Assembly (NCBI GenBank): GCA_032595675.1
Contig: JAVQMD010000002.1
Coordinates: 558,001-622,000 of the forward strand
Source of the DNA: Candidatus Electrothrix rattekaaiensis
Lineage (GTDB): Bacteria > Desulfobacterota > Desulfobulbia > Desulfobulbales > Desulfobulbaceae
Direction of reading: 5' to 3'
DNA length: 64,000 nucleotides
Part shown: positions 1-64,000 of the stretch, piece by piece
Layout: each line of letters starts with the position of its first letter
Numbering within the stretch: the first letter of the stretch is position 1
Notes under the pieces: generated by a model
What the model saw: the letters and a program-made list of their open reading frames with translations, nothing else
Told to the model about the DNA's origin: nothing
The model's database searches: none
Program-made: the position numbers and the translations under genes

Positions 1-2
1 GT

Positions 3-275
3 ATTGGTCGTAAGGGCTTTATCCCGGATCTACTCGATTTTGTCCTGCCGATTGTGGAACAGGTGTACACCTGCGGGCCGCACCTGATGATGGAAAATGT
101 TGTTCGCCAATGTCAGCAGGCCGAGGTGCATTGCCAGGTTTCTCTGGAAACCCATATGGCCTGCGGCATAGGGGCTTGTCTCGGTTGTACGGTAAACGGG
201 AAACGAGGTTTGGTTCGTGTCTGTCAACAGGGCCCTGTCTTTAATGCGGATCACCTGGAATGGAGTCTGGTATGA
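3..275 (+). CDS. pyrK: Dihydroorotate dehydrogenase electron-transfer subunit, C-terminal part (5' truncated by the window)
   Basis: Only the C-terminal ~90 residues are in the window; the frame is open from base 3. The protein carries electrons between NAD(H) and the class 1B dihydroorotate dehydrogenase through FAD and a [2Fe-2S] cluster. What shows this is the ending typical of the family: a YTCGPHLMM stretch of the NAD-binding half, then [16 protein letters not shown] and a final RVCQQGPVF, which supply the four cluster cysteines. The stop overlaps the pyrD start (ATGA), so the two subunits are translationally coupled. Identification is by motif and by the adjacent pyrD. Confidence 0.93.
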
Positions 276-1267
276 AAGAAGAAGCTGTTCTCTTGGAGAA
301 AAATCCTGAGCAAAAAGTGGAGGCGAGAGAGGTTGTACCCTGCATCATGCCTGATTTACGGGTGCAGATCGGCTCCCTTGCTCTGCGCAATCCGGTGATG
401 ACCGCCTCAGGTACCTTCGGCTATGCCCGTGAATTTGAAAATTTGGTTGATCTTGACCGGCTTGGCGGCATTATTGTCAAAGGGATCTCTCTGCACCCTA
501 AGCCGGGCAATCCGCCGCCCAGAATCGTTGAGACGGCCTGCGGCATGCTTAATGCCATCGGCTTGGAAAATGTCGGGGTGGATCGTTTTATCTCTGGCAA
601 GATGCCCTATCTGCGTAAGCTCGCTACTCCGGTTGTGGTGAATATCCTCGGCGATTCCGTGGAAGAGTACAGCGAGATTGCCCGGAAACTGGATGGCGCC
701 AAAGGGGTTGCAGCTCTGGAGGTAAATATCTCCTGCCCGAATGTGAAAAAAGGCGGGGTGGCCTTTGGTACGGTGCCGGAAATGGCGGCAAAGGTGACTG
801 AAGCAGTGCGCCGGTCCACCACGTTACCCCTGATTGTCAAGCTTTCTCCCAATGTCACGGATATTGTCCTTATGGCGCGGGCGGTTGAAGATGCCGGTGC
901 TGATGCGGTCTCGCTGATCAACACCCTGATCGGTATGGCCATTGATCCGATTACCCGCAGGCCGAGGCTCGCCAATGTGATCGGCGGTCTGTCCGGGCCT
1001 GCCATTAAACCGGTGGCCCTGCGCATGGTTTGGCAGGTTGCCCAGGCTGTTTCGCTGCCTGTCATCGGTATTGGCGGGATTACCACGGCCAATGATGCCT
1101 TGGAATTTCTCTTGGCCGGGGCCACAGCGGTTCAGGTGGGTACAGCGAATTTTTATGATCCCTCGGCGGCGGAAAATATCGTGCAGGGAATAACAGATTA
1201 TCTGCAAGAGCAGGGAGAGGATTGTCTGGTTGATATTATCGGTACCTTGAAGACAGGAACAGATTAA
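272..1267 (+). CDS. pyrD: Dihydroorotate dehydrogenase, class 1B catalytic subunit
   Basis: Oxidises dihydroorotate to orotate in pyrimidine synthesis using FMN, together with PyrK. The ~331-aa protein has the N-terminal [12 protein letters not shown] signature, the class 1B active-site cysteine in NISCPN, and the C-terminal FMN phosphate loop (IGGI, then [14 protein letters not shown]). I chose the ATG at 272 because it overlaps the pyrK stop and has a GGAG six bases upstream; an in-frame ATG at 260 would add four residues. The TAATG overlap at its end couples it to aroD, so pyrimidine and aromatic genes share one transcript. Confidence 0.95.
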
Positions 1268-1977
1268 TGGCACAGATGACACGAGGAAAGATCTGCGTTT
1301 CTTTGGCCGGGCCGGATGCAGCAGCGATGTACAAGCAGGTGGAGCCGGTGCTGGCTCAGGTGGATGTTGTTGAAATTCGTCTGGACAGCATGGTAAAAGC
1401 CGATATATATAACTGCCGTTCCTTGGTGCAAAAACCGCTTCTGTTCACCAACCGGCCGCTCTGGGAGGGCGGTGCCTTTGACGGGACCGAGGAAAGGCGG
1501 ATCGCCCCCCTGCTTGAGGCTGTCCGGCAGGACGTTGCGTATATTGATTTTGAGCTGCGGGCGGATCAGCGGCTGCGTAAACGGCTGCTGGCGGCTACAC
1601 GCATGACCTCGACCCGGATGATCCTTTCCTGGCATAATTTCGAGTCAACCCCGCCGCAGGCAGAATTGGAAGAGGTGCTGGCGCAAATGGTGGAAAGCGG
1701 CGCCGGTACCGGCAAGGTCGTCGGCAAAATCGTGACCACCGCCCATAGCCCGGAGGATGCCCTGCGGGTTCTTCGCCTTCAGGAACAGGCTAAGGCGGCG
1801 AATTTTCCCCTGAGTTGTTTTTGTATGGGAGAGCCGGGCCGGATTACGCGCCTTGCCACCTTGTTTCTTGGCGGCTATATGACCTATGCCTGCCTGAATG
1901 ATGCCGAGGCCACGGCACCCGGTCAGCTGTCGCTTGAGCAGTTGCAAAAACTGACTGCTCTTCTTGTTGTACCCTGA
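1267..1977 (+). CDS. aroD: Type I 3-dehydroquinate dehydratase
   Basis: Dehydrates 3-dehydroquinate to 3-dehydroshikimate through a Schiff base (shikimate pathway step 3). At 236 aa it has the normal length for type I. Visible catalytic positions are the glutamate in VEIRLDS and the acidic IDFELR strand, the histidine in ILSWHNFE, and the Schiff-base lysine in VGKIVTTA. The start codon shares one base with the pyrD stop. The downstream aroE and aroA catalyse later steps of the same pathway. Confidence 0.93.
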   Translation: MAQMTRGKICVSLAGPDAAAMYKQVEPVLAQVDVVEIRLDSMVKADIYNCRSLVQKPLLFTNRPLWEGGAFDGTEERRIAPLLEAVRQDVAYIDFELRADQRLRKRLLAATRMTSTRMILSWHNFESTPPQAELEEVLAQMVESGAGTGKVVGKIVTTAHSPEDALRVLRLQEQAKAANFPLSCFCMGEPGRITRLATLFLGGYMTYACLNDAEATAPGQLSLEQLQKLTALLVVP

Positions 1978-2008
1978 GTACGTTATCCTGCTTTTGTTGA
2001 GAAAAATT

Positions 2009-2851
2009 ATGTCTATTGATGGAAAAACAGAGTTGTACGGAATAATCGGTAATCCGGTCCGCCATTCCCTGAGTCCGGCCATGCATAATGCTGGATTCGC
2101 CACCATGGGAATGAACTGGGTCTATGTGCCTATGGAAGTAAGTGATATCGAGCAGGGGATCACTGGCCTGCGGGCCTTGGGGTTTCGAGGGGTCAGCGTC
2201 ACCGTGCCGCATAAGGAGACGGTTATTCCCTTTCTTGATGAGATTGATCCGGTGGCAGAAAAGATCGGGGCCGTTAATACCTTGGTCTTTCAGAAGGGGA
2301 GAGATGGCCGGGTCATTCTGCGCGGGCTGAATACGGATTGGCTGGGTGCCAATACCGCTCTGGCGGAACGGGTCAATTTGCAGCAGAGTCGGGTGCTGGT
2401 TATCGGTGCTGGCGGTTCTGCCAAGGCTGTGGGCTTTGGCCTGATTCAGGCCGGGGCCGAGGTGATTATCTCCAACAGAACCGCAGAAACCGGTAAGGCC
2501 CTTGCTGACTGGCTCGGGTGTACCTTTATTCCTTTGGAGGATGTCGCTGATGTTTCAGCGGATGTGTTGATCAACACCACCTCGGTGGGCATGGAGCCGG
2601 ATTATGAGGGGATTGTGGTGCCTCCCTCCCTTTTGTCCCGATTTTCCGTGGTCATGGATATCGTCTATGCTCCCCTGGAAACCCGATTGCTCCGGGAGGC
2701 CAAGGTTGCGGACTGCCAAACCATTGACGGTCTGGCCATGCTGCTCTATCAGGGGGCTGCCCAGTTTAAGATCTGGACTGGTGGAACGCCGCCCCGGCTT
2801 ATCATGCGTTCGGCCTTGGAAGAAGAGTTACGCCGCCGGGCCGTCACCTGA
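2009..2851 (+). CDS. aroE: Shikimate dehydrogenase
   Basis: NADPH-dependent reduction of 3-dehydroshikimate to shikimate. The ~280-aa protein starts with the substrate-binding motif IGNPVRHSLSPAMHN, has the catalytic lysine in VTVPHKE and aspartate in LNTDWLG, a GAGGSAKAV dinucleotide loop followed by the NRT motif for NADP phosphate, and a C-terminal MLLYQGAAQF. I place the start at the ATG at 2009, where homology begins; an earlier in-frame start at 1964 would overlap aroD and add a non-conserved tail. aroD and aroE are adjacent but not fused here. Confidence 0.94.
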   Translation: MSIDGKTELYGIIGNPVRHSLSPAMHNAGFATMGMNWVYVPMEVSDIEQGITGLRALGFRGVSVTVPHKETVIPFLDEIDPVAEKIGAVNTLVFQKGRDGRVILRGLNTDWLGANTALAERVNLQQSRVLVIGAGGSAKAVGFGLIQAGAEVIISNRTAETGKALADWLGCTFIPLEDVADVSADVLINTTSVGMEPDYEGIVVPPSLLSRFSVVMDIVYAPLETRLLREAKVADCQTIDGLAMLLYQGAAQFKIWTGGTPPRLIMRSALEEELRRRAVT

Positions 2852-2872
2852 TTCGTGATGTTTTTTCGTTAC

Positions 2873-2900
2873 GTAAGGGCACGGCACGCCGTGCCCCTAC
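2873..2900. repeat. REP-like palindrome between aroE and aroA
   Basis: A near-perfect hairpin: GGGCACGGC (2877-2885) pairs with GCCGTGCCC (2888-2896), and flanking GTA/TAC extends the stem. It lacks a following T-run, so it is not a typical intrinsic terminator. It resembles the GTAGGGGCACGGC-type dispersed palindromes I know from several bacterial genomes, but copy number here cannot be checked. It sits just upstream of the aroA start. Confidence 0.6.
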
Positions 2901-2923
2901 AGAACCCTGACGCTATAAAAAAA

Positions 2924-4201
2924 ATGAGAGAAATAACGCCGGTTAATACCTTAGATGCAGTTGTTGAAGTACCAGGCTCAAAGAGCCTGACCCAACGTGC
3001 CCTGATCGCTGCTGCCTTGGCTTGTGGCGAATCTATCCTTCTCGGGCCGCTTGCCAGTGAAGATACTGCCTACACCATGACCGCTCTTCGCCAGATGGGT
3101 ATAGACGTAGATGACAGCGACCCCGCTGCCTGGGTGGTGCAAGGGGCCGGGGGCAATATTCAGGTGCCGGAACAGGATATTTTTCTCGGCAATAACGGAA
3201 CCGCCACCCGCTTCCTGACCTCTGTTGCCGCCTTGGGAAAGGGACGCTTTAGGATCACCGGCGGGGATCGCATGGCGGAGCGGCCTATCGACCCCCTGAT
3301 TCAGGCCTTGCGGGGCTGGCGCGTGCAGATCCAGAGCGAGGCGGCCAACGGTTGTCCTCCCCTGTCCATTGATGCTGACGGGCTTTCCGGCGGCGAGACT
3401 GTGCTGCCGCAAGGAAAATCCAGTCAGTATCTTTCTTCGTTGCTGCTTGTTGCCCCGTATGCAGATGAAAAGGCTGGGTTGACGGTGGAGGGCGAGGTTT
3501 TTTCCCAGCCCTATGTCAAGATGACCCTAGCTGTGATGGCGGAGTTCGGCATCTGGTGTGAGGTGGCTCCGAACATGAATCATTTTCAGATTCCGCAAGG
3601 CTGCTACCGTGGCACCCGGTATCAGATTGAAGGCGATGCCTCCGGGGCCTCCTATTTCTGGGCTGCCGCCGCTGTGACAGGCGGGAAGGTCACGGTTGCC
3701 AATGTGCCGGTGCCTTCCTTACAGGGCGATGCGCAACTTGTCCCTCTACTGGAGCGGATGGGCTGCGAGGTGGAACGCCTTCAGGGGGGCATTGCCGTGC
3801 AGGGGCCGCAACAGCTGACGGGAATCGAGGTGGATATGGGCAATATGCCGGATGTGGCCCCGACCCTGGCGGTGGTGGCTGCCTTTGCCGAAGGAACCAC
3901 AGTGATTGATAATATCGCCCATCTGCGCATCAAGGAATGTGATCGGCTGGCGGTGATGGTCAGTGAGCTGCGGAAGATGGGAGCTGATATCGAGGAGGAA
4001 GAGGATCGGATGATTATTCACGGGCATGCTGGCGGGGCTAATCTGCACGGGGCCGACATTGCGACCTATGAGGATCATCGCATCGCCATGTGCTTTGCCG
4101 TGGCCGGGTTGGGGGTTGCCGGGGTGAAGGTTCATGGGGAGGAGTGCGTGGCGAAGTCCTTTCCTGATTTTTGGGAGCGGTTTGAGGGGATGTTGGGGTA
4201 G
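2924..4201 (+). CDS. aroA: 3-phosphoshikimate 1-carboxyvinyltransferase (EPSP synthase)
   Basis: Transfers enolpyruvyl from PEP to shikimate-3-phosphate. The ~425-aa protein has the VPGSKSLTQRAL phosphate loop, a GNNGTATR motif (canonical GNAGTA with Ala replaced by Asn), GKSSQYLSS, the catalytic aspartate in NMPDVAPTLAV, HLRIKECDRL, and the C-terminal YEDHRIAM and SFPDFWERF. The ATG at 2924 is chosen because homology begins there; starts further upstream would read through a REP-like palindrome. The last 13 codons are duplicated 1.24 kb downstream (5397-5435), around an inserted nuclease gene. Confidence 0.95.
   Translation: MREITPVNTLDAVVEVPGSKSLTQRALIAAALACGESILLGPLASEDTAYTMTALRQMGIDVDDSDPAAWVVQGAGGNIQVPEQDIFLGNNGTATRFLTSVAALGKGRFRITGGDRMAERPIDPLIQALRGWRVQIQSEAANGCPPLSIDADGLSGGETVLPQGKSSQYLSSLLLVAPYADEKAGLTVEGEVFSQPYVKMTLAVMAEFGIWCEVAPNMNHFQIPQGCYRGTRYQIEGDASGASYFWAAAAVTGGKVTVANVPVPSLQGDAQLVPLLERMGCEVERLQGGIAVQGPQQLTGIEVDMGNMPDVAPTLAVVAAFAEGTTVIDNIAHLRIKECDRLAVMVSELRKMGADIEEEEDRMIIHGHAGGANLHGADIATYEDHRIAMCFAVAGLGVAGVKVHGEECVAKSFPDFWERFEGMLG
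4154..4192 (+). repeat. Direct repeat, copy 1 (inside the aroA 3' end)
   Basis: 39 bases inside the last codons of aroA, starting AAGTCCTTTCC, recur without a mismatch at 5397-5435. With a few more upstream bases the match is about 44 of 45. The two copies bracket the DUF1016 nuclease gene, so they look like insertion boundaries or the trace of recombination at the aroA end. Confidence 0.9.
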
Positions 4202-4230
4202 GGGGATGATGCGGCTTCCGTACAAGAAAC

Positions 4231-5364
4231 TTGGATGACACGAGCATGTCCGTTGAAATGAAACAACAACTGACGTTTACAGATTTAATTCTGTCTATCC
4301 GGGATATTGATAGTGAACTTGCCGTCCGGGCAGGGCGTGCCGTTAATTACAGTCTTACTCTGCGTAACTGGTTTATCGGTTATCATATTACCGAATACGA
4401 ACAACACGGGGAAGATAGAGCCACTTATGGTGAAAAGCTGTTGCAAAGTCTTTCGATTCACTTGACAAAACAGGGAGTCAGCAGAACGGAAGAAAGAGAA
4501 TTACGGCGCTATAGAAGATTTTATCAGGTCTATCCTCAAATTCGGGACTCACTGACTCCCGAATTGCGTGAAAAGCTGTTATCGCAGTCACCACGTGAAT
4601 ATACCGTGGAAAAGGATGTTGCTCTTTCCGTTTTAACCGTTCCCGGACAGGAACTTCTTGCCCGCCTCTCCTTCACTCATTTTGTCGAACTGTTGAAATG
4701 CAATAATCCTGACCAGCGATTTTTTTACGAGATTGAGTGTATGCACGGGAACTGGTCGGTCCGTGAGTTGAGAAGGCAGATAGGCAGTCTTTATTATGAA
4801 CGTTCTGAACTCTCCGGAAATAAAAAGAAACTGGCCGAGCTGGCACAGTGTGATGCGGAAAAAGTAAATCCGAAACTCGCGATAAGAGACCCGTATGTTT
4901 TTGAGTTTCTCGGTCTGAAGCCGGTTGAGGTTATGAGCGAGTCTCATTTGGAAGATCAGCTTCTGGATAAATTGCAGGAGTTTCTCCTCGAATTAGGTCA
5001 TGGTTTCTGTTTCGAGGCACGTCAGAAGCGTATCCTTATAGGTGACAGCTATAATTTTGTTGATCTCGTCTTTTATCACCGTATATTGAAGTGCCATATC
5101 TTGGTGGAACTGAAATTGGAAAAGTTCGGTCATGAAAATATCGGCCAGCTAAACACCTATGTAAGCTGGTACAGGTACAACATGATGACTGAAGGAGACA
5201 ATCCGCCTGTGGGGCTTCTGCTCTGTACAGAAAAGGATCATGCGTTGGTGGAATACGCATTGGCCGGTATGGATAATGAACTTTTCGTTTCTAAGTATCA
5301 GCTTGAACTGCCGGACAAGAAGGAAATACAGCAGTTTGTCGAAAAACAAATCAGAGAAAGATGA
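4231..5364 (+). CDS. DUF1016 (YhcG-like) PD-(D/E)XK nuclease-domain protein
   Basis: A 377-aa protein with the two-part DUF1016 layout. The N-terminal helical part (about 15-170) carries the family signature around VNYSLTLRNWFIGYHITEY and LRRYRRFYQVYP. The C-terminal PD-(D/E)XK-like fold (about 225-350) carries the acidic residue in FVDLVFYH and ELK in HILVELKLEKF, followed by GQLNTYVSWY. Family members are predicted DNA nucleases common in accessory regions; their cellular role is not settled. The start could also be the ATG at 4246. The gene is single and flanked by exact copies of the aroA 3' end, so it was probably acquired as a one-gene module. Confidence 0.85.
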   Translation: MDDTSMSVEMKQQLTFTDLILSIRDIDSELAVRAGRAVNYSLTLRNWFIGYHITEYEQHGEDRATYGEKLLQSLSIHLTKQGVSRTEERELRRYRRFYQVYPQIRDSLTPELREKLLSQSPREYTVEKDVALSVLTVPGQELLARLSFTHFVELLKCNNPDQRFFYEIECMHGNWSVRELRRQIGSLYYERSELSGNKKKLAELAQCDAEKVNPKLAIRDPYVFEFLGLKPVEVMSESHLEDQLLDKLQEFLLELGHGFCFEARQKRILIGDSYNFVDLVFYHRILKCHILVELKLEKFGHENIGQLNTYVSWYRYNMMTEGDNPPVGLLLCTEKDHALVEYALAGMDNELFVSKYQLELPDKKEIQQFVEKQIRER

Positions 5365-5390
5365 GTCATTGTTCCACTTTGTTAGGCTGT

Positions 5391-5444
5391 GTGGCTAAGT
5401 CCTTTCCTGATTTTTGGGAGCGGTTTGAGGGGATGATGAAGTAG
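5391..5444 (+). pseudogene. Duplicated 3' fragment of aroA
   Basis: Reads in frame as VAKSFPDFWERFEGMMK and a stop, against VAKSFPDFWERFEGMLG in intact aroA. 39 bases (5397-5435) are identical to 4154-4192. No start codon or upstream aroA sequence accompanies it, so it is a non-functional remnant marking the far edge of the inserted DUF1016 gene. Confidence 0.85.
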
Positions 5445-5491
5445 AGGCTGGGGGTAGATTTGCGTGTATGGTGTGCTGTGAGACGTGGTTC

Positions 5492-5515
5492 GGGGAAAAT
5501 ATGAATGTTTTCCCC
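5492..5515. promoter_or_regulatory. Perfect 8-bp inverted repeat upstream of the PDZ gene
   Basis: GGGGAAAA (5492-5499) and TTTTCCCC (5508-5515) with an 8-base loop, 63 bases before the PDZ gene start. There is no T-run after it, so an operator or mRNA 5' hairpin is as likely as a terminator. Confidence 0.4.
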
Positions 5516-5577
5516 TAACAGTATGTTAGTTGCGTATGAAATTCATCTTTGTTAACAACAAAGCAGGAGAAAAGAAA

Positions 5578-5994
5578 ATGAACAAAAGAAGTTTTATTTC
5601 TATTTCTATCGTTGCAGTTTTTTGTTTATCGTTGTCGCTCGGGTCATTCGTGAGGAGCGTACATGCGGCTGAAGATAAATTCGGCGGTCTTGGTTTGAGA
5701 GTGTCACAAATATACGATCCAACAACAGAAGATCATTTAGGCCCTTTAGTTGTTCTTGATCTCCTTGATGAGACTCCGGCTTCAAAGAGTGGTATTCAGC
5801 GAGGGGATATTATTACGCATATTGATGGTGAACCCACAAAAGGCAAGACGTTTAAGTATTTGATCGTGGAGAAGCTGAGAGGGAAAATAGGCTCCAAAAC
5901 CGACATTGCAATTGAACGAGCAGGCGCAGAGGCACCTCTGGATTTTGCTCTTACAAGGATAGAGATAAATTCTTCCCCCGAGCATAAAGGATAA
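5578..5994 (+). CDS. Small secreted PDZ-domain protein
   Basis: 138-aa protein with an N-terminal signal peptide (MNKRSF, a hydrophobic core, then VHAAED as the probable cleavage site) and one PDZ domain from about residue 30. The PDZ part shows GGLGLRVS, then the typical ETPASKSGIQRGDIITHIDGEP and a KLRGKIGSKTDI strand, as in HtrA and C-terminal-processing proteases. No protease domain is attached, so it probably binds peptides or protein tails in the periplasm. The start at 5578 is set by an AGGAG box and the signal peptide; an ATG-type start at 5530 would precede both. Confidence 0.8.
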   Translation: MNKRSFISISIVAVFCLSLSLGSFVRSVHAAEDKFGGLGLRVSQIYDPTTEDHLGPLVVLDLLDETPASKSGIQRGDIITHIDGEPTKGKTFKYLIVEKLRGKIGSKTDIAIERAGAEAPLDFALTRIEINSSPEHKG

Positions 5995-6054
5995 TTTATC
6001 CAAGATGCATAAAATCTCTCTCAGCACACGATACTCCTCTCCCGCGAGAGGAAA

Positions 6055-6245
6055 AATCATACCCAAGGATAGCTCGAACCATACCCCGGTATACCTTCTT
6101 CCTCTCCCGCGATAGGCTGAGGCATACCAGAGGATAGGGTCAGGCATACCAAGCAATAGGTTTACCCTATCCGCAGATACCCTGAGGCATACCCAAGGAT
6201 AGGCTGAGGCATACCCAGGGATAGGGTCAGCCATACCCGACTATA
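6055..6245 (+). repeat. Array of degenerate ~22-bp repeats
   Basis: At least six imperfect units of the form GATAGGCTGAGGCATACCC, with variants GATAGGGTCAGGCATACC and TATAGG, lie in tandem; the clearest run is 6111-6242 with a 22-bp step. The reverse complement of the same motif makes up the 43-bp array at 57665-57780, so this is a dispersed family. Units contain CCTATC/GATAGG half-palindromes. No protein product is convincing in either frame. Confidence 0.75.
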
Positions 6246-6365
6246 GGTTCTTCCGCTCCCCGGAGGCGAAAAACCGCTCACAGAATACGAAGATCGCGCA
6301 GCCCGTGACGTTCAGTGCCCTTGCGGACTGCTTTAACCGTAAAGTTCAACCGAAGGAGACAAGAG

Positions 6366-6830
6366 ATGCCTGACAATCCGAACAATCCCAACACCCCGAG
6401 CAACCCGCCGACCCTGGCGGACAAGCAGATCGACCTGTCGCCCTTTGCGTTGATGGACCTTGATCCCGAGGAAATCCGCAAACTCCCCAAGCCCAAGACG
6501 GATTTTGCTGAGGTTGCCCGGCAGGTACTGGCCCTCTATCCTGAGTACGAAGACGAGCTGCGCCTGAGCGAGGAGGACTTTGACCCGGCCAAGGTCGCGG
6601 AGCATCTTGATCTGGCTGAGGAGCTGATTCCCTATGCCGAATGGCTGGTAAGACGGACCGAGCAGGTGCGGGAGACCCGTCTGGTGCATCTTGCCGATGC
6701 CTACCGGGGAGTGCTTGCCCTGTATCACCGGTCCCAGGCTGCGGAAGCCTTTGATCCCCGGGTGGGCTATGCCTTTGCCTTTCTGGCTGATTACTTCGGC
6801 GTGGGTAAAAAAATGGGAAATAAAGAGTAG
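6366..6830 (+). CDS. Hypothetical acidic helical protein
   Basis: A 154-aa protein I do not recognise. The N-terminus is rich in Pro and Asn (PDNPNNPNTPSNPP), followed by a mostly helical, acidic body with a LALYPEYEDELRLSEEDFDP segment and a C-terminal YAFAFLADYFGVGKK. The ATG at 6366 is chosen because GGAG lies eight bases upstream; a start at 6315 lacks such a site. There is no signal peptide or membrane segment. It lies between a repeat array and a nuclease gene in an accessory stretch. Confidence 0.7.
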   Translation: MPDNPNNPNTPSNPPTLADKQIDLSPFALMDLDPEEIRKLPKPKTDFAEVARQVLALYPEYEDELRLSEEDFDPAKVAEHLDLAEELIPYAEWLVRRTEQVRETRLVHLADAYRGVLALYHRSQAAEAFDPRVGYAFAFLADYFGVGKKMGNKE

Positions 6831-6840
6831 GCGCGGTTTG

Positions 6841-6898
6841 AGGCGTGCAGGGTGCGGTTCCGTACAAAATGCTGCACGGGATGCATCCTGCAATATTT
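6841..6898. repeat. Intergenic repeat element, copy A
   Basis: The first of three related intergenic elements. It contains GGTGCGGTTCCGTACAAAA and ends in GGGATGCATCCTGCAA. TGCAGGGTGC near its start can pair with GCATCCTGCA at its end, leaving a ~27-base loop. Related copies lie at 7913-7980 and 8891-8949, each next to a gene boundary in the accessory region. Confidence 0.55.
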
Positions 6899-6955
6899 AC
6901 GAAGAGGTGTTCAGGGAAAATAAACGTGATAAATGAAACGACGCAGCGGCGGATG

Positions 6956-7765
6956 TTACAAATCATCGAACAGCGATAACTGATGCACACCGTTCGTTTT
7001 CAGGTCAATCTTTCGCGCAACCATCTTGCCTTCATCCACTCCCCCGGCATGATTGATGGTCTCCGTGATGTTACGAATACAGTAGCTCTCCATTTGCTCC
7101 TGAACCTGCTGAGTCGTAAATCGTAGCACTTTCCAGCCAGCGGCTGCCAAGGCATTGTTTCGGCGATTATCCTCAGCTGTTTTTTTTGCATGATAGCTGT
7201 CACCGTCAGTTTCGATATCTATCTTTGCTTCAGAGCAATAGACGGCGAAATCCAAGGCATAATTTTGTTTATCGACCTTTACGAACTCCTGTCGTTCAGC
7301 AAGAATGTTGTGGCGTTTAAATTCCGCCCACAAACGGTCTTCCAAAGGGCTTTCGTCGTACAGATCATTAATTTCAGCCGCACGGATGAATTTATACCAT
7401 GTTGTCGGAATAAAGATAATTCTGCGTCGTCGCCGACTGAAGATCGGTTTCGGTAATTTTTGTAACGGATTCAGGATGAGCTGATAATATTGCCGGTTAC
7501 TTTTACGATTGGGCATCTCGTCGGGAAAGAGCTGCTGTCTATAGACTTTACGAACTCGAATGACTTTCGTATAATAGCTGATTGAATAGGCTTCCGCTCC
7601 GAACACTTTTGTTTGATAGAAAGCTATCCACTGCGGCGGCCAGCGATTTTTCAGCCATTTATGCGCACTGCTGACCGGGATACGATACCAGTGTCGGTCA
7701 TGCACGATGGAGAAGTCCCGTTTATTATTGAGCAGAGCGATTAAAACTTCACCTTGATCAGACAT
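6956..7765 (-). CDS. DUF559/MTES_1575-like PD-(D/E)XK endonuclease
   Basis: A 269-aa protein. The N-terminal ~120 residues are a basic region I do not recognise (it includes an RRRRR run). The C-terminal half (about 135-230) looks like the Vsr/DUF559 nuclease fold: SPLEDRLWAEFKRH, then DFAVYCSEAKIDIETDGDSYH as the metal-binding core, and NNALAAAGWKVLRFT as the closing helix-strand. These folds cut DNA in very-short-patch repair, restriction or mobile elements. It is the only minus-strand gene between plus-strand neighbours and is flanked by the intergenic element, which fits acquisition as a unit. Confidence 0.75.
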   Translation of the reverse strand: MSDQGEVLIALLNNKRDFSIVHDRHWYRIPVSSAHKWLKNRWPPQWIAFYQTKVFGAEAYSISYYTKVIRVRKVYRQQLFPDEMPNRKSNRQYYQLILNPLQKLPKPIFSRRRRRIIFIPTTWYKFIRAAEINDLYDESPLEDRLWAEFKRHNILAERQEFVKVDKQNYALDFAVYCSEAKIDIETDGDSYHAKKTAEDNRRNNALAAAGWKVLRFTTQQVQEQMESYCIRNITETINHAGGVDEGKMVARKIDLKTNGVHQLSLFDDL

Positions 7766-7912
7766 TGATTTTGTATCGCAATCCTGCGGGTTCGAGTATA
7801 AGCAATCGCTTTATTCTATGATTGCAAGAGGCTTTTTATGCGTAATGACCACGGCGGGTTAAGGTATTGCGTTGTTCTGTTTATGTCAAGAAAAAAGCAG
7901 GTTGGCTTACTT

Positions 7913-7980
7913 GGCAGCCGGGTAGGATGCAGCACCAGCACAAAAAAGATGCATGGAATGCAGTATCCTGCCAAAGGAAA
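7913..7980. repeat. Intergenic repeat element, copy B
   Basis: Contains AGCCGGGTAGGATGCAGC, CAGCACAAAAAA and GCATGGAATGCAGTATCC. TTGGCA near the start pairs with TGCCAA at the end and GGAT with ATCC inside, giving a hairpin with an internal bulge. It lies 24 bases before the Rpn-family gene and is clearly related to copy C. Confidence 0.6.
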
Positions 7981-8003
7981 AAAGTAAATCCAGGTGATTA
8001 ATT

Positions 8004-8873
8004 ATGCAGGATAAACCGCTATTTCACGGGCGGCTGAAATACGATGTGTTTTTCAAGAAAATTTTTTATCAGAAACACATCCTGAAAGCTTTTCTTAATG
8101 CTGCATTAGCACCCGAATTGTCATCTCCCATTGTTGATCTTTCCTATGAACCCACAGAATTTATTATCACGGGACCGGCAAAGCTCATTCAGAAAACAAA
8201 GCATGATGTCATAGACGTTTTTTGCATCACCGAGCAGAATCAACGAATTCTTGTGGAACTGCAAAAAGGTACTGATGCACGGGCAATGGCACGGTTTCTT
8301 GATTATCAGTGCCGAAACTATTCCAGTCAATTTCAAACCGGCTCGGAATATAACGAAGTTCTTTCGTGCTACAGTATCTGCTGGTTCTTCGAGTTGCAGC
8401 CGCCTCATAAGCGAATCAAAGAAATTATCAGACTAACATCGGACTGCAAAAAAACAGCGTGGGATTTTGCTTGGGAGATCATCGCGCTCTATCCGAAAAA
8501 TATCCCTGAAAGCCATATTAAGCGGCAGCAGGTTAATCAGCTTGAAGAGTGGCTCCTTCTTGATGTTGTTCAGGACATGGACACAGCCCGTACAATGCAC
8601 GGGTTGTTGCGCACGCAGGAAGTCAAGGAGGCATTCAGTCAAATGGATTTATCAGACTTGTCTGAAGAGCAGATCCGGCGTATTATTTTTGAGGAACAAT
8701 ATGCGGAGAATGTAGATTTATATGAGGAAAAACTGCGCGAGCGGGAAAGAAAAAACAAGGTTGAGATCGCTAAAAAATTATTGGCGCAGGGTGTTCAGAT
8801 CGACGTTGTTGCCCGTTCGACCGGAATAGAAGCGCAGGAATTAGAGAAGATCAAGCAGTCATTAGGTCAATGA
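8004..8873 (+). CDS. Rpn-family recombination-promoting nuclease / PD-(D/E)XK transposase-like protein
   Basis: A 289-aa protein of the Rpn/PDDEXK_2 family. The N-terminal nuclease core shows LKYDVFFKKIFYQK, the acidic residue in HDVIDVFCIT, and ELQK in QRILVELQKG, which stands for the (D/E)XK motif. DYQCRNYSSQF and the STR-type helical region follow. The C-terminus (about 235-289) is a charged coiled coil rich in Glu and Lys ending in a helix-turn-helix-like QGVQIDVVARSTGIEAQEL. Family members such as E. coli RpnA are DNA endonucleases linked to recombination. The repeat element lies on both sides. Confidence 0.85.
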   Translation: MQDKPLFHGRLKYDVFFKKIFYQKHILKAFLNAALAPELSSPIVDLSYEPTEFIITGPAKLIQKTKHDVIDVFCITEQNQRILVELQKGTDARAMARFLDYQCRNYSSQFQTGSEYNEVLSCYSICWFFELQPPHKRIKEIIRLTSDCKKTAWDFAWEIIALYPKNIPESHIKRQQVNQLEEWLLLDVVQDMDTARTMHGLLRTQEVKEAFSQMDLSDLSEEQIRRIIFEEQYAENVDLYEEKLRERERKNKVEIAKKLLAQGVQIDVVARSTGIEAQELEKIKQSLGQ

Positions 8874-8890
8874 TTTCCGGTCAGATTAAA

Positions 8891-8949
8891 GAGTAGCCGG
8901 GTGGGCGGCTCCGCACAAAAAATGGGGCATGGAATGCATCCTGCAAGTC
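8891..8949. repeat. Intergenic repeat element, copy C
   Basis: Contains TAGCCGGGTGGGCGGCTCC, GCACAAAAAATGGGGC and ATGGAATGCATCCTGCAA. It aligns with copies A and B along most of its length and separates the Rpn gene from yajD. A shorter related piece, AAGCCGGGTAGGGCGCAGG, follows yajD at about 9314-9332. Confidence 0.6.
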
Positions 8950-8980
8950 TGTTATATTTTGCCGATCGAGATAAAATGAA

Positions 8981-9307
8981 ATGAAAAAACTTGATTATCG
9001 CAATCAGGCCTTGAAAATTCTGCCGTGGGTTTGTGCAAAGTGCGGTCGTGATTTTTCAGGCAAAAAACTTCGCGAGCTGACGGTCCATCACAAAGATCAT
9101 AATTATAAAAATAATCCTCCAGACGGCAGCAACTGGGAGCTGTTGTGCCTGTATTGTCATGATAACGAGCACTCCCGTTTTTTGGATGCCGAATGGTTGC
9201 CAACGCATAATGCAGATAACGAGAAAACAGCAACAGTATCCCAGACTCCTTTTGCAAACCTCGATAAACTGTTATCTGGCAAGAAAAATAGCAAATCAGA
9301 AGAATAA
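8981..9307 (+). CDS. yajD: YajD-family HNH nuclease
   Basis: A 108-aa protein close to E. coli YajD from end to end. It has the zinc pair CAKC at about residues 18-21, the HNH core LRELTVHHKDHNYKNNPPDGSNWELL, and the second zinc pair plus catalytic histidine in CLYCHDNEH. The family is predicted to nick or cut nucleic acid; no specific role is established. It follows copy C of the intergenic element and is followed by a partial copy. Confidence 0.88.
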   Translation: MKKLDYRNQALKILPWVCAKCGRDFSGKKLRELTVHHKDHNYKNNPPDGSNWELLCLYCHDNEHSRFLDAEWLPTHNADNEKTATVSQTPFANLDKLLSGKKNSKSEE

Positions 9308-9367
9308 ATATAACAAGCCGGGTAGGGCGCAGGAAAATTGTTTGACGCTGGCTTTTTCGGCGTAGAG

Positions 9368-9393
9368 TCCAGAATAGTCTGGAATCTTCCAGA
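9368..9393. promoter_or_regulatory. Three alternating half-sites upstream of trxA
   Basis: TCCAGA (9368-9373), TCTGGA (9378-9383) and TCCAGA (9388-9393) alternate in orientation with a constant 10-bp pitch, so all three face one side of the helix. The site lies about 135 bases before trxA. This is the form expected of an operator for a cooperative dimeric regulator; no regulator gene is adjacent. Confidence 0.5.
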
Positions 9394-9527
9394 TGAGTTC
9401 CCCAAGAGAAAGATACGATGAATTATTCTCAGTCAGTTGACTGAAACGTGGTTCCGTATTAATTTTGTTTTAATAGACCTTAAAACCTAACCAAAAGAAT
9501 AAAAAAGTTGAGAGAGGAGATTGTATT

Positions 9528-9857
9528 ATGGAAAGCGAACATGTCATCACTGTGAACGACGGTGAATTTGAGGCGAAAGTAGAAAAAAACGAACTGCCCT
9601 GCTTGGTGGATTTTTGGGCGCCGTGGTGCGGTCCCTGCAAGGCCATCGGCCCTGTTATTGAAGAATTGGCTGAAGAATTTGCCGGTAAAGTGCAGATCGC
9701 CAAGATGAATGTGGATGAAAGCCCGGCTACTCCGGGAAAATTCGGTATCAAGGCCATCCCGACCCTGATTTTGTTTAAAGACGGTGAAGCGGTTGACCGT
9801 ATCACCGGTGCTGTGGGCAAGGCCCAGCTCAAAGAGCTTATCAGCAAGGTATCCTGA
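9528..9857 (+). CDS. trxA: Thioredoxin
   Basis: A 109-aa thiol-disulfide reductant of the cytoplasm. It has the full thioredoxin signature LVDFWAPWCGPCKAI with the CGPC active site, the FGIKAIPTLILFKDGE loop with the cis-proline, and a final helix LKELISKV. A GAGGAG box lies just before the ATG. trxB follows after 84 bases, so the reductant and its reductase are probably co-transcribed. Confidence 0.97.
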   Translation: MESEHVITVNDGEFEAKVEKNELPCLVDFWAPWCGPCKAIGPVIEELAEEFAGKVQIAKMNVDESPATPGKFGIKAIPTLILFKDGEAVDRITGAVGKAQLKELISKVS

Positions 9858-9941
9858 TAAGCATCTTGTGGAGCAGGTATTGCCGGGGCGAATCTCTGTG
9901 TTCGCCCTTTCCGTTTTTTATATTTTTTTTAAATATTACCT

Positions 9942-10886
9942 ATGAAAAAAACAGACTATCAGCTTATCATCGTCGGTGGCGGACCAGCCGGATTGACAGC
10001 AGGAGTGTACGCTGCACGAGGTCGCCTGAACACCTTGCTTATAGAAAAAGGTGCTGTTGGCGGTCAGGTGCTACTGACAGATTGGGTGGATAATTATCCT
10101 GGTTTTTACGACGGTATCACGGGCTTTGAGTTGATGGACAAAATGACGGCCCATGTTGATCGTTTTGGTCTGGAGAAAAAAATTGCCGCTGTGACAGCAA
10201 TGGATCTTCAGGGCGAGCAAAAGAAAATCACCTTGGAATCAGGGGAAGAACTGACTGCGCAATCCGTCATCATCAGCACCGGTGCCAAGCCGAGAAAGCT
10301 TGATGTGCCCGGAGAAGAGGAGTTGCAGGGCAGGGGCGTTTCCTATTGTGCCACCTGTGACGCTCCGTTTTATCGGGACCAGGAGATCGCCGTGGTTGGC
10401 GGCGGCAACACAGCTGTGCAGGAGGCTCTGCATCTGACGAAATTCGCCTCCAAGGTCACAGTGATTCATCGACGTGATAGCCTGAGGGCCACCGCTATTT
10501 TGCAGGAAAAGGCCTTTGCCGAGAAAAAAATCGAGTTTATCTGGGACGCCCAGGTCAGCGAGATTGTCGGCAATGATGATGGGGTGGAGTCGCTCAATAT
10601 TCAGCATAATGACGACTCGACGTCCAACCTACCGGTTACCGGGATCTTTGTCCTGATCGGTGTGGTACCGAATAATGAAATGCTCCCTCTGGAACAGCTG
10701 GAAACCGATGAAGGTGGTTTTGTTTTCACCGATCATGAAATGTGTACCAAGCTACCCGGTGTCTACGCAGCCGGTGATATCCGCAGCAAGAACTCCCGCC
10801 AGATCATCAATGCTGCCGGTGAAGGGGCGACAGCAGAGCTTTCCGCAGAACATTATCTCAGTAACTTGGCCGATAACGCCGATTGA
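9942..10886 (+). CDS. trxB: Thioredoxin reductase
   Basis: A 314-aa flavoprotein that reduces thioredoxin with NADPH. It has the N-terminal FAD loop VGGGPAGLTAGVYAARG, the active-site YCATCDAPFY, the NADPH loop VVGGGNTAVQEAL with HRRD, and the C-terminal FAD motif PGVYAAGDI. The internal strand RDQEIAV follows the CxxC as usual. Paired with trxA immediately upstream. Confidence 0.96.
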   Translation: MKKTDYQLIIVGGGPAGLTAGVYAARGRLNTLLIEKGAVGGQVLLTDWVDNYPGFYDGITGFELMDKMTAHVDRFGLEKKIAAVTAMDLQGEQKKITLESGEELTAQSVIISTGAKPRKLDVPGEEELQGRGVSYCATCDAPFYRDQEIAVVGGGNTAVQEALHLTKFASKVTVIHRRDSLRATAILQEKAFAEKKIEFIWDAQVSEIVGNDDGVESLNIQHNDDSTSNLPVTGIFVLIGVVPNNEMLPLEQLETDEGGFVFTDHEMCTKLPGVYAAGDIRSKNSRQIINAAGEGATAELSAEHYLSNLADNAD

Positions 10887-10925
10887 AGCGGATACGGAGA
10901 AAGAACGGTTTGCATTTTTTTGAAA

Positions 10926-11120
10926 TTACAAGGCACTGGTGCTTTCATCTCCGGGAAGGGCAGGGCGAGCAGGATAACGTGCGTATCGACGTTTGGAAGC
11001 CTGTTGCCGTTTTTTGATATCTCGAAATATTCTTTTGATATCATATCCGAACTGTGCTGCATGGTTATCTCGTGCTTTGCGCACTTCGGTCACGATGGGG
11101 TTACAGATTGTTGTCTTCAT
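10926..11120 (-). CDS. Putative antitoxin partner of the PIN-domain protein
   Basis: A 64-aa basic protein (IVTEVRKARDNHAAQFGYD then a helical, Arg/Lys-rich tail) of a small family usually found next to PIN-domain genes of this type. It starts 20 bases inside the 3' end of the PIN gene, so the two are translationally coupled, with the toxin-like gene first. Function as an antitoxin is inferred from family and position only. Confidence 0.65.
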   Translation of the reverse strand: MKTTICNPIVTEVRKARDNHAAQFGYDIKRIFRDIKKRQQASKRRYARYPARPALPGDESTSAL

Positions 11121-11595
11121 AATCGGACTCCATTAATTCATCAGGTGTGCAGATGATCGTCGGTTCATAACCGGCGTTTCGGCAGACTTTGTCGATTTGC
11201 GACCGCATGGTCGCATTAGCAATGTGTCGACAGTTCCATGTTACCAGATATTCCACCCCGTTTGTAACAGCAATTGCAATATGACCGGCATCTTCTACCG
11301 CCTTTTGGGGGATTGCACCGGAGTCTATCAGTTGCTGGGCCAACGCCGCCGCTTCTTCGGAGGCATCAAGAAGGGTTACGGATTCGAGTGCAGTCAGTCG
11401 GGCATGAGCGGCATCAGTATCACCGGTAGCTGCTTCGGATATAACCAGTTCCGAAGCGACCAGCTCAAATCGGTCTGTCGCATCACGCCACCATTCACGG
11501 GTAGTCTGCTGGTTTCCGGCAATCACAACATCACGGGAAGGCCATGCTGTCAGGTAACTGACCACAGTGGTTTCGATATAGACTTTGGGTTTCAT
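11101..11595 (-). CDS. PIN-domain (VapC-like) ribonuclease toxin
   Basis: A ~164-aa PIN-fold protein. Visible acidic positions are the YIETTVVSYL strand (Glu where many VapC have Asp), SELVISEAATGD in the middle, DAGHIAIAVTNGVEYLVTWN, and a C-terminal CTPDEL. These match the Mg-dependent RNase site of PIN toxins. The start at 11595 (MKPKVYIE) is preferred because homology begins there. It is followed by an overlapping 64-aa gene, the likely antitoxin. It lies only 20 bases downstream of livH on the same strand. Confidence 0.82.
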   Translation of the reverse strand: MKPKVYIETTVVSYLTAWPSRDVVIAGNQQTTREWWRDATDRFELVASELVISEAATGDTDAAHARLTALESVTLLDASEEAAALAQQLIDSGAIPQKAVEDAGHIAIAVTNGVEYLVTWNCRHIANATMRSQIDKVCRNAGYEPTIICTPDELMESDYEDNNL

Positions 11596-11614
11596 ACGTT
11601 GGACTCCTTCTGTT

Positions 11615-12529
11615 TTACAGTCTGAGCTGGGTACTGTGCGCCATCCCAAAAAATCCCCGTGGCCGGAAGGTCAGAATAATCAGGATGATGGTGTAGGCGA
11701 TGAGATCGCGGAAGGTCGACGGAAAGACCATAGCCGTGAAGATCTCAATGGCTCCCAGAAGATAACCGGCCAGAGCCGCTCCCATGATTGACCCCCTCCC
11801 TCCGAGAATAGCCGCAACAAATGCCTTCCAGCCGAGCAGAATACCCATATAGGGATCCAGTACCGGATATGCCTGCCCATATAAAATACCCGCAACCGAG
11901 GCCAAACCAGCACCGATGGCAAAGGTCAGCGGGGCCAGGACGTTAATGGATACGCCCATAAGGGGTACAGCCTGAAAATCATAGGACATGGCCCGCATAG
12001 CCATTCCCCATTTGGTTTTTTGGATAAAAGTGTGCAAGGCCAGCATGAGGATCAGAGAGACCACAATGATCAGTATTTTAACATTGGTAAAGTAGATCCC
12101 GCCGACATTATAGCTGACCGACTCTATCAGGGTGGGGAAGCTGAGCCGCTTGGCCCCGAGAATGATCAGGTTGCCTGTTTCAAAGATGATGCCGATCATC
12201 AGGCCAGTGATGGCGGCGGAGGCTCTGGGGGCACCCCGTAAGGGGCGGTATCCCACTACTTCGACAAAAACACCGACCCAGGCCGTAAGAAACATGGTCA
12301 CGGCAACCGTGAACAGGAAGATCATCCAGCCCGGCATGATTGCGCCGAATAAGGCTAGGAGCAGAGTGGCGATGCCGAATCCAATATAGGTACCCACCAT
12401 GAAGATATCTCCATGGGCAAAGTTAAACAGCATCAGTACGCCGTAGACCATAGAATAGCCGATAGAGATGACAGCATAAAAGCTGCCCCACTGCAAAGCG
12501 TTAATCAGGTTCTGGAGGAAATATTCCAT
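11615..12529 (-). CDS. livH: Branched-chain amino-acid ABC transporter permease (LivH type), apparently orphan
   Basis: A 304-aa inner-membrane permease with about eight hydrophobic segments. The N-terminal ALQWGSFYAVISIGYSMVYGVLMLFNFAHGD and the C-terminal GRGSIMGAALAGYLLGAIE (the ATPase-coupling region) are diagnostic. LivH normally works with LivM, two ATPases and a binding protein. None of those genes is present: upstream is a gene-free 350 bp and downstream is a PIN toxin-antitoxin pair. Either the partners lie elsewhere or the operon has been cut. Confidence 0.88.
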   Translation of the reverse strand: MEYFLQNLINALQWGSFYAVISIGYSMVYGVLMLFNFAHGDIFMVGTYIGFGIATLLLALFGAIMPGWMIFLFTVAVTMFLTAWVGVFVEVVGYRPLRGAPRASAAITGLMIGIIFETGNLIILGAKRLSFPTLIESVSYNVGGIYFTNVKILIIVVSLILMLALHTFIQKTKWGMAMRAMSYDFQAVPLMGVSINVLAPLTFAIGAGLASVAGILYGQAYPVLDPYMGILLGWKAFVAAILGGRGSIMGAALAGYLLGAIEIFTAMVFPSTFRDLIAYTIILIILTFRPRGFFGMAHSTQLRL

Positions 12530-12886
12530 TATATTAATGCTCCTAGGGCTCCTATAGAGAGAAAGATGTTCGCATGGTGACGAACTCTGAAATGATTCAC
12601 ATATTCAAGGAATATACCATACAAGAAAAGCCCTTGCATGAGGAAAGGCGAGAGGGCGTAGAAAAGGATTTTCAGGTTCAAGCAGTACGTCGAAGAGAAG
12701 AAAAATGACGAAAAGTGATTAAAGATGACTTTTTTTATTTTTTATAAATCCAGGTGCTTGAGTGTTAAAAAGATCAGTAAAACAAAGAGACGCTTGCTTT
12801 TACGCTTGCTTTATGATGGGGGATAGGGTAAAAAGTAGCCGTTTTGGTATCAGTACAATCTCCCTAATTATACGAGGAAAAGAAGT
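12530..12886. other. Intergenic region between divergent livH and SleB-like gene
   Basis: 357 bases with no coding frame. It must hold promoters for both divergent genes. The only structure I see is a near-direct repeat ACGCTTGCTTT at about 12789-12813; the same string recurs upstream of the OB-fold-like gene near 35150. A T-rich stretch lies at 12728-12745. Confidence 0.5.
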
Positions 12887-13252
12887 ATGAGTTTTCTTGA
12901 AGGATTACTTTGGCTCACGCTTAATGTCTATCATGAAGCCCGGAGCGAGCCGCAAATAGGACAGCTTGCTGTTGCCCATGTCACGCTGAACCGGGCAAGC
13001 CAAAATAAAAGAACCGTAGAGCAGACTGTCACTGCACCGCGCCAATTCAGCTGGACGTTTTTGCAGAAGTCCTATATGCCCAAGGAGGGAGATGCCTTTG
13101 TCGATTGTCTCCAGACAGCAATGAAGGCGATGACCACACCTGATTTTACAGATGGTGCCACCTTTTATCATCGTGAAGATGTGCATCCGAAATGGGCCGG
13201 ACAAAAAAATTATGTTGCTCAGTACGGAGAACATATTTTTTATCGAAATTAG
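12887..13252 (+). CDS. SleB-like cell-wall hydrolase (Hydrolase_2 domain)
   Basis: A 121-aa protein that is almost entirely a Hydrolase_2 domain: LNVYHEARSEP with the catalytic-type glutamate, AVAHVTLNR, QFSWTF, and GATFYHREDVHPKW with the closing histidine region. Relatives cut peptidoglycan as lytic transglycosylase-type enzymes. No signal peptide is visible, which is unusual for a wall hydrolase; it may be cytoplasmic or need holin-like export as phage enzymes do. A GAGGAAAAGAAG box precedes the ATG. Confidence 0.8.
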   Translation: MSFLEGLLWLTLNVYHEARSEPQIGQLAVAHVTLNRASQNKRTVEQTVTAPRQFSWTFLQKSYMPKEGDAFVDCLQTAMKAMTTPDFTDGATFYHREDVHPKWAGQKNYVAQYGEHIFYRN

Positions 13253-13272
13253 CCGACACCCTGATTTTTTTT

Positions 13273-13308
13273 AAAAGCTGTTCCGTATGTGCGAAACAGC
13301 TTTTTTTA
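13273..13308. terminator. Bidirectional intrinsic terminator
   Basis: AAAAGCTGTT (13273-13282) pairs with AACAGCTTTT (13295-13304), with a T-run on the plus side and an A-rich flank for the minus side. It sits between the convergent SleB-like and L,D-transpeptidase-like genes. Confidence 0.85.
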
Positions 13309-14133
13309 TCTCTCCTGATGATCCTTCTCTTTCTGTATCAATACCCAACGTTTCCGTATCCACTCATTTTGTTCATCCTCAAAGACGTATCGGCCTCTAG
13401 CGGTAGATATGGTTGGTACCTGTCGAGTCTGCTCAAAGGCATTATATCCGGCAACCAGATTTGACCAAAAATCGTACCAAGGGGAATAACGATATTTGAC
13501 CAAGTTATCACGTGTCATGGGAAAGGGGAAAATATGGATGCCGAATTGTTCCTGCCCCTGAAGAAAGGCCTGATACGCCAGAAGATAGATCTCCTCTATC
13601 TGTTCATTGCCCATTGCAAAGCATCCCTGTGAGACGCAATTGCCATGGACCATGATGGCACTGCCTGTGCAACGTCTTTCTGTATCGTATCTGTTCGGAT
13701 ATCCGATGTTGAAAGAGAGGTGAAATCTGCTTTTTGGATTCATCTGCTCGGCAGAGACGGTGTAAAAACCTTCTGGGCTTTGCCAATCTCCTTCAGCAAG
13801 TTTCGGGCCTACATATCCTGAGTAGCTGCAAATAGGATAGGTTTTAAAAAGTCTGAATTGTCCCCTACTGTACAGCCACAGTTCAAGCTGCTTCGAGAGT
13901 TTGAAGATACGCATAAAGACTGGCTGCCCAAGTCGCAGGCCTTTACGGGCGAGCTCTTTTTTTACCCTTGGTTCCGCTTGGGTCATGAGGTGCTCCGCCT
14001 TGGGGGTTGTGGGCACGGGAGGGGGCTGCTGGTTGAGCTGTGCAGCTGTGGCGGAAGGGGGGAAAAAGACAATCCATGCTGCACAAAGAGCAAGGAAGGT
14101 ATAGCAGGTGAGATGGCCTGTCATTGTGCGCAT
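13306..14133 (-). CDS. L,D-transpeptidase-family protein (YafK/DpaA-like)
   Basis: A 275-aa exported protein: a signal peptide (MTGHLTCYTFLALCAAWIVFF then SATAAQ), a short Pro-rich linker and a YkuD-type domain (about 70-200). The catalytic signature is visible as IMVHGNCVSQGCFAMGNEQIEEIY, with the His-Gly and the Ser-x-Gly-Cys. The order and the PICSYSGYVGPKLAEGDWQSPEGFY lead-in match the YafK/LdtF group, which in E. coli detaches Braun lipoprotein from peptidoglycan rather than cross-linking. An AAGGGA box precedes the ATG at 14133. Confidence 0.82.
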   Translation of the reverse strand: MRTMTGHLTCYTFLALCAAWIVFFPPSATAAQLNQQPPPVPTTPKAEHLMTQAEPRVKKELARKGLRLGQPVFMRIFKLSKQLELWLYSRGQFRLFKTYPICSYSGYVGPKLAEGDWQSPEGFYTVSAEQMNPKSRFHLSFNIGYPNRYDTERRCTGSAIMVHGNCVSQGCFAMGNEQIEEIYLLAYQAFLQGQEQFGIHIFPFPMTRDNLVKYRYSPWYDFWSNLVAGYNAFEQTRQVPTISTARGRYVFEDEQNEWIRKRWVLIQKEKDHQER

Positions 14134-14178
14134 GATGAATATCCCTTTTGGGCGATGTGTAGTAAAAATATTTCCGGG

Positions 14179-15354
14179 TTACGATGTAGCATCTTTTTCT
14201 GCCTGCGCTTTGGCATAGGCTGTGGCAGCGCATTCATTTTTACCGATATCCAGCTCTTCCGCTCGGTCACTGTCCACCTGCTCTTTATTGGCATTAATTA
14301 ATCTGATAATGGCATATTCTTCTGGTTGATCCCGCATGTTATCTCGGATGAACTGAATAAAATCGGCCTCGCTTGCAATAGAATAAATGTCTTTATTCCG
14401 TTCAATGGCATCTCCGAGGGAGGTCGTAAAAATTAGCTCGTTATTTGCCTCTTCCCAATTCATATAATGGCCTGGGAGAATCGCAAGGTTTCTATCGAGT
14501 TCTTTTATCATGGCGATTGAGTTATAGAGCAGGGTTGCCCAAGCAGCAGCTTGTCCACCAAGATCAGGGCGGCCCACTGAGGAGATAAAGACAGTATCAC
14601 CGGAAATCATGTAGCGGTCGTTGATAATATACGAAGTAGAGCCTAGCGTGTGGCCTGGGGTACACAGTACTTTGACTGTCGGGCTGCTGTCGCTGTCTGC
14701 AAAAAGATGTATCTCGCCATCGACAACCGGTGTGTATGGATTCTTTGAATCGCCGAAATCCCCTTGGTTAGCGTAGAATATGGCACCTGTTTTTTCGGCG
14801 ATCATTCTGGATCCAGAGATATAGTCTGCTTGAAGATGGGTCTCAAAGGTTTTGATGATGGTACATTCCCTCTCGGCAGCAAAATCAAGATAGAAATTCA
14901 TATTGCGTGAGGGGTCGAACAGTATCATCTCGTTATTATGGAGGAGTCCGTAGGAACATGAGGCTTTTCCCGGTCGGATAAACTGATAGAGTTGGTAGCC
15001 GTCTTTATCGGTTACTAATTTAGGTACCAGCATGTTGCCCCAGCTTTTGAAACCACCTGATAAATAGCCCACATCTGTAAAGCCGTTTTTACTCAGAATT
15101 TCAGCAACATATTTTGCAGACCCTTCTTTTGCACAGACAATACGAATGCGACGATCAAAGGGAACGCGTTCGACTGACTCCTTTTCCGCCTCCATAAAAT
15201 CATAATAGGAGACGTTATGAAGTTCAAAAGAATACGGAGACTCTATATGAAAACGAGAAAAATCTTTTTCATTACGAACATCAAGGACAATAATGTCTTC
15301 TTTATCTGTGAGCCAGTGAAACAGATCAATTGCTTGGTAGCTGTAAATTGCCAT
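14179..15354 (-). CDS. Rhodanese-persulfide dioxygenase (ETHE1-like) fusion
   Basis: A 391-aa fusion. Residues 1-110 form a rhodanese domain with active-site cysteine C74 (VCAKEGSAK). Residues ~120-330 form a metallo-beta-lactamase fold of the ETHE1 type (THLQADYISG, TPGHTLGS, SGDTVF, GRPDLGG). ETHE1 persulfide dioxygenases bind one iron through the first His of HxHxDH, a later His and an Asp; these are kept as H173, H235 and D253. The HxHxDH motif itself reads HLQADY, so the second-site positions are Gln175 and Tyr178. The order (rhodanese first) is the reverse of the better known dioxygenase-rhodanese fusions. A role in sulfane-sulfur handling is likely. AGGAG precedes the start. Confidence 0.8.
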   Translation of the reverse strand: MAIYSYQAIDLFHWLTDKEDIIVLDVRNEKDFSRFHIESPYSFELHNVSYYDFMEAEKESVERVPFDRRIRIVCAKEGSAKYVAEILSKNGFTDVGYLSGGFKSWGNMLVPKLVTDKDGYQLYQFIRPGKASCSYGLLHNNEMILFDPSRNMNFYLDFAAERECTIIKTFETHLQADYISGSRMIAEKTGAIFYANQGDFGDSKNPYTPVVDGEIHLFADSDSSPTVKVLCTPGHTLGSTSYIINDRYMISGDTVFISSVGRPDLGGQAAAWATLLYNSIAMIKELDRNLAILPGHYMNWEEANNELIFTTSLGDAIERNKDIYSIASEADFIQFIRDNMRDQPEEYAIIRLINANKEQVDSDRAEELDIGKNECAATAYAKAQAEKDATS

Positions 15355-15999
15355 TGAAAACTCCTAGTAATGTTCTGTAGAGAGTAAACCCGTTACAGAG
15401 GGAAGACGGTTCTGCGTGAGCAATATATGCATAGAGTGTAACCGAAGAGTAATATCCCGAATTTTTCTTCGGTTTTCAACCAAAAACTCTGTATATCTAT
15501 AAAAAGTTAGTTTTTTGTGACTAACGGATTGAATTCTCATTTTTTTGAAATGTATCTTCATTATTAAGATTGATGAACTCAATTCTTGAACACCTGTCAG
15601 TAACATGATATGCTCATCGCAATGGTATGTTGTAAGGATGTTTTTGAATATTCTGTTTTTTGTGTTTTGGTTATCTAGTTGTTTTTAGGAAGGAGGGCGA
15701 TGGTGCAACATGTTAATATTAAGTTGTGTTTTTTAAACCCTCTGTGTAAAATTGGATATATGTTTTGTATCCTCTTCAAATCTCAGGGTAGTTCCCGTTA
15801 ACGTGAATTTACTAATGCGCAAGTTCAAGAGGTCGCGGCGCGGCAAAATGTCCTTGAGTATGTTTTGCCCTTATTCTTGGAGAGAGAGGACGGAAAGGCT
15901 GGGGAGGATGGAGGTGTTGAGTCGTCTTCGCTGTTAACAAGGCCGAAATGGAATGTGTAATGCATTCTCTATATTATATCATATCTCACGGAGAAAAAA
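15355..15999. other. AT-rich intergenic region
   Basis: 645 bases between the divergent rhodanese fusion and bacteriohemerythrin genes. Short open frames (about 60 and 80 codons) have no start signal or recognisable sequence and I do not call them. It should contain both promoters; no repeat or hairpin stands out. Confidence 0.5.
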
Positions 16000-16407
16000 A
16001 TGCTTTATCCTTGGAAAGATGAATACAGCGTAGGAGTTTCACGTTTTGATAACCATCATAAAAAGCTTTTTGATATTGCCAATCAGCTGCATGAGATGAT
16101 GAAAAGCGGAAAAGGTGAGGATGTTATTGAACCTGTTCTCAGAGAACTGATTGATTATACCAAATACCATCTTGCCGAAGAAGAAAAAACGATGGAAAGA
16201 ATTGGGTACTCCAATATCACCAATCATAAGCGAGCCCACATCATTTTTAGCGAACAGCTTAATAGTGCCATGCTTGAAATAGAAAAAGGGCGGACTACCT
16301 TTGTGGTGATCAAGGTTGCGCGAACGGTTATTGACTGGTTGATTGACCATATTTTCGGTATTGATAAAAAGTACACTGCTGAGATGAACGCAGCTGGGAT
16401 AAATTGA
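16000..16407 (+). CDS. Bacteriohemerythrin
   Basis: A 135-aa di-iron O2-binding protein. The ligands appear in order: the early FDNHHKKLFDIAN, HLAEEEKTM (His and Glu), HKRAH, and WLIDHIFGID. Single-domain bacterial hemerythrins bind O2 reversibly in the cytoplasm and are common in microaerophilic or O2-exposed anaerobes, for O2 sensing, storage or scavenging. The start has a GGAG-type box in CACGGAGAAAAAA. It precedes the large sensor-kinase cluster, so an O2-related role there is possible but unproven. Confidence 0.93.
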   Translation: MLYPWKDEYSVGVSRFDNHHKKLFDIANQLHEMMKSGKGEDVIEPVLRELIDYTKYHLAEEEKTMERIGYSNITNHKRAHIIFSEQLNSAMLEIEKGRTTFVVIKVARTVIDWLIDHIFGIDKKYTAEMNAAGIN

Positions 16408-16683
16408 TAATCCATCAGAGAACCGTCAGTTGGGTTGTCTGAAATTTTTTTCCAGATGTTATGGGGCAGTTTTCAGGCATTCTTGGTGATTGCCCCGATT
16501 TTTTGAGTGAATTTCCGGTATTAAGAACGCCGGATTCGTTTCCCTGTTTCAACTTCTGCAGCATTGCTGTAGACAGCTGCTCGGCTCTTTGTTCCGCCCG
16601 ATTCCTGAGGCTGTGTCTTAAACTGAGACGGAGCGAGGCGGAAGTGTCGCTCTACTGCTTCTCATTTACGACTCTTCACTCCT

Positions 16684-19600
16684 ATGCAAAGCGAAAGCGT
16701 TCCCTTTTACAGGCGACTCCGTTTCAGCATGATGCTTACAGTTCTGGTTTTGGTCACGTTGATCAGCGGAACCAGTATCCTGATAAGCTATTATGTGACC
16801 GGTCAGAAAATAGAAAGGGACGTTACAACAGAATTTTTCAATACGGAAAGGGTTGCGAACAGCTGCTTCGAGCTGTTCGGTCGTCAGTTGCTGTTCGCTG
16901 CCAAGAGTATGGGGGATGAGCTTATCATCGCGCAGATGCGGGACGCTGGCGGAGAACAGTCGTTGACCGCGCAGTTTCGCTCTCTTCAGGGAAAAAAGAG
17001 CGGTGATGTTTTCTTTTTGACGAATACTGTCGGCGACGTTATTTCCTTTTCCGAAAAGAACGGTTATATTGCCGAGCTGTTAGCCCGCAATCAGGCTGTT
17101 CGGGAGGGAATAGCGACAAAGGAGTCGTTCGGCACCATTTTTATGATTGATTCCGACAGAGGCACGGACCCGCAGGAACGGAAACTTTTTTATATGATTT
17201 CCGCTGTTCCTGTTATGCTGCCGTCTTCATCACAAAACTTTTTTGTTTTCAGCTGTTATCGCATGGACAACTCTTTCCTGTTGCGTTTCCCCATATATTC
17301 TCACATGGATATAACGCTTGTCAGTGATAACAGTGTTGTTGCAACGACGCTTTCGCCTGAGGGTATCCTTAAGGAGAGTGATGATGCTCCACCGTATAAA
17401 TCATCCGTGCTGTTGCCCGGTGCTATTGATTTCATACATGAAAGCTCTTTTTTTAGAGAAAAAATGTATGTGAAAATTAAATATATTCCGGGGATGGAAA
17501 ACAGCACAACCAGCTTTATTATTTTTTCTCATCCATCTAGGCTGGTTCTAGCCACCAAAAAAGAATTCGGGCAACACTTTATAATTATTCTTTTTGTCGG
17601 GCTCTGTTGCTCCGTTATGCTGATTTTTTTCATTACAGGATCCGTTCTCAATCCTATTAAAGAGCTGAATCAACTTGTGCATAAGATCAGCGAGGGGGAT
17701 TTGAACAATAGAATTGAGTCCAGCGTGACCAACGAGTTTACACCGCTGATTAATCAATTCAATAATATGCTGAATCTGATTCAGCGGAAAGATGAAGAAC
17801 TCTGGGATATTGTTGAGGCGAAGACAACAGAACTTCGGCAACGAAATGTTTTTATAGATAATCTCCTTAGATCCTCACAGGTTATGGGGATTGTGGCAAC
17901 AGATATGAATTTGGTTGTCACTTATTTTAATCCTGTTGCCGAGAAACTTTTCGGTTTCAAGTCCGAGAATGTTGTTGGAAAGAAAGTAACTGAATTTCAT
18001 CCGCATATAAAAAACCGTGAGGAACAGTTCAATATTTTAATCGATAATGCGCTGCGAAAAGGGTCGCATACCTTCACAATAGGGACATCGGATTTCTTCT
18101 ACGATAATGACGGAGTGACCAAGGAGGAAGAAAAAGGGGGCAGGAAGCAACGTACCATTGAGGTCTATCTTTCACCTATTAAAGCGAAGAGCGAGCAGGG
18201 CCGTGAGATTGCCAGCGGACTCATGCTGATGGCGCAGGATATCACTGCTGCTCGGCGGATGGATGAGCGCCTCCATTCGGCTCTGGCTGAGTTGAAGGTT
18301 ATCTTGGATAATACCATGCTCGGGCTTATCCTGGTCCAGGACGAACGGATTATTCGGGTGAATACCACTTTTGAAAGTATGTTCGGCTACTCTTTTGATG
18401 AGATAGTGGATATGCCTTGGTCTCATTTTCGATCAGCTATTTTTGCCGGAAAAGAAGCCGAATGCTGGGACGGTAGCGGGCGGATGTTTTCTATGGTGAA
18501 AAAGACAGATCCTGGAGTCAGAGAGCAGCAACCCTTTTGGAGCAAGGTTCGTCAGGTTTCTATCGGGAGTGACAGGCGGAAAGAAAGCAAAAGAGAGCTG
18601 TACCTTTTTGAGGACATGAGCAGTCAGAATGAGATGTTTGAAAAAATACAACGTCTCAGTCAGGCTGTGGAGCAAAGTTCGAATTCGGTTGTTATTACAG
18701 GTATTGACGGAGTTATAGAGTACGTTAACAGAACCTTCGTCAGTACAACCGGATATAATGCCCATGAAATTATCGGTCAAAGTTTGGAGATATTGGCACC
18801 CAGCAAGGCCGAGACTGATGTGTATAAAAAAATGTGGTCTACTGTTCGCGCAGGTGACGAGTGGACTGGGGAACTCGTCAATAAAAAGAAGGACGGTGCT
18901 TTTTATGAGGAAAATGTTGTCGCTTCTCCGATTCGTAACGAAGAAAATGAGATAACCCATATTATCGTTACAAAAGAAAATATAACGGACTTGAAAAAGG
19001 CTCGGCAACAGGCGGACAGTGCTAATAAGGCAAAGAGTGAATTTCTCGCCAATATGAGTCATGAAATTCGTACCCCTATGAATTCTATTATAGGAATGAC
19101 GGAACTTCTTCTTGAAACGAAATTATTTCCTGAACAAAAAGGCTTTGTTGAGAATGTAAACAGCTCAGCTAGTGTCCTTTTATCGCTTATTAATGATATT
19201 CTTGACTTTTCAAAAATAGAGGCAGGTAAATTGGAACTAGATTATCGGCCTTTTAGGCCACGTAAACTCGCCGAAGAGGTTGTTGGAACATTGAAGATCT
19301 TGGCGGAGCAAAAGGGAATTGAGCTTCGCCTGAACGTTGTCAATGATGATGACTGTTACCCGCAGGGAGATTCTTTGCGGATTAGGCAGGTCTTGCTTAA
19401 TCTTGTCGGTAACGCTATCAAATTTACTCATCAGGGGAATGTAACGCTTGAGATTAATATCCGCTCCACCCATGCAAATTACTGCTCAGCAAGTTTTACG
19501 ATCAGTGATACAGGTATCGGTATTTCTCAAGACCAGCAGGAGAATATCTTTGCTAATTTCACCCAGGCTGACAGTTCAATTACCCGAGATTTTGGGGGGA

Positions 19601-20577
19601 CTGGCCTTGGTCTTGCCATCAGTAATCGTCTTCTCCAGCTGATGGGAAGTGAAATTTATCTGAAAAGCACCTTAGGGATCGGGAGTATTTTTTCTTTTAA
19701 TCTGTTGCTGGAAGAGGCTGAACATCCGGTAACAGGCATAGAACAACAGCAGGAAGTGCCAACTTCCTCCAAGCAATGTCTTGATGTTTTATTGGTTGAA
19801 GATAATCCGGCAAATCAACGACTTGCTGTGATCATTCTCGAAAAACAAGGGCAGCAGGTCACAGTGGCCAATAATGGTCTTGAGGCTCTTTCATGTTTAA
19901 GCCGTCAGCATTTTGATCTTATTTTTATGGATATGCAGATGCCGGTTATGGATGGCTTGACAGCCACCCGCTATATACGGCAGGTTGAGCAGGGCGTAGC
20001 AATTGATTTGCCAGAGCTTGATGCTGTCTCGGATCAGCTTCATAATCGTCTCGTAGGCGAACACGTGTATATTGTTGCTGTCACAGCCAATGCTATGTAT
20101 GAAGATCGGAAACAATGCCTTGAGGCTGGGATGGATGAGTATCTCAGTAAGCCCTATAAGAAATATTCTCTTCTGAAGATATTGCATAAATTTGATGATA
20201 AGGGGGGGGTAACTCAAGTCTCTTCCCCACTGCCGAAAGAGGAAGAGAGTATGACCTTAGTATCATGGGATGAAGTGTTGCAACATCTTATGAAACAGTT
20301 TGAACTGGAACGGGAAGATGCCCAGACAGTGCTTTCCACCTATGCCGAGTCGCTTGCTCAAGGGCTTGTTGATCTTCGTAAGCATATGGAGAGCGGAGAT
20401 GGCACGGAAGGTGGGCGCCATGCACATGCCATGAAAGGTGGTCTGCTTAATCTCGGACTGAGTCATCTTGCTGAAACTGCATTTGTTTTGGAGAAAGAGT
20501 TGCCAAAGGAAATAGAGAAAAGCCATTTTGCTTTGCTGAAAAAACTTGCTGAGGCTCTCAAAGGGCTCACAGCCTAA
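16684..20577 (+). CDS. Hybrid sensor histidine kinase (TM-sensor-TM-HAMP-PAS3-HisKA-HATPase-REC-HPt)
   Basis: A 1297-aa membrane kinase. TM1 is at about 14-36, an extracytoplasmic sensor follows to ~298, TM2 at ~299-325, then HAMP (~325-380). Three PAS domains follow (VFIDNLLRSSQVMGIV; LKVILDNTMLGLI; LSQAVEQSSNSVVITGI). HisKA has phospho-histidine H793 in NMSHEIRTPMN; the ATPase shows the N box (LVGNAIKFT), DTGIGI and GGTGLGL. The receiver aspartate is D1083 (FMDMQMPVMDG) and the HPt histidine is H1248 (HAHAMKGG). The layout is a complete phosphorelay in one chain. The start codon has only a weak ribosome site; the ATG at 16729 is an alternative that would still keep most of TM1. Confidence 0.92.
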   Translation: MQSESVPFYRRLRFSMMLTVLVLVTLISGTSILISYYVTGQKIERDVTTEFFNTERVANSCFELFGRQLLFAAKSMGDELIIAQMRDAGGEQSLTAQFRSLQGKKSGDVFFLTNTVGDVISFSEKNGYIAELLARNQAVREGIATKESFGTIFMIDSDRGTDPQERKLFYMISAVPVMLPSSSQNFFVFSCYRMDNSFLLRFPIYSHMDITLVSDNSVVATTLSPEGILKESDDAPPYKSSVLLPGAIDFIHESSFFREKMYVKIKYIPGMENSTTSFIIFSHPSRLVLATKKEFGQHFIIILFVGLCCSVMLIFFITGSVLNPIKELNQLVHKISEGDLNNRIESSVTNEFTPLINQFNNMLNLIQRKDEELWDIVEAKTTELRQRNVFIDNLLRSSQVMGIVATDMNLVVTYFNPVAEKLFGFKSENVVGKKVTEFHPHIKNREEQFNILIDNALRKGSHTFTIGTSDFFYDNDGVTKEEEKGGRKQRTIEVYLSPIKAKSEQGREIASGLMLMAQDITAARRMDERLHSALAELKVILDNTMLGLILVQDERIIRVNTTFESMFGYSFDEIVDMPWSHFRSAIFAGKEAECWDGSGRMFSMVKKTDPGVREQQPFWSKVRQVSIGSDRRKESKRELYLFEDMSSQNEMFEKIQRLSQAVEQSSNSVVITGIDGVIEYVNRTFVSTTGYNAHEIIGQSLEILAPSKAETDVYKKMWSTVRAGDEWTGELVNKKKDGAFYEENVVASPIRNEENEITHIIVTKENITDLKKARQQADSANKAKSEFLANMSHEIRTPMNSIIGMTELLLETKLFPEQKGFVENVNSSASVLLSLINDILDFSKIEAGKLELDYRPFRPRKLAEEVVGTLKILAEQKGIELRLNVVNDDDCYPQGDSLRIRQVLLNLVGNAIKFTHQGNVTLEINIRSTHANYCSASFTISDTGIGISQDQQENIFANFTQADSSITRDFGGTGLGLAISNRLLQLMGSEIYLKSTLGIGSIFSFNLLLEEAEHPVTGIEQQQEVPTSSKQCLDVLLVEDNPANQRLAVIILEKQGQQVTVANNGLEALSCLSRQHFDLIFMDMQMPVMDGLTATRYIRQVEQGVAIDLPELDAVSDQLHNRLVGEHVYIVAVTANAMYEDRKQCLEAGMDEYLSKPYKKYSLLKILHKFDDKGGVTQVSSPLPKEEESMTLVSWDEVLQHLMKQFELEREDAQTVLSTYAESLAQGLVDLRKHMESGDGTEGGRHAHAMKGGLLNLGLSHLAETAFVLEKELPKEIEKSHFALLKKLAEALKGLTA

Positions 20578-20616
20578 CTCCTTTTATATGGACGGAACAG
20601 CAGCGGAGCTTGGCGG

Positions 20617-23600
20617 ATGAAGTACAGTAATATAATATTCTTGTACATAGTCATGGCGATAAGCTTGGTCGTGCTTGTGCTTTTTGGCGGAGCCTTTGTT
20701 TTTTATATGCATCAGCAGGAGCTTGTCCGGGAAGATATTAAAACGTATCGCTACTCTCTCGCTCAAGAGGCTGGACGTATCCAGCAGGCCTTTGGTCAAA
20801 TTGCTAGTTTCTCTGGAATATTGGCAAGCAATCCCGTGATTATTAATGCGATGGATAAACGTATGCATCGTATTGCACCGTCAGCGGTGGCTCAGCAGAT
20901 TATTGAGAAAAATTTGGGGGCAGTTGCAGATGTTGAAAATATTACCGTAGTTTTTCTGTTTGATCTTGAAGGAAAATGCGTTTATGCGACAACACCAAGT
21001 GCTATAGGCAAGGACTATAGCTTTGCAGGCTATTTTCAGAAGACAATAACCGGTGAGTCTGATCTGTATGCTGCGATGAACGTCGCTACACAGCAGAATG
21101 AAATTTATTATGCTCGGGCTATTAAGAACGGCAATCTTCCCCTTGGGACTATTGTTCTGAAGATTAGCTTGGACTTTTTTCATCTTCGTTCTTTCAGTAC
21201 AGCCTTTACAGCAACCCTGCCTGAACCGGAAGAGATGCGTATTGGTTTGTCCACGGACACTAATATTCTTTTTGATACAACAGACACCCTTGTCTCTCTA
21301 CAGTCGCTTACTCAGGAGCAGCAGGAAGCTTTACGGAGCAATCAGCAATTTCCACCGGAGCAAGTACAATCATTAGGTTTTACTTCCTATGGTTTGGAGA
21401 ACCTAGCAACGATCGGCTTTTTAAATAAAAAAACGTCGGATGGGACTGAATATTATCTTTTTTGTCAGCCCTTAGTGGGAGATGACCTCGCCTTGATCCA
21501 TGTTGTGAAAAAGGCATGGTTTGAGGAAAATTATCGACCAGCTTCGTTGGGATCATCAAGCTTCATTATGTTCCTGTTCTTGTTGTTGGCAGTTATGCTC
21601 GCTTTGCTGTATATGGTGAACAGACGCCATCGGCAGGCATTATCGGCAGTTGCGACACTGGAACGTGAGGCTGAGCAGCGAATTCAGGATAAGGAAAAAT
21701 ATGAGGCGATTATTAATCGAAATCCCCAAGGGTTTTGGTTGAGTGATTTTGATTCGGGAATAATTCTTGAGGTAAACCAAAGCCTTTGTCAACTTCTTCA
21801 GCGGTCTTCCAAAGAGATTGTTGGTCGTAATGTTAATGAATTTTTGGTAACAAAGGATTTATCCTTTAGCGAGGACGAGGACGAGGACGAGGAAGAGGAA
21901 GAGAAAAAAGAGGCAACGGGCAGTGAAGAGCGATTTGATGTTTCTCGTGAGGGAAAATTGCGTGTAGGAGAGGGGATGCTGCTGTATGTCTTCATTACTT
22001 CCTCTTGTATTACGCTGCCCGGCAGTGAAAAGAAGACTTGTTTTTCTTTTTTTACAGATATTTCTGAGCGAAAGAAAGAGCAGGAACAGCTCTTTCTCTT
22101 TTCTCAAGCAGTCGAGCAAAGTACCAGTGCCATTGTTATTACTGATAAGCATGCTGATATTGTCTATACAAATCGCTTTTTCAGCGAATTGACTGGCTAT
22201 AGTCGAGAGGAACTTTATGGTACAGATCCTAATGTTCTGACAGCTGGAGAAAAAAATACCGCTGTCAGTGAGGAGATATGGCATACCGTCAAAAACGGGG
22301 GAACGTGGAAGGGTTTTCTGCGGAATACCCGGAAGGATGGAGCACGGTACTGGGAAGGACAGACGGTTTATCCGCTCTATGATCGCTATACACAAGAGAT
22401 TAGCTATTATCTTGCTATAAAAAATGACATTACCGAGCGGCTTGATTTAGAGAAAGAGTTAAAAGCACAGCTGGCGAAACTTGAACTCATTGTCGAGCAT
22501 GCTGCTATCGGAATTATTCGGGTTATTGATACGGACTTTGTTTGGGCAAGCGGAGTGGCCGTAAATATGTTTGGCTATAGTGACAAAGACACTTTTGTAT
22601 CCATTTATCCCTCTGTGCTCTTTGACAATCAGGAGGTGTTTGAGCAAACATATGCACGGGCATTGCTTTCTTTTGAGGCGGATCGCGTTTTTCAGGAAGA
22701 TCATTTGATGCGTCGCAGGGATGGAAGTCAGTTTTGGTGCTCATTAACAGCTAAGGTTATTGATCGTGCTGGCCCGGATCAGGGAGCGATTTGGATCACC
22801 AAAGATATCAGCCGACAGAAAGAAGAAGAGCAGCAGCTGCAATTGGCAAGAGATAGGGCGGAACAGGCGAATCAGGCCAAAAGTGATTTTCTCGCCAATA
22901 TGAGTCATGAGGTTCGTACCCCCATGAGTGCTATTATCGGCATGAGTAAGTTGGCATTAGAAACCTCTCTTGACGAGCAGCAGCAATATTACATAGGGAC
23001 TGTCAATAAGGCAGCAGAGTCTCTTCTCGGCTTGCTCAATGATATTCTTGATTTTTCTAAAATTGAGTCAGGGAAGCTTCAGCTGGATTTCACCGTGTTC
23101 CCCCTTGAAGAGAATATTCAGGATGCGGTTCGGACAGTGGAGTTTCAGGCAGAGGAAAAGGGTCTGCATTTACATTATAATATTGACCCAAAGGTTCCGC
23201 GTTTCGTGTACGGCGATGCAATGCGCCTGCGTCAGATTCTTGTGAATTTATTGAACAATAGTATAAAATTCAGCGATAAAGGTGCTGTTTCCGTCCAGGT
23301 TTTTATGCGGGAAAGCAAGAACGATGAAACCTTGCTGGAGTTCCAGGTTAAGGATAACGGTATAGGCATTGCTCCAGAAAAAATCGATGATATTTTTGAG
23401 AAATTTGTTCAAGTGGACAGCAGTACCAGTAGAGATTTTGAAGGTACCGGCTTAGGGTTGACAATATGTTATCAGCTCTGCAAAATGATGGGAGGAAATA
23501 TCGGTGTTGACAGTGTGCTCGGCCAGGGAAGCACCTTTACCTTTACGGCACGTTTTGAGAAAGTTGTCGGAGCGGAGCTCCCAGCGACGAACATTGCAGC

Positions 23601-24489
23601 AGGGCAGGGAACAGACCGGCAAGGCCTGCAAGGTCTGCGTATTTTGGTGGTTGATGATAATGAGTCCAATCGTTTTCTTGCCAAGGCTATGTTTCAAAAG
23701 GACAATCATCAGATCGTCGAGGCGGCCAACGGACTTGAAGCCCTTGAGATTATTCTTGAAAACCATTTTGATGTTATTCTGATGGATGTGCAGATGCCTA
23801 TTATGGACGGGTTGACAGTCACGAAGATTATACGGGCCTGTGAACAGAAGAAATATCAACCGACAGCTGGTCATACCTTGCCGAAAGAATTTACAGAAGC
23901 ATTGCAATATAGGCTGACAGGTGGCCATATGCCTGTTGTCGCCTTGACAGCGCATGCCATGAAGGAGGATAAAGAGCGATGTCTTGAAGCCGGGATGGAC
24001 GGCTATGCTGTGAAGCCGTTTAAAACAAAAGAAATTTACCACGCTTTTCAACAAACAGGGTATGTTGATGGAGTTGTGAAGAATGCAACGGAAAAAAAAC
24101 AACAGGACGGTACGGCCATGATGGAACAGAAAAGAGAAAACGATAATATTCTTCTTACAAATGTTGCTGAACATCTGAAAAACATATACAGTCTTGAGCC
24201 TGATCAGGTGGAACAGATGATACAGCTGTCCTCTAGGTCGATATCCGAGACCTTTGAGCAGGCCCGACAGGCTGTGCAGGATAATGACCTTGAAGCGTTG
24301 TCTGCTGCAGGACATAAGGCAAAAGGTATTCTGCTCGGTGTAGGGCTCAAAGACGAAGCTGAACTGGCCAGAAAAATTGAAGCTGCCAGCAAAGAGGGAC
24401 AGGACGAAGATTATCATGGTCTGATGGCGCAATTGGAGGATGATCTTCAGCCCTTGCTGAAGCTGACTTCCGGGGATAGCAGGAGCTGA
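20617..24489 (+). CDS. Hybrid sensor histidine kinase (Cache-type sensor, PAS3, HisKA-HATPase-REC-HPt)
   Basis: A 1290-aa kinase arranged like its neighbour. TM1 (~5-30), an extracytoplasmic Cache-like sensor (~35-305, with ITVVFLFDLEGKCVYATTPSA-type strand pattern), TM2 (~310-330), no clear HAMP, three PAS domains, HisKA with H764 (NMSHEVRTPMS), HATPase (LLNNSIKFS, DNGIGI, GTGLGL), receiver D1057 (LMDVQMPIMDG) and HPt H1233 (GHKAKG). The first PAS (~358-470) is interrupted at ~418-432 by an acidic tract coded by GAGGAC repeats. It follows the first kinase by 39 bases and is probably co-transcribed; the similar architecture suggests duplication with divergence of the sensor. Confidence 0.92.
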   Translation: MKYSNIIFLYIVMAISLVVLVLFGGAFVFYMHQQELVREDIKTYRYSLAQEAGRIQQAFGQIASFSGILASNPVIINAMDKRMHRIAPSAVAQQIIEKNLGAVADVENITVVFLFDLEGKCVYATTPSAIGKDYSFAGYFQKTITGESDLYAAMNVATQQNEIYYARAIKNGNLPLGTIVLKISLDFFHLRSFSTAFTATLPEPEEMRIGLSTDTNILFDTTDTLVSLQSLTQEQQEALRSNQQFPPEQVQSLGFTSYGLENLATIGFLNKKTSDGTEYYLFCQPLVGDDLALIHVVKKAWFEENYRPASLGSSSFIMFLFLLLAVMLALLYMVNRRHRQALSAVATLEREAEQRIQDKEKYEAIINRNPQGFWLSDFDSGIILEVNQSLCQLLQRSSKEIVGRNVNEFLVTKDLSFSEDEDEDEEEEEKKEATGSEERFDVSREGKLRVGEGMLLYVFITSSCITLPGSEKKTCFSFFTDISERKKEQEQLFLFSQAVEQSTSAIVITDKHADIVYTNRFFSELTGYSREELYGTDPNVLTAGEKNTAVSEEIWHTVKNGGTWKGFLRNTRKDGARYWEGQTVYPLYDRYTQEISYYLAIKNDITERLDLEKELKAQLAKLELIVEHAAIGIIRVIDTDFVWASGVAVNMFGYSDKDTFVSIYPSVLFDNQEVFEQTYARALLSFEADRVFQEDHLMRRRDGSQFWCSLTAKVIDRAGPDQGAIWITKDISRQKEEEQQLQLARDRAEQANQAKSDFLANMSHEVRTPMSAIIGMSKLALETSLDEQQQYYIGTVNKAAESLLGLLNDILDFSKIESGKLQLDFTVFPLEENIQDAVRTVEFQAEEKGLHLHYNIDPKVPRFVYGDAMRLRQILVNLLNNSIKFSDKGAVSVQVFMRESKNDETLLEFQVKDNGIGIAPEKIDDIFEKFVQVDSSTSRDFEGTGLGLTICYQLCKMMGGNIGVDSVLGQGSTFTFTARFEKVVGAELPATNIAAGQGTDRQGLQGLRILVVDDNESNRFLAKAMFQKDNHQIVEAANGLEALEIILENHFDVILMDVQMPIMDGLTVTKIIRACEQKKYQPTAGHTLPKEFTEALQYRLTGGHMPVVALTAHAMKEDKERCLEAGMDGYAVKPFKTKEIYHAFQQTGYVDGVVKNATEKKQQDGTAMMEQKRENDNILLTNVAEHLKNIYSLEPDQVEQMIQLSSRSISETFEQARQAVQDNDLEALSAAGHKAKGILLGVGLKDEAELARKIEAASKEGQDEDYHGLMAQLEDDLQPLLKLTSGDSRS

Positions 24490-24495
24490 TCGCAA

Positions 24496-25713
24496 ATGAA
24501 AGTAATTTTTTGCGAAGAATGCGGAGGAAAGAATATAGTTGCGGATGAGCAACTGGAGCATATTGATCATAAACCGCTCGGATGCCAGATTTGCGGAAAT
24601 ATTATCTCGCAGGAAACGATAATTCCCCATCTCCGCTCAAGCGAACCTATTAATACCCTCCATTATCATCTTCTGCTCATTGATGATGATTTTGCCCATC
24701 TTCAGTTGATGAAGACGACCCTGGAAAAGGAATATACCGTATCCATCGCTTCGACAGGGGTGCATGGGCTAGAGCTGGCAGCGGAGCGAAAACCTGATCT
24801 TATTCTTCTTGACCTGAATATGCCGGGAATGGACGGTTACGAGGTTTGTAAGCGTCTCAAGGAAAATTCGATTACCAGGAAGATCACGGTTATTTTTGTC
24901 AGTGCTCGTGATGATAAGGATGACGAGTATCGAGGTTTCACCCTTGGTGCTGTTGATTATATAAATAAACCGATTAATCTTCAGATCCTTAATGCAAGAA
25001 TTACAGTCCAGCTTCGCCTTAAGCAACTTATAGATCAGCAGAAAAAACAATCTGATAGCCTGATTCATTCGCTGCATCAGGATAATATTCAGATTGAGCA
25101 GGAACTGGAGCGTCTGCAACAGGATAAAACGAATCTTTTTGCACTCCTTGATCTTGTCCAGGACAGGGTAATTATAGAAGATGCAGAGATGAGAATACTC
25201 TGGGCTAATAAGGCCACTCGAGATTTTTGCACTATGCGCCTTTCCGAACTTGTCGGATCCTTGCATCATGAGGTTCTCTTGGATCCCAGCTTCCGTTGTG
25301 AAGAATGTATTGCCCAGAAGCTTGCCAAAGATAGGCCTGGGGCGGATTCTTCATATGACGCCAAACAAGCAAATCCGCAGGTGCAAACCTTACATATTCC
25401 TCTTTTTGACGAGAACCAAGAGGTGAAGGGTTTTGCGCATATTATTCAAGAACAGCGTGGCGGGCAGATGAACGAAGGTGGTCTGATCTGCCAAGCTGCT
25501 GAATCTGCGGTGAACAACTTTGTTGATAAGAACCGAAAATCAATACGGGATAATCTGGCAACAATACTTTTCGGGATTGATGCGGTAGGCAGTTTGCTCA
25601 GAGACAATAAAGATCTTGAAACGGTAAGTCGTCCGGTAACCAAGGCGGCTGAAGAATTGGACCGTATGGTATGTACCCTGCTGGATTTTCAGCAAACTGA
25701 TAAAGAATCGTGA
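24496..25713 (+). CDS. Response regulator: zinc-ribbon-like N-terminus, receiver, coiled coil, PAS
   Basis: A 405-aa protein starting 6 bases after the second kinase. The N-terminus has two CxxC pairs (C6/C9 and C30/C33), a zinc-ribbon-like pattern. The receiver (~55-175) has phospho-acceptor D106 (LLDLNMPGMDG) and the KP motif in DYINKPIN. A coiled coil (~180-215) leads to a PAS-like domain with another CxxC (FRCEECIA). The C-terminal ~70 residues are helical and resemble a kinase dimerisation region without the histidine. No DNA-binding domain is seen, so it probably signals by protein contact. Confidence 0.85.
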   Translation: MKVIFCEECGGKNIVADEQLEHIDHKPLGCQICGNIISQETIIPHLRSSEPINTLHYHLLLIDDDFAHLQLMKTTLEKEYTVSIASTGVHGLELAAERKPDLILLDLNMPGMDGYEVCKRLKENSITRKITVIFVSARDDKDDEYRGFTLGAVDYINKPINLQILNARITVQLRLKQLIDQQKKQSDSLIHSLHQDNIQIEQELERLQQDKTNLFALLDLVQDRVIIEDAEMRILWANKATRDFCTMRLSELVGSLHHEVLLDPSFRCEECIAQKLAKDRPGADSSYDAKQANPQVQTLHIPLFDENQEVKGFAHIIQEQRGGQMNEGGLICQAAESAVNNFVDKNRKSIRDNLATILFGIDAVGSLLRDNKDLETVSRPVTKAAEELDRMVCTLLDFQQTDKES

Positions 25714-25750
25714 GCGGATTTTTTTTTTAACCCTTTGGGCAGCATTGAAA

Positions 25751-26440
25751 ATGAAAAATGTCTTAATTGTTGACGACGATCTTGGTTTTCAGAGGTTACT
25801 GGGGATCAGTCTTAAAAAATATAAAAAAGATTTTGAAGTAATTCTTTCCAATAACGGTGAGGAGGCAATAGGTATTCTTAACCGGAAGCCTATTGATCTT
25901 ATTGTCACAGATTTACAGATGCCTAAAATTGATGGCCTCACCCTGCTGGCATATATTAATGACGCTTTCCCGAGAATGCCCTGTGTGATCATGACAGCGC
26001 ACTCGACTCCAGAGATTGAGAAACAGTTTGCCCAGACTGGACAGCGCTTGCTGAAGAAACCTTTTACCATCAACAAGTTGGTGGAAGCGGTGCAGGATTC
26101 GCTTGCCCCCCAGCCTCCTGGTGGAATGCTGAAAGGGATTTCTGTTGCCAACTTTTTACAGATGATCGCCTTAGAGCAAAAAACCTGTCTGCTGGAAATC
26201 ACCTCTACCAGCAATGAGAAGGGCTTCTTTTATATAGAAAATGGCGAAGTTTTTGATGCAGCCTTTAATGGATTAAATGGAGAGGAAGCAGCTTATTCCT
26301 TGATTGCTCTTGAGGGAGCAAGTATAAGTTTTACAGACATCCCAAGTTCTCAGAAGGTGAAGAAGCGTATCAACTCAAGCCTGATGGGCCTTATTATGGA
26401 GGCCATGACCCGTAAAGACGAAACCGTTGGCAATGCCTAA
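25751..26440 (+). CDS. Response regulator with C-terminal DUF4388 (PATAN) domain
   Basis: A ~229-aa protein: receiver domain (~1-115) with phospho-acceptor D54 (VTDLQMPKIDG), switch residues in IMTAHS and KKPF, then a DUF4388 domain (~125-215; MLKGISVANFLQMIALEQKTCLLEI, then FYIENGEVFDAAFNGLNGEEA). DUF4388/PATAN modules are protein-interaction parts found in bacterial and cyanobacterial response regulators. The ATG at 25751 is preferred over a TTG at 25745. Its end overlaps the start of the cyclase gene, which suggests they act together. Confidence 0.87.
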   Translation: MKNVLIVDDDLGFQRLLGISLKKYKKDFEVILSNNGEEAIGILNRKPIDLIVTDLQMPKIDGLTLLAYINDAFPRMPCVIMTAHSTPEIEKQFAQTGQRLLKKPFTINKLVEAVQDSLAPQPPGGMLKGISVANFLQMIALEQKTCLLEITSTSNEKGFFYIENGEVFDAAFNGLNGEEAAYSLIALEGASISFTDIPSSQKVKKRINSSLMGLIMEAMTRKDETVGNA

Positions 26441-28202
26441 ATCGGAAAAAAAACAGTATCTCTGTGATGAAAAAACAGTCCCGTATATTCTGATTGTTGA
26501 TGATAGTCGAAGTGATATCTGTTTGTTGGAGTCTATTCTCCGTTCTCATGGGTTTATCTCCCAATCCCTTACCGATCCGACCAAGGTCTTGGGGCACTGT
26601 CGAGCGGCTCGGCCTGAAGTAGTTCTGCTTGATATCAGTATGCCTGAGATGAATGGTTTTCAGGTCTGTGCGCAATTAAAAAACGATCCCACCCTTTCTG
26701 GTATTCCTGTACTTTTTTTGACCGCTATGGGCGATGTGGCGGATAAAATTCGCGGTTTTAAAGCCGGAGGTTCTGATTTTCTGGTAAAACCCTACGAACC
26801 CTCAGAGCTTATCGCTAGAGTTTCTACCCAAATTAGTCTGCGCAGAGCGCAACATGAACTTGCCTGTCGGAACCAAGATCTCAAAGAAGAAATTCGTGAT
26901 AGAGAAAAGGCGCATGCAGCCCTGCTGGACAGTGAATCCCGTAATGAAGCGGTTCTTAATAATGCAGCTGTCTGTATAGGCCTTCTTTCCCTTGACGGCA
27001 CCTATGAAATGGTGAACGGTCTTTATGCCGAAGTCTTTGGTTATTCACGTACGGAATTTCAAAATATGCGGCTTCAGGATATTATGCATCCTGATTATAT
27101 TGTTGCAACTGAGGAGTTCATGGAGTTTCTCCGTTATGGCCAGTTGGAGCAGCATTATGCAGATAAAAAATTTATTCGTAAGGACGGCTCGGTTTTTCCC
27201 GGAGGACATTGGCTCAGCCCTCGACGGACAGGGTACGGTACCTGTAACGGTTTTGTTTGTATCATTAGCGATTTGACTGAGCAGAAAAAAGCTGAAAACG
27301 AGTTGCGGCTCGCGCATACGGTCTTTGAGACCAGTTCAGAAGGCATGTTGGTCACTGATGCTGAAAATTGTATTATTATGGTCAATCCTGCTTTTACTGC
27401 AATTACCGGTTATGAGCGTGATCAGGCGATTGGAAGAGATCCTTCTTTCCTCAAGTCGGATCGACAGGATGAAAAGTTTTACCGACAGATGTGGAAGATC
27501 TTGCTGCGGAAGAACAGTTGGCAGGGAGAGATCTGGAATCGACGTCGTAACGGTGAAGAATATCCCCAATGGCTCTCAATTGCGGTTATACGTAATCGGA
27601 ATAGGAGTATTGCTCATTATGTTGCGTTATTTTCCGATATCAGTGATCGGAAGAAAGCTGAGGAGATTTTGCGGCATCAGGCAATGCATGACCCGCTGAC
27701 CCGGCTTCCCAATCGTGTTATGTTTGATGAGCGTTTGCGTGGTTCTTTGTCCCGGGCAAAACGGTTAAACAGCCAAGTCGCCCTGCTGTATCTTGATTTG
27801 GATAATTTTAAAACAATTAATGATAGTTTGGGACATCTTGCCGGTGACCGCGTTTTGCAGATGGTTGCGGATCGTTTGCGCGATTGTCTGCGCCTAGAGG
27901 ACGTGGTTGCCCGCATCGGAGGAGATGAGTTTTCAGCTATCCTTGATGATGTTGATTCTGTAGAAGATGCAGTTGCGACTGCGGAGCGCATTATAGCTTC
28001 TCTGGGAGAAATTGATTGCTCTGTCGGAGGAGAACGCATTCAGACCAGTGTCGGTATTGCCCTCTATCCGGATCACGGTACTGAGACCGAAGAACTTTTA
28101 CATCATGCGGACAACGCCATGTATATCGCAAAACGGATGGGCAAGGGTCGTAGTTTTCTCGCCGGAACGACCTCCGACGACGATGAATCCACAGGAAAAT
28201 AA
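26433..28202 (+). CDS. Response-regulator diguanylate cyclase (REC-PAS-PAS-GGDEF)
   Basis: A ~589-aa cytoplasmic protein. The receiver has D67 (LLDISMPEMNG) and ends KPYEPSELIARV. A short coiled coil follows, then two PAS/PAC units (VLNNAAVCIGLLSLDGTY; VFETSSEGMLVTDAENCI) and a GGDEF domain with an intact RIGGDEF (496-500), so it should make cyclic di-GMP. An upstream RxxD-type inhibitory site is not evident in the VADRLRDCL stretch by eye. There is no EAL domain. The ATG at 26433 overlaps the preceding stop by translation coupling; a TTG at 26427 is less likely. This is the output end of the kinase cluster. Confidence 0.9.
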   Translation: MPKSEKKQYLCDEKTVPYILIVDDSRSDICLLESILRSHGFISQSLTDPTKVLGHCRAARPEVVLLDISMPEMNGFQVCAQLKNDPTLSGIPVLFLTAMGDVADKIRGFKAGGSDFLVKPYEPSELIARVSTQISLRRAQHELACRNQDLKEEIRDREKAHAALLDSESRNEAVLNNAAVCIGLLSLDGTYEMVNGLYAEVFGYSRTEFQNMRLQDIMHPDYIVATEEFMEFLRYGQLEQHYADKKFIRKDGSVFPGGHWLSPRRTGYGTCNGFVCIISDLTEQKKAENELRLAHTVFETSSEGMLVTDAENCIIMVNPAFTAITGYERDQAIGRDPSFLKSDRQDEKFYRQMWKILLRKNSWQGEIWNRRRNGEEYPQWLSIAVIRNRNRSIAHYVALFSDISDRKKAEEILRHQAMHDPLTRLPNRVMFDERLRGSLSRAKRLNSQVALLYLDLDNFKTINDSLGHLAGDRVLQMVADRLRDCLRLEDVVARIGGDEFSAILDDVDSVEDAVATAERIIASLGEIDCSVGGERIQTSVGIALYPDHGTETEELLHHADNAMYIAKRMGKGRSFLAGTTSDDDESTGK

Positions 28203-28377
28203 TTATTAAATTCGGTTGCAAGTGACCGTTAAATGACCGTTTTTGTTTTTATATTTTACACATTTGTAATGTAGTTCCCTGTGAGTGTACAGGAAAGGAA
28301 CAGGCGGCTCAAGGAAGGTTGAATTTTGAGCATGTCTCCAGCCGACGCGATGTTTACTGAATGAGGAGGAGAAGAGC

Positions 28378-30069
28378 ATGGCTACACCGGAAGAAAAGCA
28401 TAACTGCTTTCTACTGAATTTTTTCAAGGGATCTGCTGGTCCGTCTTCAACACCGGGATCGGATGCGGCAGGTGAGCCGCCGGTATCGACCGGGTCGGAG
28501 CAAACCGGCTCAGAGCAATCTGACTCAGAGCAAGGGCCGACAGCGGATAGCAGTGATACTGCTCCTGATGCTGTCAGCGATACAGTCGGTGAACAGCAGA
28601 CGGATGAAGAGCGGATTAACGCGGGGCTGGAGGAGTTGCAGGCCGATCCTGTCGCTTTTATGGACAAGCTGCCTGTAAAGTATGATGATCAGGGGACGCC
28701 AATCAGTTCGGAGGCCTCGGCCTCGCTTTTTGACGATGAGGCGGTCGGCGAGAAGGTCTTTGTTGATGCCCGTGATGAGAAACGGCAGGAGATAACCGAA
28801 CTGGATGTCATTGCTGCCGGGCGGGTCGCATTTGCGGAAAATGATCAGGCGGACGGCTTTGCCGATACTTTTCCGTACTCGGGATTACGGGGAATGGAAG
28901 ATAACGGACTGATGAGTGCTCGCTTGGAAGAACAGCCCTGGTCTGATGATTATTGGGCCATTTATCTGGGGATGTTAGGTCATCGGTATGCAGATCCGCG
29001 TTTTCCTGGGGGCTGGGATTGGAAGGACAATTTTGATTATATCGAGAATAATCCTGCCTTGCAGATTGTGGAAAGCGGCGACAGCGATGCCGTGAATAGA
29101 CTTTCTCCTTCGGAGAAATATGATATTCTGGTTGGCGATAAAAATATGACGCTGACCGGGAAGATGTGGGAGGCCGGGGAGAAATATTATACCCGTAATG
29201 GGAAGGTTGAGCCGTGGATGGGACTTTGTCACGGCTGGGCCCCGGCTGCCTATATGCTTCCTCGGCCCACAGCTACAGCAACAGTTTTAGCAGCGGACGG
29301 TAAAACGTTTATCACCTTTTATCCTTCAGATATTAAGGCACTATCCACCCTCCTTTGGGCAAATATTAAGACAGCATCGCGATTTATTGGTGGCCGCTGT
29401 AATGAAAAGAATCCAGTAGTCGATCCGCAGACTGGGCGAATTTTGTCTGGAAAATGTTTTGATACCAACCCCGGTACTTGGCATCTTGCTGTGGTTAACC
29501 AGATAGGGGCTTCACAGCGCAGTATGGTGCTTGATGCCACCTATGATTATGAAGTCTGGAATCAGCCTATTGTTGCGTATAAGTACAGACTCTTTAATCC
29601 GCAAAAAATGCGTTATGCCCGTACCTTGGCAGAGGCCTCGGTGCTGAAAACAGGTTTTGATAAGGACAGATTCAAGAAATATCGAGACCGGGAAACCGAT
29701 ACTATCGTGGGGATTGCCATGGATATTTCCTATATCGTGGAGACCCGTCCTGATCATCGTTTAACAGACAGTTCCAAGTACGACAGGATGCAAACAGTTC
29801 GTTATTATTATGATTTGGAACTTAATGCTATGGGTAATATTATCGGCGGCGAATGGTATCAGAATGCGCATCCGGATTTTCTCTGGACCCCTGAAAAAGG
29901 GAGCAGAGCTATCTCCTCCTGGGAAAAAAAGTATGGTGTATCAGGAGTATGGAAGAGCGAAGAACCGCTTTCCAAGGAATGGTGCCAGGTCGCAGCGACG
30001 ACATCAGGATATCAGCAGGCACCTCTGGCTGTCATCGTGGAGCAGCTGATCAGGTTTTCCAACTCCTGA
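28378..30069 (+). CDS. Transglutaminase-elicitor-like protein, long paralogue
   Basis: A 563-aa protein that I assign to the TGase_elicitor family (oomycete GP42 transglutaminase and some marine bacterial relatives). Residues ~15-85 are a low-complexity acidic linker rich in Ser, Glu, Asp, Gly, Thr. The core shows WMGLCHGWAPA (candidate nucleophile C284), NPGTWHLAVVNQIG (H369) and VLDATYDYEVWNQPIVAY (D386 or D390). VWNQP matches the start of the Pep-13 elicitor peptide. No signal peptide or membrane segment is seen, so export, if any, is by another route. A strong GAGGAGGAGAAGAGC box precedes the ATG. The gene opens a four-gene locus with a caspase-like gene and a second, shorter paralogue; the core is near-identical between the two. 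Confidence 0.75.
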   Translation: MATPEEKHNCFLLNFFKGSAGPSSTPGSDAAGEPPVSTGSEQTGSEQSDSEQGPTADSSDTAPDAVSDTVGEQQTDEERINAGLEELQADPVAFMDKLPVKYDDQGTPISSEASASLFDDEAVGEKVFVDARDEKRQEITELDVIAAGRVAFAENDQADGFADTFPYSGLRGMEDNGLMSARLEEQPWSDDYWAIYLGMLGHRYADPRFPGGWDWKDNFDYIENNPALQIVESGDSDAVNRLSPSEKYDILVGDKNMTLTGKMWEAGEKYYTRNGKVEPWMGLCHGWAPAAYMLPRPTATATVLAADGKTFITFYPSDIKALSTLLWANIKTASRFIGGRCNEKNPVVDPQTGRILSGKCFDTNPGTWHLAVVNQIGASQRSMVLDATYDYEVWNQPIVAYKYRLFNPQKMRYARTLAEASVLKTGFDKDRFKKYRDRETDTIVGIAMDISYIVETRPDHRLTDSSKYDRMQTVRYYYDLELNAMGNIIGGEWYQNAHPDFLWTPEKGSRAISSWEKKYGVSGVWKSEEPLSKEWCQVAATTSGYQQAPLAVIVEQLIRFSNS

Positions 30070-30135
30070 GTTGATTTCCTGAACTGATTACATGTCCGGC
30101 AGGAAAGCACAAGAAAGTGCTGGGAAGGTTTTGTT

Positions 30136-31194
30136 ATGCTCTTTCATCAGAGATGTCTGCAACGTCTGCAACGTCTGCAACGAAGAATAAAGATGAAGAA
30201 TGAACACCATGCCATTGTTATCGGAATCGACAGCTACCCAGTGAGCGGTTTGCCCGACCTGAAGGGGCCGGTCAACGATGCTGAGGATTTTTTCGCTTGG
30301 CTGCGTGATCCGCAGGGCGGCAATGTCCCGGAAGAGCATATTCAACGCATTGTATCCACGGATTTTGATAAGGATGCAGCTTTGCCCTTCCCGAATCAGG
30401 TTGAAGCACTGTTTGAACCCTTTGTCACCAAGGGCGTGCAGGGAAGATGCGGCGAGCGGCTCTATATTTTTGTGGCCGGGCATGGATTCGGTGATCCCGG
30501 TGATATGGGAACCACAGCCCTCTATGCTGGCAATGCGCAGAAGATGTTTCCTTGGCATGTGGCGATCACCGATTATGTGGACTGGCTGAGGCGCCATGCG
30601 GTCTTTGATGAAATCGTCTTGCTGATGGATTGCTGTCGCACCATAAATTCCTACCATGAGGTAAAAGAACCCCAGTACCCCACGACAAAGGGACGAACCG
30701 GGGCAGATCAGGTGCGCTTTTTTTCCGCCTTTGCTGTGGGAAGAGGACGAGTGGCTCGGGAAAGGCGTTTTGAAGACGGTAGAGATTCAGGCATTTTCAC
30801 CAGAACATTTCTGCATGCCTTACAAACAGCTCGACCTAAGCAAGGCAGGGTGACCGGGCAGCAGATCAAGAATCAGATCCATAATAGTATTGATACCTTT
30901 GCTGGTGATGCTCGTATAGAGCCGCCTGAGATCAGATTAGACTCCTCGCAGGATATAACTTTTCTTTACCGTAAATCAGCGCAAACTGTTCCTGTTATGG
31001 TTGCTCTGGAATCTTATAAGGGAGAAGAGACCTTGGTGCTTTCGGACGGAAATTTTCAGAAAATCAGGGAAGAGAAGGCGAATTCTTCAAGCCTGACCCT
31101 GGAACTGGAGCCTGGACTCTACAAGATTGCGGTGAAAAATACAGACCGTCAGCAAATATTTGAGGTGCCGAATCATGCAGGAATTATCGTCTGA
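30136..31194 (+). CDS. Caspase-like (peptidase C14) protein with C-terminal beta module
   Basis: A 352-aa protein. The caspase-like domain (about 22-270) begins HHAIVIGIDSY and has the catalytic dyad: H116 in FVAGHGFGDPGD and cysteine in LLMDCCRT (C167 by the D-x-C pattern). A later RDSGIFTRTFLHAL helix also fits C14 proteins. The last ~80 residues form a beta-rich module with LELEPGLYKIAVKN, repeated in the next gene. Prokaryotic caspase-like proteases are often effectors or activating proteases in defence and stress systems. A GGAAGG box supports the ATG at 30136; the ATG at 30193, after an in-frame 9-bp triplication, is the alternative. It lies between two transglutaminase-like genes. Confidence 0.85.
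   Translation: MLFHQRCLQRLQRLQRRIKMKNEHHAIVIGIDSYPVSGLPDLKGPVNDAEDFFAWLRDPQGGNVPEEHIQRIVSTDFDKDAALPFPNQVEALFEPFVTKGVQGRCGERLYIFVAGHGFGDPGDMGTTALYAGNAQKMFPWHVAITDYVDWLRRHAVFDEIVLLMDCCRTINSYHEVKEPQYPTTKGRTGADQVRFFSAFAVGRGRVARERRFEDGRDSGIFTRTFLHALQTARPKQGRVTGQQIKNQIHNSIDTFAGDARIEPPEIRLDSSQDITFLYRKSAQTVPVMVALESYKGEETLVLSDGNFQKIREEKANSSSLTLELEPGLYKIAVKNTDRQQIFEVPNHAGIIV
30155..30181 (+). repeat. Triplicated 9-bp tandem repeat at the start of the caspase-like gene
   Basis: GTCTGCAAC occurs three times head to tail, in frame, giving LQR repeats in the N-terminus if translation begins at 30136. It could be a slippage-prone tract that changes protein length in steps of three residues. Confidence 0.75.
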
Positions 31195-32335
31195 AAAGCA
31201 GATCAGGCTTACTGTACGAGCACATGACCCTTTGAGTGAAATTTTTTTGGTCAACAGTCTTTTTCAGTTGATAGCTACTGATGTCGGGCAACTTGAAGCC
31301 TTGGTTGCGCCGGGTATCTATAAAGCCCGGTTCCGCATTGGGCAAAAGCAGGTTGATCAGCTGATTGAGGTGCATCCTGGAGCAGGGCCTCTGGAGGTTG
31401 ATGGCATGCCGGTAGACTTCAACTCTCCGGTGCCCTTTGCCGGGATGGAAACGGAGCAGGAAATACATCGGAATGCTGCCGAGAAGTTTTCCCGGTCAGC
31501 TGGCGGAAAAAAAGGAGAAGGCTCATGGCTCTTTCTTTTTATCCGAAATGGAGTCGGGCCTGCATCAGTATCTGCCTCTGCCCCTTGGGAAGGAGTCACC
31601 CTGCACGATCTTGACGGCACCCTGCTTGCTGATCCCAGTCAGGGAACCTGTGATCAGGAAAACGGATTTTTTGCCCTGCATCTTGAAGTTGATCCTGGGA
31701 CGTATCGCCTGCGGGTGGAGGTAGAGCCGGGAGAATCTTATGAAATGTTTATAAGGACAGTGGCAGGCTGGCAGACCCAGATCTTTGCCTTATCCGAAGC
31801 GGACTGGCTCACCGATGTCGATGCATACCGGGCCGCCTTGCCCTCTGCTTGCGTGTTAATGACGGAAGCGAACCAAGGTTTTGATTCCGCAGATGAGGTT
31901 GCTCGTCAGGTGGAGCTTCTCCGGCTCGGTTTGCTGCATGGGCGTGAGGTTGTCATAGAGGCTGCGGTGTCTGACCTGCTCAAGGAAGAACGCTTGAATC
32001 CTATGCAGGTTATCTTTGCAGCGCATTCTCTGTCAGGACAGGGGCGAAGTATTGATGTCGCTGGTGTCGCCTCGCTGGCTGCCCTGCTGAAAAAGCTGCC
32101 TGCTGATTTTTTGGAGCATCCAGATCTTCAGGCCTTTATGCTGCATCAGGAGGCTGAAATACGCCCGATTTTTCCAGCTCCGCCAATGCTCCGTTCCAGT
32201 TGGGATCGCATTTCCCAGGCGGTCGAACAAAGAAAGGTGATTGTCCCACCGGGTTCCTTGACCGCTCAGATTGCTGGCAGCTTATTGACTACATCTCTTT
32301 GGCTTATCCATCGCCTGGACAGTATGGAAGTGTAG
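31175..32335 (+). CDS. Unknown protein overlapping the caspase-like gene
   Basis: A ~386-aa protein I do not recognise as a whole. Its first ~70 residues and the region ~140-210 look like the beta module at the end of the caspase-like protein: LVAPGIYKARFRIGQKQ and LEVDPGTYRLRVEVEPG match LELEPGLYKIAVKN. The rest (from ~225) is helical, with ARQVELLRLGLLHGREV and a C-terminal LTTSLWLIHRL. The ATG at 31175 lies 20 bases inside the caspase-like gene in a different frame, so the two are coupled. A regulatory or scaffolding partner for the protease is plausible. A start at 31160 is the longer alternative. Confidence 0.7.
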   Translation: MQELSSEKQIRLTVRAHDPLSEIFLVNSLFQLIATDVGQLEALVAPGIYKARFRIGQKQVDQLIEVHPGAGPLEVDGMPVDFNSPVPFAGMETEQEIHRNAAEKFSRSAGGKKGEGSWLFLFIRNGVGPASVSASAPWEGVTLHDLDGTLLADPSQGTCDQENGFFALHLEVDPGTYRLRVEVEPGESYEMFIRTVAGWQTQIFALSEADWLTDVDAYRAALPSACVLMTEANQGFDSADEVARQVELLRLGLLHGREVVIEAAVSDLLKEERLNPMQVIFAAHSLSGQGRSIDVAGVASLAALLKKLPADFLEHPDLQAFMLHQEAEIRPIFPAPPMLRSSWDRISQAVEQRKVIVPPGSLTAQIAGSLLTTSLWLIHRLDSMEV

Positions 32336-32379
32336 AGAAGGCAAGGCCGTATAGCGACTTACCACCGACGTGCGTTTTG

Positions 32380-32418
32380 TTGCAAAGAAAGGTTGCAAAG
32401 AAAGGTTGCAAAGAAAGA
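32380..32418 (+). repeat. Triplicated 13-bp tandem repeat before the second transglutaminase-like gene
   Basis: TTGCAAAGAAAGG occurs three times in tandem (the last copy ends GA). It lies in the 160-base gap between the unknown gene and the second transglutaminase-like gene. Together with the 9-bp triplication at 30155 it suggests replication slippage in this locus. Confidence 0.8.
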
Positions 32419-32497
32419 CGAACATCTCTCCCATCAGAAATTTGGATTGATAGGGAGGAAAGAGATATTTTATTCGTAAAATCAGGAGGAGAGAACC

Positions 32498-33967
32498 ATG
32501 TCTGATGAACAGGGAAAAGAGCTCAATACGAGCGTGCAGGAATTTTATGAGAATCCTGTGGAGTTTATGAATCGAATTCCCCTTAAATATGACGGGGAAG
32601 CACTTGATTCCTCGGACGCAAGTATCTTTGATCAGGCAGGTATTGAGCAGAATGCCCACGTCGAGGCCCGTGATGCGCTACGCCAACAGGTGACTGAACG
32701 GGATGAGATCGCTGTGGGCAGGGCTGCCTTTGCTGATAATGACGAGGCGGACGGCTTTGTTGACGAACTTCGTTTTTCCGGCCTACAGAGCATGGAAGAT
32801 AATGGGCTGATGCGTGCCGGTCTGGAAGAATCTCCTTGGTCTGATGATTACTGGGCCCTGTATCTCGGTTCTCTGGGAAAGCGCTATGCAGACCCCGGCT
32901 TTCCTGCTTCAGGAGATTGGAAGGAGAACTACGATTACATCAAACAATACCCGGCTGCCGAGATTGTGGCGCAAGGAGACAGCGAGGCGATCAATCGTCT
33001 TTCTCCGGCGGAAAAATACGATATCCTTGTCGGTGATATTGATTATTCGCTGACCCGAAAGATGTGGGAGTTAGGAAGAAAATATTATGTGCGGACCGGG
33101 CATGTCGAGACCTGGATGGGGCTTTGTCACGGCTGGGCCCCGGCTTCCTATATGTTACCTCGACCGACCAAGACAGCCACGGTTCTTGCTGCTGATGGAA
33201 GTACCTATATCACTTTTTATCCTGCTGACGTGAAGGCATTGGCCACTTTGCTGTGGGCAAAGGTGAAATGTCGTTCCCGGTTTATCGGTGGACGTTGTAA
33301 CGATAAGGATCCGGCTAAGGATCCGCAGACCGGTCGAATTCTCTCCCAGATTTGTTTTGATACGAACCCAGGTACTTGGCATCTTTCTGTTGTTAATCAG
33401 ATCGGAGCCTCCCGTCGCAGCATGGTGATGGATGCTACCTATGATTATCAGGTCTGGAATCAACCGATCGTGTCCTATAGTTACCGTTATTTTAACCCAA
33501 AAAGTATGTATTATGCTGATTCGGTGGCTGAGGCGAAGGTGGCTGTCGGTGATTTTTCCAATGATAAATTTGCCCAATTTCGGAGTAATGAGACGGATAG
33601 TATTGTCGGGATTGAGATGAAGGTTTCCTATCTTGTCGAGACGACACCGAATCATTCGGAAGTCGACGGGCCGGACAATGATCAGGTGAAAACGGTTGTG
33701 TATCTCTATGATCTTGAACTTGACTTTGCCGGAAATATCATCGGAGGAGAGTGGTACCAGAATGCGCATCCAGATTTTCTTTGGACCCCGGTCCAGGGAG
33801 AGCAGCTCCTGACAGCAGCAGAACGGCATATTTCGCTGGACGAAAATTGGCAGAGTGGTCAGCCGTTGGCCCAACAGTGGCAACAAAGTGCCTCAATGGC
33901 TGCGGAGTATGAACAGGCTCCGTTGGCTGCGATTGTAGAACAGTTGATTGAATTTTCAAACAGTTGA
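32498..33967 (+). CDS. Transglutaminase-elicitor-like protein, short paralogue
   Basis: A 489-aa paralogue of the protein at 28378-30069, lacking its ~75-residue low-complexity front. The core is nearly the same: WMGLCHGWAPA (C210), NPGTWHLSVVNQIG (H295), VMDATYDYQVWNQPIVSY (D312 or D316), and the same C-terminal QNAHPDFLWTP and APLAAIVEQLIEFSNS. The family member from Phytophthora cross-links proteins and carries the Pep-13 peptide recognised by plants. Strong AGGAGGAGAG ribosome site. No signal peptide. Two near-identical cores around a caspase-like gene suggest either substrate and enzyme or two cross-linkers activated by proteolysis; this is inference. Confidence 0.75.
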   Translation: MSDEQGKELNTSVQEFYENPVEFMNRIPLKYDGEALDSSDASIFDQAGIEQNAHVEARDALRQQVTERDEIAVGRAAFADNDEADGFVDELRFSGLQSMEDNGLMRAGLEESPWSDDYWALYLGSLGKRYADPGFPASGDWKENYDYIKQYPAAEIVAQGDSEAINRLSPAEKYDILVGDIDYSLTRKMWELGRKYYVRTGHVETWMGLCHGWAPASYMLPRPTKTATVLAADGSTYITFYPADVKALATLLWAKVKCRSRFIGGRCNDKDPAKDPQTGRILSQICFDTNPGTWHLSVVNQIGASRRSMVMDATYDYQVWNQPIVSYSYRYFNPKSMYYADSVAEAKVAVGDFSNDKFAQFRSNETDSIVGIEMKVSYLVETTPNHSEVDGPDNDQVKTVVYLYDLELDFAGNIIGGEWYQNAHPDFLWTPVQGEQLLTAAERHISLDENWQSGQPLAQQWQQSASMAAEYEQAPLAAIVEQLIEFSNS

Positions 33968-33992
33968 TAAGAGATAATAAGAGCTAGTGTGC

Positions 33993-34014
33993 CTTCCCGG
34001 CTTTGGTCGGGAAG
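33993..34014 (+). promoter_or_regulatory. Hairpin in the leader of the DUF374 gene
   Basis: CTTCCCG (33993-33999) pairs with CGGGAAG (34008-34014). It ends 3 bases before the GGAG ribosome site of the next gene and has no T-run, so it may influence translation or be a weak terminator for the upstream locus. Confidence 0.4.
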
Positions 34015-34028
34015 ATGGAGCTGTTTTT

Positions 34029-34697
34029 GTGAACGACCTTGTTTATAAAATGTCTGTCGCTGTTGTCCCCCGGCTTTATGTCGCCTTGACCAGTGTCTGG
34101 TTCGCCACCTGTCCTGTGCAGATTCGAGGGCAAAAAAATTTGCAGAAAGTAATGGATCAAGGGGCCGCAGTGGTCCCGTTCTGGCATTATTCTGTCTTTT
34201 ATATGCTTTATCATCTGCGCCAATATCCTGGGGTGGCTATGGTTAGCGCGAGTAAGGATGGTGAGTACATTGCACGGGTGGCTGGTCTTCTCGGATTTGA
34301 GACCGTGCGCGGTTCAGCTAATCGTTTCGGGGTCAGGGCCTTAAAGGGGATGGTGGATCATGTTAAGCAGGGTAAGAATGCTGGGATCGTGGCAGACGGC
34401 TCCCAAGGGCCAGCACTGACAATGCAGTCTGGTGCCATTATGCTGGCGGCAAAATCTGGCTCGCCGATCATGCCCGTTATTTGGGCGACAAAGCGTTATA
34501 AGGCTTTCAATTCCTGGGATCATTCGGTCATTCCCATGCCTTTCAGTCCCATTATTTTGCAATACGGTGATCCGATTTATGTGGAACCCAAGCTGACCTC
34601 TGCGCGAGTGGAGGAATACCGACAGCAGATCGAAACGACTATGAATCGCATGTATCATGAGCTTTGGCAGGAGTTTGATCGGGACGGGCATGTGTAA
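34029..34697 (+). CDS. DUF374 lysophospholipid acyltransferase-like protein
   Basis: A ~222-aa protein of the DUF374 group, related to lipid A / phospholipid acyltransferases. It shows PFWHYSVFYMLYHLRQ (H-x4-type catalytic region), VSASKDGEYIARVAGLLGFETVRGSANR, and VADGSQGPALTMQSGAIMLA with the DGP-like motif, then GSPIMPV. Such proteins act at the inner membrane face on lipid A or related acyl carriers. The GTG at 34029 is chosen because GGAG lies 8 bases before it; a GTG at 33987 would include the leader hairpin. Confidence 0.85.
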   Translation: MNDLVYKMSVAVVPRLYVALTSVWFATCPVQIRGQKNLQKVMDQGAAVVPFWHYSVFYMLYHLRQYPGVAMVSASKDGEYIARVAGLLGFETVRGSANRFGVRALKGMVDHVKQGKNAGIVADGSQGPALTMQSGAIMLAAKSGSPIMPVIWATKRYKAFNSWDHSVIPMPFSPIILQYGDPIYVEPKLTSARVEEYRQQIETTMNRMYHELWQEFDRDGHV

Positions 34698-34759
34698 GCT
34701 TTTTGCGGTGTCAGGACACGGCGCATGGGGAAAAACGTACATACACTGCGCAAAAAAAC

Positions 34760-35074
34760 TCAATTGCCGACGGGTGTGTCTGGAGATGCCTCTGAAGATT
34801 CGTCAAGCCAGAGTTGAACATGGTAACATTCGGGTATGTTGACTGACCTGACTAGGCAGATAACATCCACATCCTGGCCGTCCAGGCCGAGTGGAGAGGA
34901 TGCATTTATAATAAAGGTGGAGGGATGAGCGTATTCGTCGACTGCGGGAACTGTCACGAAGGTACGGAAAAATCCTTGTTTATTGTTTAATTTGATGTGT
35001 TTGACATCTGTCACGTATCCTTTGATTCTGGTCTTCAGAAAAAAATTTGAAGGATCGGTCTGTGTTGCTGTCAT
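34760..35074 (-). CDS. Small OB-fold-like protein of unknown function
   Basis: A ~105-aa protein. After MTATQTDPSNFFL come strands KTRIKGYVTDVKHI, QGFFRTFVTVPAV and DVDVICLVRSV, then ECYHVQLWLDESSE; this is a plausible OB-fold pattern like that of single-stranded-DNA-binding relatives found on mobile elements (DUF3577-like). The assignment is weak. The ATG at 35074 has a strong AGGAG box (minus strand) and begins the conserved-looking part; the longer frame from 35152 does not. Divergent from the CI-like regulator. Confidence 0.55.
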   Translation of the reverse strand: MTATQTDPSNFFLKTRIKGYVTDVKHIKLNNKQGFFRTFVTVPAVDEYAHPSTFIINASSPLGLDGQDVDVICLVRSVNIPECYHVQLWLDESSEASPDTPVGN

Positions 35075-35240
35075 CTTTTCTCCTGGAAAATTTTTTTTGA
35101 GCATACAGAATTTATATTTCATGTGAGCAGTTTGTGGAAAACATACCGGCACGCTTGCTTTACCCGATGTGAAAAGTTGATTGAAGATAAATAATATTTA
35201 AAAAACGATATCATGTTTTCTATATTCCGAAAAGGTAGAC
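35075..35240. promoter_or_regulatory. Divergent promoter region between the OB-fold-like and CI-like genes
   Basis: 166 AT-rich bases that must serve both divergent genes. AAAAC (about 35199) and GTTTT (about 35212) flank GATATCAT as a partial inverted repeat near the CI-like start, a possible operator. ACGCTTGCTTTA at about 35151 recurs upstream of the SleB-like gene (12789-12813). Confidence 0.4.
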
Positions 35241-35735
35241 ATGTCAACCAAGAAAGATATAAAAAAATATAAAAATAATTTCGCAGCTGCATGGGAGCGT
35301 ATAAAAAAAGAGACGAGTATAAGTAATTTTAATGGATTAGGTGAAGTGGTCGGAAAAACCCAACCGAGTATATCTGCTCGAAAAAAAGCAGGGGATTTTC
35401 CCATTGAATGGGCGTACTTGGTCGCTATGGAATATAATCTTTCTCCAGAATGGGTACTCACCGGAGAAGGATCAAAATGTACAGCAATACAAGAAGAAAA
35501 AAGCGGTTATCAGGGATCGGTAGTTGATGGGGAACAAAAAAGTGAGGTCTCTGAGCCGATTGAGAAATATGAGGAAATATTGCCGAGTAAGGAAGAGCGA
35601 GATAGATTTTTGGATCTTTTAAGGGGCTGGTTACTTGAGTTGGAACAGGATGATCCTAAAAGGATATATTGGTTTGAGTGCGCCTTTGAAGACAGCTTCC
35701 CGGAATTTAAAGAGTGGAAAAAGACTCTTGAGTGA
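35241..35735 (+). CDS. Phage CI-repressor-like helix-turn-helix protein
   Basis: A 164-aa protein whose first ~75 residues match the Phage_CI_repr HTH type: WERIKKETSISNFNGLGEVVGKTQPSISARKKAGDFPIEWAYLVAMEYNLSPEWVLTGEG pattern seen as NGLGEVVGKTQPSISARKK and LSPEWVLTGEG. The C-terminus is short, acidic and lacks the LexA-type peptidase of full CI proteins, so it is not expected to self-cleave. It may repress itself and the divergent gene. No other phage genes are nearby, so this looks like a remnant or a captured regulator. Confidence 0.8.
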   Translation: MSTKKDIKKYKNNFAAAWERIKKETSISNFNGLGEVVGKTQPSISARKKAGDFPIEWAYLVAMEYNLSPEWVLTGEGSKCTAIQEEKSGYQGSVVDGEQKSEVSEPIEKYEEILPSKEERDRFLDLLRGWLLELEQDDPKRIYWFECAFEDSFPEFKEWKKTLE

Positions 35736-35841
35736 TAGGAAAAATTATATTAGGAATGTGATATAGCATCCGTGATGCAGAGCCATAGATTATGGCAATG
35801 GGCAGAAGAGGGCAAGCGTTAGGACAGGGAAAGGCGATGTT

Positions 35842-36789
35842 GTGCGTATATTGATTTACGGCGGCGGTGCGGTAGGGCTTGGGCTTGCGGCGTGCCTGCT
35901 CAAGGCGGGTGAACAGGTTGATATCCTTGCCAGGGCAGATACGCAACGCAGTTTGCAGGAAAAGGGGTTGTGGCGGACCGGTATCTTTGGCGAGTATCAT
36001 GTCGAGCCCCAAGACTTCGGCTGCTTTTCTTGTAGTGATGAGCTGTCCGGGAATCCTTACGACTCCATTCTCGTTTGTACCAAATCCTTTGATTCTCCAG
36101 CGGTGGCCCAGGATATCGCTGACCATCCTTCATTTCTCCATGAGCAGACCGCGATAATCCTGGTGCAGAACGGCTGGGGCAATGCGGAAGTCTTTACTGA
36201 GCATTTTCCGGCAGAGCGCATTTTCAATGCTCGGGTAATCACCGGTTTTTGCAGACCACAGAGCAATCAGGTGGAGATTACTGTCCATGTGCAGCCCGTT
36301 CACATCGGTAGTCTGTTCGGCGGCGAGCTGTCCGGGATAGAAGAACTCTGTCGCAAAATCGATCAAGGCGGTCTTCCCTGTGAAGTTGCGCCGGATGTTG
36401 CCCGTGATCTCTGGGCCAAGATGCTGTTCAACTGCGCCCTGAATCCTCTGGGAGCGATTTTCAACGTGCCTTACGGGGCCTTGGCAGAGCAGGAGAACTC
36501 CCGTCTGATCATGGATGAGGTTATCCATGAGGTGTTCAGGGTGATGGCGGCTGCGGGCTACAGCACCCATTGGGCCAGTGCTGCTGAGTATCTGGAGGCC
36601 TTTTACGGGACAATCGTGCCCCTTGCGGCCAAGCATCGTTCCTCCACCTTGCAGGATATCCAGGCTGGCAAGAAAACCGAGATTGATGCCCTGAGCGGGG
36701 CGGTTATTCGCCTAGGGAAAGAGCACGGAATTGCGGTACCGTGTAATGAGATGCTCTATAATGTGATTCGGTTTATGGAGCGGAGATAA
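35842..36789 (+). CDS. panE: 2-dehydropantoate 2-reductase (ketopantoate reductase)
   Basis: A 315-aa NADPH-dependent enzyme reducing ketopantoate to pantoate for coenzyme A synthesis. It has the N-terminal ILIYGGGAVGLGLAACL dinucleotide loop, VCTKSFDS and LVQNGWGN in the middle, the catalytic lysine in RDLWAKMLFNCALNPL, and the C-terminal HRSSTLQDIQAGKKTEIDALSG. The start is a GTG at 35842; no upstream in-frame start has a better site. It stands alone, between a phage-like regulator and a nuclease gene. Confidence 0.9.
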   Translation: MRILIYGGGAVGLGLAACLLKAGEQVDILARADTQRSLQEKGLWRTGIFGEYHVEPQDFGCFSCSDELSGNPYDSILVCTKSFDSPAVAQDIADHPSFLHEQTAIILVQNGWGNAEVFTEHFPAERIFNARVITGFCRPQSNQVEITVHVQPVHIGSLFGGELSGIEELCRKIDQGGLPCEVAPDVARDLWAKMLFNCALNPLGAIFNVPYGALAEQENSRLIMDEVIHEVFRVMAAAGYSTHWASAAEYLEAFYGTIVPLAAKHRSSTLQDIQAGKKTEIDALSGAVIRLGKEHGIAVPCNEMLYNVIRFMERR

Positions 36790-36855
36790 CAGTCGTTCCT
36801 AAGTCTGTTTTTACAAGCCCATCAGATTTAAACAGGCAAGATTGGTGAATATTCT

Positions 36856-37842
36856 ATGGGAAAACAGTACAATATATTGTCATATTTGATAGATAGCGAA
36901 AACAGAACTACAGAGATGCTTTATGCTTTGCTCGCCTATAAACCTTTTCGGGAACTCGTAGTCAGGTTGTTTACAGAGAGCAAGTTTGGAGCTGATGACA
37001 TAAGCTGGGATGATATTGAAATTCAAAGCCGCATAGGAAATATAATTCCTGATATGGCTTTACGAAACGATAAAGTAAGTATATTAGTAGAAGTTAAAAT
37101 AGATTGTTATCGTGGATTGATGGACAGTCAACCCGGAAGTTATCTTAAGTGGCTTGCTGGTCCAAAGGCTAACGGGAGCAGTATTTTTGTCGCCCTGGTT
37201 CCCCCTGATTATAAATACCTGGAAGAATTAGATCGGCGCATAAACGACTTTCAAAGCTCCAACTCAAATAGTTCTGTCAGAACTCTTGTTGTAAAATGGG
37301 ATCAACTAATCCAAGTTGTTTTAGAAAATGATTTGGAAAAATTAAACCAATATATCAGAGATTTTTGCAGTCTTCTGAAGGCATGGTATGAGGTTCCAGT
37401 TATCAAGTTTACTACAGAGGAGACACGTTTAATGTATGATAAAAAGAACGCAGTATCAATAAGGAAATTGTTAGAAACAATTGAAGAAGTAATAGATGTT
37501 TTAAAAGAGAAAGGCTACGAAGTAAAAAATAGTTTCAGCAGGCGTTGGTGGCAAGATGGTGAATATGGTTGCTACATTAAACGTAAAGGTAATTACATCC
37601 TTTTTTTTGGGCTTTGGCAAGATTATTGGGAAAAATTTGGTCAGCCACTCTGTTATGGAGTAGCCGAGGAGTGGGATTCTTCTGTTTGTGAGGAGTTCAG
37701 GAAGGCTCATCCAAGTCATGAAAAGTACGAGGCATATTTAATGAAAAATATAGATCAGCTAACGTTATTGTCTGAACGTCCTGTTTTCTCAATTACCAAG
37801 ACTATTGAAAAAGAAATAGAGACGTTAAGTAGACAACCCTAA
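36856..37842 (+). CDS. PD-(D/E)XK nuclease superfamily protein (PDDEXK_4-like)
   Basis: A 328-aa protein. The N-terminal half (~1-170) has the nuclease core: IQSRIGNIIPDMALR, followed by VSILVEVKIDC as the EVK motif, then QPGSYLKWLAG and FVALVPPD. The C-terminal half is a mixed region with GYEVKNSFSRRWWQDGEYGCYIK that I do not recognise. Family proteins are predicted restriction- or repair-type DNA nucleases, usually in defence or mobile contexts. The AT content is higher than in panE upstream, which fits horizontal gain. A relic of a ppx gene begins 13 bases after its stop. Confidence 0.8.
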   Translation: MGKQYNILSYLIDSENRTTEMLYALLAYKPFRELVVRLFTESKFGADDISWDDIEIQSRIGNIIPDMALRNDKVSILVEVKIDCYRGLMDSQPGSYLKWLAGPKANGSSIFVALVPPDYKYLEELDRRINDFQSSNSNSSVRTLVVKWDQLIQVVLENDLEKLNQYIRDFCSLLKAWYEVPVIKFTTEETRLMYDKKNAVSIRKLLETIEEVIDVLKEKGYEVKNSFSRRWWQDGEYGCYIKRKGNYILFFGLWQDYWEKFGQPLCYGVAEEWDSSVCEEFRKAHPSHEKYEAYLMKNIDQLTLLSERPVFSITKTIEKEIETLSRQP

Positions 37843-37854
37843 ACTCTTCAATAT

Positions 37855-37920
37855 CCCGCTGTCATCAATCTCGGTTCCAACAGCTTTCACATAGTCGTGC
37901 CCCGAATCGAAGCCAGTTGA
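37855..37920 (+). pseudogene. Relic of the 5' end of a ppx/gppA gene
   Basis: Reads in frame AVINLGSNSFHIVVPRIEAS and stop, matching AAVDLGSNSFHMVVARIEDG at the start of ppx at 39283. The nucleotide match is about 47 of 60, with many differences at third codon positions, so this is from a divergent ppx homologue and not a fresh duplication. The rest of that gene is missing; a cytochrome gene, tandem repeats and a truncated Rpn gene lie between relic and intact ppx. Confidence 0.75.
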
Positions 37921-38035
37921 TTTCTAATGTGATGTTTTTATATGGTTATTTTTTTTATCCTGTAGCCTATCCATTACGAAAAAAATAGGAAATCAACATG
38001 AAATGTTCTTTAAAAACACCGAAAGGAGTAGTGCT

Positions 38036-38413
38036 ATGAAAAAAGTTATTCCAATCTGTTTGTTTTCTCTCTTCCTTCTGAATAGTGCTCAGGCAGATGA
38101 ACACTTGGAAAGAGGTAAGAAAATTGTTGAGTCTCAGTGCGTTGTTTGTCATGACCTGACACCTGCAAAGAAAAACACTGTTGGGCCGTATCTGTTCGGT
38201 GTTGTTGGACGGGTTGCCGGAACAGCGGAAGACTATATTTATTCAAATGAGTTTGAGATAAAAACGCATCATGCTGTCTGGGATAAGGAACAGCTTGATA
38301 CCTATCTTAAAAATCCCAAAGCGTTCATTCCCGGAACAAAGATGGAATTTATCGGTGTGGAAAACGATCAGGACCGGGCTGATATTATCAGCTATCTAAC
38401 AACCCTCAAATAA
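38036..38413 (+). CDS. Periplasmic class I cytochrome c (monohaem)
   Basis: A 125-aa exported cytochrome: signal peptide MKKVIPICLFSLFLLNSAQA, one haem site CVVCH near the N-terminus, GPYLFGVVGRVAG, and a distal methionine probably in PGTKMEF. This is the mitochondrial-type / c2-like layout of a soluble periplasmic electron carrier. AAGGAG lies before the ATG at 38036; a start at 38003 would put extra residues before the signal peptide. It sits alone among repeats and nuclease genes. Confidence 0.9.
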   Translation: MKKVIPICLFSLFLLNSAQADEHLERGKKIVESQCVVCHDLTPAKKNTVGPYLFGVVGRVAGTAEDYIYSNEFEIKTHHAVWDKEQLDTYLKNPKAFIPGTKMEFIGVENDQDRADIISYLTTLK

Positions 38414-38502
38414 AAGAAAGCTTTTGTGTATAATTGATGATGCTGACAGAGCAGTGTACCTTTAATGCGGAAAAGAGACGACGGTCTTTGGTCTTTCCCT
38501 GA

Positions 38503-38678
38503 TGCAGCCTGAAAAATGACGGAACAGGAGAGCAAAACAGGAAAGGAGGGGTGAAAAACGGTACAACAGCCCGGCAAAACGACAGAGCAGCAGGGCAAAA
38601 TCATTCCGCACCCCGGAAAAATGATCGGGAAGCAGTGAAAAATCGTTCAGGAGCACGGAAAAATGATTCAGGAGCACT
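38503..38678 (-). repeat. Imperfect ~21-bp tandem repeats
   Basis: About eight degenerate units around GGAAAAATGATTC and GAGCACGG, with a step of about 21 bp, fill the gap between the cytochrome gene and the truncated Rpn gene. On the minus strand the unit equals seven codons and reads as repeats such as LLNHFSV, LLNDFSL, LPDHFSG. No ribosome site supports a coding call, so I treat it as a repeat; a short repetitive peptide is not excluded. Confidence 0.65.
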
Positions 38679-38727
38679 GCTTTCTTGTTTTTCCGGTCAG
38701 CGCAACTTTCCGTAAGGAGAATCCCTC

Positions 38728-39084
38728 ATGAACAAACCACGAACACTGGTAAGTTTTGACTGGGCCATCAAGAATATCCTGCGCGACAAAGCCAACTACG
38801 ACGTGCTGGAAGGTTTTCTAAGCACGCTGCTGGAGCGGGACATCCGAATTCTCTCCCTGCTGGAAAGCGAAAGCAATCAGGAGGAGCAGTCCGACAAGTT
38901 CAACCGGGTGGATTTATCGGTCGAGGACGATGCTGGAGATATTTACGTGATCGAAGTCCAGGCTGGGTGGGAACGGTATTACCTGCAACGGCTTCTGTAC
39001 AGCAGTTCCAAACTGATCGAGGATCACCTGAAGCCGTGCTCCGCAGTTCGTCCGTTGTTCGATCCGCAACTGGATTATCCCTGA
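38728..39084 (+). pseudogene. Truncated Rpn-family nuclease gene
   Basis: 118 residues matching the start of the Rpn/PDDEXK_2 family: RTLVSFDWAIKNILR, DVLEGFLSTLLERDI, KFNRVDLSVEDDAGDIYVIEVQ with the nuclease core D and E-x-Q, and QRLLYSSSKLIEDHL. Full members run about 280-330 aa, but here the match stops after ~100 residues and a stop follows 17 residues later. The core nuclease strand is present, but most of the domain and the C-terminal coiled coil are gone. Probably a decaying copy. Confidence 0.8.
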
Positions 39085-39171
39085 TGATCGGAACAGCTAC
39101 TGGGGGGTTCGTGTGGTGTTCTCCCCGGCTGCCGATCCCTGATTACTGCTTTCTGAAATGCCGGGCACAAT

Positions 39172-39216
39172 GCCCCAACGGGGCTGTATTTATCAGCTCA
39201 GGGTAACACCCTGAGC
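39172..39216. repeat. Twin hairpin element with AAC loops
   Basis: Two perfect hairpins, each with loop AAC: GCCCC/GGGGC at 39172-39184, and GCTCAGGGT (39196-39204) with ACCCTGAGC (39208-39216). There is no T-run. The pair resembles a widespread REP-like or miniature element that I have seen in other genomes; here it ends about 30 bases before ppx. Confidence 0.6.
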
Positions 39217-39247
39217 ATAACGCGTAGATTACTGTAATGAACAGTCT

Positions 39248-40750
39248 ATGAATAAGCAATCGCCCCCTCCCGAATTCCTCGCCGCCGTGGATCTCGGCTC
39301 CAACAGCTTCCACATGGTTGTGGCCCGGATCGAAGACGGTCATATCCACATCCTGGACAAGCTGAAAGAGATGGTGCGCCTCGGTGCCGGACTTGATGAG
39401 CAGAACCGGCTTTCTAAAGAGGCCCGTGAACGCGCCCTTGCCTGTCTTCACCGTTTTGGCGAACGGGTGCGCAATTTTCCGCCCGGAACCGTGGCCGCTG
39501 TGGGAACCAAAACCCTGCGTCAGGCCAAAAAATCTCGGCGTTTTATTGAAAAAGCCAGCGAGGCCCTGGGCCATCCCATAGCGGTTATCGGCGGAAAGGA
39601 AGAGGCTCGTCTCGTTTATCTCGGGGTATCGCATTCCCTGGTTGCCGAAGAGGGCAAACGCTTTGTCATGGATATCGGTGGCGGCAGTACCGAGTTGATT
39701 ATCGGTGAAAATTTTGAACCGTTCCACCTGCGCAGCCTGAATATGGGCTGTGTCAGTATGAGTCGGCAGTTTTTCCGCACCGGGGAACTGAGCAAGGATG
39801 CTTGGACCAGTGCGAGGACCGCCGCTCACTTGGAGTTGCGACCGGTCAGGAAGTATTTCCAACGAGCGGATTTCTCTTCAGCCGCCGGGGCATCCGGCAC
39901 CATCAAGACGGTGGGGAGCATGGTACAGGCCCTGGAACTCAGCCCGTATCATATCACTCTGGACAGCCTTTATGAAATACGGGAGCGAATGATTGCGGCG
40001 GGCCATCTGGACAAGCTGGATCTGCCCGGCCTGAAGTCTGAACGAAAGCCGGTGATCGCCGGGGGGCTGGCAGTCCTTATTGCCACCTTTGAGGCCTTGC
40101 GAATTGAGACCATGCAGGTCTCTGACGGGGCCTTGCGGGAAGGATTGCTTTATGAACGCCTGGGCCGGAGCCGGAGTGAGGACACCCGCCTGAAAACCAT
40201 CGCAACGGTGCAGCAGCGTTTTCAGATCAGCACTAACCATGCGAAACGGGTCAACAGGACTGCCCATCGTCTGTTCAGTGCCTGCGAAGATGCCTGGAAC
40301 TTGCAACCTGAGGACGCAGAGCTGCTCTACTGGGCAGGCAGCCTTCATGAGATCGGTCTTGCTGTTTCCCTGAGCGGTTATCAGAAGCACGGAGCCTATC
40401 TGGTGGACCATGCTGATCTGCATGGGTTTTCTTTTGAAGAACAGGAATGGATGAGTATACTCGTGCGCTGTCATCGCAAGAAAATATCGAAAAGGCTCCT
40501 GAAAAAAATCCCTGCCGCCAAGCGGGCAACCGTCTTGCGTCTTGCTGTCTTGCTGCGCCTTGCAACCCTGTTGCATCGCTCCCGTAAAGACGAGACCGCG
40601 ATCATTGAGGAGGTTGTTGCCCAGGAAGAGGGATTGTCCATCCGGTTTGCCGAAGGCGAGCTGGACAGGCATCCTCTCCAGCTTGTCAGCCTCCAGCAGG
40701 AGGCAGTCTATTTACAGAATGCGCATTTCACCCTGAGATTTTCTTCATGA
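39248..40750 (+). CDS. ppx: Exopolyphosphatase (Ppx/GppA family)
   Basis: A 500-aa enzyme hydrolysing polyphosphate or (p)ppGpp. The actin-like fold has AAVDLGSNSFHMVVARI at the start, TKTLRQAKKS, the catalytic glutamate region GGKEEARLVYLG, and MDIGGGSTELIIGE. The middle has AGASGTIKTVGS and a C-terminal HD-like helical region with RLFSACEDAWNL and HEIGLAVSLSGYQKHGAYL. Length and order match full-length Ppx. Its stop overlaps the start of cbiA by an ATGA, so the two are coupled although no shared pathway is obvious. Confidence 0.92.
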   Translation: MNKQSPPPEFLAAVDLGSNSFHMVVARIEDGHIHILDKLKEMVRLGAGLDEQNRLSKEARERALACLHRFGERVRNFPPGTVAAVGTKTLRQAKKSRRFIEKASEALGHPIAVIGGKEEARLVYLGVSHSLVAEEGKRFVMDIGGGSTELIIGENFEPFHLRSLNMGCVSMSRQFFRTGELSKDAWTSARTAAHLELRPVRKYFQRADFSSAAGASGTIKTVGSMVQALELSPYHITLDSLYEIRERMIAAGHLDKLDLPGLKSERKPVIAGGLAVLIATFEALRIETMQVSDGALREGLLYERLGRSRSEDTRLKTIATVQQRFQISTNHAKRVNRTAHRLFSACEDAWNLQPEDAELLYWAGSLHEIGLAVSLSGYQKHGAYLVDHADLHGFSFEEQEWMSILVRCHRKKISKRLLKKIPAAKRATVLRLAVLLRLATLLHRSRKDETAIIEEVVAQEEGLSIRFAEGELDRHPLQLVSLQQEAVYLQNAHFTLRFSS

Positions 40751-42195
40751 CAGCGTTAGATGAACAAGAGGTGAGTCTGGTGAGTTTGACAAGAGGACAG
40801 GAGAAGGACGCAACCGGCTGCCTTGTCATTGCCGGGTTGAGTGGCGGTTCCGGGAAATCCGTGGCCTCGGTGGCTCTGACAGCGGCCCTTTGTAAGCGCG
40901 GTCATCAGGTGGTGCCGTTTAAGAAAGGGCCGGATTATATTGATGCGGGCTGGATGACCACCGCAGCCGGTCATCCCTGCTATAATTTGGATCCCTATCT
41001 CATGTCCGATGCCGCTCTTGCCGATTCCTTTGAGCGACAGGCGGCTGGTGCTGATTACGCCCTGATCGAAGGTAACCGAGGGCTGTATGACGGGGTGACA
41101 GCAGAGGGCGGTTTTTCCACTGCCGAACTGGCTGTGCAGCTGGATCTCCCGGTGTTGCTGGTGGTGAATTGCAGCAAGACCACCAGGACCGTTGCGGCCT
41201 TGGTCCTTGGCTGCCGAGAACTGGATAAGCGGGTTCGTATTGCCGGGGTTATCCTCAATCAGATCGCCACGCCGCGTCATGAGCGTATTATCACCGAGTC
41301 AGTGGAAAAATACACCGACATCCCGGTGGTGGGGATCATTCCGCGCATGAAGACGGATATCTTTCCCATGCGTCATCTCGGGGTCACCCCGCATCAGGAA
41401 TACGGGGAAGCTGCAACCGATGCTGCTGTGGATCGGCTGGCAGCGATTGCGGAAGAGCATTTTGATCTGAAGCGAATCATCGGGCTGATGGAACAGCGAT
41501 GCTTCAGCCTCCCGTCCGTATCAGCGAAACTGGTCGCAAGTACTGAACCGGTGCGGATCGGTGTCCTCCGGGATGCAGCCTTTCAGTTTTATTATCAAGA
41601 GAATCTGGATGCCCTGCAAGAGGGAGGTGCGGAGCTGGTCATGATCAATGCCCTGACTGCAAAGGCCCTGCCGGGTGACCTAGATGCCCTCTACATCGGT
41701 GGTGGTTTCCCGGAAACCAGTGCTCGGCAGCTGGCTGATAATGTCTCTTTTCGTGATTCGGTTCGTCAGGCAGCAGAGCAGGGCATGCCTATGTATGCGG
41801 AATGCGGCGGTTTGATCTTCCTTGGTCGCTCGATTATCCTTGAGGGCAGTGAATATCCCTTGGCCGGGGTCTTTCCAGTGACCTTCAGCATGTCGAGCAA
41901 ACCGCAGGGCCACGGCTATTCCACCTTTATCGTTGAACAGGAAAATGCGTTCTATCCACTGGGTACGCAGGTCAAGGGCCACGAGTTTCGGTATTCGGTG
42001 GTGGAAAGCTGGGACGGAGGGCCGGAAGATCTGGCCTTGCGGATGGAGCGGGGCACCGGGTTTCAGGGAAAGCGCGACGGTCTGGTGAAGAAGAATGTTC
42101 TGGCCCTGTACACCCATGTTCTTGCGCCGGGAACCCCGGAATGGGCAGCTGGGTTGTTGCGGGCGGCAGGCCCCACTCTCACTCTTTCAGCTTGA
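40747..42195 (+). CDS. cbiA: Cobyrinate a,c-diamide synthase
   Basis: A 482-aa glutamine amidotransferase that amidates cobyrinate side chains in B12 synthesis. The N-terminal ATPase domain has IAGLSGGSGKSVASVALTAAL (P-loop), GPDYIDAGWMT, and NLDPYLM. The C-terminal glutaminase domain has DALYIGGGFPE and MPMYAECGGLIFLG with the nucleophile cysteine, then HGYSTF and a final YTHVL. No other cobalamin gene is in the window. Its 3' end overlaps that of the convergent minus-strand gene by 17 bases. Confidence 0.92.
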   Translation: MTALDEQEVSLVSLTRGQEKDATGCLVIAGLSGGSGKSVASVALTAALCKRGHQVVPFKKGPDYIDAGWMTTAAGHPCYNLDPYLMSDAALADSFERQAAGADYALIEGNRGLYDGVTAEGGFSTAELAVQLDLPVLLVVNCSKTTRTVAALVLGCRELDKRVRIAGVILNQIATPRHERIITESVEKYTDIPVVGIIPRMKTDIFPMRHLGVTPHQEYGEAATDAAVDRLAAIAEEHFDLKRIIGLMEQRCFSLPSVSAKLVASTEPVRIGVLRDAAFQFYYQENLDALQEGGAELVMINALTAKALPGDLDALYIGGGFPETSARQLADNVSFRDSVRQAAEQGMPMYAECGGLIFLGRSIILEGSEYPLAGVFPVTFSMSSKPQGHGYSTFIVEQENAFYPLGTQVKGHEFRYSVVESWDGGPEDLALRMERGTGFQGKRDGLVKKNVLALYTHVLAPGTPEWAAGLLRAAGPTLTLSA

Positions 42196-42910
42196 CATAC
42201 AATTCACCATCCCGAACCTGAACGCTCTCCACCCCCTCTCCCAAGCTCTGCCAAAATCCCGGTTCGCCGCCGAACTCCTGCATAAGGTCAATATTCTTCA
42301 AGCCACCCAGCCAGGCATTGGGGATCGGAACCCCCATCACGGAAACTCCTTTGAGGACCACCACCGGTTTATTGTCGCGATAAGCCAGTTCTGCACCGGC
42401 CCGAACTCGGAGCGTCTTGCCGCCCATAATCGGAAAATCAGGATCAACGGGGATCAGAAGGCGCAGGCTCACTAGATCGGTGTCTAAATCCACAGCCATT
42501 TTTTGGGCCAGATCAGTATTGTTCGCTAAGAGTCCGTTGAGCTCGCGCTCCGTGAAGGTGATTTCTCGGCTTGTACCCTCTTCGGAATAGGCTTCCGGCT
42601 TTAAGGTTCCTTGCTCATCATAATCATCTGGCTGAGGAGTGTAGGAGCGTGCTCGTGACCGTGTATTTGCAGGGGAGACGTTTTTGTTGTGGGAAGGGCG
42701 TGAGTCTGCAACGGTATCGAACTGGCTGATCTTTTGCTCTAGTTGTTGTTCTTCTTGCTGACTGAGCTCCACCGGGGTAAAGGGAGAGGGGAAAAGCCAA
42801 GTTTTGATCGCAAAGACGGTGAGCAGGACCGTCAGGACCATTGCTCCTGCAACGATGAGCAAGACCTGTTTTAAGGAGACCCCTTGTTTTTTCATTGCCT
42901 GTTCCGTCAT
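42179..42910 (-). CDS. Membrane-anchored protein of unknown function
   Basis: A 243-aa protein with a single N-terminal membrane segment (VLLIVAGAMVLTVLLTVFAI) and the rest periplasmic. After a Gln/Glu-rich stretch and a polar low-complexity part (~65-110), a conserved-looking domain contains ITFTERELNGLLANNTDLA, DLVSLRLLIPVDPDFP and GKTLRVRAGAELAY, ending in VQVRDGELYVKL. This resembles uncharacterised anchored proteins in which a lipid- or steroid-transfer-like fold has been suggested; I do not assign a function. It is last in the htrA-slyD cluster. Confidence 0.7.
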   Translation of the reverse strand: MTEQAMKKQGVSLKQVLLIVAGAMVLTVLLTVFAIKTWLFPSPFTPVELSQQEEQQLEQKISQFDTVADSRPSHNKNVSPANTRSRARSYTPQPDDYDEQGTLKPEAYSEEGTSREITFTERELNGLLANNTDLAQKMAVDLDTDLVSLRLLIPVDPDFPIMGGKTLRVRAGAELAYRDNKPVVVLKGVSVMGVPIPNAWLGGLKNIDLMQEFGGEPGFWQSLGEGVESVQVRDGELYVKLKE

Positions 42911-42946
42911 AATGTTCTTCCTCCTGCTGGGCTGTTCTCTTGTGGC

Positions 42947-43369
42947 TTACTGAACATCGATAATATGCACGGCGCAACAGATCTCTTGCCCTGCTAAGGG
43001 ATGATTGAAGTCCACAAGAACTGTGTTCTCCTTCACCTCCATAACCTTGCCGTTAATGGTTTGTCCCTTAGGGCCGTTGGCATGGATGACTGTTTCCGGG
43101 ACAAGCGATTCCGGCGGCAGGTCGGTTTTCGGGATCTCAATCAGGGCCTCTGGGGCATGCGGCCCAAAGGCTTGGTCGACCGGCAGAATGATATCTTTTT
43201 TCGTGCCTTTCTCCAAATTTGCTACTGCCTTCTCTAGGCCGTCGATAATCTCTCCTGTTCCCTGAACATAGGTGACAGGCTCATCGCCTTTGGTGGTTTC
43301 AATGACATCGCCGTTTTTCAGGCTCAGGGTGTAATCAATAATAACGGTTGTACCTTCTGCTATTTTCAT
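42947..43369 (-). CDS. FKBP-type peptidyl-prolyl isomerase (SlyD-like)
   Basis: A 140-aa protein of the SlyD type. It has an FKBP domain split by an insert-in-flap: VIIDYTLSLKNGDVIETT, GTGEIIDGLEKAVANLEKG, then the flap DQAFGPHAPEALIEIPKTDLP, and VDFNHPLAGQEICC closing the fold. The metal-binding His-rich tail of E. coli SlyD is absent; two cysteines near the C-terminus are kept. It acts as a prolyl isomerase and chaperone in the cytoplasm. It lies 17 bases after the prohibitin-like gene. Confidence 0.9.
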   Translation of the reverse strand: MKIAEGTTVIIDYTLSLKNGDVIETTKGDEPVTYVQGTGEIIDGLEKAVANLEKGTKKDIILPVDQAFGPHAPEALIEIPKTDLPPESLVPETVIHANGPKGQTINGKVMEVKENTVLVDFNHPLAGQEICCAVHIIDVQ

Positions 43370-43386
43370 GTTTTTTCTCTTTGTAA

Positions 43387-44253
43387 TTATTGTTCTTTGT
43401 TGACCGTGCCGATTAGCGGGATTCCGTTAGTTCCAGACGGAATATAGACCGTGGTATGGTTGGGTGATGAGGCCATTTTTAATTGGGCCTGAATCGCCTC
43501 GTGTTGCAGGTAATTCTGGGTCAGGGTCGTATTGATAATCTTCTGTGCTTCGGCAATGCCCTTGGCCTCCTCAATGCGGATTTCAGCGTCTTTTTTGGCT
43601 ATTTCCCGTTGGGTCTCTTTTTCATCAAGGAGCTGCTGGGCTGCCAATTTTTTCTCAACAGCTTCGGTCACCACAGGGGGATAGTCAATGTTACCGACCA
43701 CGCTGGAGACCAGGATAAAGGGTGTTCCCTTGAGGTGTTCCTGAAGATCAACGGCCACTGCCTCAGCTATTTCTTTTCGTTTTTCTTTGATCTCGCGGCT
43801 TTTTAAGGATTGAACGTGCTTGCGCACCATTGCCCTGAGTGGTTCTTTGATATAGCGCTCATAAAAGGCCTCACCGGCGTAGTCCTCCACAACGGTTCTG
43901 ATGGTTCCCGGCTTTACCTTGATGATCGACTGAAAGCGGAAGGAGATGTTCAACTCGTCCTTGGCAAGGATCTTAAAATCTTCCGGATAGGTCTTGGGAC
44001 GAAAATCAACATTCATGACCTCGTTCCTCCACAATGATATACCGTAGTTGGAAGGGCCTTTGAGTTCGCCGCGAAAGCCGCCCTTGCCGAATATCCTCGG
44101 TTGCTCATAAACATACCCTTCATTCCCTGCTGGCGTGTTCGGATTTGTGCCGAATATCCCTAGCAGAGCAAAGAACCCGACCAAAAAAAATGCAAGGATG
44201 ACAAAGATTGATATGCTGGCTTTTACTCGGTTATGCTGTATTCCCTTGTTCAT
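43387..44253 (-). CDS. SPFH/Band 7 (prohibitin-like) membrane protein
   Basis: A 288-aa protein with one N-terminal membrane segment (ISIFVILAFFLVGFFALLGIFG), then an SPFH domain (VMNVDFRPKTYPEDFKILAKDELNISFRFQSIIKVKPG), and a coiled coil rich in Glu/Lys/Ala (ALL DEKETQREIAKKDAEIRIEEAKG-type helices). Relatives such as HflC or prohibitin form membrane scaffolds around proteases. Here it is near HtrA, which may be a partner; this is inference. A GAGGAG box precedes the ATG. Confidence 0.87.
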   Translation of the reverse strand: MNKGIQHNRVKASISIFVILAFFLVGFFALLGIFGTNPNTPAGNEGYVYEQPRIFGKGGFRGELKGPSNYGISLWRNEVMNVDFRPKTYPEDFKILAKDELNISFRFQSIIKVKPGTIRTVVEDYAGEAFYERYIKEPLRAMVRKHVQSLKSREIKEKRKEIAEAVAVDLQEHLKGTPFILVSSVVGNIDYPPVVTEAVEKKLAAQQLLDEKETQREIAKKDAEIRIEEAKGIAEAQKIINTTLTQNYLQHEAIQAQLKMASSPNHTTVYIPSGTNGIPLIGTVNKEQ

Positions 44254-44277
44254 GTTTCTCCTCGTAGAAAATAAGAC

Positions 44278-45345
44278 TTACCGGATCAGTGCGCAAAGCC
44301 TATCGTATTGTTGTTCAATGGAGCGTGCCAAGGCGAACTGGACCCGGGCCCGGAAAAGATTCTGTTCTGGATAATTGACCTTAAAATAACAGTTATTGAC
44401 CAGATAATCGCTATAAAAGCGAAGGCCGAGCTCAAAGCTGATCAGCCAAACACTGTTGACAAGGAGACGTTTATCCTCAGGGGTTAACAGATCAGCACCT
44501 GTTATCAGATACCCCTTTACGGTAGCGGCAAAAAAGTCAGCCTGAAAGAGAATATCCTCGGGATTGTCCACTTCCTCCCCCAGGGGATTACAGCAGGAGC
44601 GGAGGCAGTCGCCGATATCGTGGAGCAGCAGGCCGGGCCGTACCGTGTCCAGATCAATGAGACTGATAACGCTCTTTGCATCTGCGGAAAAAAGGAAATT
44701 AGCCACTTTGGGGTCAGCATGAATGACTTGCCAACCTATTTTACCCTGTTTGCGGGCTTTTTCCAGAAAAAAGACATCTTGTCGGTGGTGCGCAATAAAA
44801 GCCCGACAATCCTCAGCTTCAGGATGATGTGGAGCAGAGAGAACGCGTTCGTACTGTGTGAGGTAGCGGGGCGTGTTGTGAAATCCGGGTAAAGGGTCTG
44901 TGAGGGATTCCGGGAGCAGGGTGGCGAGCAGCTGATGAAACAACCCGAGTGCGGCTCCGATCTCCTCGGCTTGGTCAGGTGTGCTGATCGAATGCAGGGA
45001 TCGGGCCTGGTCAATATGCGTGAGCAGACGCCAAGAAGCACCTTGACTGTCTTGGTAGCTTATTGCTCCGGTCGGATTGCTGACAGGGCGGAAAAGGGTA
45101 AAGTCGCGGTTACGCGGGTGGGGCAGCTGAGCATGGATATGCTCGGTTACCTTGCGCAGATTATCTTGAACCGCGATGGGGTCAGAAAAGACAGACGGGT
45201 TAAGGCGCTGAAGGATATATTTCTTTCCAGACTGGAGAGTAAGGCGCCAAGTATCGTTGACAATCCCCCCGCCCAAAGGCTCCAAGCTCGTAACTTCTTC
45301 GTGGGGGAGAAAAAAGGAGACTGCCTGTCCGCATTCTGCGGTCAA
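44278..45345 (-). CDS. Aminoglycoside-phosphotransferase-fold kinase (NahK-like)
   Basis: A 355-aa kinase-fold protein. It has a lysine-type strand KKYILQRLNPSVF, the catalytic loop VIHADPKVANFLF (HxDxxxxN) and the metal-binding SLIDLDTVRPG. The GGGIVNDTWRLT and ILQRLN motifs match the NahK/MdsC branch of the APH family, which phosphorylates N-acetylhexosamines or related sugars. Substrate is not fixed. It overlaps the MazG-like gene upstream by an ATGA and precedes the prohibitin gene by 24 bases. Confidence 0.82.
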   Translation of the reverse strand: MTAECGQAVSFFLPHEEVTSLEPLGGGIVNDTWRLTLQSGKKYILQRLNPSVFSDPIAVQDNLRKVTEHIHAQLPHPRNRDFTLFRPVSNPTGAISYQDSQGASWRLLTHIDQARSLHSISTPDQAEEIGAALGLFHQLLATLLPESLTDPLPGFHNTPRYLTQYERVLSAPHHPEAEDCRAFIAHHRQDVFFLEKARKQGKIGWQVIHADPKVANFLFSADAKSVISLIDLDTVRPGLLLHDIGDCLRSCCNPLGEEVDNPEDILFQADFFAATVKGYLITGADLLTPEDKRLLVNSVWLISFELGLRFYSDYLVNNCYFKVNYPEQNLFRARVQFALARSIEQQYDRLCALIR

Positions 45346-45782
45346 GGATTCTGCCTCGTTTGCTCGGTTTGGTAACGGGTATATTTATCCGACCTTCCTC
45401 TGGCCTGCTCCGCCGGATATTTTTGTGCATTGATCTTCAGCTTTTTCTGCGCAGCTTCCAGAAGATCAATATCCAGTCGTTCCGCCATGCGGACGAGATA
45501 GATAAGCACATCAGCCATTTCCATGGACACAGCCTCATGCTGCTCTTTATTGAGTGTGTCACTTTCTTGTCGACTCAGCCATTGGAAATGTTCCACTAAT
45601 TCAGCTGCCTCAACAATAAGAGCCATGGAGAGGTTTTTCGGATTGTGGAATTGGTCCCAATCACGCTGTTCGGCAAATTTGCAGACAGCATTGGTCAGCT
45701 CGGTCAGTGAATCAGCTGAGGATCCAACGGAGGGATCAACGGAAGAATCAAAAGAAGAATCAAAAGAAGGATCTGGAGACAT
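45342..45782 (-). CDS. MazG-like nucleotide pyrophosphohydrolase
   Basis: A ~146-aa protein. After a Ser/Asp-rich front (repeats of SFDSS and SVDPS coded by a short tandem repeat), the MazG-type fold shows LVEAAELVEHFQWLS with the EAAEL motif, and EMADVLIYLVRMAERL with the second metal-binding E and D. Relatives hydrolyse noncanonical or dCTP-like nucleotides. The ATG at 45782 is preferred; a longer frame runs to 45887 without a clear site. It follows htrA by 79 bases. Confidence 0.85.
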   Translation of the reverse strand: MSPDPSFDSSFDSSVDPSVGSSADSLTELTNAVCKFAEQRDWDQFHNPKNLSMALIVEAAELVEHFQWLSRQESDTLNKEQHEAVSMEMADVLIYLVRMAERLDIDLLEAAQKKLKINAQKYPAEQARGRSDKYTRYQTEQTRQNP

Positions 45783-45861
45783 AGAAACGGCGATGAGAAA
45801 GAGGAAACGCTCCCGAGCCGAAGCCTGGGAGCGTGCAAGGTATTCAGCTCTACGTGAGCTG

Positions 45862-47346
45862 TTATTTTTTGAGCCGGAGCACCACATATTTGCTGTACTC
45901 GCCAGCGCGAATTCGCAGAAGAAGTTGATTCGGATTCTTCCCCTTTTTGACCGCTTTTTTCAGGTCAGCCACGCTGTGGACCCGTATCCTGTTTGCCTCT
46001 TCGATGAGTTGTCCCGCCTGAATACCTACGCTGTCAGCCGGGCTGCCTGGAGAAACTTGGGTGATAAGGATGCCTTGCTGTTTATCATAACCAAACTGTT
46101 TGGCAAGCTCAGGAGTCAGTTCCTGAAGGGTCAGGCCCATATTGTCGAGGAAAGAGCTGTTGTTTTTTCGTAACCGTATTCTGGTGGCCCGACTGAAATC
46201 AGCCGGTTGTTCAGCAATGATAACGCGTAGATCTTTTTTTCTGCCCTCCCGGAAAACTTGCAGAGTCACCTTGCTGCCCGGCGGGGTCATGGCGATGCGA
46301 TTACGCAGACCTGTCACATCAACTACCTTTTTGCCATTAAGGGACAGGATGATATCACCCTGTTGGATATCAGCTTTTTCTGCTGGTGACCCCTTGGTGA
46401 CCTCGGCAACCAGAATGCCTTCTGCCTTGTTTACTCCAAAGGATTGGGCAAGGTCTTCGTTCATGTCCTGAATGGCCAGTCCCAGCCAGCCTCGTGTCAC
46501 TTTACCACTGCTGCGCAGTTGTTCTTCAACAGACTTGGCCATGTTGACAGGGATAGCAAAGCCGATTCCCATGTAGCCTCCGCTACGGGAAAAGATTGCC
46601 GTGTTTATTCCGACGACTTTACCGTGAATATTGAGCAGCGGGCCACCGGAGTTGCCCGGATTGATGGCGGCATCGGTCTGGATGAAATTTTCATAATCGC
46701 TGATGCCCATTTTGGAGCGTCCCTTGGCTGAAACCACGCCGACCGTGACTGTTTGGCTTAATTCAAAAGGGCTGCCGATGGCTATCACCCATTCGCCGAT
46801 TTCCAATGTATCGGAATCTCCCAAGGGCAGGACCGGTAAATTTTTTCCGTCGATTTTAATCAGGGCGACATCGGATTGAGGGTCTGTTCCTACGACTGAC
46901 GCTGTGAATTCTCGTCTGTCCGCCAGTCTGACTCTTATGGTGTCGGTATTATCAACGACATGATTATTCGTTAAGATCAGGCCGTCTGGGGAAATAATAA
47001 AACCGGAACCTGCTCCATGCTGCTTAAAGGGGCTTGGTTCCTGGCGAAAACGATCAAATTTTTTCCCGAAAAAATGTTCGAAAAAGGGGTCGTTGAACAT
47101 GTCCATCTGGCCACGTCCGTCAAAGCTCTTGTTTGTTTTTTCCACACTGATATAGACCACTGCTGGTCCGGCTTTTCGAACAACAGAGCTAAAGGCCTTA
47201 GCGGAACGATCCAGCATCGCAATATCATTGTCCTGATTCGCTGCTCCTGCCTGCGTAGCCAATAGAAAAAAACAGAGTGCGAAAACCGCCATTATACTCA
47301 ATCGTGGAATAACATGCTTGTGTTTCATTGTTCTTAACAGCTCCAT
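45862..47346 (-). CDS. Periplasmic serine protease, HtrA/DegP family
   Basis: A 494-aa protease: signal peptide (MKHKHVIPRLSIMAVF then TQAGAANQ), a trypsin-like domain with the catalytic triad in TNNHVVD, DPQSDVALIKI and NPGNSGGPLL, then two PDZ domains (GWLGLAIQDMNEDLAQ; SSFLDNMGLTLQ) near 290-380 and 400-490. Members degrade or refold damaged periplasmic proteins. The second in-frame ATG at 47328 begins the signal peptide and may be the true start. It heads a minus-strand cluster with a MazG-like gene, a kinase and a prohibitin. Confidence 0.93.
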   Translation of the reverse strand: MELLRTMKHKHVIPRLSIMAVFALCFFLLATQAGAANQDNDIAMLDRSAKAFSSVVRKAGPAVVYISVEKTNKSFDGRGQMDMFNDPFFEHFFGKKFDRFRQEPSPFKQHGAGSGFIISPDGLILTNNHVVDNTDTIRVRLADRREFTASVVGTDPQSDVALIKIDGKNLPVLPLGDSDTLEIGEWVIAIGSPFELSQTVTVGVVSAKGRSKMGISDYENFIQTDAAINPGNSGGPLLNIHGKVVGINTAIFSRSGGYMGIGFAIPVNMAKSVEEQLRSSGKVTRGWLGLAIQDMNEDLAQSFGVNKAEGILVAEVTKGSPAEKADIQQGDIILSLNGKKVVDVTGLRNRIAMTPPGSKVTLQVFREGRKKDLRVIIAEQPADFSRATRIRLRKNNSSFLDNMGLTLQELTPELAKQFGYDKQQGILITQVSPGSPADSVGIQAGQLIEEANRIRVHSVADLKKAVKKGKNPNQLLLRIRAGEYSKYVVLRLKK

Positions 47347-48362
<1,016 letters not shown>

Positions 48363-48363
<1 letters not shown>

Positions 48364-50954
48364 TGTCCTTGGAACTGCATGCACAACGGCAAGCCCTGGA
48401 AGAACTCTGGGAACAGGGGCTGAGCGGCCACCAGCTGCTTGAGCAGCATACGGAATTGGTCGATAAGTTTATTCTTGACCAGTTCCGCGCCTCACCGGCT
48501 GTCAATCAGGCTCGCGGAGAAATCGCCCTTGTCGCTTTGGGCGGATATGGTCGTTGCGAGCTTTATCCTTATTCCGATGTGGATCTGCTGCTGCTCCATG
48601 ATCGCAAGTCCAAAAAGGACATGCAGGCGGTGGCGGAATCCATCCTCTATCCCCTCTGGGATGGCGGATTTGAGGTGGGACACAGTGTCCGTAGCGTGAA
48701 AGACGCGATTCGCTTTGCCAAAGAAGATTTTATTTTTGAGGTCTCTCTGCTGGATGCCAGGCTGCTTACCGGCTCGGCGTCACTGTATCAGGAATTGCTG
48801 GATCGCTATCAGAAAAAGATCCTTTACGGTCAACGGCAGAAGTTCGTGCGCACAATGGATGAACTGTGCGTGGAGCGTCGGCAGAAATACGGTACCCATG
48901 CCTACCGGCTGGAGCCCAATATCAAGGAGGGGCGAGGCGGGATGCGGGATATCCAGGCCATGCTCTGGACAGCCAAGGCGGTCTTCGGGCTTTCCGGTCT
49001 TGATGCAATGGAAGATGCCGGAATGCTGACTTTGACGGATCGTTGCAGCTTTCAGGAATCCTGGAACATGCTCGCCCGGATACGCAATCGACTCCATTAT
49101 ATCAGTCGCCGCCATAACGACCAGATGCATTTTGAATTGCAGGAAGAAATGGCTGCAGCTTTCGGCTATGAGGATGGGATGGGCATGTTGGCGGTTGAAC
49201 ATCTTATGCGTGAGGTCTACGGGCATCTGCAAATCGTCTCCGTGGTTACGGACCTCTTTTTTGAGCAGGTCAATGAAGTACTGGGGTTAAGCGAAAAAGA
49301 CAAGGGTGAGCAGGAGGTTGAACGGGATGTTTGTGTTCGGGCCAAAACCCTGCGCCTGACAGCCACGGACGCTCAGCTTGTTGATCGGCCCGCCTTGCTT
49401 ATGCGTCTTTTTTTGCAGTCTGTGCGTAAGGGTCTTTCTGTTCACCATAGCAGCCGTCGGGCAGTCACCCGGAACCTGCACTTGGTGGATGACCATTTTC
49501 GTTCTTCCAAGCGCGTTGCCAATGCGTTCCTAGCTCTGCTGACGGAAAAAAATAATCCTGCGCCTGCCTTGGAAACCATGCTGGAAACCGGGCTGCTGCC
49601 AGCTTATATTCCAGAATTCGGCATAGTGGAATCCTTGGCCCAGCATGATCTGTATCACATATATACAGTGGATCGTCATCAGATACAGACTGTGGCGGAG
49701 CTGCACACCTTGCGTCAGGCGGAAGAGGAACTTTTTGCCTCCCTTTCAGCCTCGAACCTGCTGTATTTGCTGTATCTGGCTGCTCTGCTTCATGATATCG
49801 GCAAGGGACAGCGTAAAGATCATTCTGTTTTAGGAGCAGATCTCATTGACGATGTAGGACAGAGGATGGGACTGGAAGAGAAAGAGCGCGATGTCTTGGC
49901 CTTTCTTGTTCGGCATCATCTCTTTCTTCCGGAAAATGCCCTTCGTCGTGACTTGGAGGATCAGGATTTTATCCGTGATACAGCAGAGTTGATCAAAGAG
50001 ACAGACCTGCTGACCATGCTCTATCTCTTGTCCGTGGCCGACTCCAAGGCAACAGGCCCTTCAGCTTGGTCGGCCTGGAAGGCAACGCTGCTGAGTGATT
50101 TGTTTCTCAAGGTTCGTTCCTGTCTGGAGGCGGAGTGTACCAGAGATAGCGATGTTGAGCAGGGCGAGGAGCAGGGAGCGGATTGGTTGCGGGAACAGAT
50201 TCATGAGCTGCTTGAGCCGGATGAGGCTCCGTTGCGAATAGCAGTGAAAGATCTGCCGTCAGATTATCTGGTCAGTTTTACGCCGGAAATGGTTCTGGGG
50301 CACCTGCGCCTGCACCGGGACCGGGCTGCCGCCCTTCAGCAGAAGGTTCTGCTTTTTCCGGAAAAGAAACAGGGGTCCTGGTCGTTGCTCATGCTTTGTC
50401 GGGACCGGCGGGGGCTGCTGGCCAAACTCTGCGGGGTGCTGGCCCTGCATAATCTCTCTGTGCTGGCTGCTCGGATCTTTACCTGGCCCGACGGAACAGT
50501 GGTGGATATGCTGGATCTGACTCCGGAGGCGGCAATAGGGTTTGATGAGCAGAATTGGGTCGCTCTGGAGCATGATCTGAATCAGGCGGTCAACTATCGC
50601 TTGGATGTCGGGCGGAAGCTGTATCATAAGCTGGAATCTTCGATTCGCGGGCGGAAACGGCAGGTACAGCAGTTGCGCAGGGAGGTGATCATTGATAATG
50701 ATGCCTCGGCTCGCCACACTGTTATTGAGGTGTATGGAGGAAATCATCTTGGTGCTCTTTTTCAGATGACCCAGACGTTTTCCGACTTCCATCTGAATAT
50801 CCATCGGGCCAGAATAGCTACCGAGGTGGAGCAGCTCATAGATGTTTTTTATGTGACCACGGAAGATCAGGAGAAAATAAGCAATAACGAGCTGCTTGCC
50901 AGGGTGAAAAATGCCTTTTTCCATATCATCCGCGATGAGGAAGAGGGGCTGTAA
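48363..50954 (+). CDS. glnD: PII uridylyltransferase / uridylyl-removing enzyme
   Basis: An 863-aa bifunctional enzyme. The nucleotidyltransferase domain has LGGYGRCELYPYSDVDLLLL (59-77) with the two acidic metal ligands, then IKEGRGGMRDIQ. The HD domain for deuridylylation shows LYLAALLHDIGKG and VRHHLFLPENA. The C-terminus has two ACT domains (LLMLCRDRRGLLAKLCGVLALHNLSVLAARIFTW; IEVYGGNHLGALFQMTQTFSDFHLNIHRARI), which sense glutamine. Domain order and length are those of full GlnD. The ATG overlaps the glnB stop. Confidence 0.94.
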
Positions 50955-50966
50955 CACGTTCAATTA

Positions 50967-50989
50967 TCCGGCCTGCCGGAGTTTTTTTA
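50967..50989 (+). terminator. Intrinsic terminator after glnD
   Basis: TCCGG (50967-50971) pairs with CCGGA (50976-50980), loop CCTG, followed by GTTTTTTT. A second hairpin, CTCCCT with AGGGAG, follows at about 50998-51018. Together they separate glnBD from glnA, so glnA probably has its own promoter. Confidence 0.75.
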
Positions 50990-51106
50990 TAATACCCCTC
51001 CCTCCCCTCCAGGGAGGAGGAACAAAAGATGCAAGCTGAGTTGGGCGACTCTGAGGAGTTACCTGGTATTTTTATGTAACCACCTAAATGTAATAAGGAG
51101 ATCAAA

Positions 51107-52456
51107 ATGGGCTGCAACTGCAACAACACAACTCGTGAAGAGATCATGAAAATTATCGAGGAGCAGAATGTGCATTTCTTCCGGCTCCAGTTTGTCGATA
51201 TTCTGGGTAACATGAAGAATATCGCCATTCCCTTGAGCCAGATTGAGAAAGCCCTGGACGGCAACATGATGTTCGACGGCTCTTCCATTGACGGTTTTGT
51301 TCGCATCAACGAGTCTGATATGTACCTGAAGCCGGACTTCAACACCTTTACTGTCCTGCCCTGGAGAAACCAGAGCGGCACCAATGCAGCCCGGATCATC
51401 TGTGATGTAGCCAAGGCTGACGGTACGCCCTTTGATGGCTGCCCGAGGAACAACCTGAAACGCGTTCTTGCTGAGGCCAAAGACATGGGCTACACCATGA
51501 ACGTGGGAACCGAAGCAGAGTTCTTCCTGTTTGAGCAGAACGAAGACGGCACCGGCAGCACAGTGACACACGATGTAGCAGGATACTTTGATGTTGATCC
51601 TGGTGATAAGGGCATCAACTGTCGTCGCGATATCATTGAGACCTTGGAGGCTATGGGCTTTGAGATCGAGGCTTCTCATCACGAGGTTGCTGAAGGACAG
51701 CATGAGGTGAACTTTAAGTATGCTGATGCCCTGACAGCCGCAGATAACACCGTGACCTTCAAATGGGTTGTTCGTTCTATCGCTGCCGAGTACGGTCTCC
51801 ATGCCACCTTTATGCCCAAGCCGGTTTTTGGTATCAACGGTTCAGGTATGCACACCAACCAATCATTGTTTAACCTGGATGGCACCAATGCCTTCTTTGA
51901 CGAGAATGGTCCGCTCAAGCTTTCTGAAACCGCGTATAAGTACATTGCCGGTATGGCTAAGAATGCTAAGGGCTTTGCTGCGGTTACCAATCCGCTGGTG
52001 AACTCCTACAAGCGACTGGTTCCTGGCTACGAGGCTCCGGTGTACGTTGCTTGGTCTGCTTCCAACCGTTCTGCGTTGATCCGTATTCCAGCTTCACGCG
52101 GCGTGGGAACCCGTACTGAGGTACGCTGCCCGGATCCCACCTGTAACCCGTATCTGGCCTTTGCCATGATGCTGAATTCTGGTCTGGACGGCATCAAGAA
52201 TAACCTGGAAGCTCCGAAATCAGTTGATCAGGATATCTTCTCCATGACCCCTGCGGAGAAAGAAGCTGCTGGTATTGACAGTCTGCCTGCAAACCTGAAA
52301 GAGGCTCTTGATGCGCTCAAGGCTAACCCCATTGCTGAAGAAACCCTTGGTTCGCATATCTTTGAGAACTATATTGAGAACAAAGAGAAAGAGTGGGATG
52401 ATTACCGTACCGCAGTTACCGACTGGGAACTGAATGCTTACCTGAACAACTACTGA
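51107..52456 (+). CDS. glnA: Glutamine synthetase, type I
   Basis: A 449-aa enzyme making glutamine from glutamate, ammonium and ATP. It has the DGSSIDGF motif, [32 protein letters not shown], and the [16 protein letters not shown] active-site region. The adenylylation position reads DIFSMTPAE with Phe where the modified Tyr would be, so it is of the GSI-alpha kind and should not be adenylylated by GlnE. The N-terminus carries an unusual CNCNN after Met-Gly. Placement after glnB-glnD is as expected. Confidence 0.95.
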
Positions 52457-52502
52457 TACAGTTTGGGCCGCGATGTCATAGCGGATGCATAAAAAGACTG
52501 AT

Positions 52503-52541
52503 AAAGGGCGGCTTTCACTTGGTGAGAGTTGCCCTTTTTTC
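52503..52541 (+). terminator. glnA terminator
   Basis: AAAGGGC (52503-52509) pairs with GCCCTTT (52531-52537); the inner CTTTCAC pairs with GTGAGAG (one G-U-type pair), loop TTG, then a T-run. A related sequence, including AGCGGATGCA upstream, lies at 54135-54194. Confidence 0.85.
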
Positions 52542-52596
52542 TTTTTGGTTTTCCGAAAACGTTAGAGTGTGTATGATGGGGGGAGCAAATAAGAAA

Positions 52597-52624
52597 CCGG
52601 GTTACGTGCTGAGCACGTACCCGG
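52597..52624. repeat. REP-like palindrome after glnA
   Basis: CCGGGTTACGTGC (52597-52609) pairs with GCACGTACCCGG (52613-52624) with one bulged T and loop TGA. No T-run. It resembles dispersed CCGGGTACGTGC palindromes known from other genomes. Confidence 0.6.
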
Positions 52625-52640
52625 CAAAAACTGGTCATAA

Positions 52641-52678
52641 AAAAGATGGCTGCTACTACAAACTAACAGCCGTCTTTT
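52641..52678 (-). terminator. Terminator of the GRDA repeat gene
   Basis: AAAAGATGGCTG (52641-52652) pairs with CAGCCGTCTTTT (52667-52678) with one mismatch; the A-run on the plus side gives a T-run on the minus strand. It ends the minus-strand gene at 52678-53115. Confidence 0.75.
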
Positions 52679-53115
52679 CAAATAATACTCCGTCTCACCG
52701 GCAGGCCAATAGTTTCCACCACCGTTGTATTTTTTCTTCGGCTGGCTTCATCTACAGTTATAAAACGACCGGTTACAGCATCACGCCCTCTCATAGTTAC
52801 CTTTCGCCTTGTAACAGGAATAGTAGGAAGACATGACCTCCGCAACCCCTGTGTCTCTAAAGAAGGAGTAGGAAGACAAGTAATTGAAACCCTCTGTCTC
52901 ATTGCAGGAGCAGCAGGAAGACATGTACCTGACCCCCTCTGTCTCATTGCAGGAGCAGCAGGAAGACAGGTACCTGACCCCCTCTGTCTCATTGCAGGAG
53001 CAGTAGGAAGACGAATAGTTTGAACTAAAGCCTCACTTTTTCTTAGTTGAGCTTCATCAATAGTTAAAAATCGACCGGTTATTGCATCACGTCCAATACT
53101 TTTTGTTTTAGTCAT
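52678..53115 (-). CDS. Protein with two GRDA-type motifs around 15-aa repeats
   Basis: A 145-aa protein. The motif GRDAITGRFLTIDEA (8-22) is repeated as GRDAVTGRFITVDEA (110-124); single copies of this motif make up small (~60 aa) unknown proteins common in accessory regions. Between them (39-98) are four 15-residue repeats, such as APAMRQRGSGTCLPA, each ending CLP plus Ala or Thr, coded by 45-bp DNA repeats. The two ends look like the N- and C-terminal parts of one small protein separated by repeat expansion. Function unknown. It follows the DUF2188 gene on the same strand. Confidence 0.65.
   Translation of the reverse strand: MTKTKSIGRDAITGRFLTIDEAQLRKSEALVQTIRLPTAPAMRQRGSGTCLPAAPAMRQRGSGTCLPAAPAMRQRVSITCLPTPSLETQGLRRSCLPTIPVTRRKVTMRGRDAVTGRFITVDEASRRKNTTVVETIGLPVRRSII
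52822..53001 (-). repeat. 45-bp tandem repeats within the GRDA gene
   Basis: Four units of 45 bp (codons 39-98 of the minus-strand gene). Three are nearly identical (shared TCATTGCAGGAGCAG...), the fourth has diverged. The frame stays open, so expansion or contraction would change the protein by 15 residues per unit. Confidence 0.8.
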
Positions 53116-53139
53116 TATAAATATCCTAATATAAACGGG

Positions 53140-53382
53140 TTAACCTTTTGGAGGGTAATCATCATTTCCCGGAGAAATAGTATTCTTCTCCCTTATTTGG
53201 CAATTATCCGCTCTGTGAATCGCAATCTCGCCACCCCCTTGATTTATCAAGTTCTGACGACCTGCTTCATAAGCTTCTTTCTGAGTTTCATGCAGGCTAG
53301 AAGGTCGTGTAGCATCATGTCTCTTATTAGCCCACTTCCCATCAGTTCTACGATAAATATCTCTATCTTGCTGTTTACTCAC
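53140..53382 (-). CDS. DUF2188-family small protein
   Basis: An 80-aa hydrophilic protein matching DUF2188: IYRRTDGKWANKRHDATRPSS, TQKEAYEAGRQNLINQGGGEIAIHRADNCQIREKNTI, and the ending GNDDYPPKG. Members are short proteins of unknown function, often on plasmids or islands. It sits 24 bases upstream of the GRDA gene on the same strand. Confidence 0.8.
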   Translation of the reverse strand: MSKQQDRDIYRRTDGKWANKRHDATRPSSLHETQKEAYEAGRQNLINQGGGEIAIHRADNCQIREKNTISPGNDDYPPKG

Positions 53383-53873
53383 GAGTAAATTCTCCCTAAA
53401 CTTAAATTAGAGCGGAGAAAGAACGCGATACATTCGCAATTCTTCTTGACATAAGCAGCAAAGTAAACTATTTAAAATGACCAGTTTTCAAGCATAATGC
53501 TACTCATATCAACGCCACTTGGTTCTTGCGGAGCCAGTGGCGTTTTTTTATTCTCCACAGTTAGGGCAATAAGGTAATACAGATCAAAATAAAAACAAGA
53601 GCAGTACCCAATATATTGTGGTATTAATTTTATTAACAACACAATATCATTTTTTGATCATCAGTTAGTCACGATCAACAACAGTATAAGTTGTACTCAT
53701 CAAGGTATCACACCCCAAAATAAAACCCCGTAGTCATGCGGGTTGTAGGGTGGGGTTGAAGGTTCGAGTTCTGATAGCTTCCTCTCTCACCCTCCACACC
53801 AACCCCCGATCCGACAAAAATTCATCGGGTATACCTCTGACAATTTCACGGGCGTATTTCAGAGAAAAGTACC

Positions 53874-53969
53874 ACCGTAGTTTAGATCAAACTACCGTAG
53901 TACTTTGGATCAAACTACCGTAGTACTTTGGAGTAAAGTACCGTAGTACTTTAGATCAAACTACCGTAG
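53874..53969. repeat. Iteron-like palindromic repeats
   Basis: Five cores of ACCGTAG occur at 53874, 53894, 53917, 53940 and 53963 (steps 20, 23, 23, 23). Around them runs a 23-bp unit, CTACCGTAGTACTTTGGAT-like. One unit, AAAGTAC CGTA GTACTTT, is a perfect hairpin. Regularly spaced palindromes like this suit a DNA-binding protein, a replication or partition site, or a mobile-element end. Confidence 0.75.
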
Positions 53970-54159
53970 TACTTTTAAAAAAAGAACGATAGTGTTTTTC
54001 AGCAAAGCCCGCCCGTGTCGGATTCAGGCCGTAATCCTTTGGCAATCTTAAAAAAATGCTTGACAGGAGGAGCTGAACAACGGCAATCACATCAAAACGC
54101 CTGCGTATCAAGGTGCTTCAGGATCTGGCCGAGGAGCGGATGCAGAGCAAAACTGAGAG

Positions 54160-54194
54160 AGGGCGGTTTTCACTGAGTGGAAGCCGCCCTTTTG
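54160..54194 (+). terminator. Terminator-like hairpin related to that of glnA
   Basis: AGGGCGG (54160-54166) pairs with CCGCCCT (54184-54190), inner TTTCAC with GTGGAA, then TTTTG. With AGCGGATGCA upstream at 54135-54144 it aligns with the glnA 3' region at 52480-52538 over about 60 bp. It follows no complete gene here. Confidence 0.65.
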
Positions 54195-54304
54195 TCTTGC
54201 CGGGGGTAGGCTGTCCTGACGTGAACTTTTCTTATGTCGTGTTATGGAATGGTATCTTTTGATGGTTACGCGCAACTTTGAGGGTACGAGTGCTCTTATT
54301 CTGC

Positions 54305-54357
54305 TTGACAGGGCAGTGCGATATACTATAAAGTGAAGCGCAATTCATATTATGAAT
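54305..54357 (+). promoter_or_regulatory. tetR promoter and candidate operator
   Basis: TTGACA (54305-54310) and TATAAA (54327-54332) with a 16-base spacer form a good sigma-70 promoter. Just downstream, ATTCATA T TATGAAT (54343-54357) is a perfect 15-bp palindrome, well placed as the autoregulatory operator of the TetR protein encoded next. TTGACAGGGCA recurs at 54378-54388. Confidence 0.7.
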
Positions 54358-54466
54358 ATATCCATTTGCAAAATGAATTGACAGGGCAAACCGATTGCCG
54401 AAAAAGAGAAAGATCATCTGTGTTCTTCAGGATGATGACAAGCAATAATCAGGTAGGAAGTGCTTC

Positions 54467-55129
54467 ATGCCGGGAAAAAAACTCTCTCGCCGGGAACGGG
54501 AAAAGCAGCAGCAGCGCAAGGAGATGCTTGAAGCCGCTATGCAGCTCTTTGCTGAAAAAGGCTATCATAATGCCTCAATGCAGGAAATAGCCGAGCATGC
54601 TGAGTTTGCTGTGGGCACTCTGTACAAGTTCTTCAAAAATAAGGAAGACATGTACAAAGCCCTGATTACCGAACAGGCAGATCGTTTTCATGAGGCCCTT
54701 GGCGCGGCTCTGGAGGTGTCACAGGACGAGATTGAGCAGTTACGCAATTATATCCAGGTAAAGGGAGAGGTCTTTATGCATAACGACTCCTTTATCCGCC
54801 TGTATTTTGCCGAGACACGGGGCGCAAGCTTTAACATTAAGGCGGGATTGGACAGTGAGTTGCGGGATCTGCATTATCAAATGGTGCAACGTGTTGCCGC
54901 TGTCTTTGCTCGGGGTATGGAAAGGGGCCGGTTTCAACGGATTGCCGAACCGTATCATCTGGCGGTTGCCTTGGACAGTCTCTGTAATGCCTTTCTCACC
55001 AGCTGGCTGGAAGACCGTGACACCTATCCTGAATCCCCAGACATTATGTTAAATATTTTCTTTCAGGGACTCCTTGTTCCTGAATCCCCTGTTATTTTTG
55101 AGGGAACAACGAATACTACCCTGGAGTAA
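54467..55129 (+). CDS. TetR/AcrR-family regulator of the efflux operon
   Basis: A 220-aa repressor. The N-terminal HTH is REKQQQRKEMLEAAMQLFAEKGYHNASMQEIAEHAEFAVGTLYKFFKNKEDMYKA in pattern, i.e. the classic TetR helix-turn-helix; the C-terminal ligand part is variable, as usual. It is followed after 2 bases by the efflux adaptor gene, so it should control its own operon, releasing DNA when a substrate of the pump is bound. A palindromic operator lies at 54343-54357. Confidence 0.9.
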   Translation: MPGKKLSRREREKQQQRKEMLEAAMQLFAEKGYHNASMQEIAEHAEFAVGTLYKFFKNKEDMYKALITEQADRFHEALGAALEVSQDEIEQLRNYIQVKGEVFMHNDSFIRLYFAETRGASFNIKAGLDSELRDLHYQMVQRVAAVFARGMERGRFQRIAEPYHLAVALDSLCNAFLTSWLEDRDTYPESPDIMLNIFFQGLLVPESPVIFEGTTNTTLE

Positions 55130-55131
55130 CT

Positions 55132-56499
55132 ATGATTAATCTACATACCTTACGCACATGGAGCCTCTTGTTCGCGGCTCTGGCAGGCAGTCTTTTGCTG
55201 TCCGGCTGTGAGCAGAAGGGCCTGCCCGGTTGGCTGGAACCGCTGGCCAGCTTGTTTCCAGCAAAAAAGCAGCAACAGAGCCCAGGGCCGCAACGTCCTG
55301 CACCGGCAGTGTCTTTTATTATTATGCAGCCGCAGCAGGTTGTGCTGACGAACGAACTGCCCGGTCGGACCTCGGCTTTCCGGACGGCGGAAATTCGACC
55401 TCAGGTCAGCGGTATTATCCAGGAACGCCTGTTCATTGAAGGCTCGAATGTCAATGCGGGTGATGTTCTGTACCGGCTTGATCCGTCTTCGTTCCAGGCC
55501 GCATTAGACAATGCCGAAGCCAATCTCTTGGCCTCAACAAAGGCTGTTGATCGGTCCAGAGCGGCTCTTAGGGCAAGTCAGGCTGATATTGGCCGAATCA
55601 AGGCCAAGCTGTCCCTGGCCCGATCTGACAGCAAACGCTATGAGCAGTCTTTTAAGCAGAAGATCGTTTCTGCGGCCCAGCGCGACCAAGCCGCAACCGG
55701 GGCTGTGGTGGCTGAGGCTGACTTGGCATCTGCCCAGGCCCAGGTGGAAAGCAGTCGCAGTGCAATTGCTGCTGCCCAGGCCGCAGTTCAGCAGGCAGAG
55801 GCAGCTGTGCAAACCGCTGAGATCAATCTTGGCTATACTAAGGTCACCGCGCCTATCTCCGGTCGAATCGGTATTTCCAATGTGACTGAGGGCGCAGTGG
55901 TCACGGCCTATCAGCCGAAACCGATGGCTGTTATTCAGCAGATGGATCCCATTTATGCTGATGTGCCCCAGGCAGCAACCAAGATGCTTTCTTTGCAAAA
56001 AGAGGGGCTTGAAGAAGGAGGTGAGGAGCAGAATACAGTGAAACTCCTGCTGGAAGACGGTACTGCTTATCCGCAGGACGGTACCCTCCAGTTCAGCGAT
56101 GTGACTGTTGATCCGACTACGGGATCTGTTACCCTGCGTGCGGTTTTTGCTAACCCGGATCGGCTGCTCCTGCCGGGCATGTTTGTCCGCACGGTTATCC
56201 AGGAGGGCATCCGGGAGCAGGCTTTGCTGGTGCCCCAGCAAGGGGTTTCCCGCTCACCTAAGGGTGAGCCCTTTGCCCTTGTCGTCAACGCGGAGAGCAA
56301 GGCTGAATATCGCCCATTGGTGCTTGAGCGGGCCATTGATGATCAGTGGCTGGTGACCAAGGGGCTTGCACCGGGTGATAAGGTGATTGTCGAAGGGCTA
56401 CTGATGCTACGTCCTGGTACGGTGGTTAATGCAACGCCTTTTGGGGAGAAACCGGAGGGTGGTGGTGCTCCGCCGGAGAAGGGTGGAGCGGGGCATTGA
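55132..56499 (+). CDS. RND efflux periplasmic adaptor (AcrA/MexA-like lipoprotein)
   Basis: A 455-aa membrane-fusion protein. A lipobox LLLSGCEQ marks acylation at the signal peptide end. The lipoyl half-motifs (IIQERLFIEGSNVNAGDVLYRLDP; INLGYTKVTAPISGRIG) surround a long coiled-coil hairpin (~110-210), followed by the beta-barrel and membrane-proximal parts. It links the RND pump to the outer-membrane factor. The pump gene lies 3 kb downstream, past inserted accessory genes. Confidence 0.92.
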   Translation: MINLHTLRTWSLLFAALAGSLLLSGCEQKGLPGWLEPLASLFPAKKQQQSPGPQRPAPAVSFIIMQPQQVVLTNELPGRTSAFRTAEIRPQVSGIIQERLFIEGSNVNAGDVLYRLDPSSFQAALDNAEANLLASTKAVDRSRAALRASQADIGRIKAKLSLARSDSKRYEQSFKQKIVSAAQRDQAATGAVVAEADLASAQAQVESSRSAIAAAQAAVQQAEAAVQTAEINLGYTKVTAPISGRIGISNVTEGAVVTAYQPKPMAVIQQMDPIYADVPQAATKMLSLQKEGLEEGGEEQNTVKLLLEDGTAYPQDGTLQFSDVTVDPTTGSVTLRAVFANPDRLLLPGMFVRTVIQEGIREQALLVPQQGVSRSPKGEPFALVVNAESKAEYRPLVLERAIDDQWLVTKGLAPGDKVIVEGLLMLRPGTVVNATPFGEKPEGGGAPPEKGGAGH

Positions 56500-56522
56500 G
56501 CTCTTCTTAGATGGAGGGCTTC

Positions 56523-56807
56523 ATGGAACTGTTGCTGGATGTTATCCGCGTTGTGCCGCAAAAAGACAGGACATTGCTGCTCACCTTTGAAAATAACGAG
56601 CAGCGCATTTTTGATATGATACCGTATCTTGGGAAAAAGCCCTTTCTTCAGCTGAAGAAGCTGCCGTTGTTTATGAAGGCAAAAGCTGAGAACGGCACGG
56701 TTGTCTGGCCGGGCAATATTGATATTGCCCCGGAGACGCTTTGGGATTATTCGAGGGCTGTTTGGGAGTTGAAAAATGGATCTGTGCAAGAAAGAATTGA
56801 TCGATGA
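56523..56807 (+). CDS. DUF2442-family protein
   Basis: A ~94-aa protein matching DUF2442: LLLTFENNEQRIFDMIPYL, PFLQLKKLPLFMKAKAENGTVVWPGNIDIAPETLWDYS. Members are small proteins often next to toxin-type genes (e.g. DUF4160). It overlaps the following HEPN-like gene by 32 bases, so the two look like a pair. The ATG at 56523 is set by homology; a start at 56511 is possible. Confidence 0.82.
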   Translation: MELLLDVIRVVPQKDRTLLLTFENNEQRIFDMIPYLGKKPFLQLKKLPLFMKAKAENGTVVWPGNIDIAPETLWDYSRAVWELKNGSVQERIDR

Positions 56808-57591
56808 AAGGAAGGAAAGAGATAAAAAGCTTGTCGATCTATATAGAAATTTTCTTGAAATAAGATATTACGAGCCTATGGAAGGTAACCCGGCGGAGTA
56901 TGATTGGTTTTCTTTTCCAAAAAACTTATCTTTTGATTCGCAAATATATCATGAAATGCTTTCTGAATATGCCCGAGAACTTTCCAACTCAATTAACGAT
57001 CTGCGTCAATATATCATAAATTTAAAAACATGGATGAAAATAACAGAAAATATGGAAGTTCAGCTTAAATTTGAATTATTAGATGAAATGATAATTCCCT
57101 TCGCTACATTAGCGATTAATCTGATATATGTAATAAGATCAAGATTCTTCTTTTCAGTTGCACATCTTTGCCATCAAGCAAATATCATAAAATTTAGAAA
57201 GGATGGAAAGGTATTCGATATCAACTTGCCGAAAGACAAGGATATTTGGCAGAAAGATGCAGACAAGATGGGGGCGTACTGGAAGGATTACAAAAAGTTA
57301 AAATTAGCATTAGAGAAGGTTTGCAGCCAAAAATTTACTAAAGCTACCGGAGACTTCAGGAATAAATATAATCATCGTTATCCTCAAAACATAGGAATTG
57401 GGTATACAAGAGCTGTCAGACGACGTATTGAAGATAAAAAAATTATTTATAGCAAATTGCACATTGAACCATTAAGCCTTGAATCACTCACGCCGCTTCT
57501 TGTCGAGCAATATCTTTTAATTTCAGATTCGTATACTCGTTATCAACAGCTAGTATTCTCACATCTTTCAATGCAAGAAGAGTCCATCTAG
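56776..57591 (+). CDS. Unknown protein with a HEPN-like RX4H motif
   Basis: A 271-aa helical protein of lower GC than its neighbours. The motif FRNKYNHRYP gives R195-x4-H200, the signature of HEPN ribonucleases; long helices before it (VCSQKFTKATGD) fit that fold. I do not recognise the family otherwise. Overlap with a DUF2442 gene suggests a toxin-antitoxin-like pair with this as the candidate RNase. Expected partner-inhibited RNase activity is inference. Confidence 0.6.
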   Translation: MDLCKKELIDERKERDKKLVDLYRNFLEIRYYEPMEGNPAEYDWFSFPKNLSFDSQIYHEMLSEYARELSNSINDLRQYIINLKTWMKITENMEVQLKFELLDEMIIPFATLAINLIYVIRSRFFFSVAHLCHQANIIKFRKDGKVFDINLPKDKDIWQKDADKMGAYWKDYKKLKLALEKVCSQKFTKATGDFRNKYNHRYPQNIGIGYTRAVRRRIEDKKIIYSKLHIEPLSLESLTPLLVEQYLLISDSYTRYQQLVFSHLSMQEESI

Positions 57592-57664
57592 CTGGGACAG
57601 CATATATTTCGTACGATTCATCCCTACAAAATATATGCAAAACCTGTCCAGCGAGAGGAAAAAA

Positions 57665-57780
57665 GGTATCCTTGGGTATGCCTCAGCCTATCCGCTGATA
57701 GGAAAAGGGTATCCTTTGGTATGGTTCAGCCTATCCGCTGATAGGAAAAAGGTATCCCTGGGTATGGTTCAACGGCACCC
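57665..57780 (+). repeat. 43-bp repeat array, reverse orientation of the 6055 family
   Basis: GGTATCC starts at 57665, 57708 and 57751, a step of 43 bp, with CCTATCCGCTGATAGG inside each of the first two. The GGTATGCCTCAGCCTATC part is the reverse complement of the unit at 6055-6245. It lies just before the Rpn nuclease gene. Confidence 0.75.
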
Positions 57781-57911
57781 GAGGGCCGTAAAATCGCAGG
57801 CAGGGGCCGTTGAAGAACAGCCCTTGGTTGCCGTTTTGATACAAGGAGCGCATCCTACGGAGCCAAACCATAAAAATATAACTTTTTCAGTCAACTCCAA
57901 GGAACAAACCA

Positions 57912-58745
57912 ATGAAAGTCGCAAACCCCCTGTACGATGTCGTGTTCAAATACCTGATGCAGGATATGCGGGTTGCCAAATTGGTCATATCCAACATCAT
58001 TGAACAGGAAATAGAATCCCTTGATTTCGCCTTTACCGAGTTGAACAGAAAACTTCCTGACGGCGGCCTGACAGTGTTGCGGATTGATTTCGCAGCAAAA
58101 ATACGGGAGCCGGACGGCAGCAGTAAGTTGGTTCTCATTGAGTTGCAAAAGGCCAAATTTCCCACGGATATAACCCGTTTTCGGAAGTATCTGGGGAAAC
58201 AGTATCTGGAGGAGTCCAATATCCACCTGGATGAAAAAACCGGAAAGAAGAAGGCACTGCCCATTATAAGTATTTACATTCTCGGACATAACCTGCAATA
58301 CAATGACAGCCCGGTTATCCATGTGAAAAGAGAGTATTACGACCATGCAACCAAGGAGAAACTGACCCGGCAAGAAGAGTTCATAGAAAGTCTCACCCAT
58401 GACAGTTATATTATCCAGGTGGGGCGGTTGCGGAAAAAACATCGCAATAAGCTGGAAACCCTGCTGAGTATCTTTGATCAGAGCAATGCCAGCAAAGAGA
58501 GTAAACATTTTCTTGATGTCCTGGAATCCTCGTTTCCGGATGAATTCAAGGTCGTCATCAGACGGCTGCACAAGGCTTCCGCCAGCAAAGAACTTTGTGA
58601 AGATATGAATATGGAAGATGAGATTTTAGAAGAATTAGCGACTCAGGAGCGGCTCATAGCGTACGAAAGGGCGGAAAAAGAGAAAGCGGAGGCGGAAAAA
58701 GCCAGGCTTGAAAAGTTACTGAAACAGGCAGGTATTGAATTTTAA
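57912..58745 (+). CDS. Rpn-family recombination-promoting nuclease
   Basis: A 277-aa Rpn/PDDEXK protein. The core has NPLYDVVFKYLMQD, LRIDFAAKIREPDGSS, and LVLIELQKAKFP with the D...E-x-Q triad, then FRKYLGKQYLEES. The C-terminus is a long Glu/Lys coiled coil (AYERAEKEKAEAEKARLEKLL). Likely a DNA nuclease linked to recombination or mobility. It is the third family member in the window and is inserted in the efflux operon, just after a repeat array. Confidence 0.85.
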   Translation: MKVANPLYDVVFKYLMQDMRVAKLVISNIIEQEIESLDFAFTELNRKLPDGGLTVLRIDFAAKIREPDGSSKLVLIELQKAKFPTDITRFRKYLGKQYLEESNIHLDEKTGKKKALPIISIYILGHNLQYNDSPVIHVKREYYDHATKEKLTRQEEFIESLTHDSYIIQVGRLRKKHRNKLETLLSIFDQSNASKESKHFLDVLESSFPDEFKVVIRRLHKASASKELCEDMNMEDEILEELATQERLIAYERAEKEKAEAEKARLEKLLKQAGIEF

Positions 58746-58801
58746 GGTTTTTTTCGTGAGCCGCCTGAGAAGACGGAAAAAAGAAACAGGAGAACAGACG
58801 T

Positions 58802-59110
58802 ATGTTTCAACTGCAACTGCATATAGACCCCAAGACAGAGCAACGCCTGAAAACGATTCTGGCGCATACTGAAAATGAAGAGACCTTTGCCCGGAATATC
58901 ATTGCCTACCAAGTTAGCGAGATTCGGAAAAGCCTGCTCAGTATCCGCCTTGAACTGAGAAAGTTCGAGGCCGAGCACGGGCAGTCCACGGAGCAGTTTT
59001 ACCGGCAGTACGAACAGGGCCTAACCGATGACAGTGAAGAGACAATGCTGTGGGCCGGACTCTATGAAATGCTGCAAGATAATGAGCGTCGGCTGCAGGA
59101 GCTTGCATGA
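58802..59110 (+). CDS. Putative antitoxin of the TumE-type pair
   Basis: A 102-aa helical protein: LHIDPKTEQRLKTILAHT, IIAYQVSEIRKSLLSIRLELRKFEAEHGQSTEQFY, and MLWAGLYEMLQDNERRLQEL. Proteins with this pattern (ending in a WAGIYEML-like helix) precede DUF6516 toxins and are annotated as their antitoxins. The stop overlaps the toxin start by ATGA. Confidence 0.72.
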   Translation: MFQLQLHIDPKTEQRLKTILAHTENEETFARNIIAYQVSEIRKSLLSIRLELRKFEAEHGQSTEQFYRQYEQGLTDDSEETMLWAGLYEMLQDNERRLQELA

Positions 59111-59472
59111 TTGCAACCTACTTCATGGAAGTTGAGCAGGTGCTTCAGGAGTTCCCGAATATACAGGGTTCAACGCTCAGAAAAAAGCAGTATAACAGCA
59201 GACAGGGCTGTATCAGCGGTTCTGTAGAGTTTGATACCGGCTGTCGTCTTGAATTCATGGAGCTTAAGGATACCGACAGATCGGCAAAGATCAAATATCG
59301 CTATCAGTATATGGATCAGCGGAACGCCTGCCTTTTTCGCTACGACAATGCACCGCATCATCCTGATGTGGCAACGCATCCTCATCATAAACATGAGAGG
59401 GAAGAGGTCACGGAGAGTTGTGAACCCACCTTGTACGACGTACTGTTGGAAATCGCGGAACAGGAAAAGTGA
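59107..59472 (+). CDS. DUF6516 (TumE-family) toxin
   Basis: A 121-aa protein matching the DUF6516/TumE toxin family: KKQYNSRQGCISGSVEFDTGCRLEFMEL, AKIKYRYQYMDQRNACLFRYDNAPHHPDVATHPHHKHE, and YDVLLEIAEQEK. The His-rich HHPDVATHPHHKH stretch is typical. The pair is a stability or defence module of unknown target. Its start overlaps the antitoxin stop by four bases. Confidence 0.8.
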   Translation: MIATYFMEVEQVLQEFPNIQGSTLRKKQYNSRQGCISGSVEFDTGCRLEFMELKDTDRSAKIKYRYQYMDQRNACLFRYDNAPHHPDVATHPHHKHEREEVTESCEPTLYDVLLEIAEQEK

Positions 59473-59559
59473 AACGAACAGAAGGTGCCGAGCAGCACGA
59501 CCATTATGATCGGAGTGTTACCCCGATCCGTTATTAAGCATCGAAAAGGAGCCCCACTG

Positions 59560-62500
59560 ATGCTCTCAAAGTTTTTCCTCGACAGACCCGTCTTTGCTTG
59601 GGTCATAGCCATCATCATCATGGCCTTGGGCGCGTTGTCCATCTACCAGATGCCCATAGCCCAATATCCACCCATTGCGCCGCCAGCCATCGCCATTGAT
59701 GCCTTTTTCCCCGGCGCATCTGCCGAGACCGTGGAGAATACGGTCACCCAGATCGTGGAACAGAAAATGACCGGTCTGGACGATATGCTCTACCTCTCCG
59801 GCACCAGCTCGTCTTCCGGCGCCTCACGGGTGGAACTGACCTTTGCCGCCGGGACTGATCCTGATCTGGCTTGGGCTAAGGTCCAGAACAAGCTCCAGCT
59901 GGCCCTTGCCAGTCTGCCGGATGTGGTTCAGCGTTCCGGGGTAAAGGTGAGCAAGTCCACCCGGAATTGGCTGCTCATCCCGGCCCTGATTTCGGAAGAC
60001 GGGAGCATGGACAGCAACGACCTTCAGGATTATGCCCAGTCCAACCTGGAAAAAGTCCTGGCCCGTATCCCCGGTGTCGGTGAGGTCCAGCCCTTCGGCT
60101 CCCAGTACGCCATGCGGATCTGGATCAACCCGGACAAGCTGACCAGCTACAGCCTCACCTTTGCCGACGTGATGACGGCCCTGCGTTCTTATAACGTGGA
60201 GGTCTCTGCTGGCCAGCTGGGTGGGACCCCGTCCGAAAAAGGCCAGCGGCTGAATGCGCCCATTGTGGTCCAGCATCTCTTGCAAACCCCGGAGGAGTTT
60301 GCCGAGATCCCCATCCGGATCAATCAGGACGGTTCTGCGGTCCGGGTCAAGGATGTGGGCCGCACCGAATTGGCTATCGAGCGCAGCGACTCCGTGGTTC
60401 GGAGTAACGGTCGTCCTGCCGCTGGTATGGCAGTGCGGCAGGCAGCAGGGGCCAACGCTCTGGAGACGGCAACGGCCATCAAGAAAAAGCTGGAAGAGAT
60501 GAGTAAGTTCTTCCCGCCCAGCGTCAAGGTGATTTATCCCTACGATACCACCCCCTTTACCAAGGTGTCCATTGACGAGGTGATCAAAACCCTGTTTGAG
60601 GCGATCATCCTGGTCTTCATCATCATGTACGTGTTCATGGGCAATATCCGGGCCACGATCATCCCGACCATTGCCGTGCCCGTGGTCCTGCTGGGTACCT
60701 TTGCTGTGCTCGGCTTTGCCGGGTACTCGGTCAATATGCTGACCATGTTTGCTATGGTGCTGGCCATTGGTTTGCTGGTGGATGATGCCATTGTGGTGGT
60801 GGAGAACGTGGAGCGGATCATGAGCGAGGAAGGCTTGCCGCCCAAGGAGGCCACGGCCAAGTCTATGGATGAGATCACCAGTGCCCTGATCGGTATCGGG
60901 CTGGTGCTGTCAGCGGTCTTCGGACCCATGGCCTTTTTTCCCGGCTCCACCGGGGTGCTCTATCGCCAGTTTTCCGTCACCCTGATTGCGGCTATGTCCT
61001 TTTCTGTGATAGTCGCCCTTATTCTGACCCCAGTCCTTTGCGCCTCTTTCCTCCGCCCGGTCAAGGCAGGGCATGAGCCTTCGGAGAATGCGATTTTTTT
61101 CATGCGTCCTTTTTTCAAGGTTTTTGAATGGTGCTTTGGTGGTATCCGTAACCTGTACGTCCGTTTCGTCGCCTTTTCCCTGCGGACGAAATTCATCTTT
61201 ATAGTCTTTTACCTGCTCATCGTGGCCCTGGTTGGTTTTCTCCTGCAACGGATGCCCACCTCCTATATCCCGGACGAAGATCAGGGCATGGTTCTGGTCC
61301 AGATTATGTTGCCTTCCGGTTCCACTCTGGAGCAGACCGAGGCCGTGGTGACCAAGGTTCGGAATTATTTTCTCGAAAATGAGCCAGAGGCCGTGAAAAA
61401 CGTCATGACCATTTCCGGGCGTAACTTTGGCGGGCAGGGCCAGAATCTGGCTATGAGCTTTGTTAAGCTCAAGGACTGGGAAAAAAGGCAGCGGCCTGAT
61501 CTCAAGGTCAAGCCCATTGCCGGGCGGGCTATGGGGGCCTTGTCGCAGATAAAAGAGGCCAAGATCTTTGCCTTTCCGCCCCCGCCAGTGCTGGAGCTGG
61601 GTATGGCCAATGGCTTTGACTTTCAGCTCCAGGACCGAGGCGGCGTAGGCCATGAAGCCCTGACTGCGGCCCGCAACCAGCTGCTCGGTATGGCAGCCCA
61701 GGACTCCCGCCTGATGGGGGTTCGTCCCAATGGCATGATGGATACCCCGGAATATCGGGTGGACGTGAACTGGGATCGGGCCGGTGCCTTGGGCGTGCCG
61801 CTCGGTTCCATCCACAGCACCTTGGCTACCGCCTTTGGCAGTTCCTATGTCAACGATTTTATTCAGGCAGGCCGGGTCAAGAAGGTCTATGTCCAGGCCG
61901 ATGCACCCTTTCGTCGTTTACCGCAGGATATGGAGAAACTGTATGTTCGGAATACAGCTGGCAAGATGGTCCCCTTTTCCGCCTTTGCCACAGGTCGTTG
62001 GAGCCAAGGAGCACCCAAGCTGGAACGCTATAATGCCTTTCCATCTATGAATATCCAGGGTCAGCCAGCACCCGGTCATAGCACGGGTGAGGCCATGACA
62101 GCAATGGAAGAGCTGGTTGCTAAACTGCCCCAGGGGATCAGTTTTGACTGGAGCGGTCTGTCCTATCAGGAGCGGATGGCCACCAAGCAGGGGCCGTTGC
62201 TGTACGCTTTTTCTATCTTTGTCATCTTTCTCTGTGTGGCAGCCCTGTATGAGAGCTGGACCATTCCTCTGGCTAATCTCCTCATGCTCCCCTTGGGTGT
62301 ATTCGGGGCTATTGTTGCCTCCTCATGGCGCGAGATGCCCAATGATGTCTATTTTCAGATCGGTTTTCTGACTACTATGGGGCTATCCACCAAGAACGCT
62401 ATCCTGATCATCCAATTTATCAAGGAGCGGATGGGGGCAGGGCAGGGCCTGATTGAGGCCACCCTGGATGCGGTCAAGACCCGGTTTCGTCCGGTCATGA

Positions 62501-62838
62501 TGACTTCGCTGGCCTTTTTCTTTGGGGTGCTGCCGCTGGCCATTGCTGGCGGCGCAGGCGCAGGCGCGATGAATGCCCTGGGTACGGCGGTTTGTGGTGG
62601 TATGCTTTCAGCCACCTTTATTGACCTGATTTTTATCCCGCTTTTCTTTGTCTTGGTCTCCCAGATTTTTGGGAAGAAAGAGGAGAAGCCGGGGGATAAG
62701 CAGGGGCCAACATGCCCCGTGAACTCATCCGACACGTCGAATAAGCAGAATACTTCGGAGCAAAAAAAGACCTTACCGTCTTCTGGACAATCAAAGCAGC
62801 TTGCTGCTTCTCGCCCCACGGAGGTGCAGTCATCATGA
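59560..62838 (+). CDS. RND multidrug efflux permease (AcrB/MexB-like)
   Basis: A 1092-aa inner-membrane pump. It starts MLSKFFLDRPVFAWVIAIII, has the RND landmarks GTSSSSGASRVELTF, the TM4 proton-relay acidic pair in AIGLLVDDAIVVVENVERI, a porter domain with DQGMVLVQIMLPSGS, and the C-terminal TM10-12 block with FLTTMGLSTKNAILIIQF. The Lys in the TM10 region matches the proton-relay Lys. AAGGAG lies before the ATG at 59560; a frame from 59485 adds a non-conserved tail. It works with the upstream adaptor and the downstream outer-membrane factor. Confidence 0.95.
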   Translation: MLSKFFLDRPVFAWVIAIIIMALGALSIYQMPIAQYPPIAPPAIAIDAFFPGASAETVENTVTQIVEQKMTGLDDMLYLSGTSSSSGASRVELTFAAGTDPDLAWAKVQNKLQLALASLPDVVQRSGVKVSKSTRNWLLIPALISEDGSMDSNDLQDYAQSNLEKVLARIPGVGEVQPFGSQYAMRIWINPDKLTSYSLTFADVMTALRSYNVEVSAGQLGGTPSEKGQRLNAPIVVQHLLQTPEEFAEIPIRINQDGSAVRVKDVGRTELAIERSDSVVRSNGRPAAGMAVRQAAGANALETATAIKKKLEEMSKFFPPSVKVIYPYDTTPFTKVSIDEVIKTLFEAIILVFIIMYVFMGNIRATIIPTIAVPVVLLGTFAVLGFAGYSVNMLTMFAMVLAIGLLVDDAIVVVENVERIMSEEGLPPKEATAKSMDEITSALIGIGLVLSAVFGPMAFFPGSTGVLYRQFSVTLIAAMSFSVIVALILTPVLCASFLRPVKAGHEPSENAIFFMRPFFKVFEWCFGGIRNLYVRFVAFSLRTKFIFIVFYLLIVALVGFLLQRMPTSYIPDEDQGMVLVQIMLPSGSTLEQTEAVVTKVRNYFLENEPEAVKNVMTISGRNFGGQGQNLAMSFVKLKDWEKRQRPDLKVKPIAGRAMGALSQIKEAKIFAFPPPPVLELGMANGFDFQLQDRGGVGHEALTAARNQLLGMAAQDSRLMGVRPNGMMDTPEYRVDVNWDRAGALGVPLGSIHSTLATAFGSSYVNDFIQAGRVKKVYVQADAPFRRLPQDMEKLYVRNTAGKMVPFSAFATGRWSQGAPKLERYNAFPSMNIQGQPAPGHSTGEAMTAMEELVAKLPQGISFDWSGLSYQERMATKQGPLLYAFSIFVIFLCVAALYESWTIPLANLLMLPLGVFGAIVASSWREMPNDVYFQIGFLTTMGLSTKNAILIIQFIKERMGAGQGLIEATLDAVKTRFRPVMMTSLAFFFGVLPLAIAGGAGAGAMNALGTAVCGGMLSATFIDLIFIPLFFVLVSQIFGKKEEKPGDKQGPTCPVNSSDTSNKQNTSEQKKTLPSSGQSKQLAASRPTEVQSS

Positions 62839-64000
62839 AAAAGATCATCATAAGAAAAATACAGACCTTGTCTTTCGCTGCCTTACCTGCGCTGCTGTTA
62901 TCCAGCGGATGCACCTTGGCCCCGGAGTATATTCGCCCAAAAGATCCTGTGCCAGCAGAGTGGCCGCAAGGGGATGCCTATAAAAAGCTGAAGGCTGATG
63001 CGATTGAAAAGGTCGCAGGGATTCCGTGGAAGGAGTTTTTCACGGATGCCAAGCTGCGCAAGGTTATTAAGAGTGCCTTGAAGAATAACCGCGATCTGCG
63101 GATAGCGGCCCTGAATGTGGAACGGGCCCAGGCCATGTACGGGATTCAGCGTTCAAGCCTGCTTCCCTCTGTCAATGGGACGGCAGGGATGGTACAGGAA
63201 CATCGCTCTGCTGATCTGATCAGTGCAGACAGTTCAAGGAGTATGGAACAGTACAGTCTTAACTTGGGAGTGACAGCCTGGGAATTGGACTTCTTCGGTC
63301 GTGTCCGCAGCTTGAGCGATCAGGCCCTGGAGGAATATCTGGCCACGGACGAGGCCCGGCGCAGCGCGGAACTGGCCCTGATCAGTCAGGTGGCCCGCGC
63401 CTACTTGACTCTGGCTGCGGATCAAGAAAATCTCAAACTAGCCAAAGCCACCCTGGAAAGCCAGCAGGATTCGTATGACCTGATCAACAAGAGCTTTGAA
63501 AACGGACTGGCTAACGAGCTTGATTTACGTCGGGCGCGAACCGAAGTGGAGGCCGCCGAGCGAGATATCCCCCGTTTTACCCGGATGGTGGCCCAGGACC
63601 GAAACGCTTTGAACCTGCTGGTTGGTAAGCCAGTGCCGAAAAAACTGCTGCCTGATGAACTGCATTCCGTGGCTGCGCTCAAGGATATCGATCCCGGCCT
63701 GCCTTCAGCTGTGCTGCTCAACCGGCCCGACATTATTGCGGCGGAGCATAAGCTCAAGGGGGCCTATGCCTTTATCGGCGCGGCCCGGGCCTCGGTTTTT
63801 CCCCGTATCTCTCTGACCGCCTCGGCAGGCACGGCCAGCGATGAACTGTCCGGGCTGTTCGGTTCCGGTACCGGTATCTGGAGCTTTGTGCCCCAGCTGC
63901 AAGTTCCGCTTTTTGACCCTCGCGTCTGGAAGGCCATCCAGGTGAGTAAGGTTGATCAGAAGCTTGTGCTGACCCAGTACGAAAAGACTGTGCAGACGGC
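62835..64000 (+). CDS. Outer-membrane efflux lipoprotein (TolC/OprM/NodT family), 3' truncated by the window
   Basis: The first ~388 residues are in the window and no stop occurs before the end. A lipobox LLLSSGCTLAPEYIRP is followed by two repeats of the TolC fold, with NRDLRIAALNVERAQA, AWELDFFGRVRSL and later PQLQVPLFDPRVW. It is the outer-membrane channel of the pump. The ATG overlaps the pump stop (ATGA), so it is translationally coupled to it. Confidence 0.9.
   Translation, partial: MKKIIIRKIQTLSFAALPALLLSSGCTLAPEYIRPKDPVPAEWPQGDAYKKLKADAIEKVAGIPWKEFFTDAKLRKVIKSALKNNRDLRIAALNVERAQAMYGIQRSSLLPSVNGTAGMVQEHRSADLISADSSRSMEQYSLNLGVTAWELDFFGRVRSLSDQALEEYLATDEARRSAELALISQVARAYLTLAADQENLKLAKATLESQQDSYDLINKSFENGLANELDLRRARTEVEAAERDIPRFTRMVAQDRNALNLLVGKPVPKKLLPDELHSVAALKDIDPGLPSAVLLNRPDIIAAEHKLKGAYAFIGAARASVFPRISLTASAGTASDELSGLFGSGTGIWSFVPQLQVPLFDPRVWKAIQVSKVDQKLVLTQYEKTVQT

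What the first reader, a model, noticed from the sequence alone, without database searches (positions are those of the whole stretch)
4154..5444. Exact duplicate of the aroA 3' end brackets a DUF1016 nuclease gene
39 identical bases at 4154-4192 and 5397-5435 flank exactly one gene. The first copy completes aroA, the second is a remnant coding VAKSFPDFWERFEGMMK. Insertion with target duplication, site-specific integration at the gene end, or gene capture from a donor strain would give this.
Basis: seen in the sequence. Interest (0 to 1): 0.7.

Follow-up and report, generated by a model that had tools for sequence, protein, structure and literature searches.

The report
Nuclease gene inserted behind aroA
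A single gene for a predicted DNA-cutting enzyme has been slipped in just behind an essential amino-acid gene, leaving a second copy of that gene's end as a scar; related bacteria show the site full, decayed or without the insert, and the same kind of scar turns up beside other mobile single genes, so it marks how such genes are gained.

Summary
The repeat is real (39/39 identical, 60 nt at 90%), the longest exact direct repeat in the window. Between the copies lies a DUF1016/YhcG PD-(D/E)XK nuclease gene, PADLOC candidate defence family PDC-S02. Among 8 genomes of the genus it sits behind aroA in 3, survives as fragments in 2, and was not detected in 3 (one examined for only 449 bp). It is under purifying selection (dN/dS about 0.1); its synonymous divergence is below that of the core genes tested.

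The scar is not unique. Gene-end duplications bracket 15 of 135 DUF1016 genes (two share the aroA event) against 4 of 296 neighbouring genes, but also 4 of 94 Fic and AbiEii genes (p=0.087), so nuclease-specific homing is not supported. A second case (pfkB; 7 relatives lack the insert there) has the recipient's own gene end displaced and the working end attached to the incoming unit. In R-M-type targets the copies differ mainly at third codon positions.

Best reading: gene gain by recombination in which incoming DNA carried the neighbouring gene's end (one-sided homology), close to the known "insertion with long target duplication" of R-M genes and to fungal mitochondrial mORFs. Plain target duplication remains possible.

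The parts
2924..4201 (+). aroA (EPSP synthase), intact, completed by repeat copy 1
   Evidence: PF00275 E 3e-121; TIGR01356 E 2e-135
4145..4204 (+). Repeat copy 1: 3' end of functional aroA (exact core 4154-4192)
4231..5364 (+). DUF1016/YhcG PD-(D/E)XK nuclease gene (TTG at 4231; in-frame ATG at 4246 and 4258)
   Evidence: Pfam; PADLOC PDC-S02 E 1e-126; invariant D278 and L294-K295 in a 13-sequence family alignment; dN/dS 0.10-0.11
5388..5447 (+). Repeat copy 2: displaced aroA 3' end (reads CVAKSFPDFWERFEGMMK-stop; exact core 5397-5435)
   Evidence: second tails in G001 and G007, and the start of one at the end of the G005 contig

Best explanation
The DUF1016/YhcG nuclease gene is an accessory single-gene insert, gained behind aroA by a recombination event that left two aroA 3' ends. 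SHOWN: the layout; the same layout in three species of the genus (in one of them, G005, the second tail is cut by a contig end), decayed fragments in two, and one-tail sites without detected nuclease in three; purifying selection on the nuclease; similar gene-end duplications beside other DUF1016 genes and, less often, beside Fic and AbiEii genes. INFERRED: incoming DNA carried the neighbouring gene's end plus the nuclease; one side joined by homology within that gene (here aroA), the other illegitimately, so the working gene takes the incoming end and the recipient's own end is left as a remnant. The two ends then allow loss or exchange by ordinary recombination. The nuclease is probably kept for a host function, most likely DNA restriction or phage defence; it is not shown to drive its own insertion.
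For: Occupied, decayed and insert-free aroA sites in 8 genomes of one genus. Nuclease dN/dS 0.10-0.11. G000-G001 dS 0.45 for the nuclease vs 0.73-1.09 for seven core genes; G000-G005 0.29 vs 0.39-0.85 for four, consistent with exchange at the same site. Gene-end duplications at 15/135 single-copy DUF1016 genes vs 4/296 neighbouring genes, p=2e-5. pfkB case: G238 keeps the native pfkB leader and a 5' remnant in front of DUF1016, while the DUF1016-pfkB junction is shared with G329; of the 8 other genomes of that genus, 7 have pfkB without the insert there and 1 gave no pfkB match. In five R-M/methylase/ORF6N targets 37 of 52 differences between copies are at third codon positions (p=3e-8 vs 1/3; p=0.026 vs 0.57, my guess of the most that in-place decay would give), as expected if both copies were coding while they diverged.
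Against: For six other targets, including aroA twice, the third-position share is 12/26, not different from decay. In G238 the two pfkB copies share a leader variant that G329 lacks, which fits in-place duplication. Some cases are intergenic with identical copies (L127, 64/64), which look like plain target duplication. The last aroA codons are unusually conserved in nuclease-free species too, so the 39-base identity is weak evidence on age or source. The accessory ORF at 6366-6830 also has low dS (0.28), so low dS is not special to the nuclease.
Confidence: 0.55

Rival explanations
1. Insertion with long target duplication: the nuclease gene entered a staggered break or paired nicks 30-200 bp apart, and fill-in copied the recipient's own aroA end on both sides, as proposed for R-M genes (the paired-nick detail is my own suggestion).
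For: Duplications are variable, 33-213 nt, the order reported for R-M insertions (passages in PMC3874152 and PMC3031569). L127 copies are 64/64 identical in an intergenic site. Insert-free sites exist.
Against: Copies in R-M-type genes differ mainly at third positions. G329 shares the DUF1016-pfkB junction of G238 but no pfkB remnant was found in front of it.
Confidence: 0.3
2. Bacterial homing element: the DUF1016 nuclease cuts gene ends and promotes its own transfer together with a replacement end, like fungal mitochondrial mORFs.
For: Layout like that of mORFs (PMC3630166, passages). Present/decayed/absent mix in the genus. Nuclease dS lower than core genes. Bracketing repeats at E<=1e-12 more frequent than for Fic+AbiEii (21/135 vs 4/94, p=0.009). 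Nuclease fold matches, best archaeal NucS/EndoMS.
Against: Fic and AbiEii genes, other families, show gene-end duplications too (4/94 vs 15/135, p=0.087), and at E<=1e-5 their bracketing repeats are not significantly rarer (12/94 vs 26/135, p=0.21). A full duplication leaves any site inside the repeat intact on both sides. Strong purifying selection fits a host function.
Confidence: 0.1
3. No insertion: an older tandem duplication of the aroA end with the nuclease already nearby, or a chance repeat.
For: The interval between aroA and trxA is variable in gene content across the genus.
Against: 39 exact bases are far beyond chance. Single-tail sites without detected nuclease are found in relatives, and second tails occur together with nuclease sequence.
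Confidence: 0.05

Closest known systems
Insertion with long target duplication of restriction-modification genes (Nobusato et al. 2000; Furuta et al. 2010; seen only as described in passages of PMC3031569, PMC3874152, PMC1643837)
   Same: Gene insert without transposase, long and variable direct duplication of the order of 100 bp, site without the insert in a relative
   Different: Insert is a solitary DUF1016 nuclease rather than an R-M system; in several cases the copies look like separate alleles
Fungal mitochondrial mORFs (Allomyces atp6, Glomus atp6/atp9/cox2/nad3; PMC3630166, passages)
   Same: Endonuclease ORF at a gene's 3' end, gene end duplicated, working gene uses the end beside the insert
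   Different: Different nuclease families; here 5' ends can be duplicated too; self-driven mobility not shown and the scar not specific
Homology-facilitated illegitimate recombination (start of the abstract of PMC3240628, in the listing)
   Same: One homologous and one illegitimate join integrate DNA
   Different: Here inferred from the layout, not observed
YhcG/DUF1016 family, PADLOC candidate PDC-S02
   Same: Same domains and conserved residues; family known from mobile elements (PMC4316617, passages) and often behind type I R-M methylase genes
   Different: This copy sits behind aroA, not in an R-M locus

Membership tests
DUF1016/YhcG (PF17761 + PF06250) | Both Pfam domains above cut-off | tested here: met
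   95.9 bits (cut-off 32.8) and 181.9 bits (cut-off 32.5)
DUF1016/YhcG (PF17761 + PF06250) | PD-(D/E)XK catalytic residues kept | tested here: met
   D278 and L294-K295 invariant in 13 sequences; the acid before L294 is E here and D in some relatives (read)
Candidate defence system PDC-S02 | PADLOC model match | tested here: met
   E 1.2e-126
Candidate defence system PDC-S02 | Protection against phage | not testable with these tools
   no experiment
Insertion with long target duplication | Long variable direct duplication and a site without the insert in a relative | tested here: met
Insertion with long target duplication | Both copies derive from the recipient's target | tested here: inconclusive
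mORF-like homing element | Gene end beside the nuclease is foreign, displaced end is native | tested here: inconclusive
   supported at pfkB; undecided at aroA
mORF-like homing element | Gene-end duplication specific to the nuclease | tested here: not met
   15/135 vs Fic+AbiEii 4/94, p=0.087
Transposon / insertion sequence | Transposase in the insert, short duplication of fixed length | tested here: not met
   one gene only, not a transposase; duplications 33-213 nt
Integrase-type island at a gene 3' end | Integrase in the insert and a constant att core | tested here: not met
   no integrase in the insert; duplicated sequence differs by site

The most novel reading that the evidence does not exclude
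DUF1016/YhcG proteins are the bacterial counterpart of mitochondrial mORFs: free-standing PD-(D/E)XK nucleases that break gene ends and spread together with a replacement gene end, using type I R-M operons as favoured homes and essential genes such as aroA as safe sites.
Probability: 0.1. Interest if true: 0.8.

Novelty: new variant of a known kind. Interest (0 to 1): 0.42.

Why it matters
How single genes without transposases or integrases enter genomes is poorly understood. A countable scar, the duplicated end of a neighbouring gene, makes such gains visible and, in principle, dateable. Here it is tied to a widespread uncharacterised nuclease family that sits behind an hsdM-type methylase gene in about a fifth of the cases scanned, and to an essential gene where occupied, decayed and insert-free sites can be compared. 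It also offers a defined substrate for testing whether these nucleases promote their own gain.

Tried and rejected
Homing driven by the nuclease was my early favourite, because the rate of bracketing repeats looked high against neighbouring genes (31/155 vs 13/296 at E<=1e-5). Controls with other mobile single genes weakened it. At E<=1e-5 Fic+AbiEii gave 12/94 (Fic 10/47, AbiEii 2/47) against 26/135 for single-copy DUF1016 (p=0.21). At E<=1e-12 it was 4/94 vs 21/135 (p=0.009). Rpn genes, PD-(D/E)XK themselves, gave 4/22; two of these (L285, L306) have an upstream copy that runs into the gene's own start and look like tandem paralogues. I left Rpn out of the later comparison.

Native-flank reasoning at aroA was dropped: what follows each aroA tail differs in most of the genomes, and the motif behind copy 1 resembles two other sites of the window.

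E. coli yhcG was tried as a polymorphic site: no strong direct repeat at its flanks in K-12 (best 16 bp, E 0.37). 3240 of 5426 E. coli genomes hold at least 80% of the yhcF-yhcG-nanQ query. Not pursued.

The hsdS case in G007 (L263) gave no empty site: the best match in sister genome G004 was a 69% match inside another DUF1016 gene.

Gene X, whose first 21 codons lie between DUF1016 and pfkB in G238: no match in the plasmid collection, three weak hits and no convincing one in my loci.

In one search I translated the pfkB-like kinase in a wrong frame; that search served only to find the gene start, and its identity values are not used.

Rows dropped: 168 clusters to 155 for short flanks; 20 of 155 loci with a second DUF1016 copy or fragment (5 of these were positive). 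From the pooled third-position count I left out five rows: L264 (6/6 third positions, but an Rpn-like gene of a multi-copy family), L141 (14/27), L109 (4/9), L108 (0/3) and L160 (0/0), for doubtful frame, decay or tandem arrangement; L268 was added by hand. All 15 rows together are 68 third of 117. L234 (REP-like) and L265 (terminator-like) repeats are counted in the bracket totals but are probably not insertion scars; L204 is flanked by two related genes.

Full report
OBSERVATION. Window 4154-4192 and 5397-5435 are identical, inside a 60-nt match of 90% (4145-4204 / 5388-5447). It is the longest exact direct repeat in the window; in 20 first-order Markov sequences of the same length the longest was 17. 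Copy 1 completes aroA. Copy 2 is a remnant. The gene between them has the DUF1016_N and YhcG_C domains and matches PADLOC's candidate defence family PDC-S02 (E 1e-126). An AlphaFold2 model (mean pLDDT 72, pTM 0.44) has best PDB matches to archaeal NucS/EndoMS nucleases (E 3e-5) and, more weakly, to Card1 (E 1.6e-3) and Can2 (E about 0.01). No solved relative was found by sequence (one hit at E 0.11).

OCCUPIED, DECAYED AND INSERT-FREE SITES. Of 8 genomes of the window's genus (G000-G007), the nuclease sits behind aroA in three: G000, G005 and G001. G001 has a second, diverged tail. The G005 contig ends some 11-15 bases into its second tail, so that copy is seen only in part. G007 has an 85-bp piece of the nuclease (74%) and a degenerate second tail. 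G006 has a 71-bp piece at 90%, about 1.4 kb further down. No nuclease sequence was found behind aroA in G003 (3.2 kb examined; only weak hits of 20-33 bp), G004 (5.3 kb, no hit) or G002 (only 449 bp to the contig end; one hit of 27 bp to the spacer between aroA and the nuclease). The trxA-trxB stretch is found downstream of aroA in G000, G001, G003, G006, G007 and G004; the contigs of G005 and G002 end before. The interval in between is variable in content. The nuclease has dN/dS 0.10-0.11. Its dS is 0.45 between G000 and G001, against 0.73-1.09 for seven core genes, and 0.29 between G000 and G005, against 0.39-0.85 for four. The names aroD, aroE, trxA, trxB and livH are my reading of the translations (recalled, not scanned); aroA and the dihydroorotate dehydrogenase gene were scanned. 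The low dS fits exchange of the nuclease between species at the same site after they split, with the caution that the accessory ORF at 6366-6830 is also low (0.28).

IS IT GENERAL? From 80 named loci (the best 80 of 583 confirmed, ranked by similarity to the window's protein, so biased to it) and DUF1016 places in genomes of the same genus, order and phylum, 183 stretches in all, I took 180 full-length genes in 171 stretches, 168 after clustering at 90%, 155 with at least 400 bp on both sides. A direct repeat brackets 31/155 at E<=1e-5 and 25/155 at E<=1e-12. Other genes of the same loci gave 13/296 and 7/296; swapped flanks gave 0 (155 drawn, same-locus pairs skipped). Without the 20 loci that hold a second DUF1016 copy or fragment the figures are 26/135 and 21/135. 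Fic and AbiEii genes, other mobile single genes, gave 12/94 and 4/94. Counting only repeats that include the end of an adjacent ORF of at least 200 aa: DUF1016 15/135, neighbours 4/296 (p=2e-5; two of the four are tandem-like repeats of over 600 nt in one locus), Fic 2/47, AbiEii 2/47 (together p=0.087). Of the 15, the window and L065 are the same aroA event in two species. So gene-end duplication goes with inserted single genes and is not demonstrably special to this nuclease.

WHICH GENE ENDS. 3' ends: aroA, hsdS (L263), hsdM (L107), hsdR (L164), class II ribonucleotide reductase (L143; the class is recalled), an ABC ATPase (L116), an ORF6N protein (L266). 5' ends: DUF1156 (L267), pfkB (L213). 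In L268 the copy lies some 380 bp beyond a shortened hsdM ORF and reads like an HsdM C-terminus (recalled); the automatic count filed it under an opposite-strand ORF. The remaining four (L264, an Rpn-like gene by recall; L141; L109; L108) are weaker. Of 140 upstream neighbours scanned (of 149; 7 over 1,100 aa, the aroA of L065 and a DUF1016 neighbour in L160 were left out), 30 have an N6_Mtase domain and 28 HsdM_N. Downstream neighbours were not scanned as a set.

MECHANISM. In pfkB, G238 and G329 share the unit DUF1016 - 21-codon fragment of an unknown gene - pfkB. Of the 8 other genomes of that genus, seven (G328, G218, G157, G298, G316, G076, G040) have pfkB without the insert at that place; the eighth, G330, gave no pfkB match. 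In G238 the native pfkB leader and a decayed pfkB 5' end lie in front of DUF1016. In G329 none was found there, and the similarity of the two genomes begins at the DUF1016 start. This fits an incoming unit that carried the pfkB end. Against it, the two pfkB ends of G238 share a leader variant not seen in G329. In R-M/methylase/ORF6N targets (L263, L266, L267, L107, L268) 37 of 52 differences between copies are at third positions; in six other targets 12 of 26. The first set argues that both copies were coding while they diverged; the second does not decide.

KNOWN RELATIVES. R-M genes can insert with long, variable target duplications of the order of 100 bp (passages in PMC3031569, PMC3874152 and PMC1643837; of the primary papers one look-up was tried and not held). 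Fungal mitochondrial mORFs place an endonuclease ORF and a foreign C-terminal end behind a host gene and displace the native end (PMC3630166, passages). Homology-facilitated illegitimate recombination gives one homologous and one illegitimate join (PMC3240628, start of abstract in a listing). YhcG was assigned to PD-(D/E)XK in PMC1189080 (passages), which noted one family member beside a type I R-M cluster; PMC4316617 (passages) notes DUF1016 genes on mobile elements. I found no paper describing gene-end duplication around DUF1016; my searches were 'DUF1016/YhcG', 'long target duplication', a homing/target-duplication set, 'PDC-S02', a fungal homing set and a hsdM/hsdS set, of which I saw listings and the passages named.

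VERDICT. A real insertion scar with good comparative support: a new variant of a known kind of gene gain. The nuclease is the cargo; that it is also the agent is unproven.

Noticed in passing
window 4151-4201 (aroA 3' end): The last 17 codons of aroA have the highest third-position conservation of the whole gene across the 8 genomes (0.855 vs mean 0.631, top of 417 windows, two windows tied), also between genomes without the nuclease.
   Followed up: partly
window 6956-9307: Three more nuclease-like genes lie between aroA and trxA: DUF559 (minus strand), an Rpn-like PDDEXK_2 gene and an HNH gene; the interval is variable across the genus.
   Followed up: partly
window 6058-6245: Array of imperfect units spaced 22 nt or near multiples of it (CATACCC..GGATAGG) in an intergenic stretch, with similar stretches behind aroA in G001 and G002.
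   Followed up: no
window 52890-53003 and 53881-53975: Two clusters of short-period exact repeats, 22-34 bases.
   Followed up: no
L066 5446-6556: The next closest DUF1016 homologue (75% over its C-terminal part; genome G018) is split over two frames and lies between two large ORFs that I take, from recall, for a restriction helicase and a methylase.
   Followed up: no
L444 and L340: Fic genes with gene-end duplications of a phage-integrase gene (138 bp, 93%) and an hsdM gene (25 bp, 92%).
   Followed up: partly
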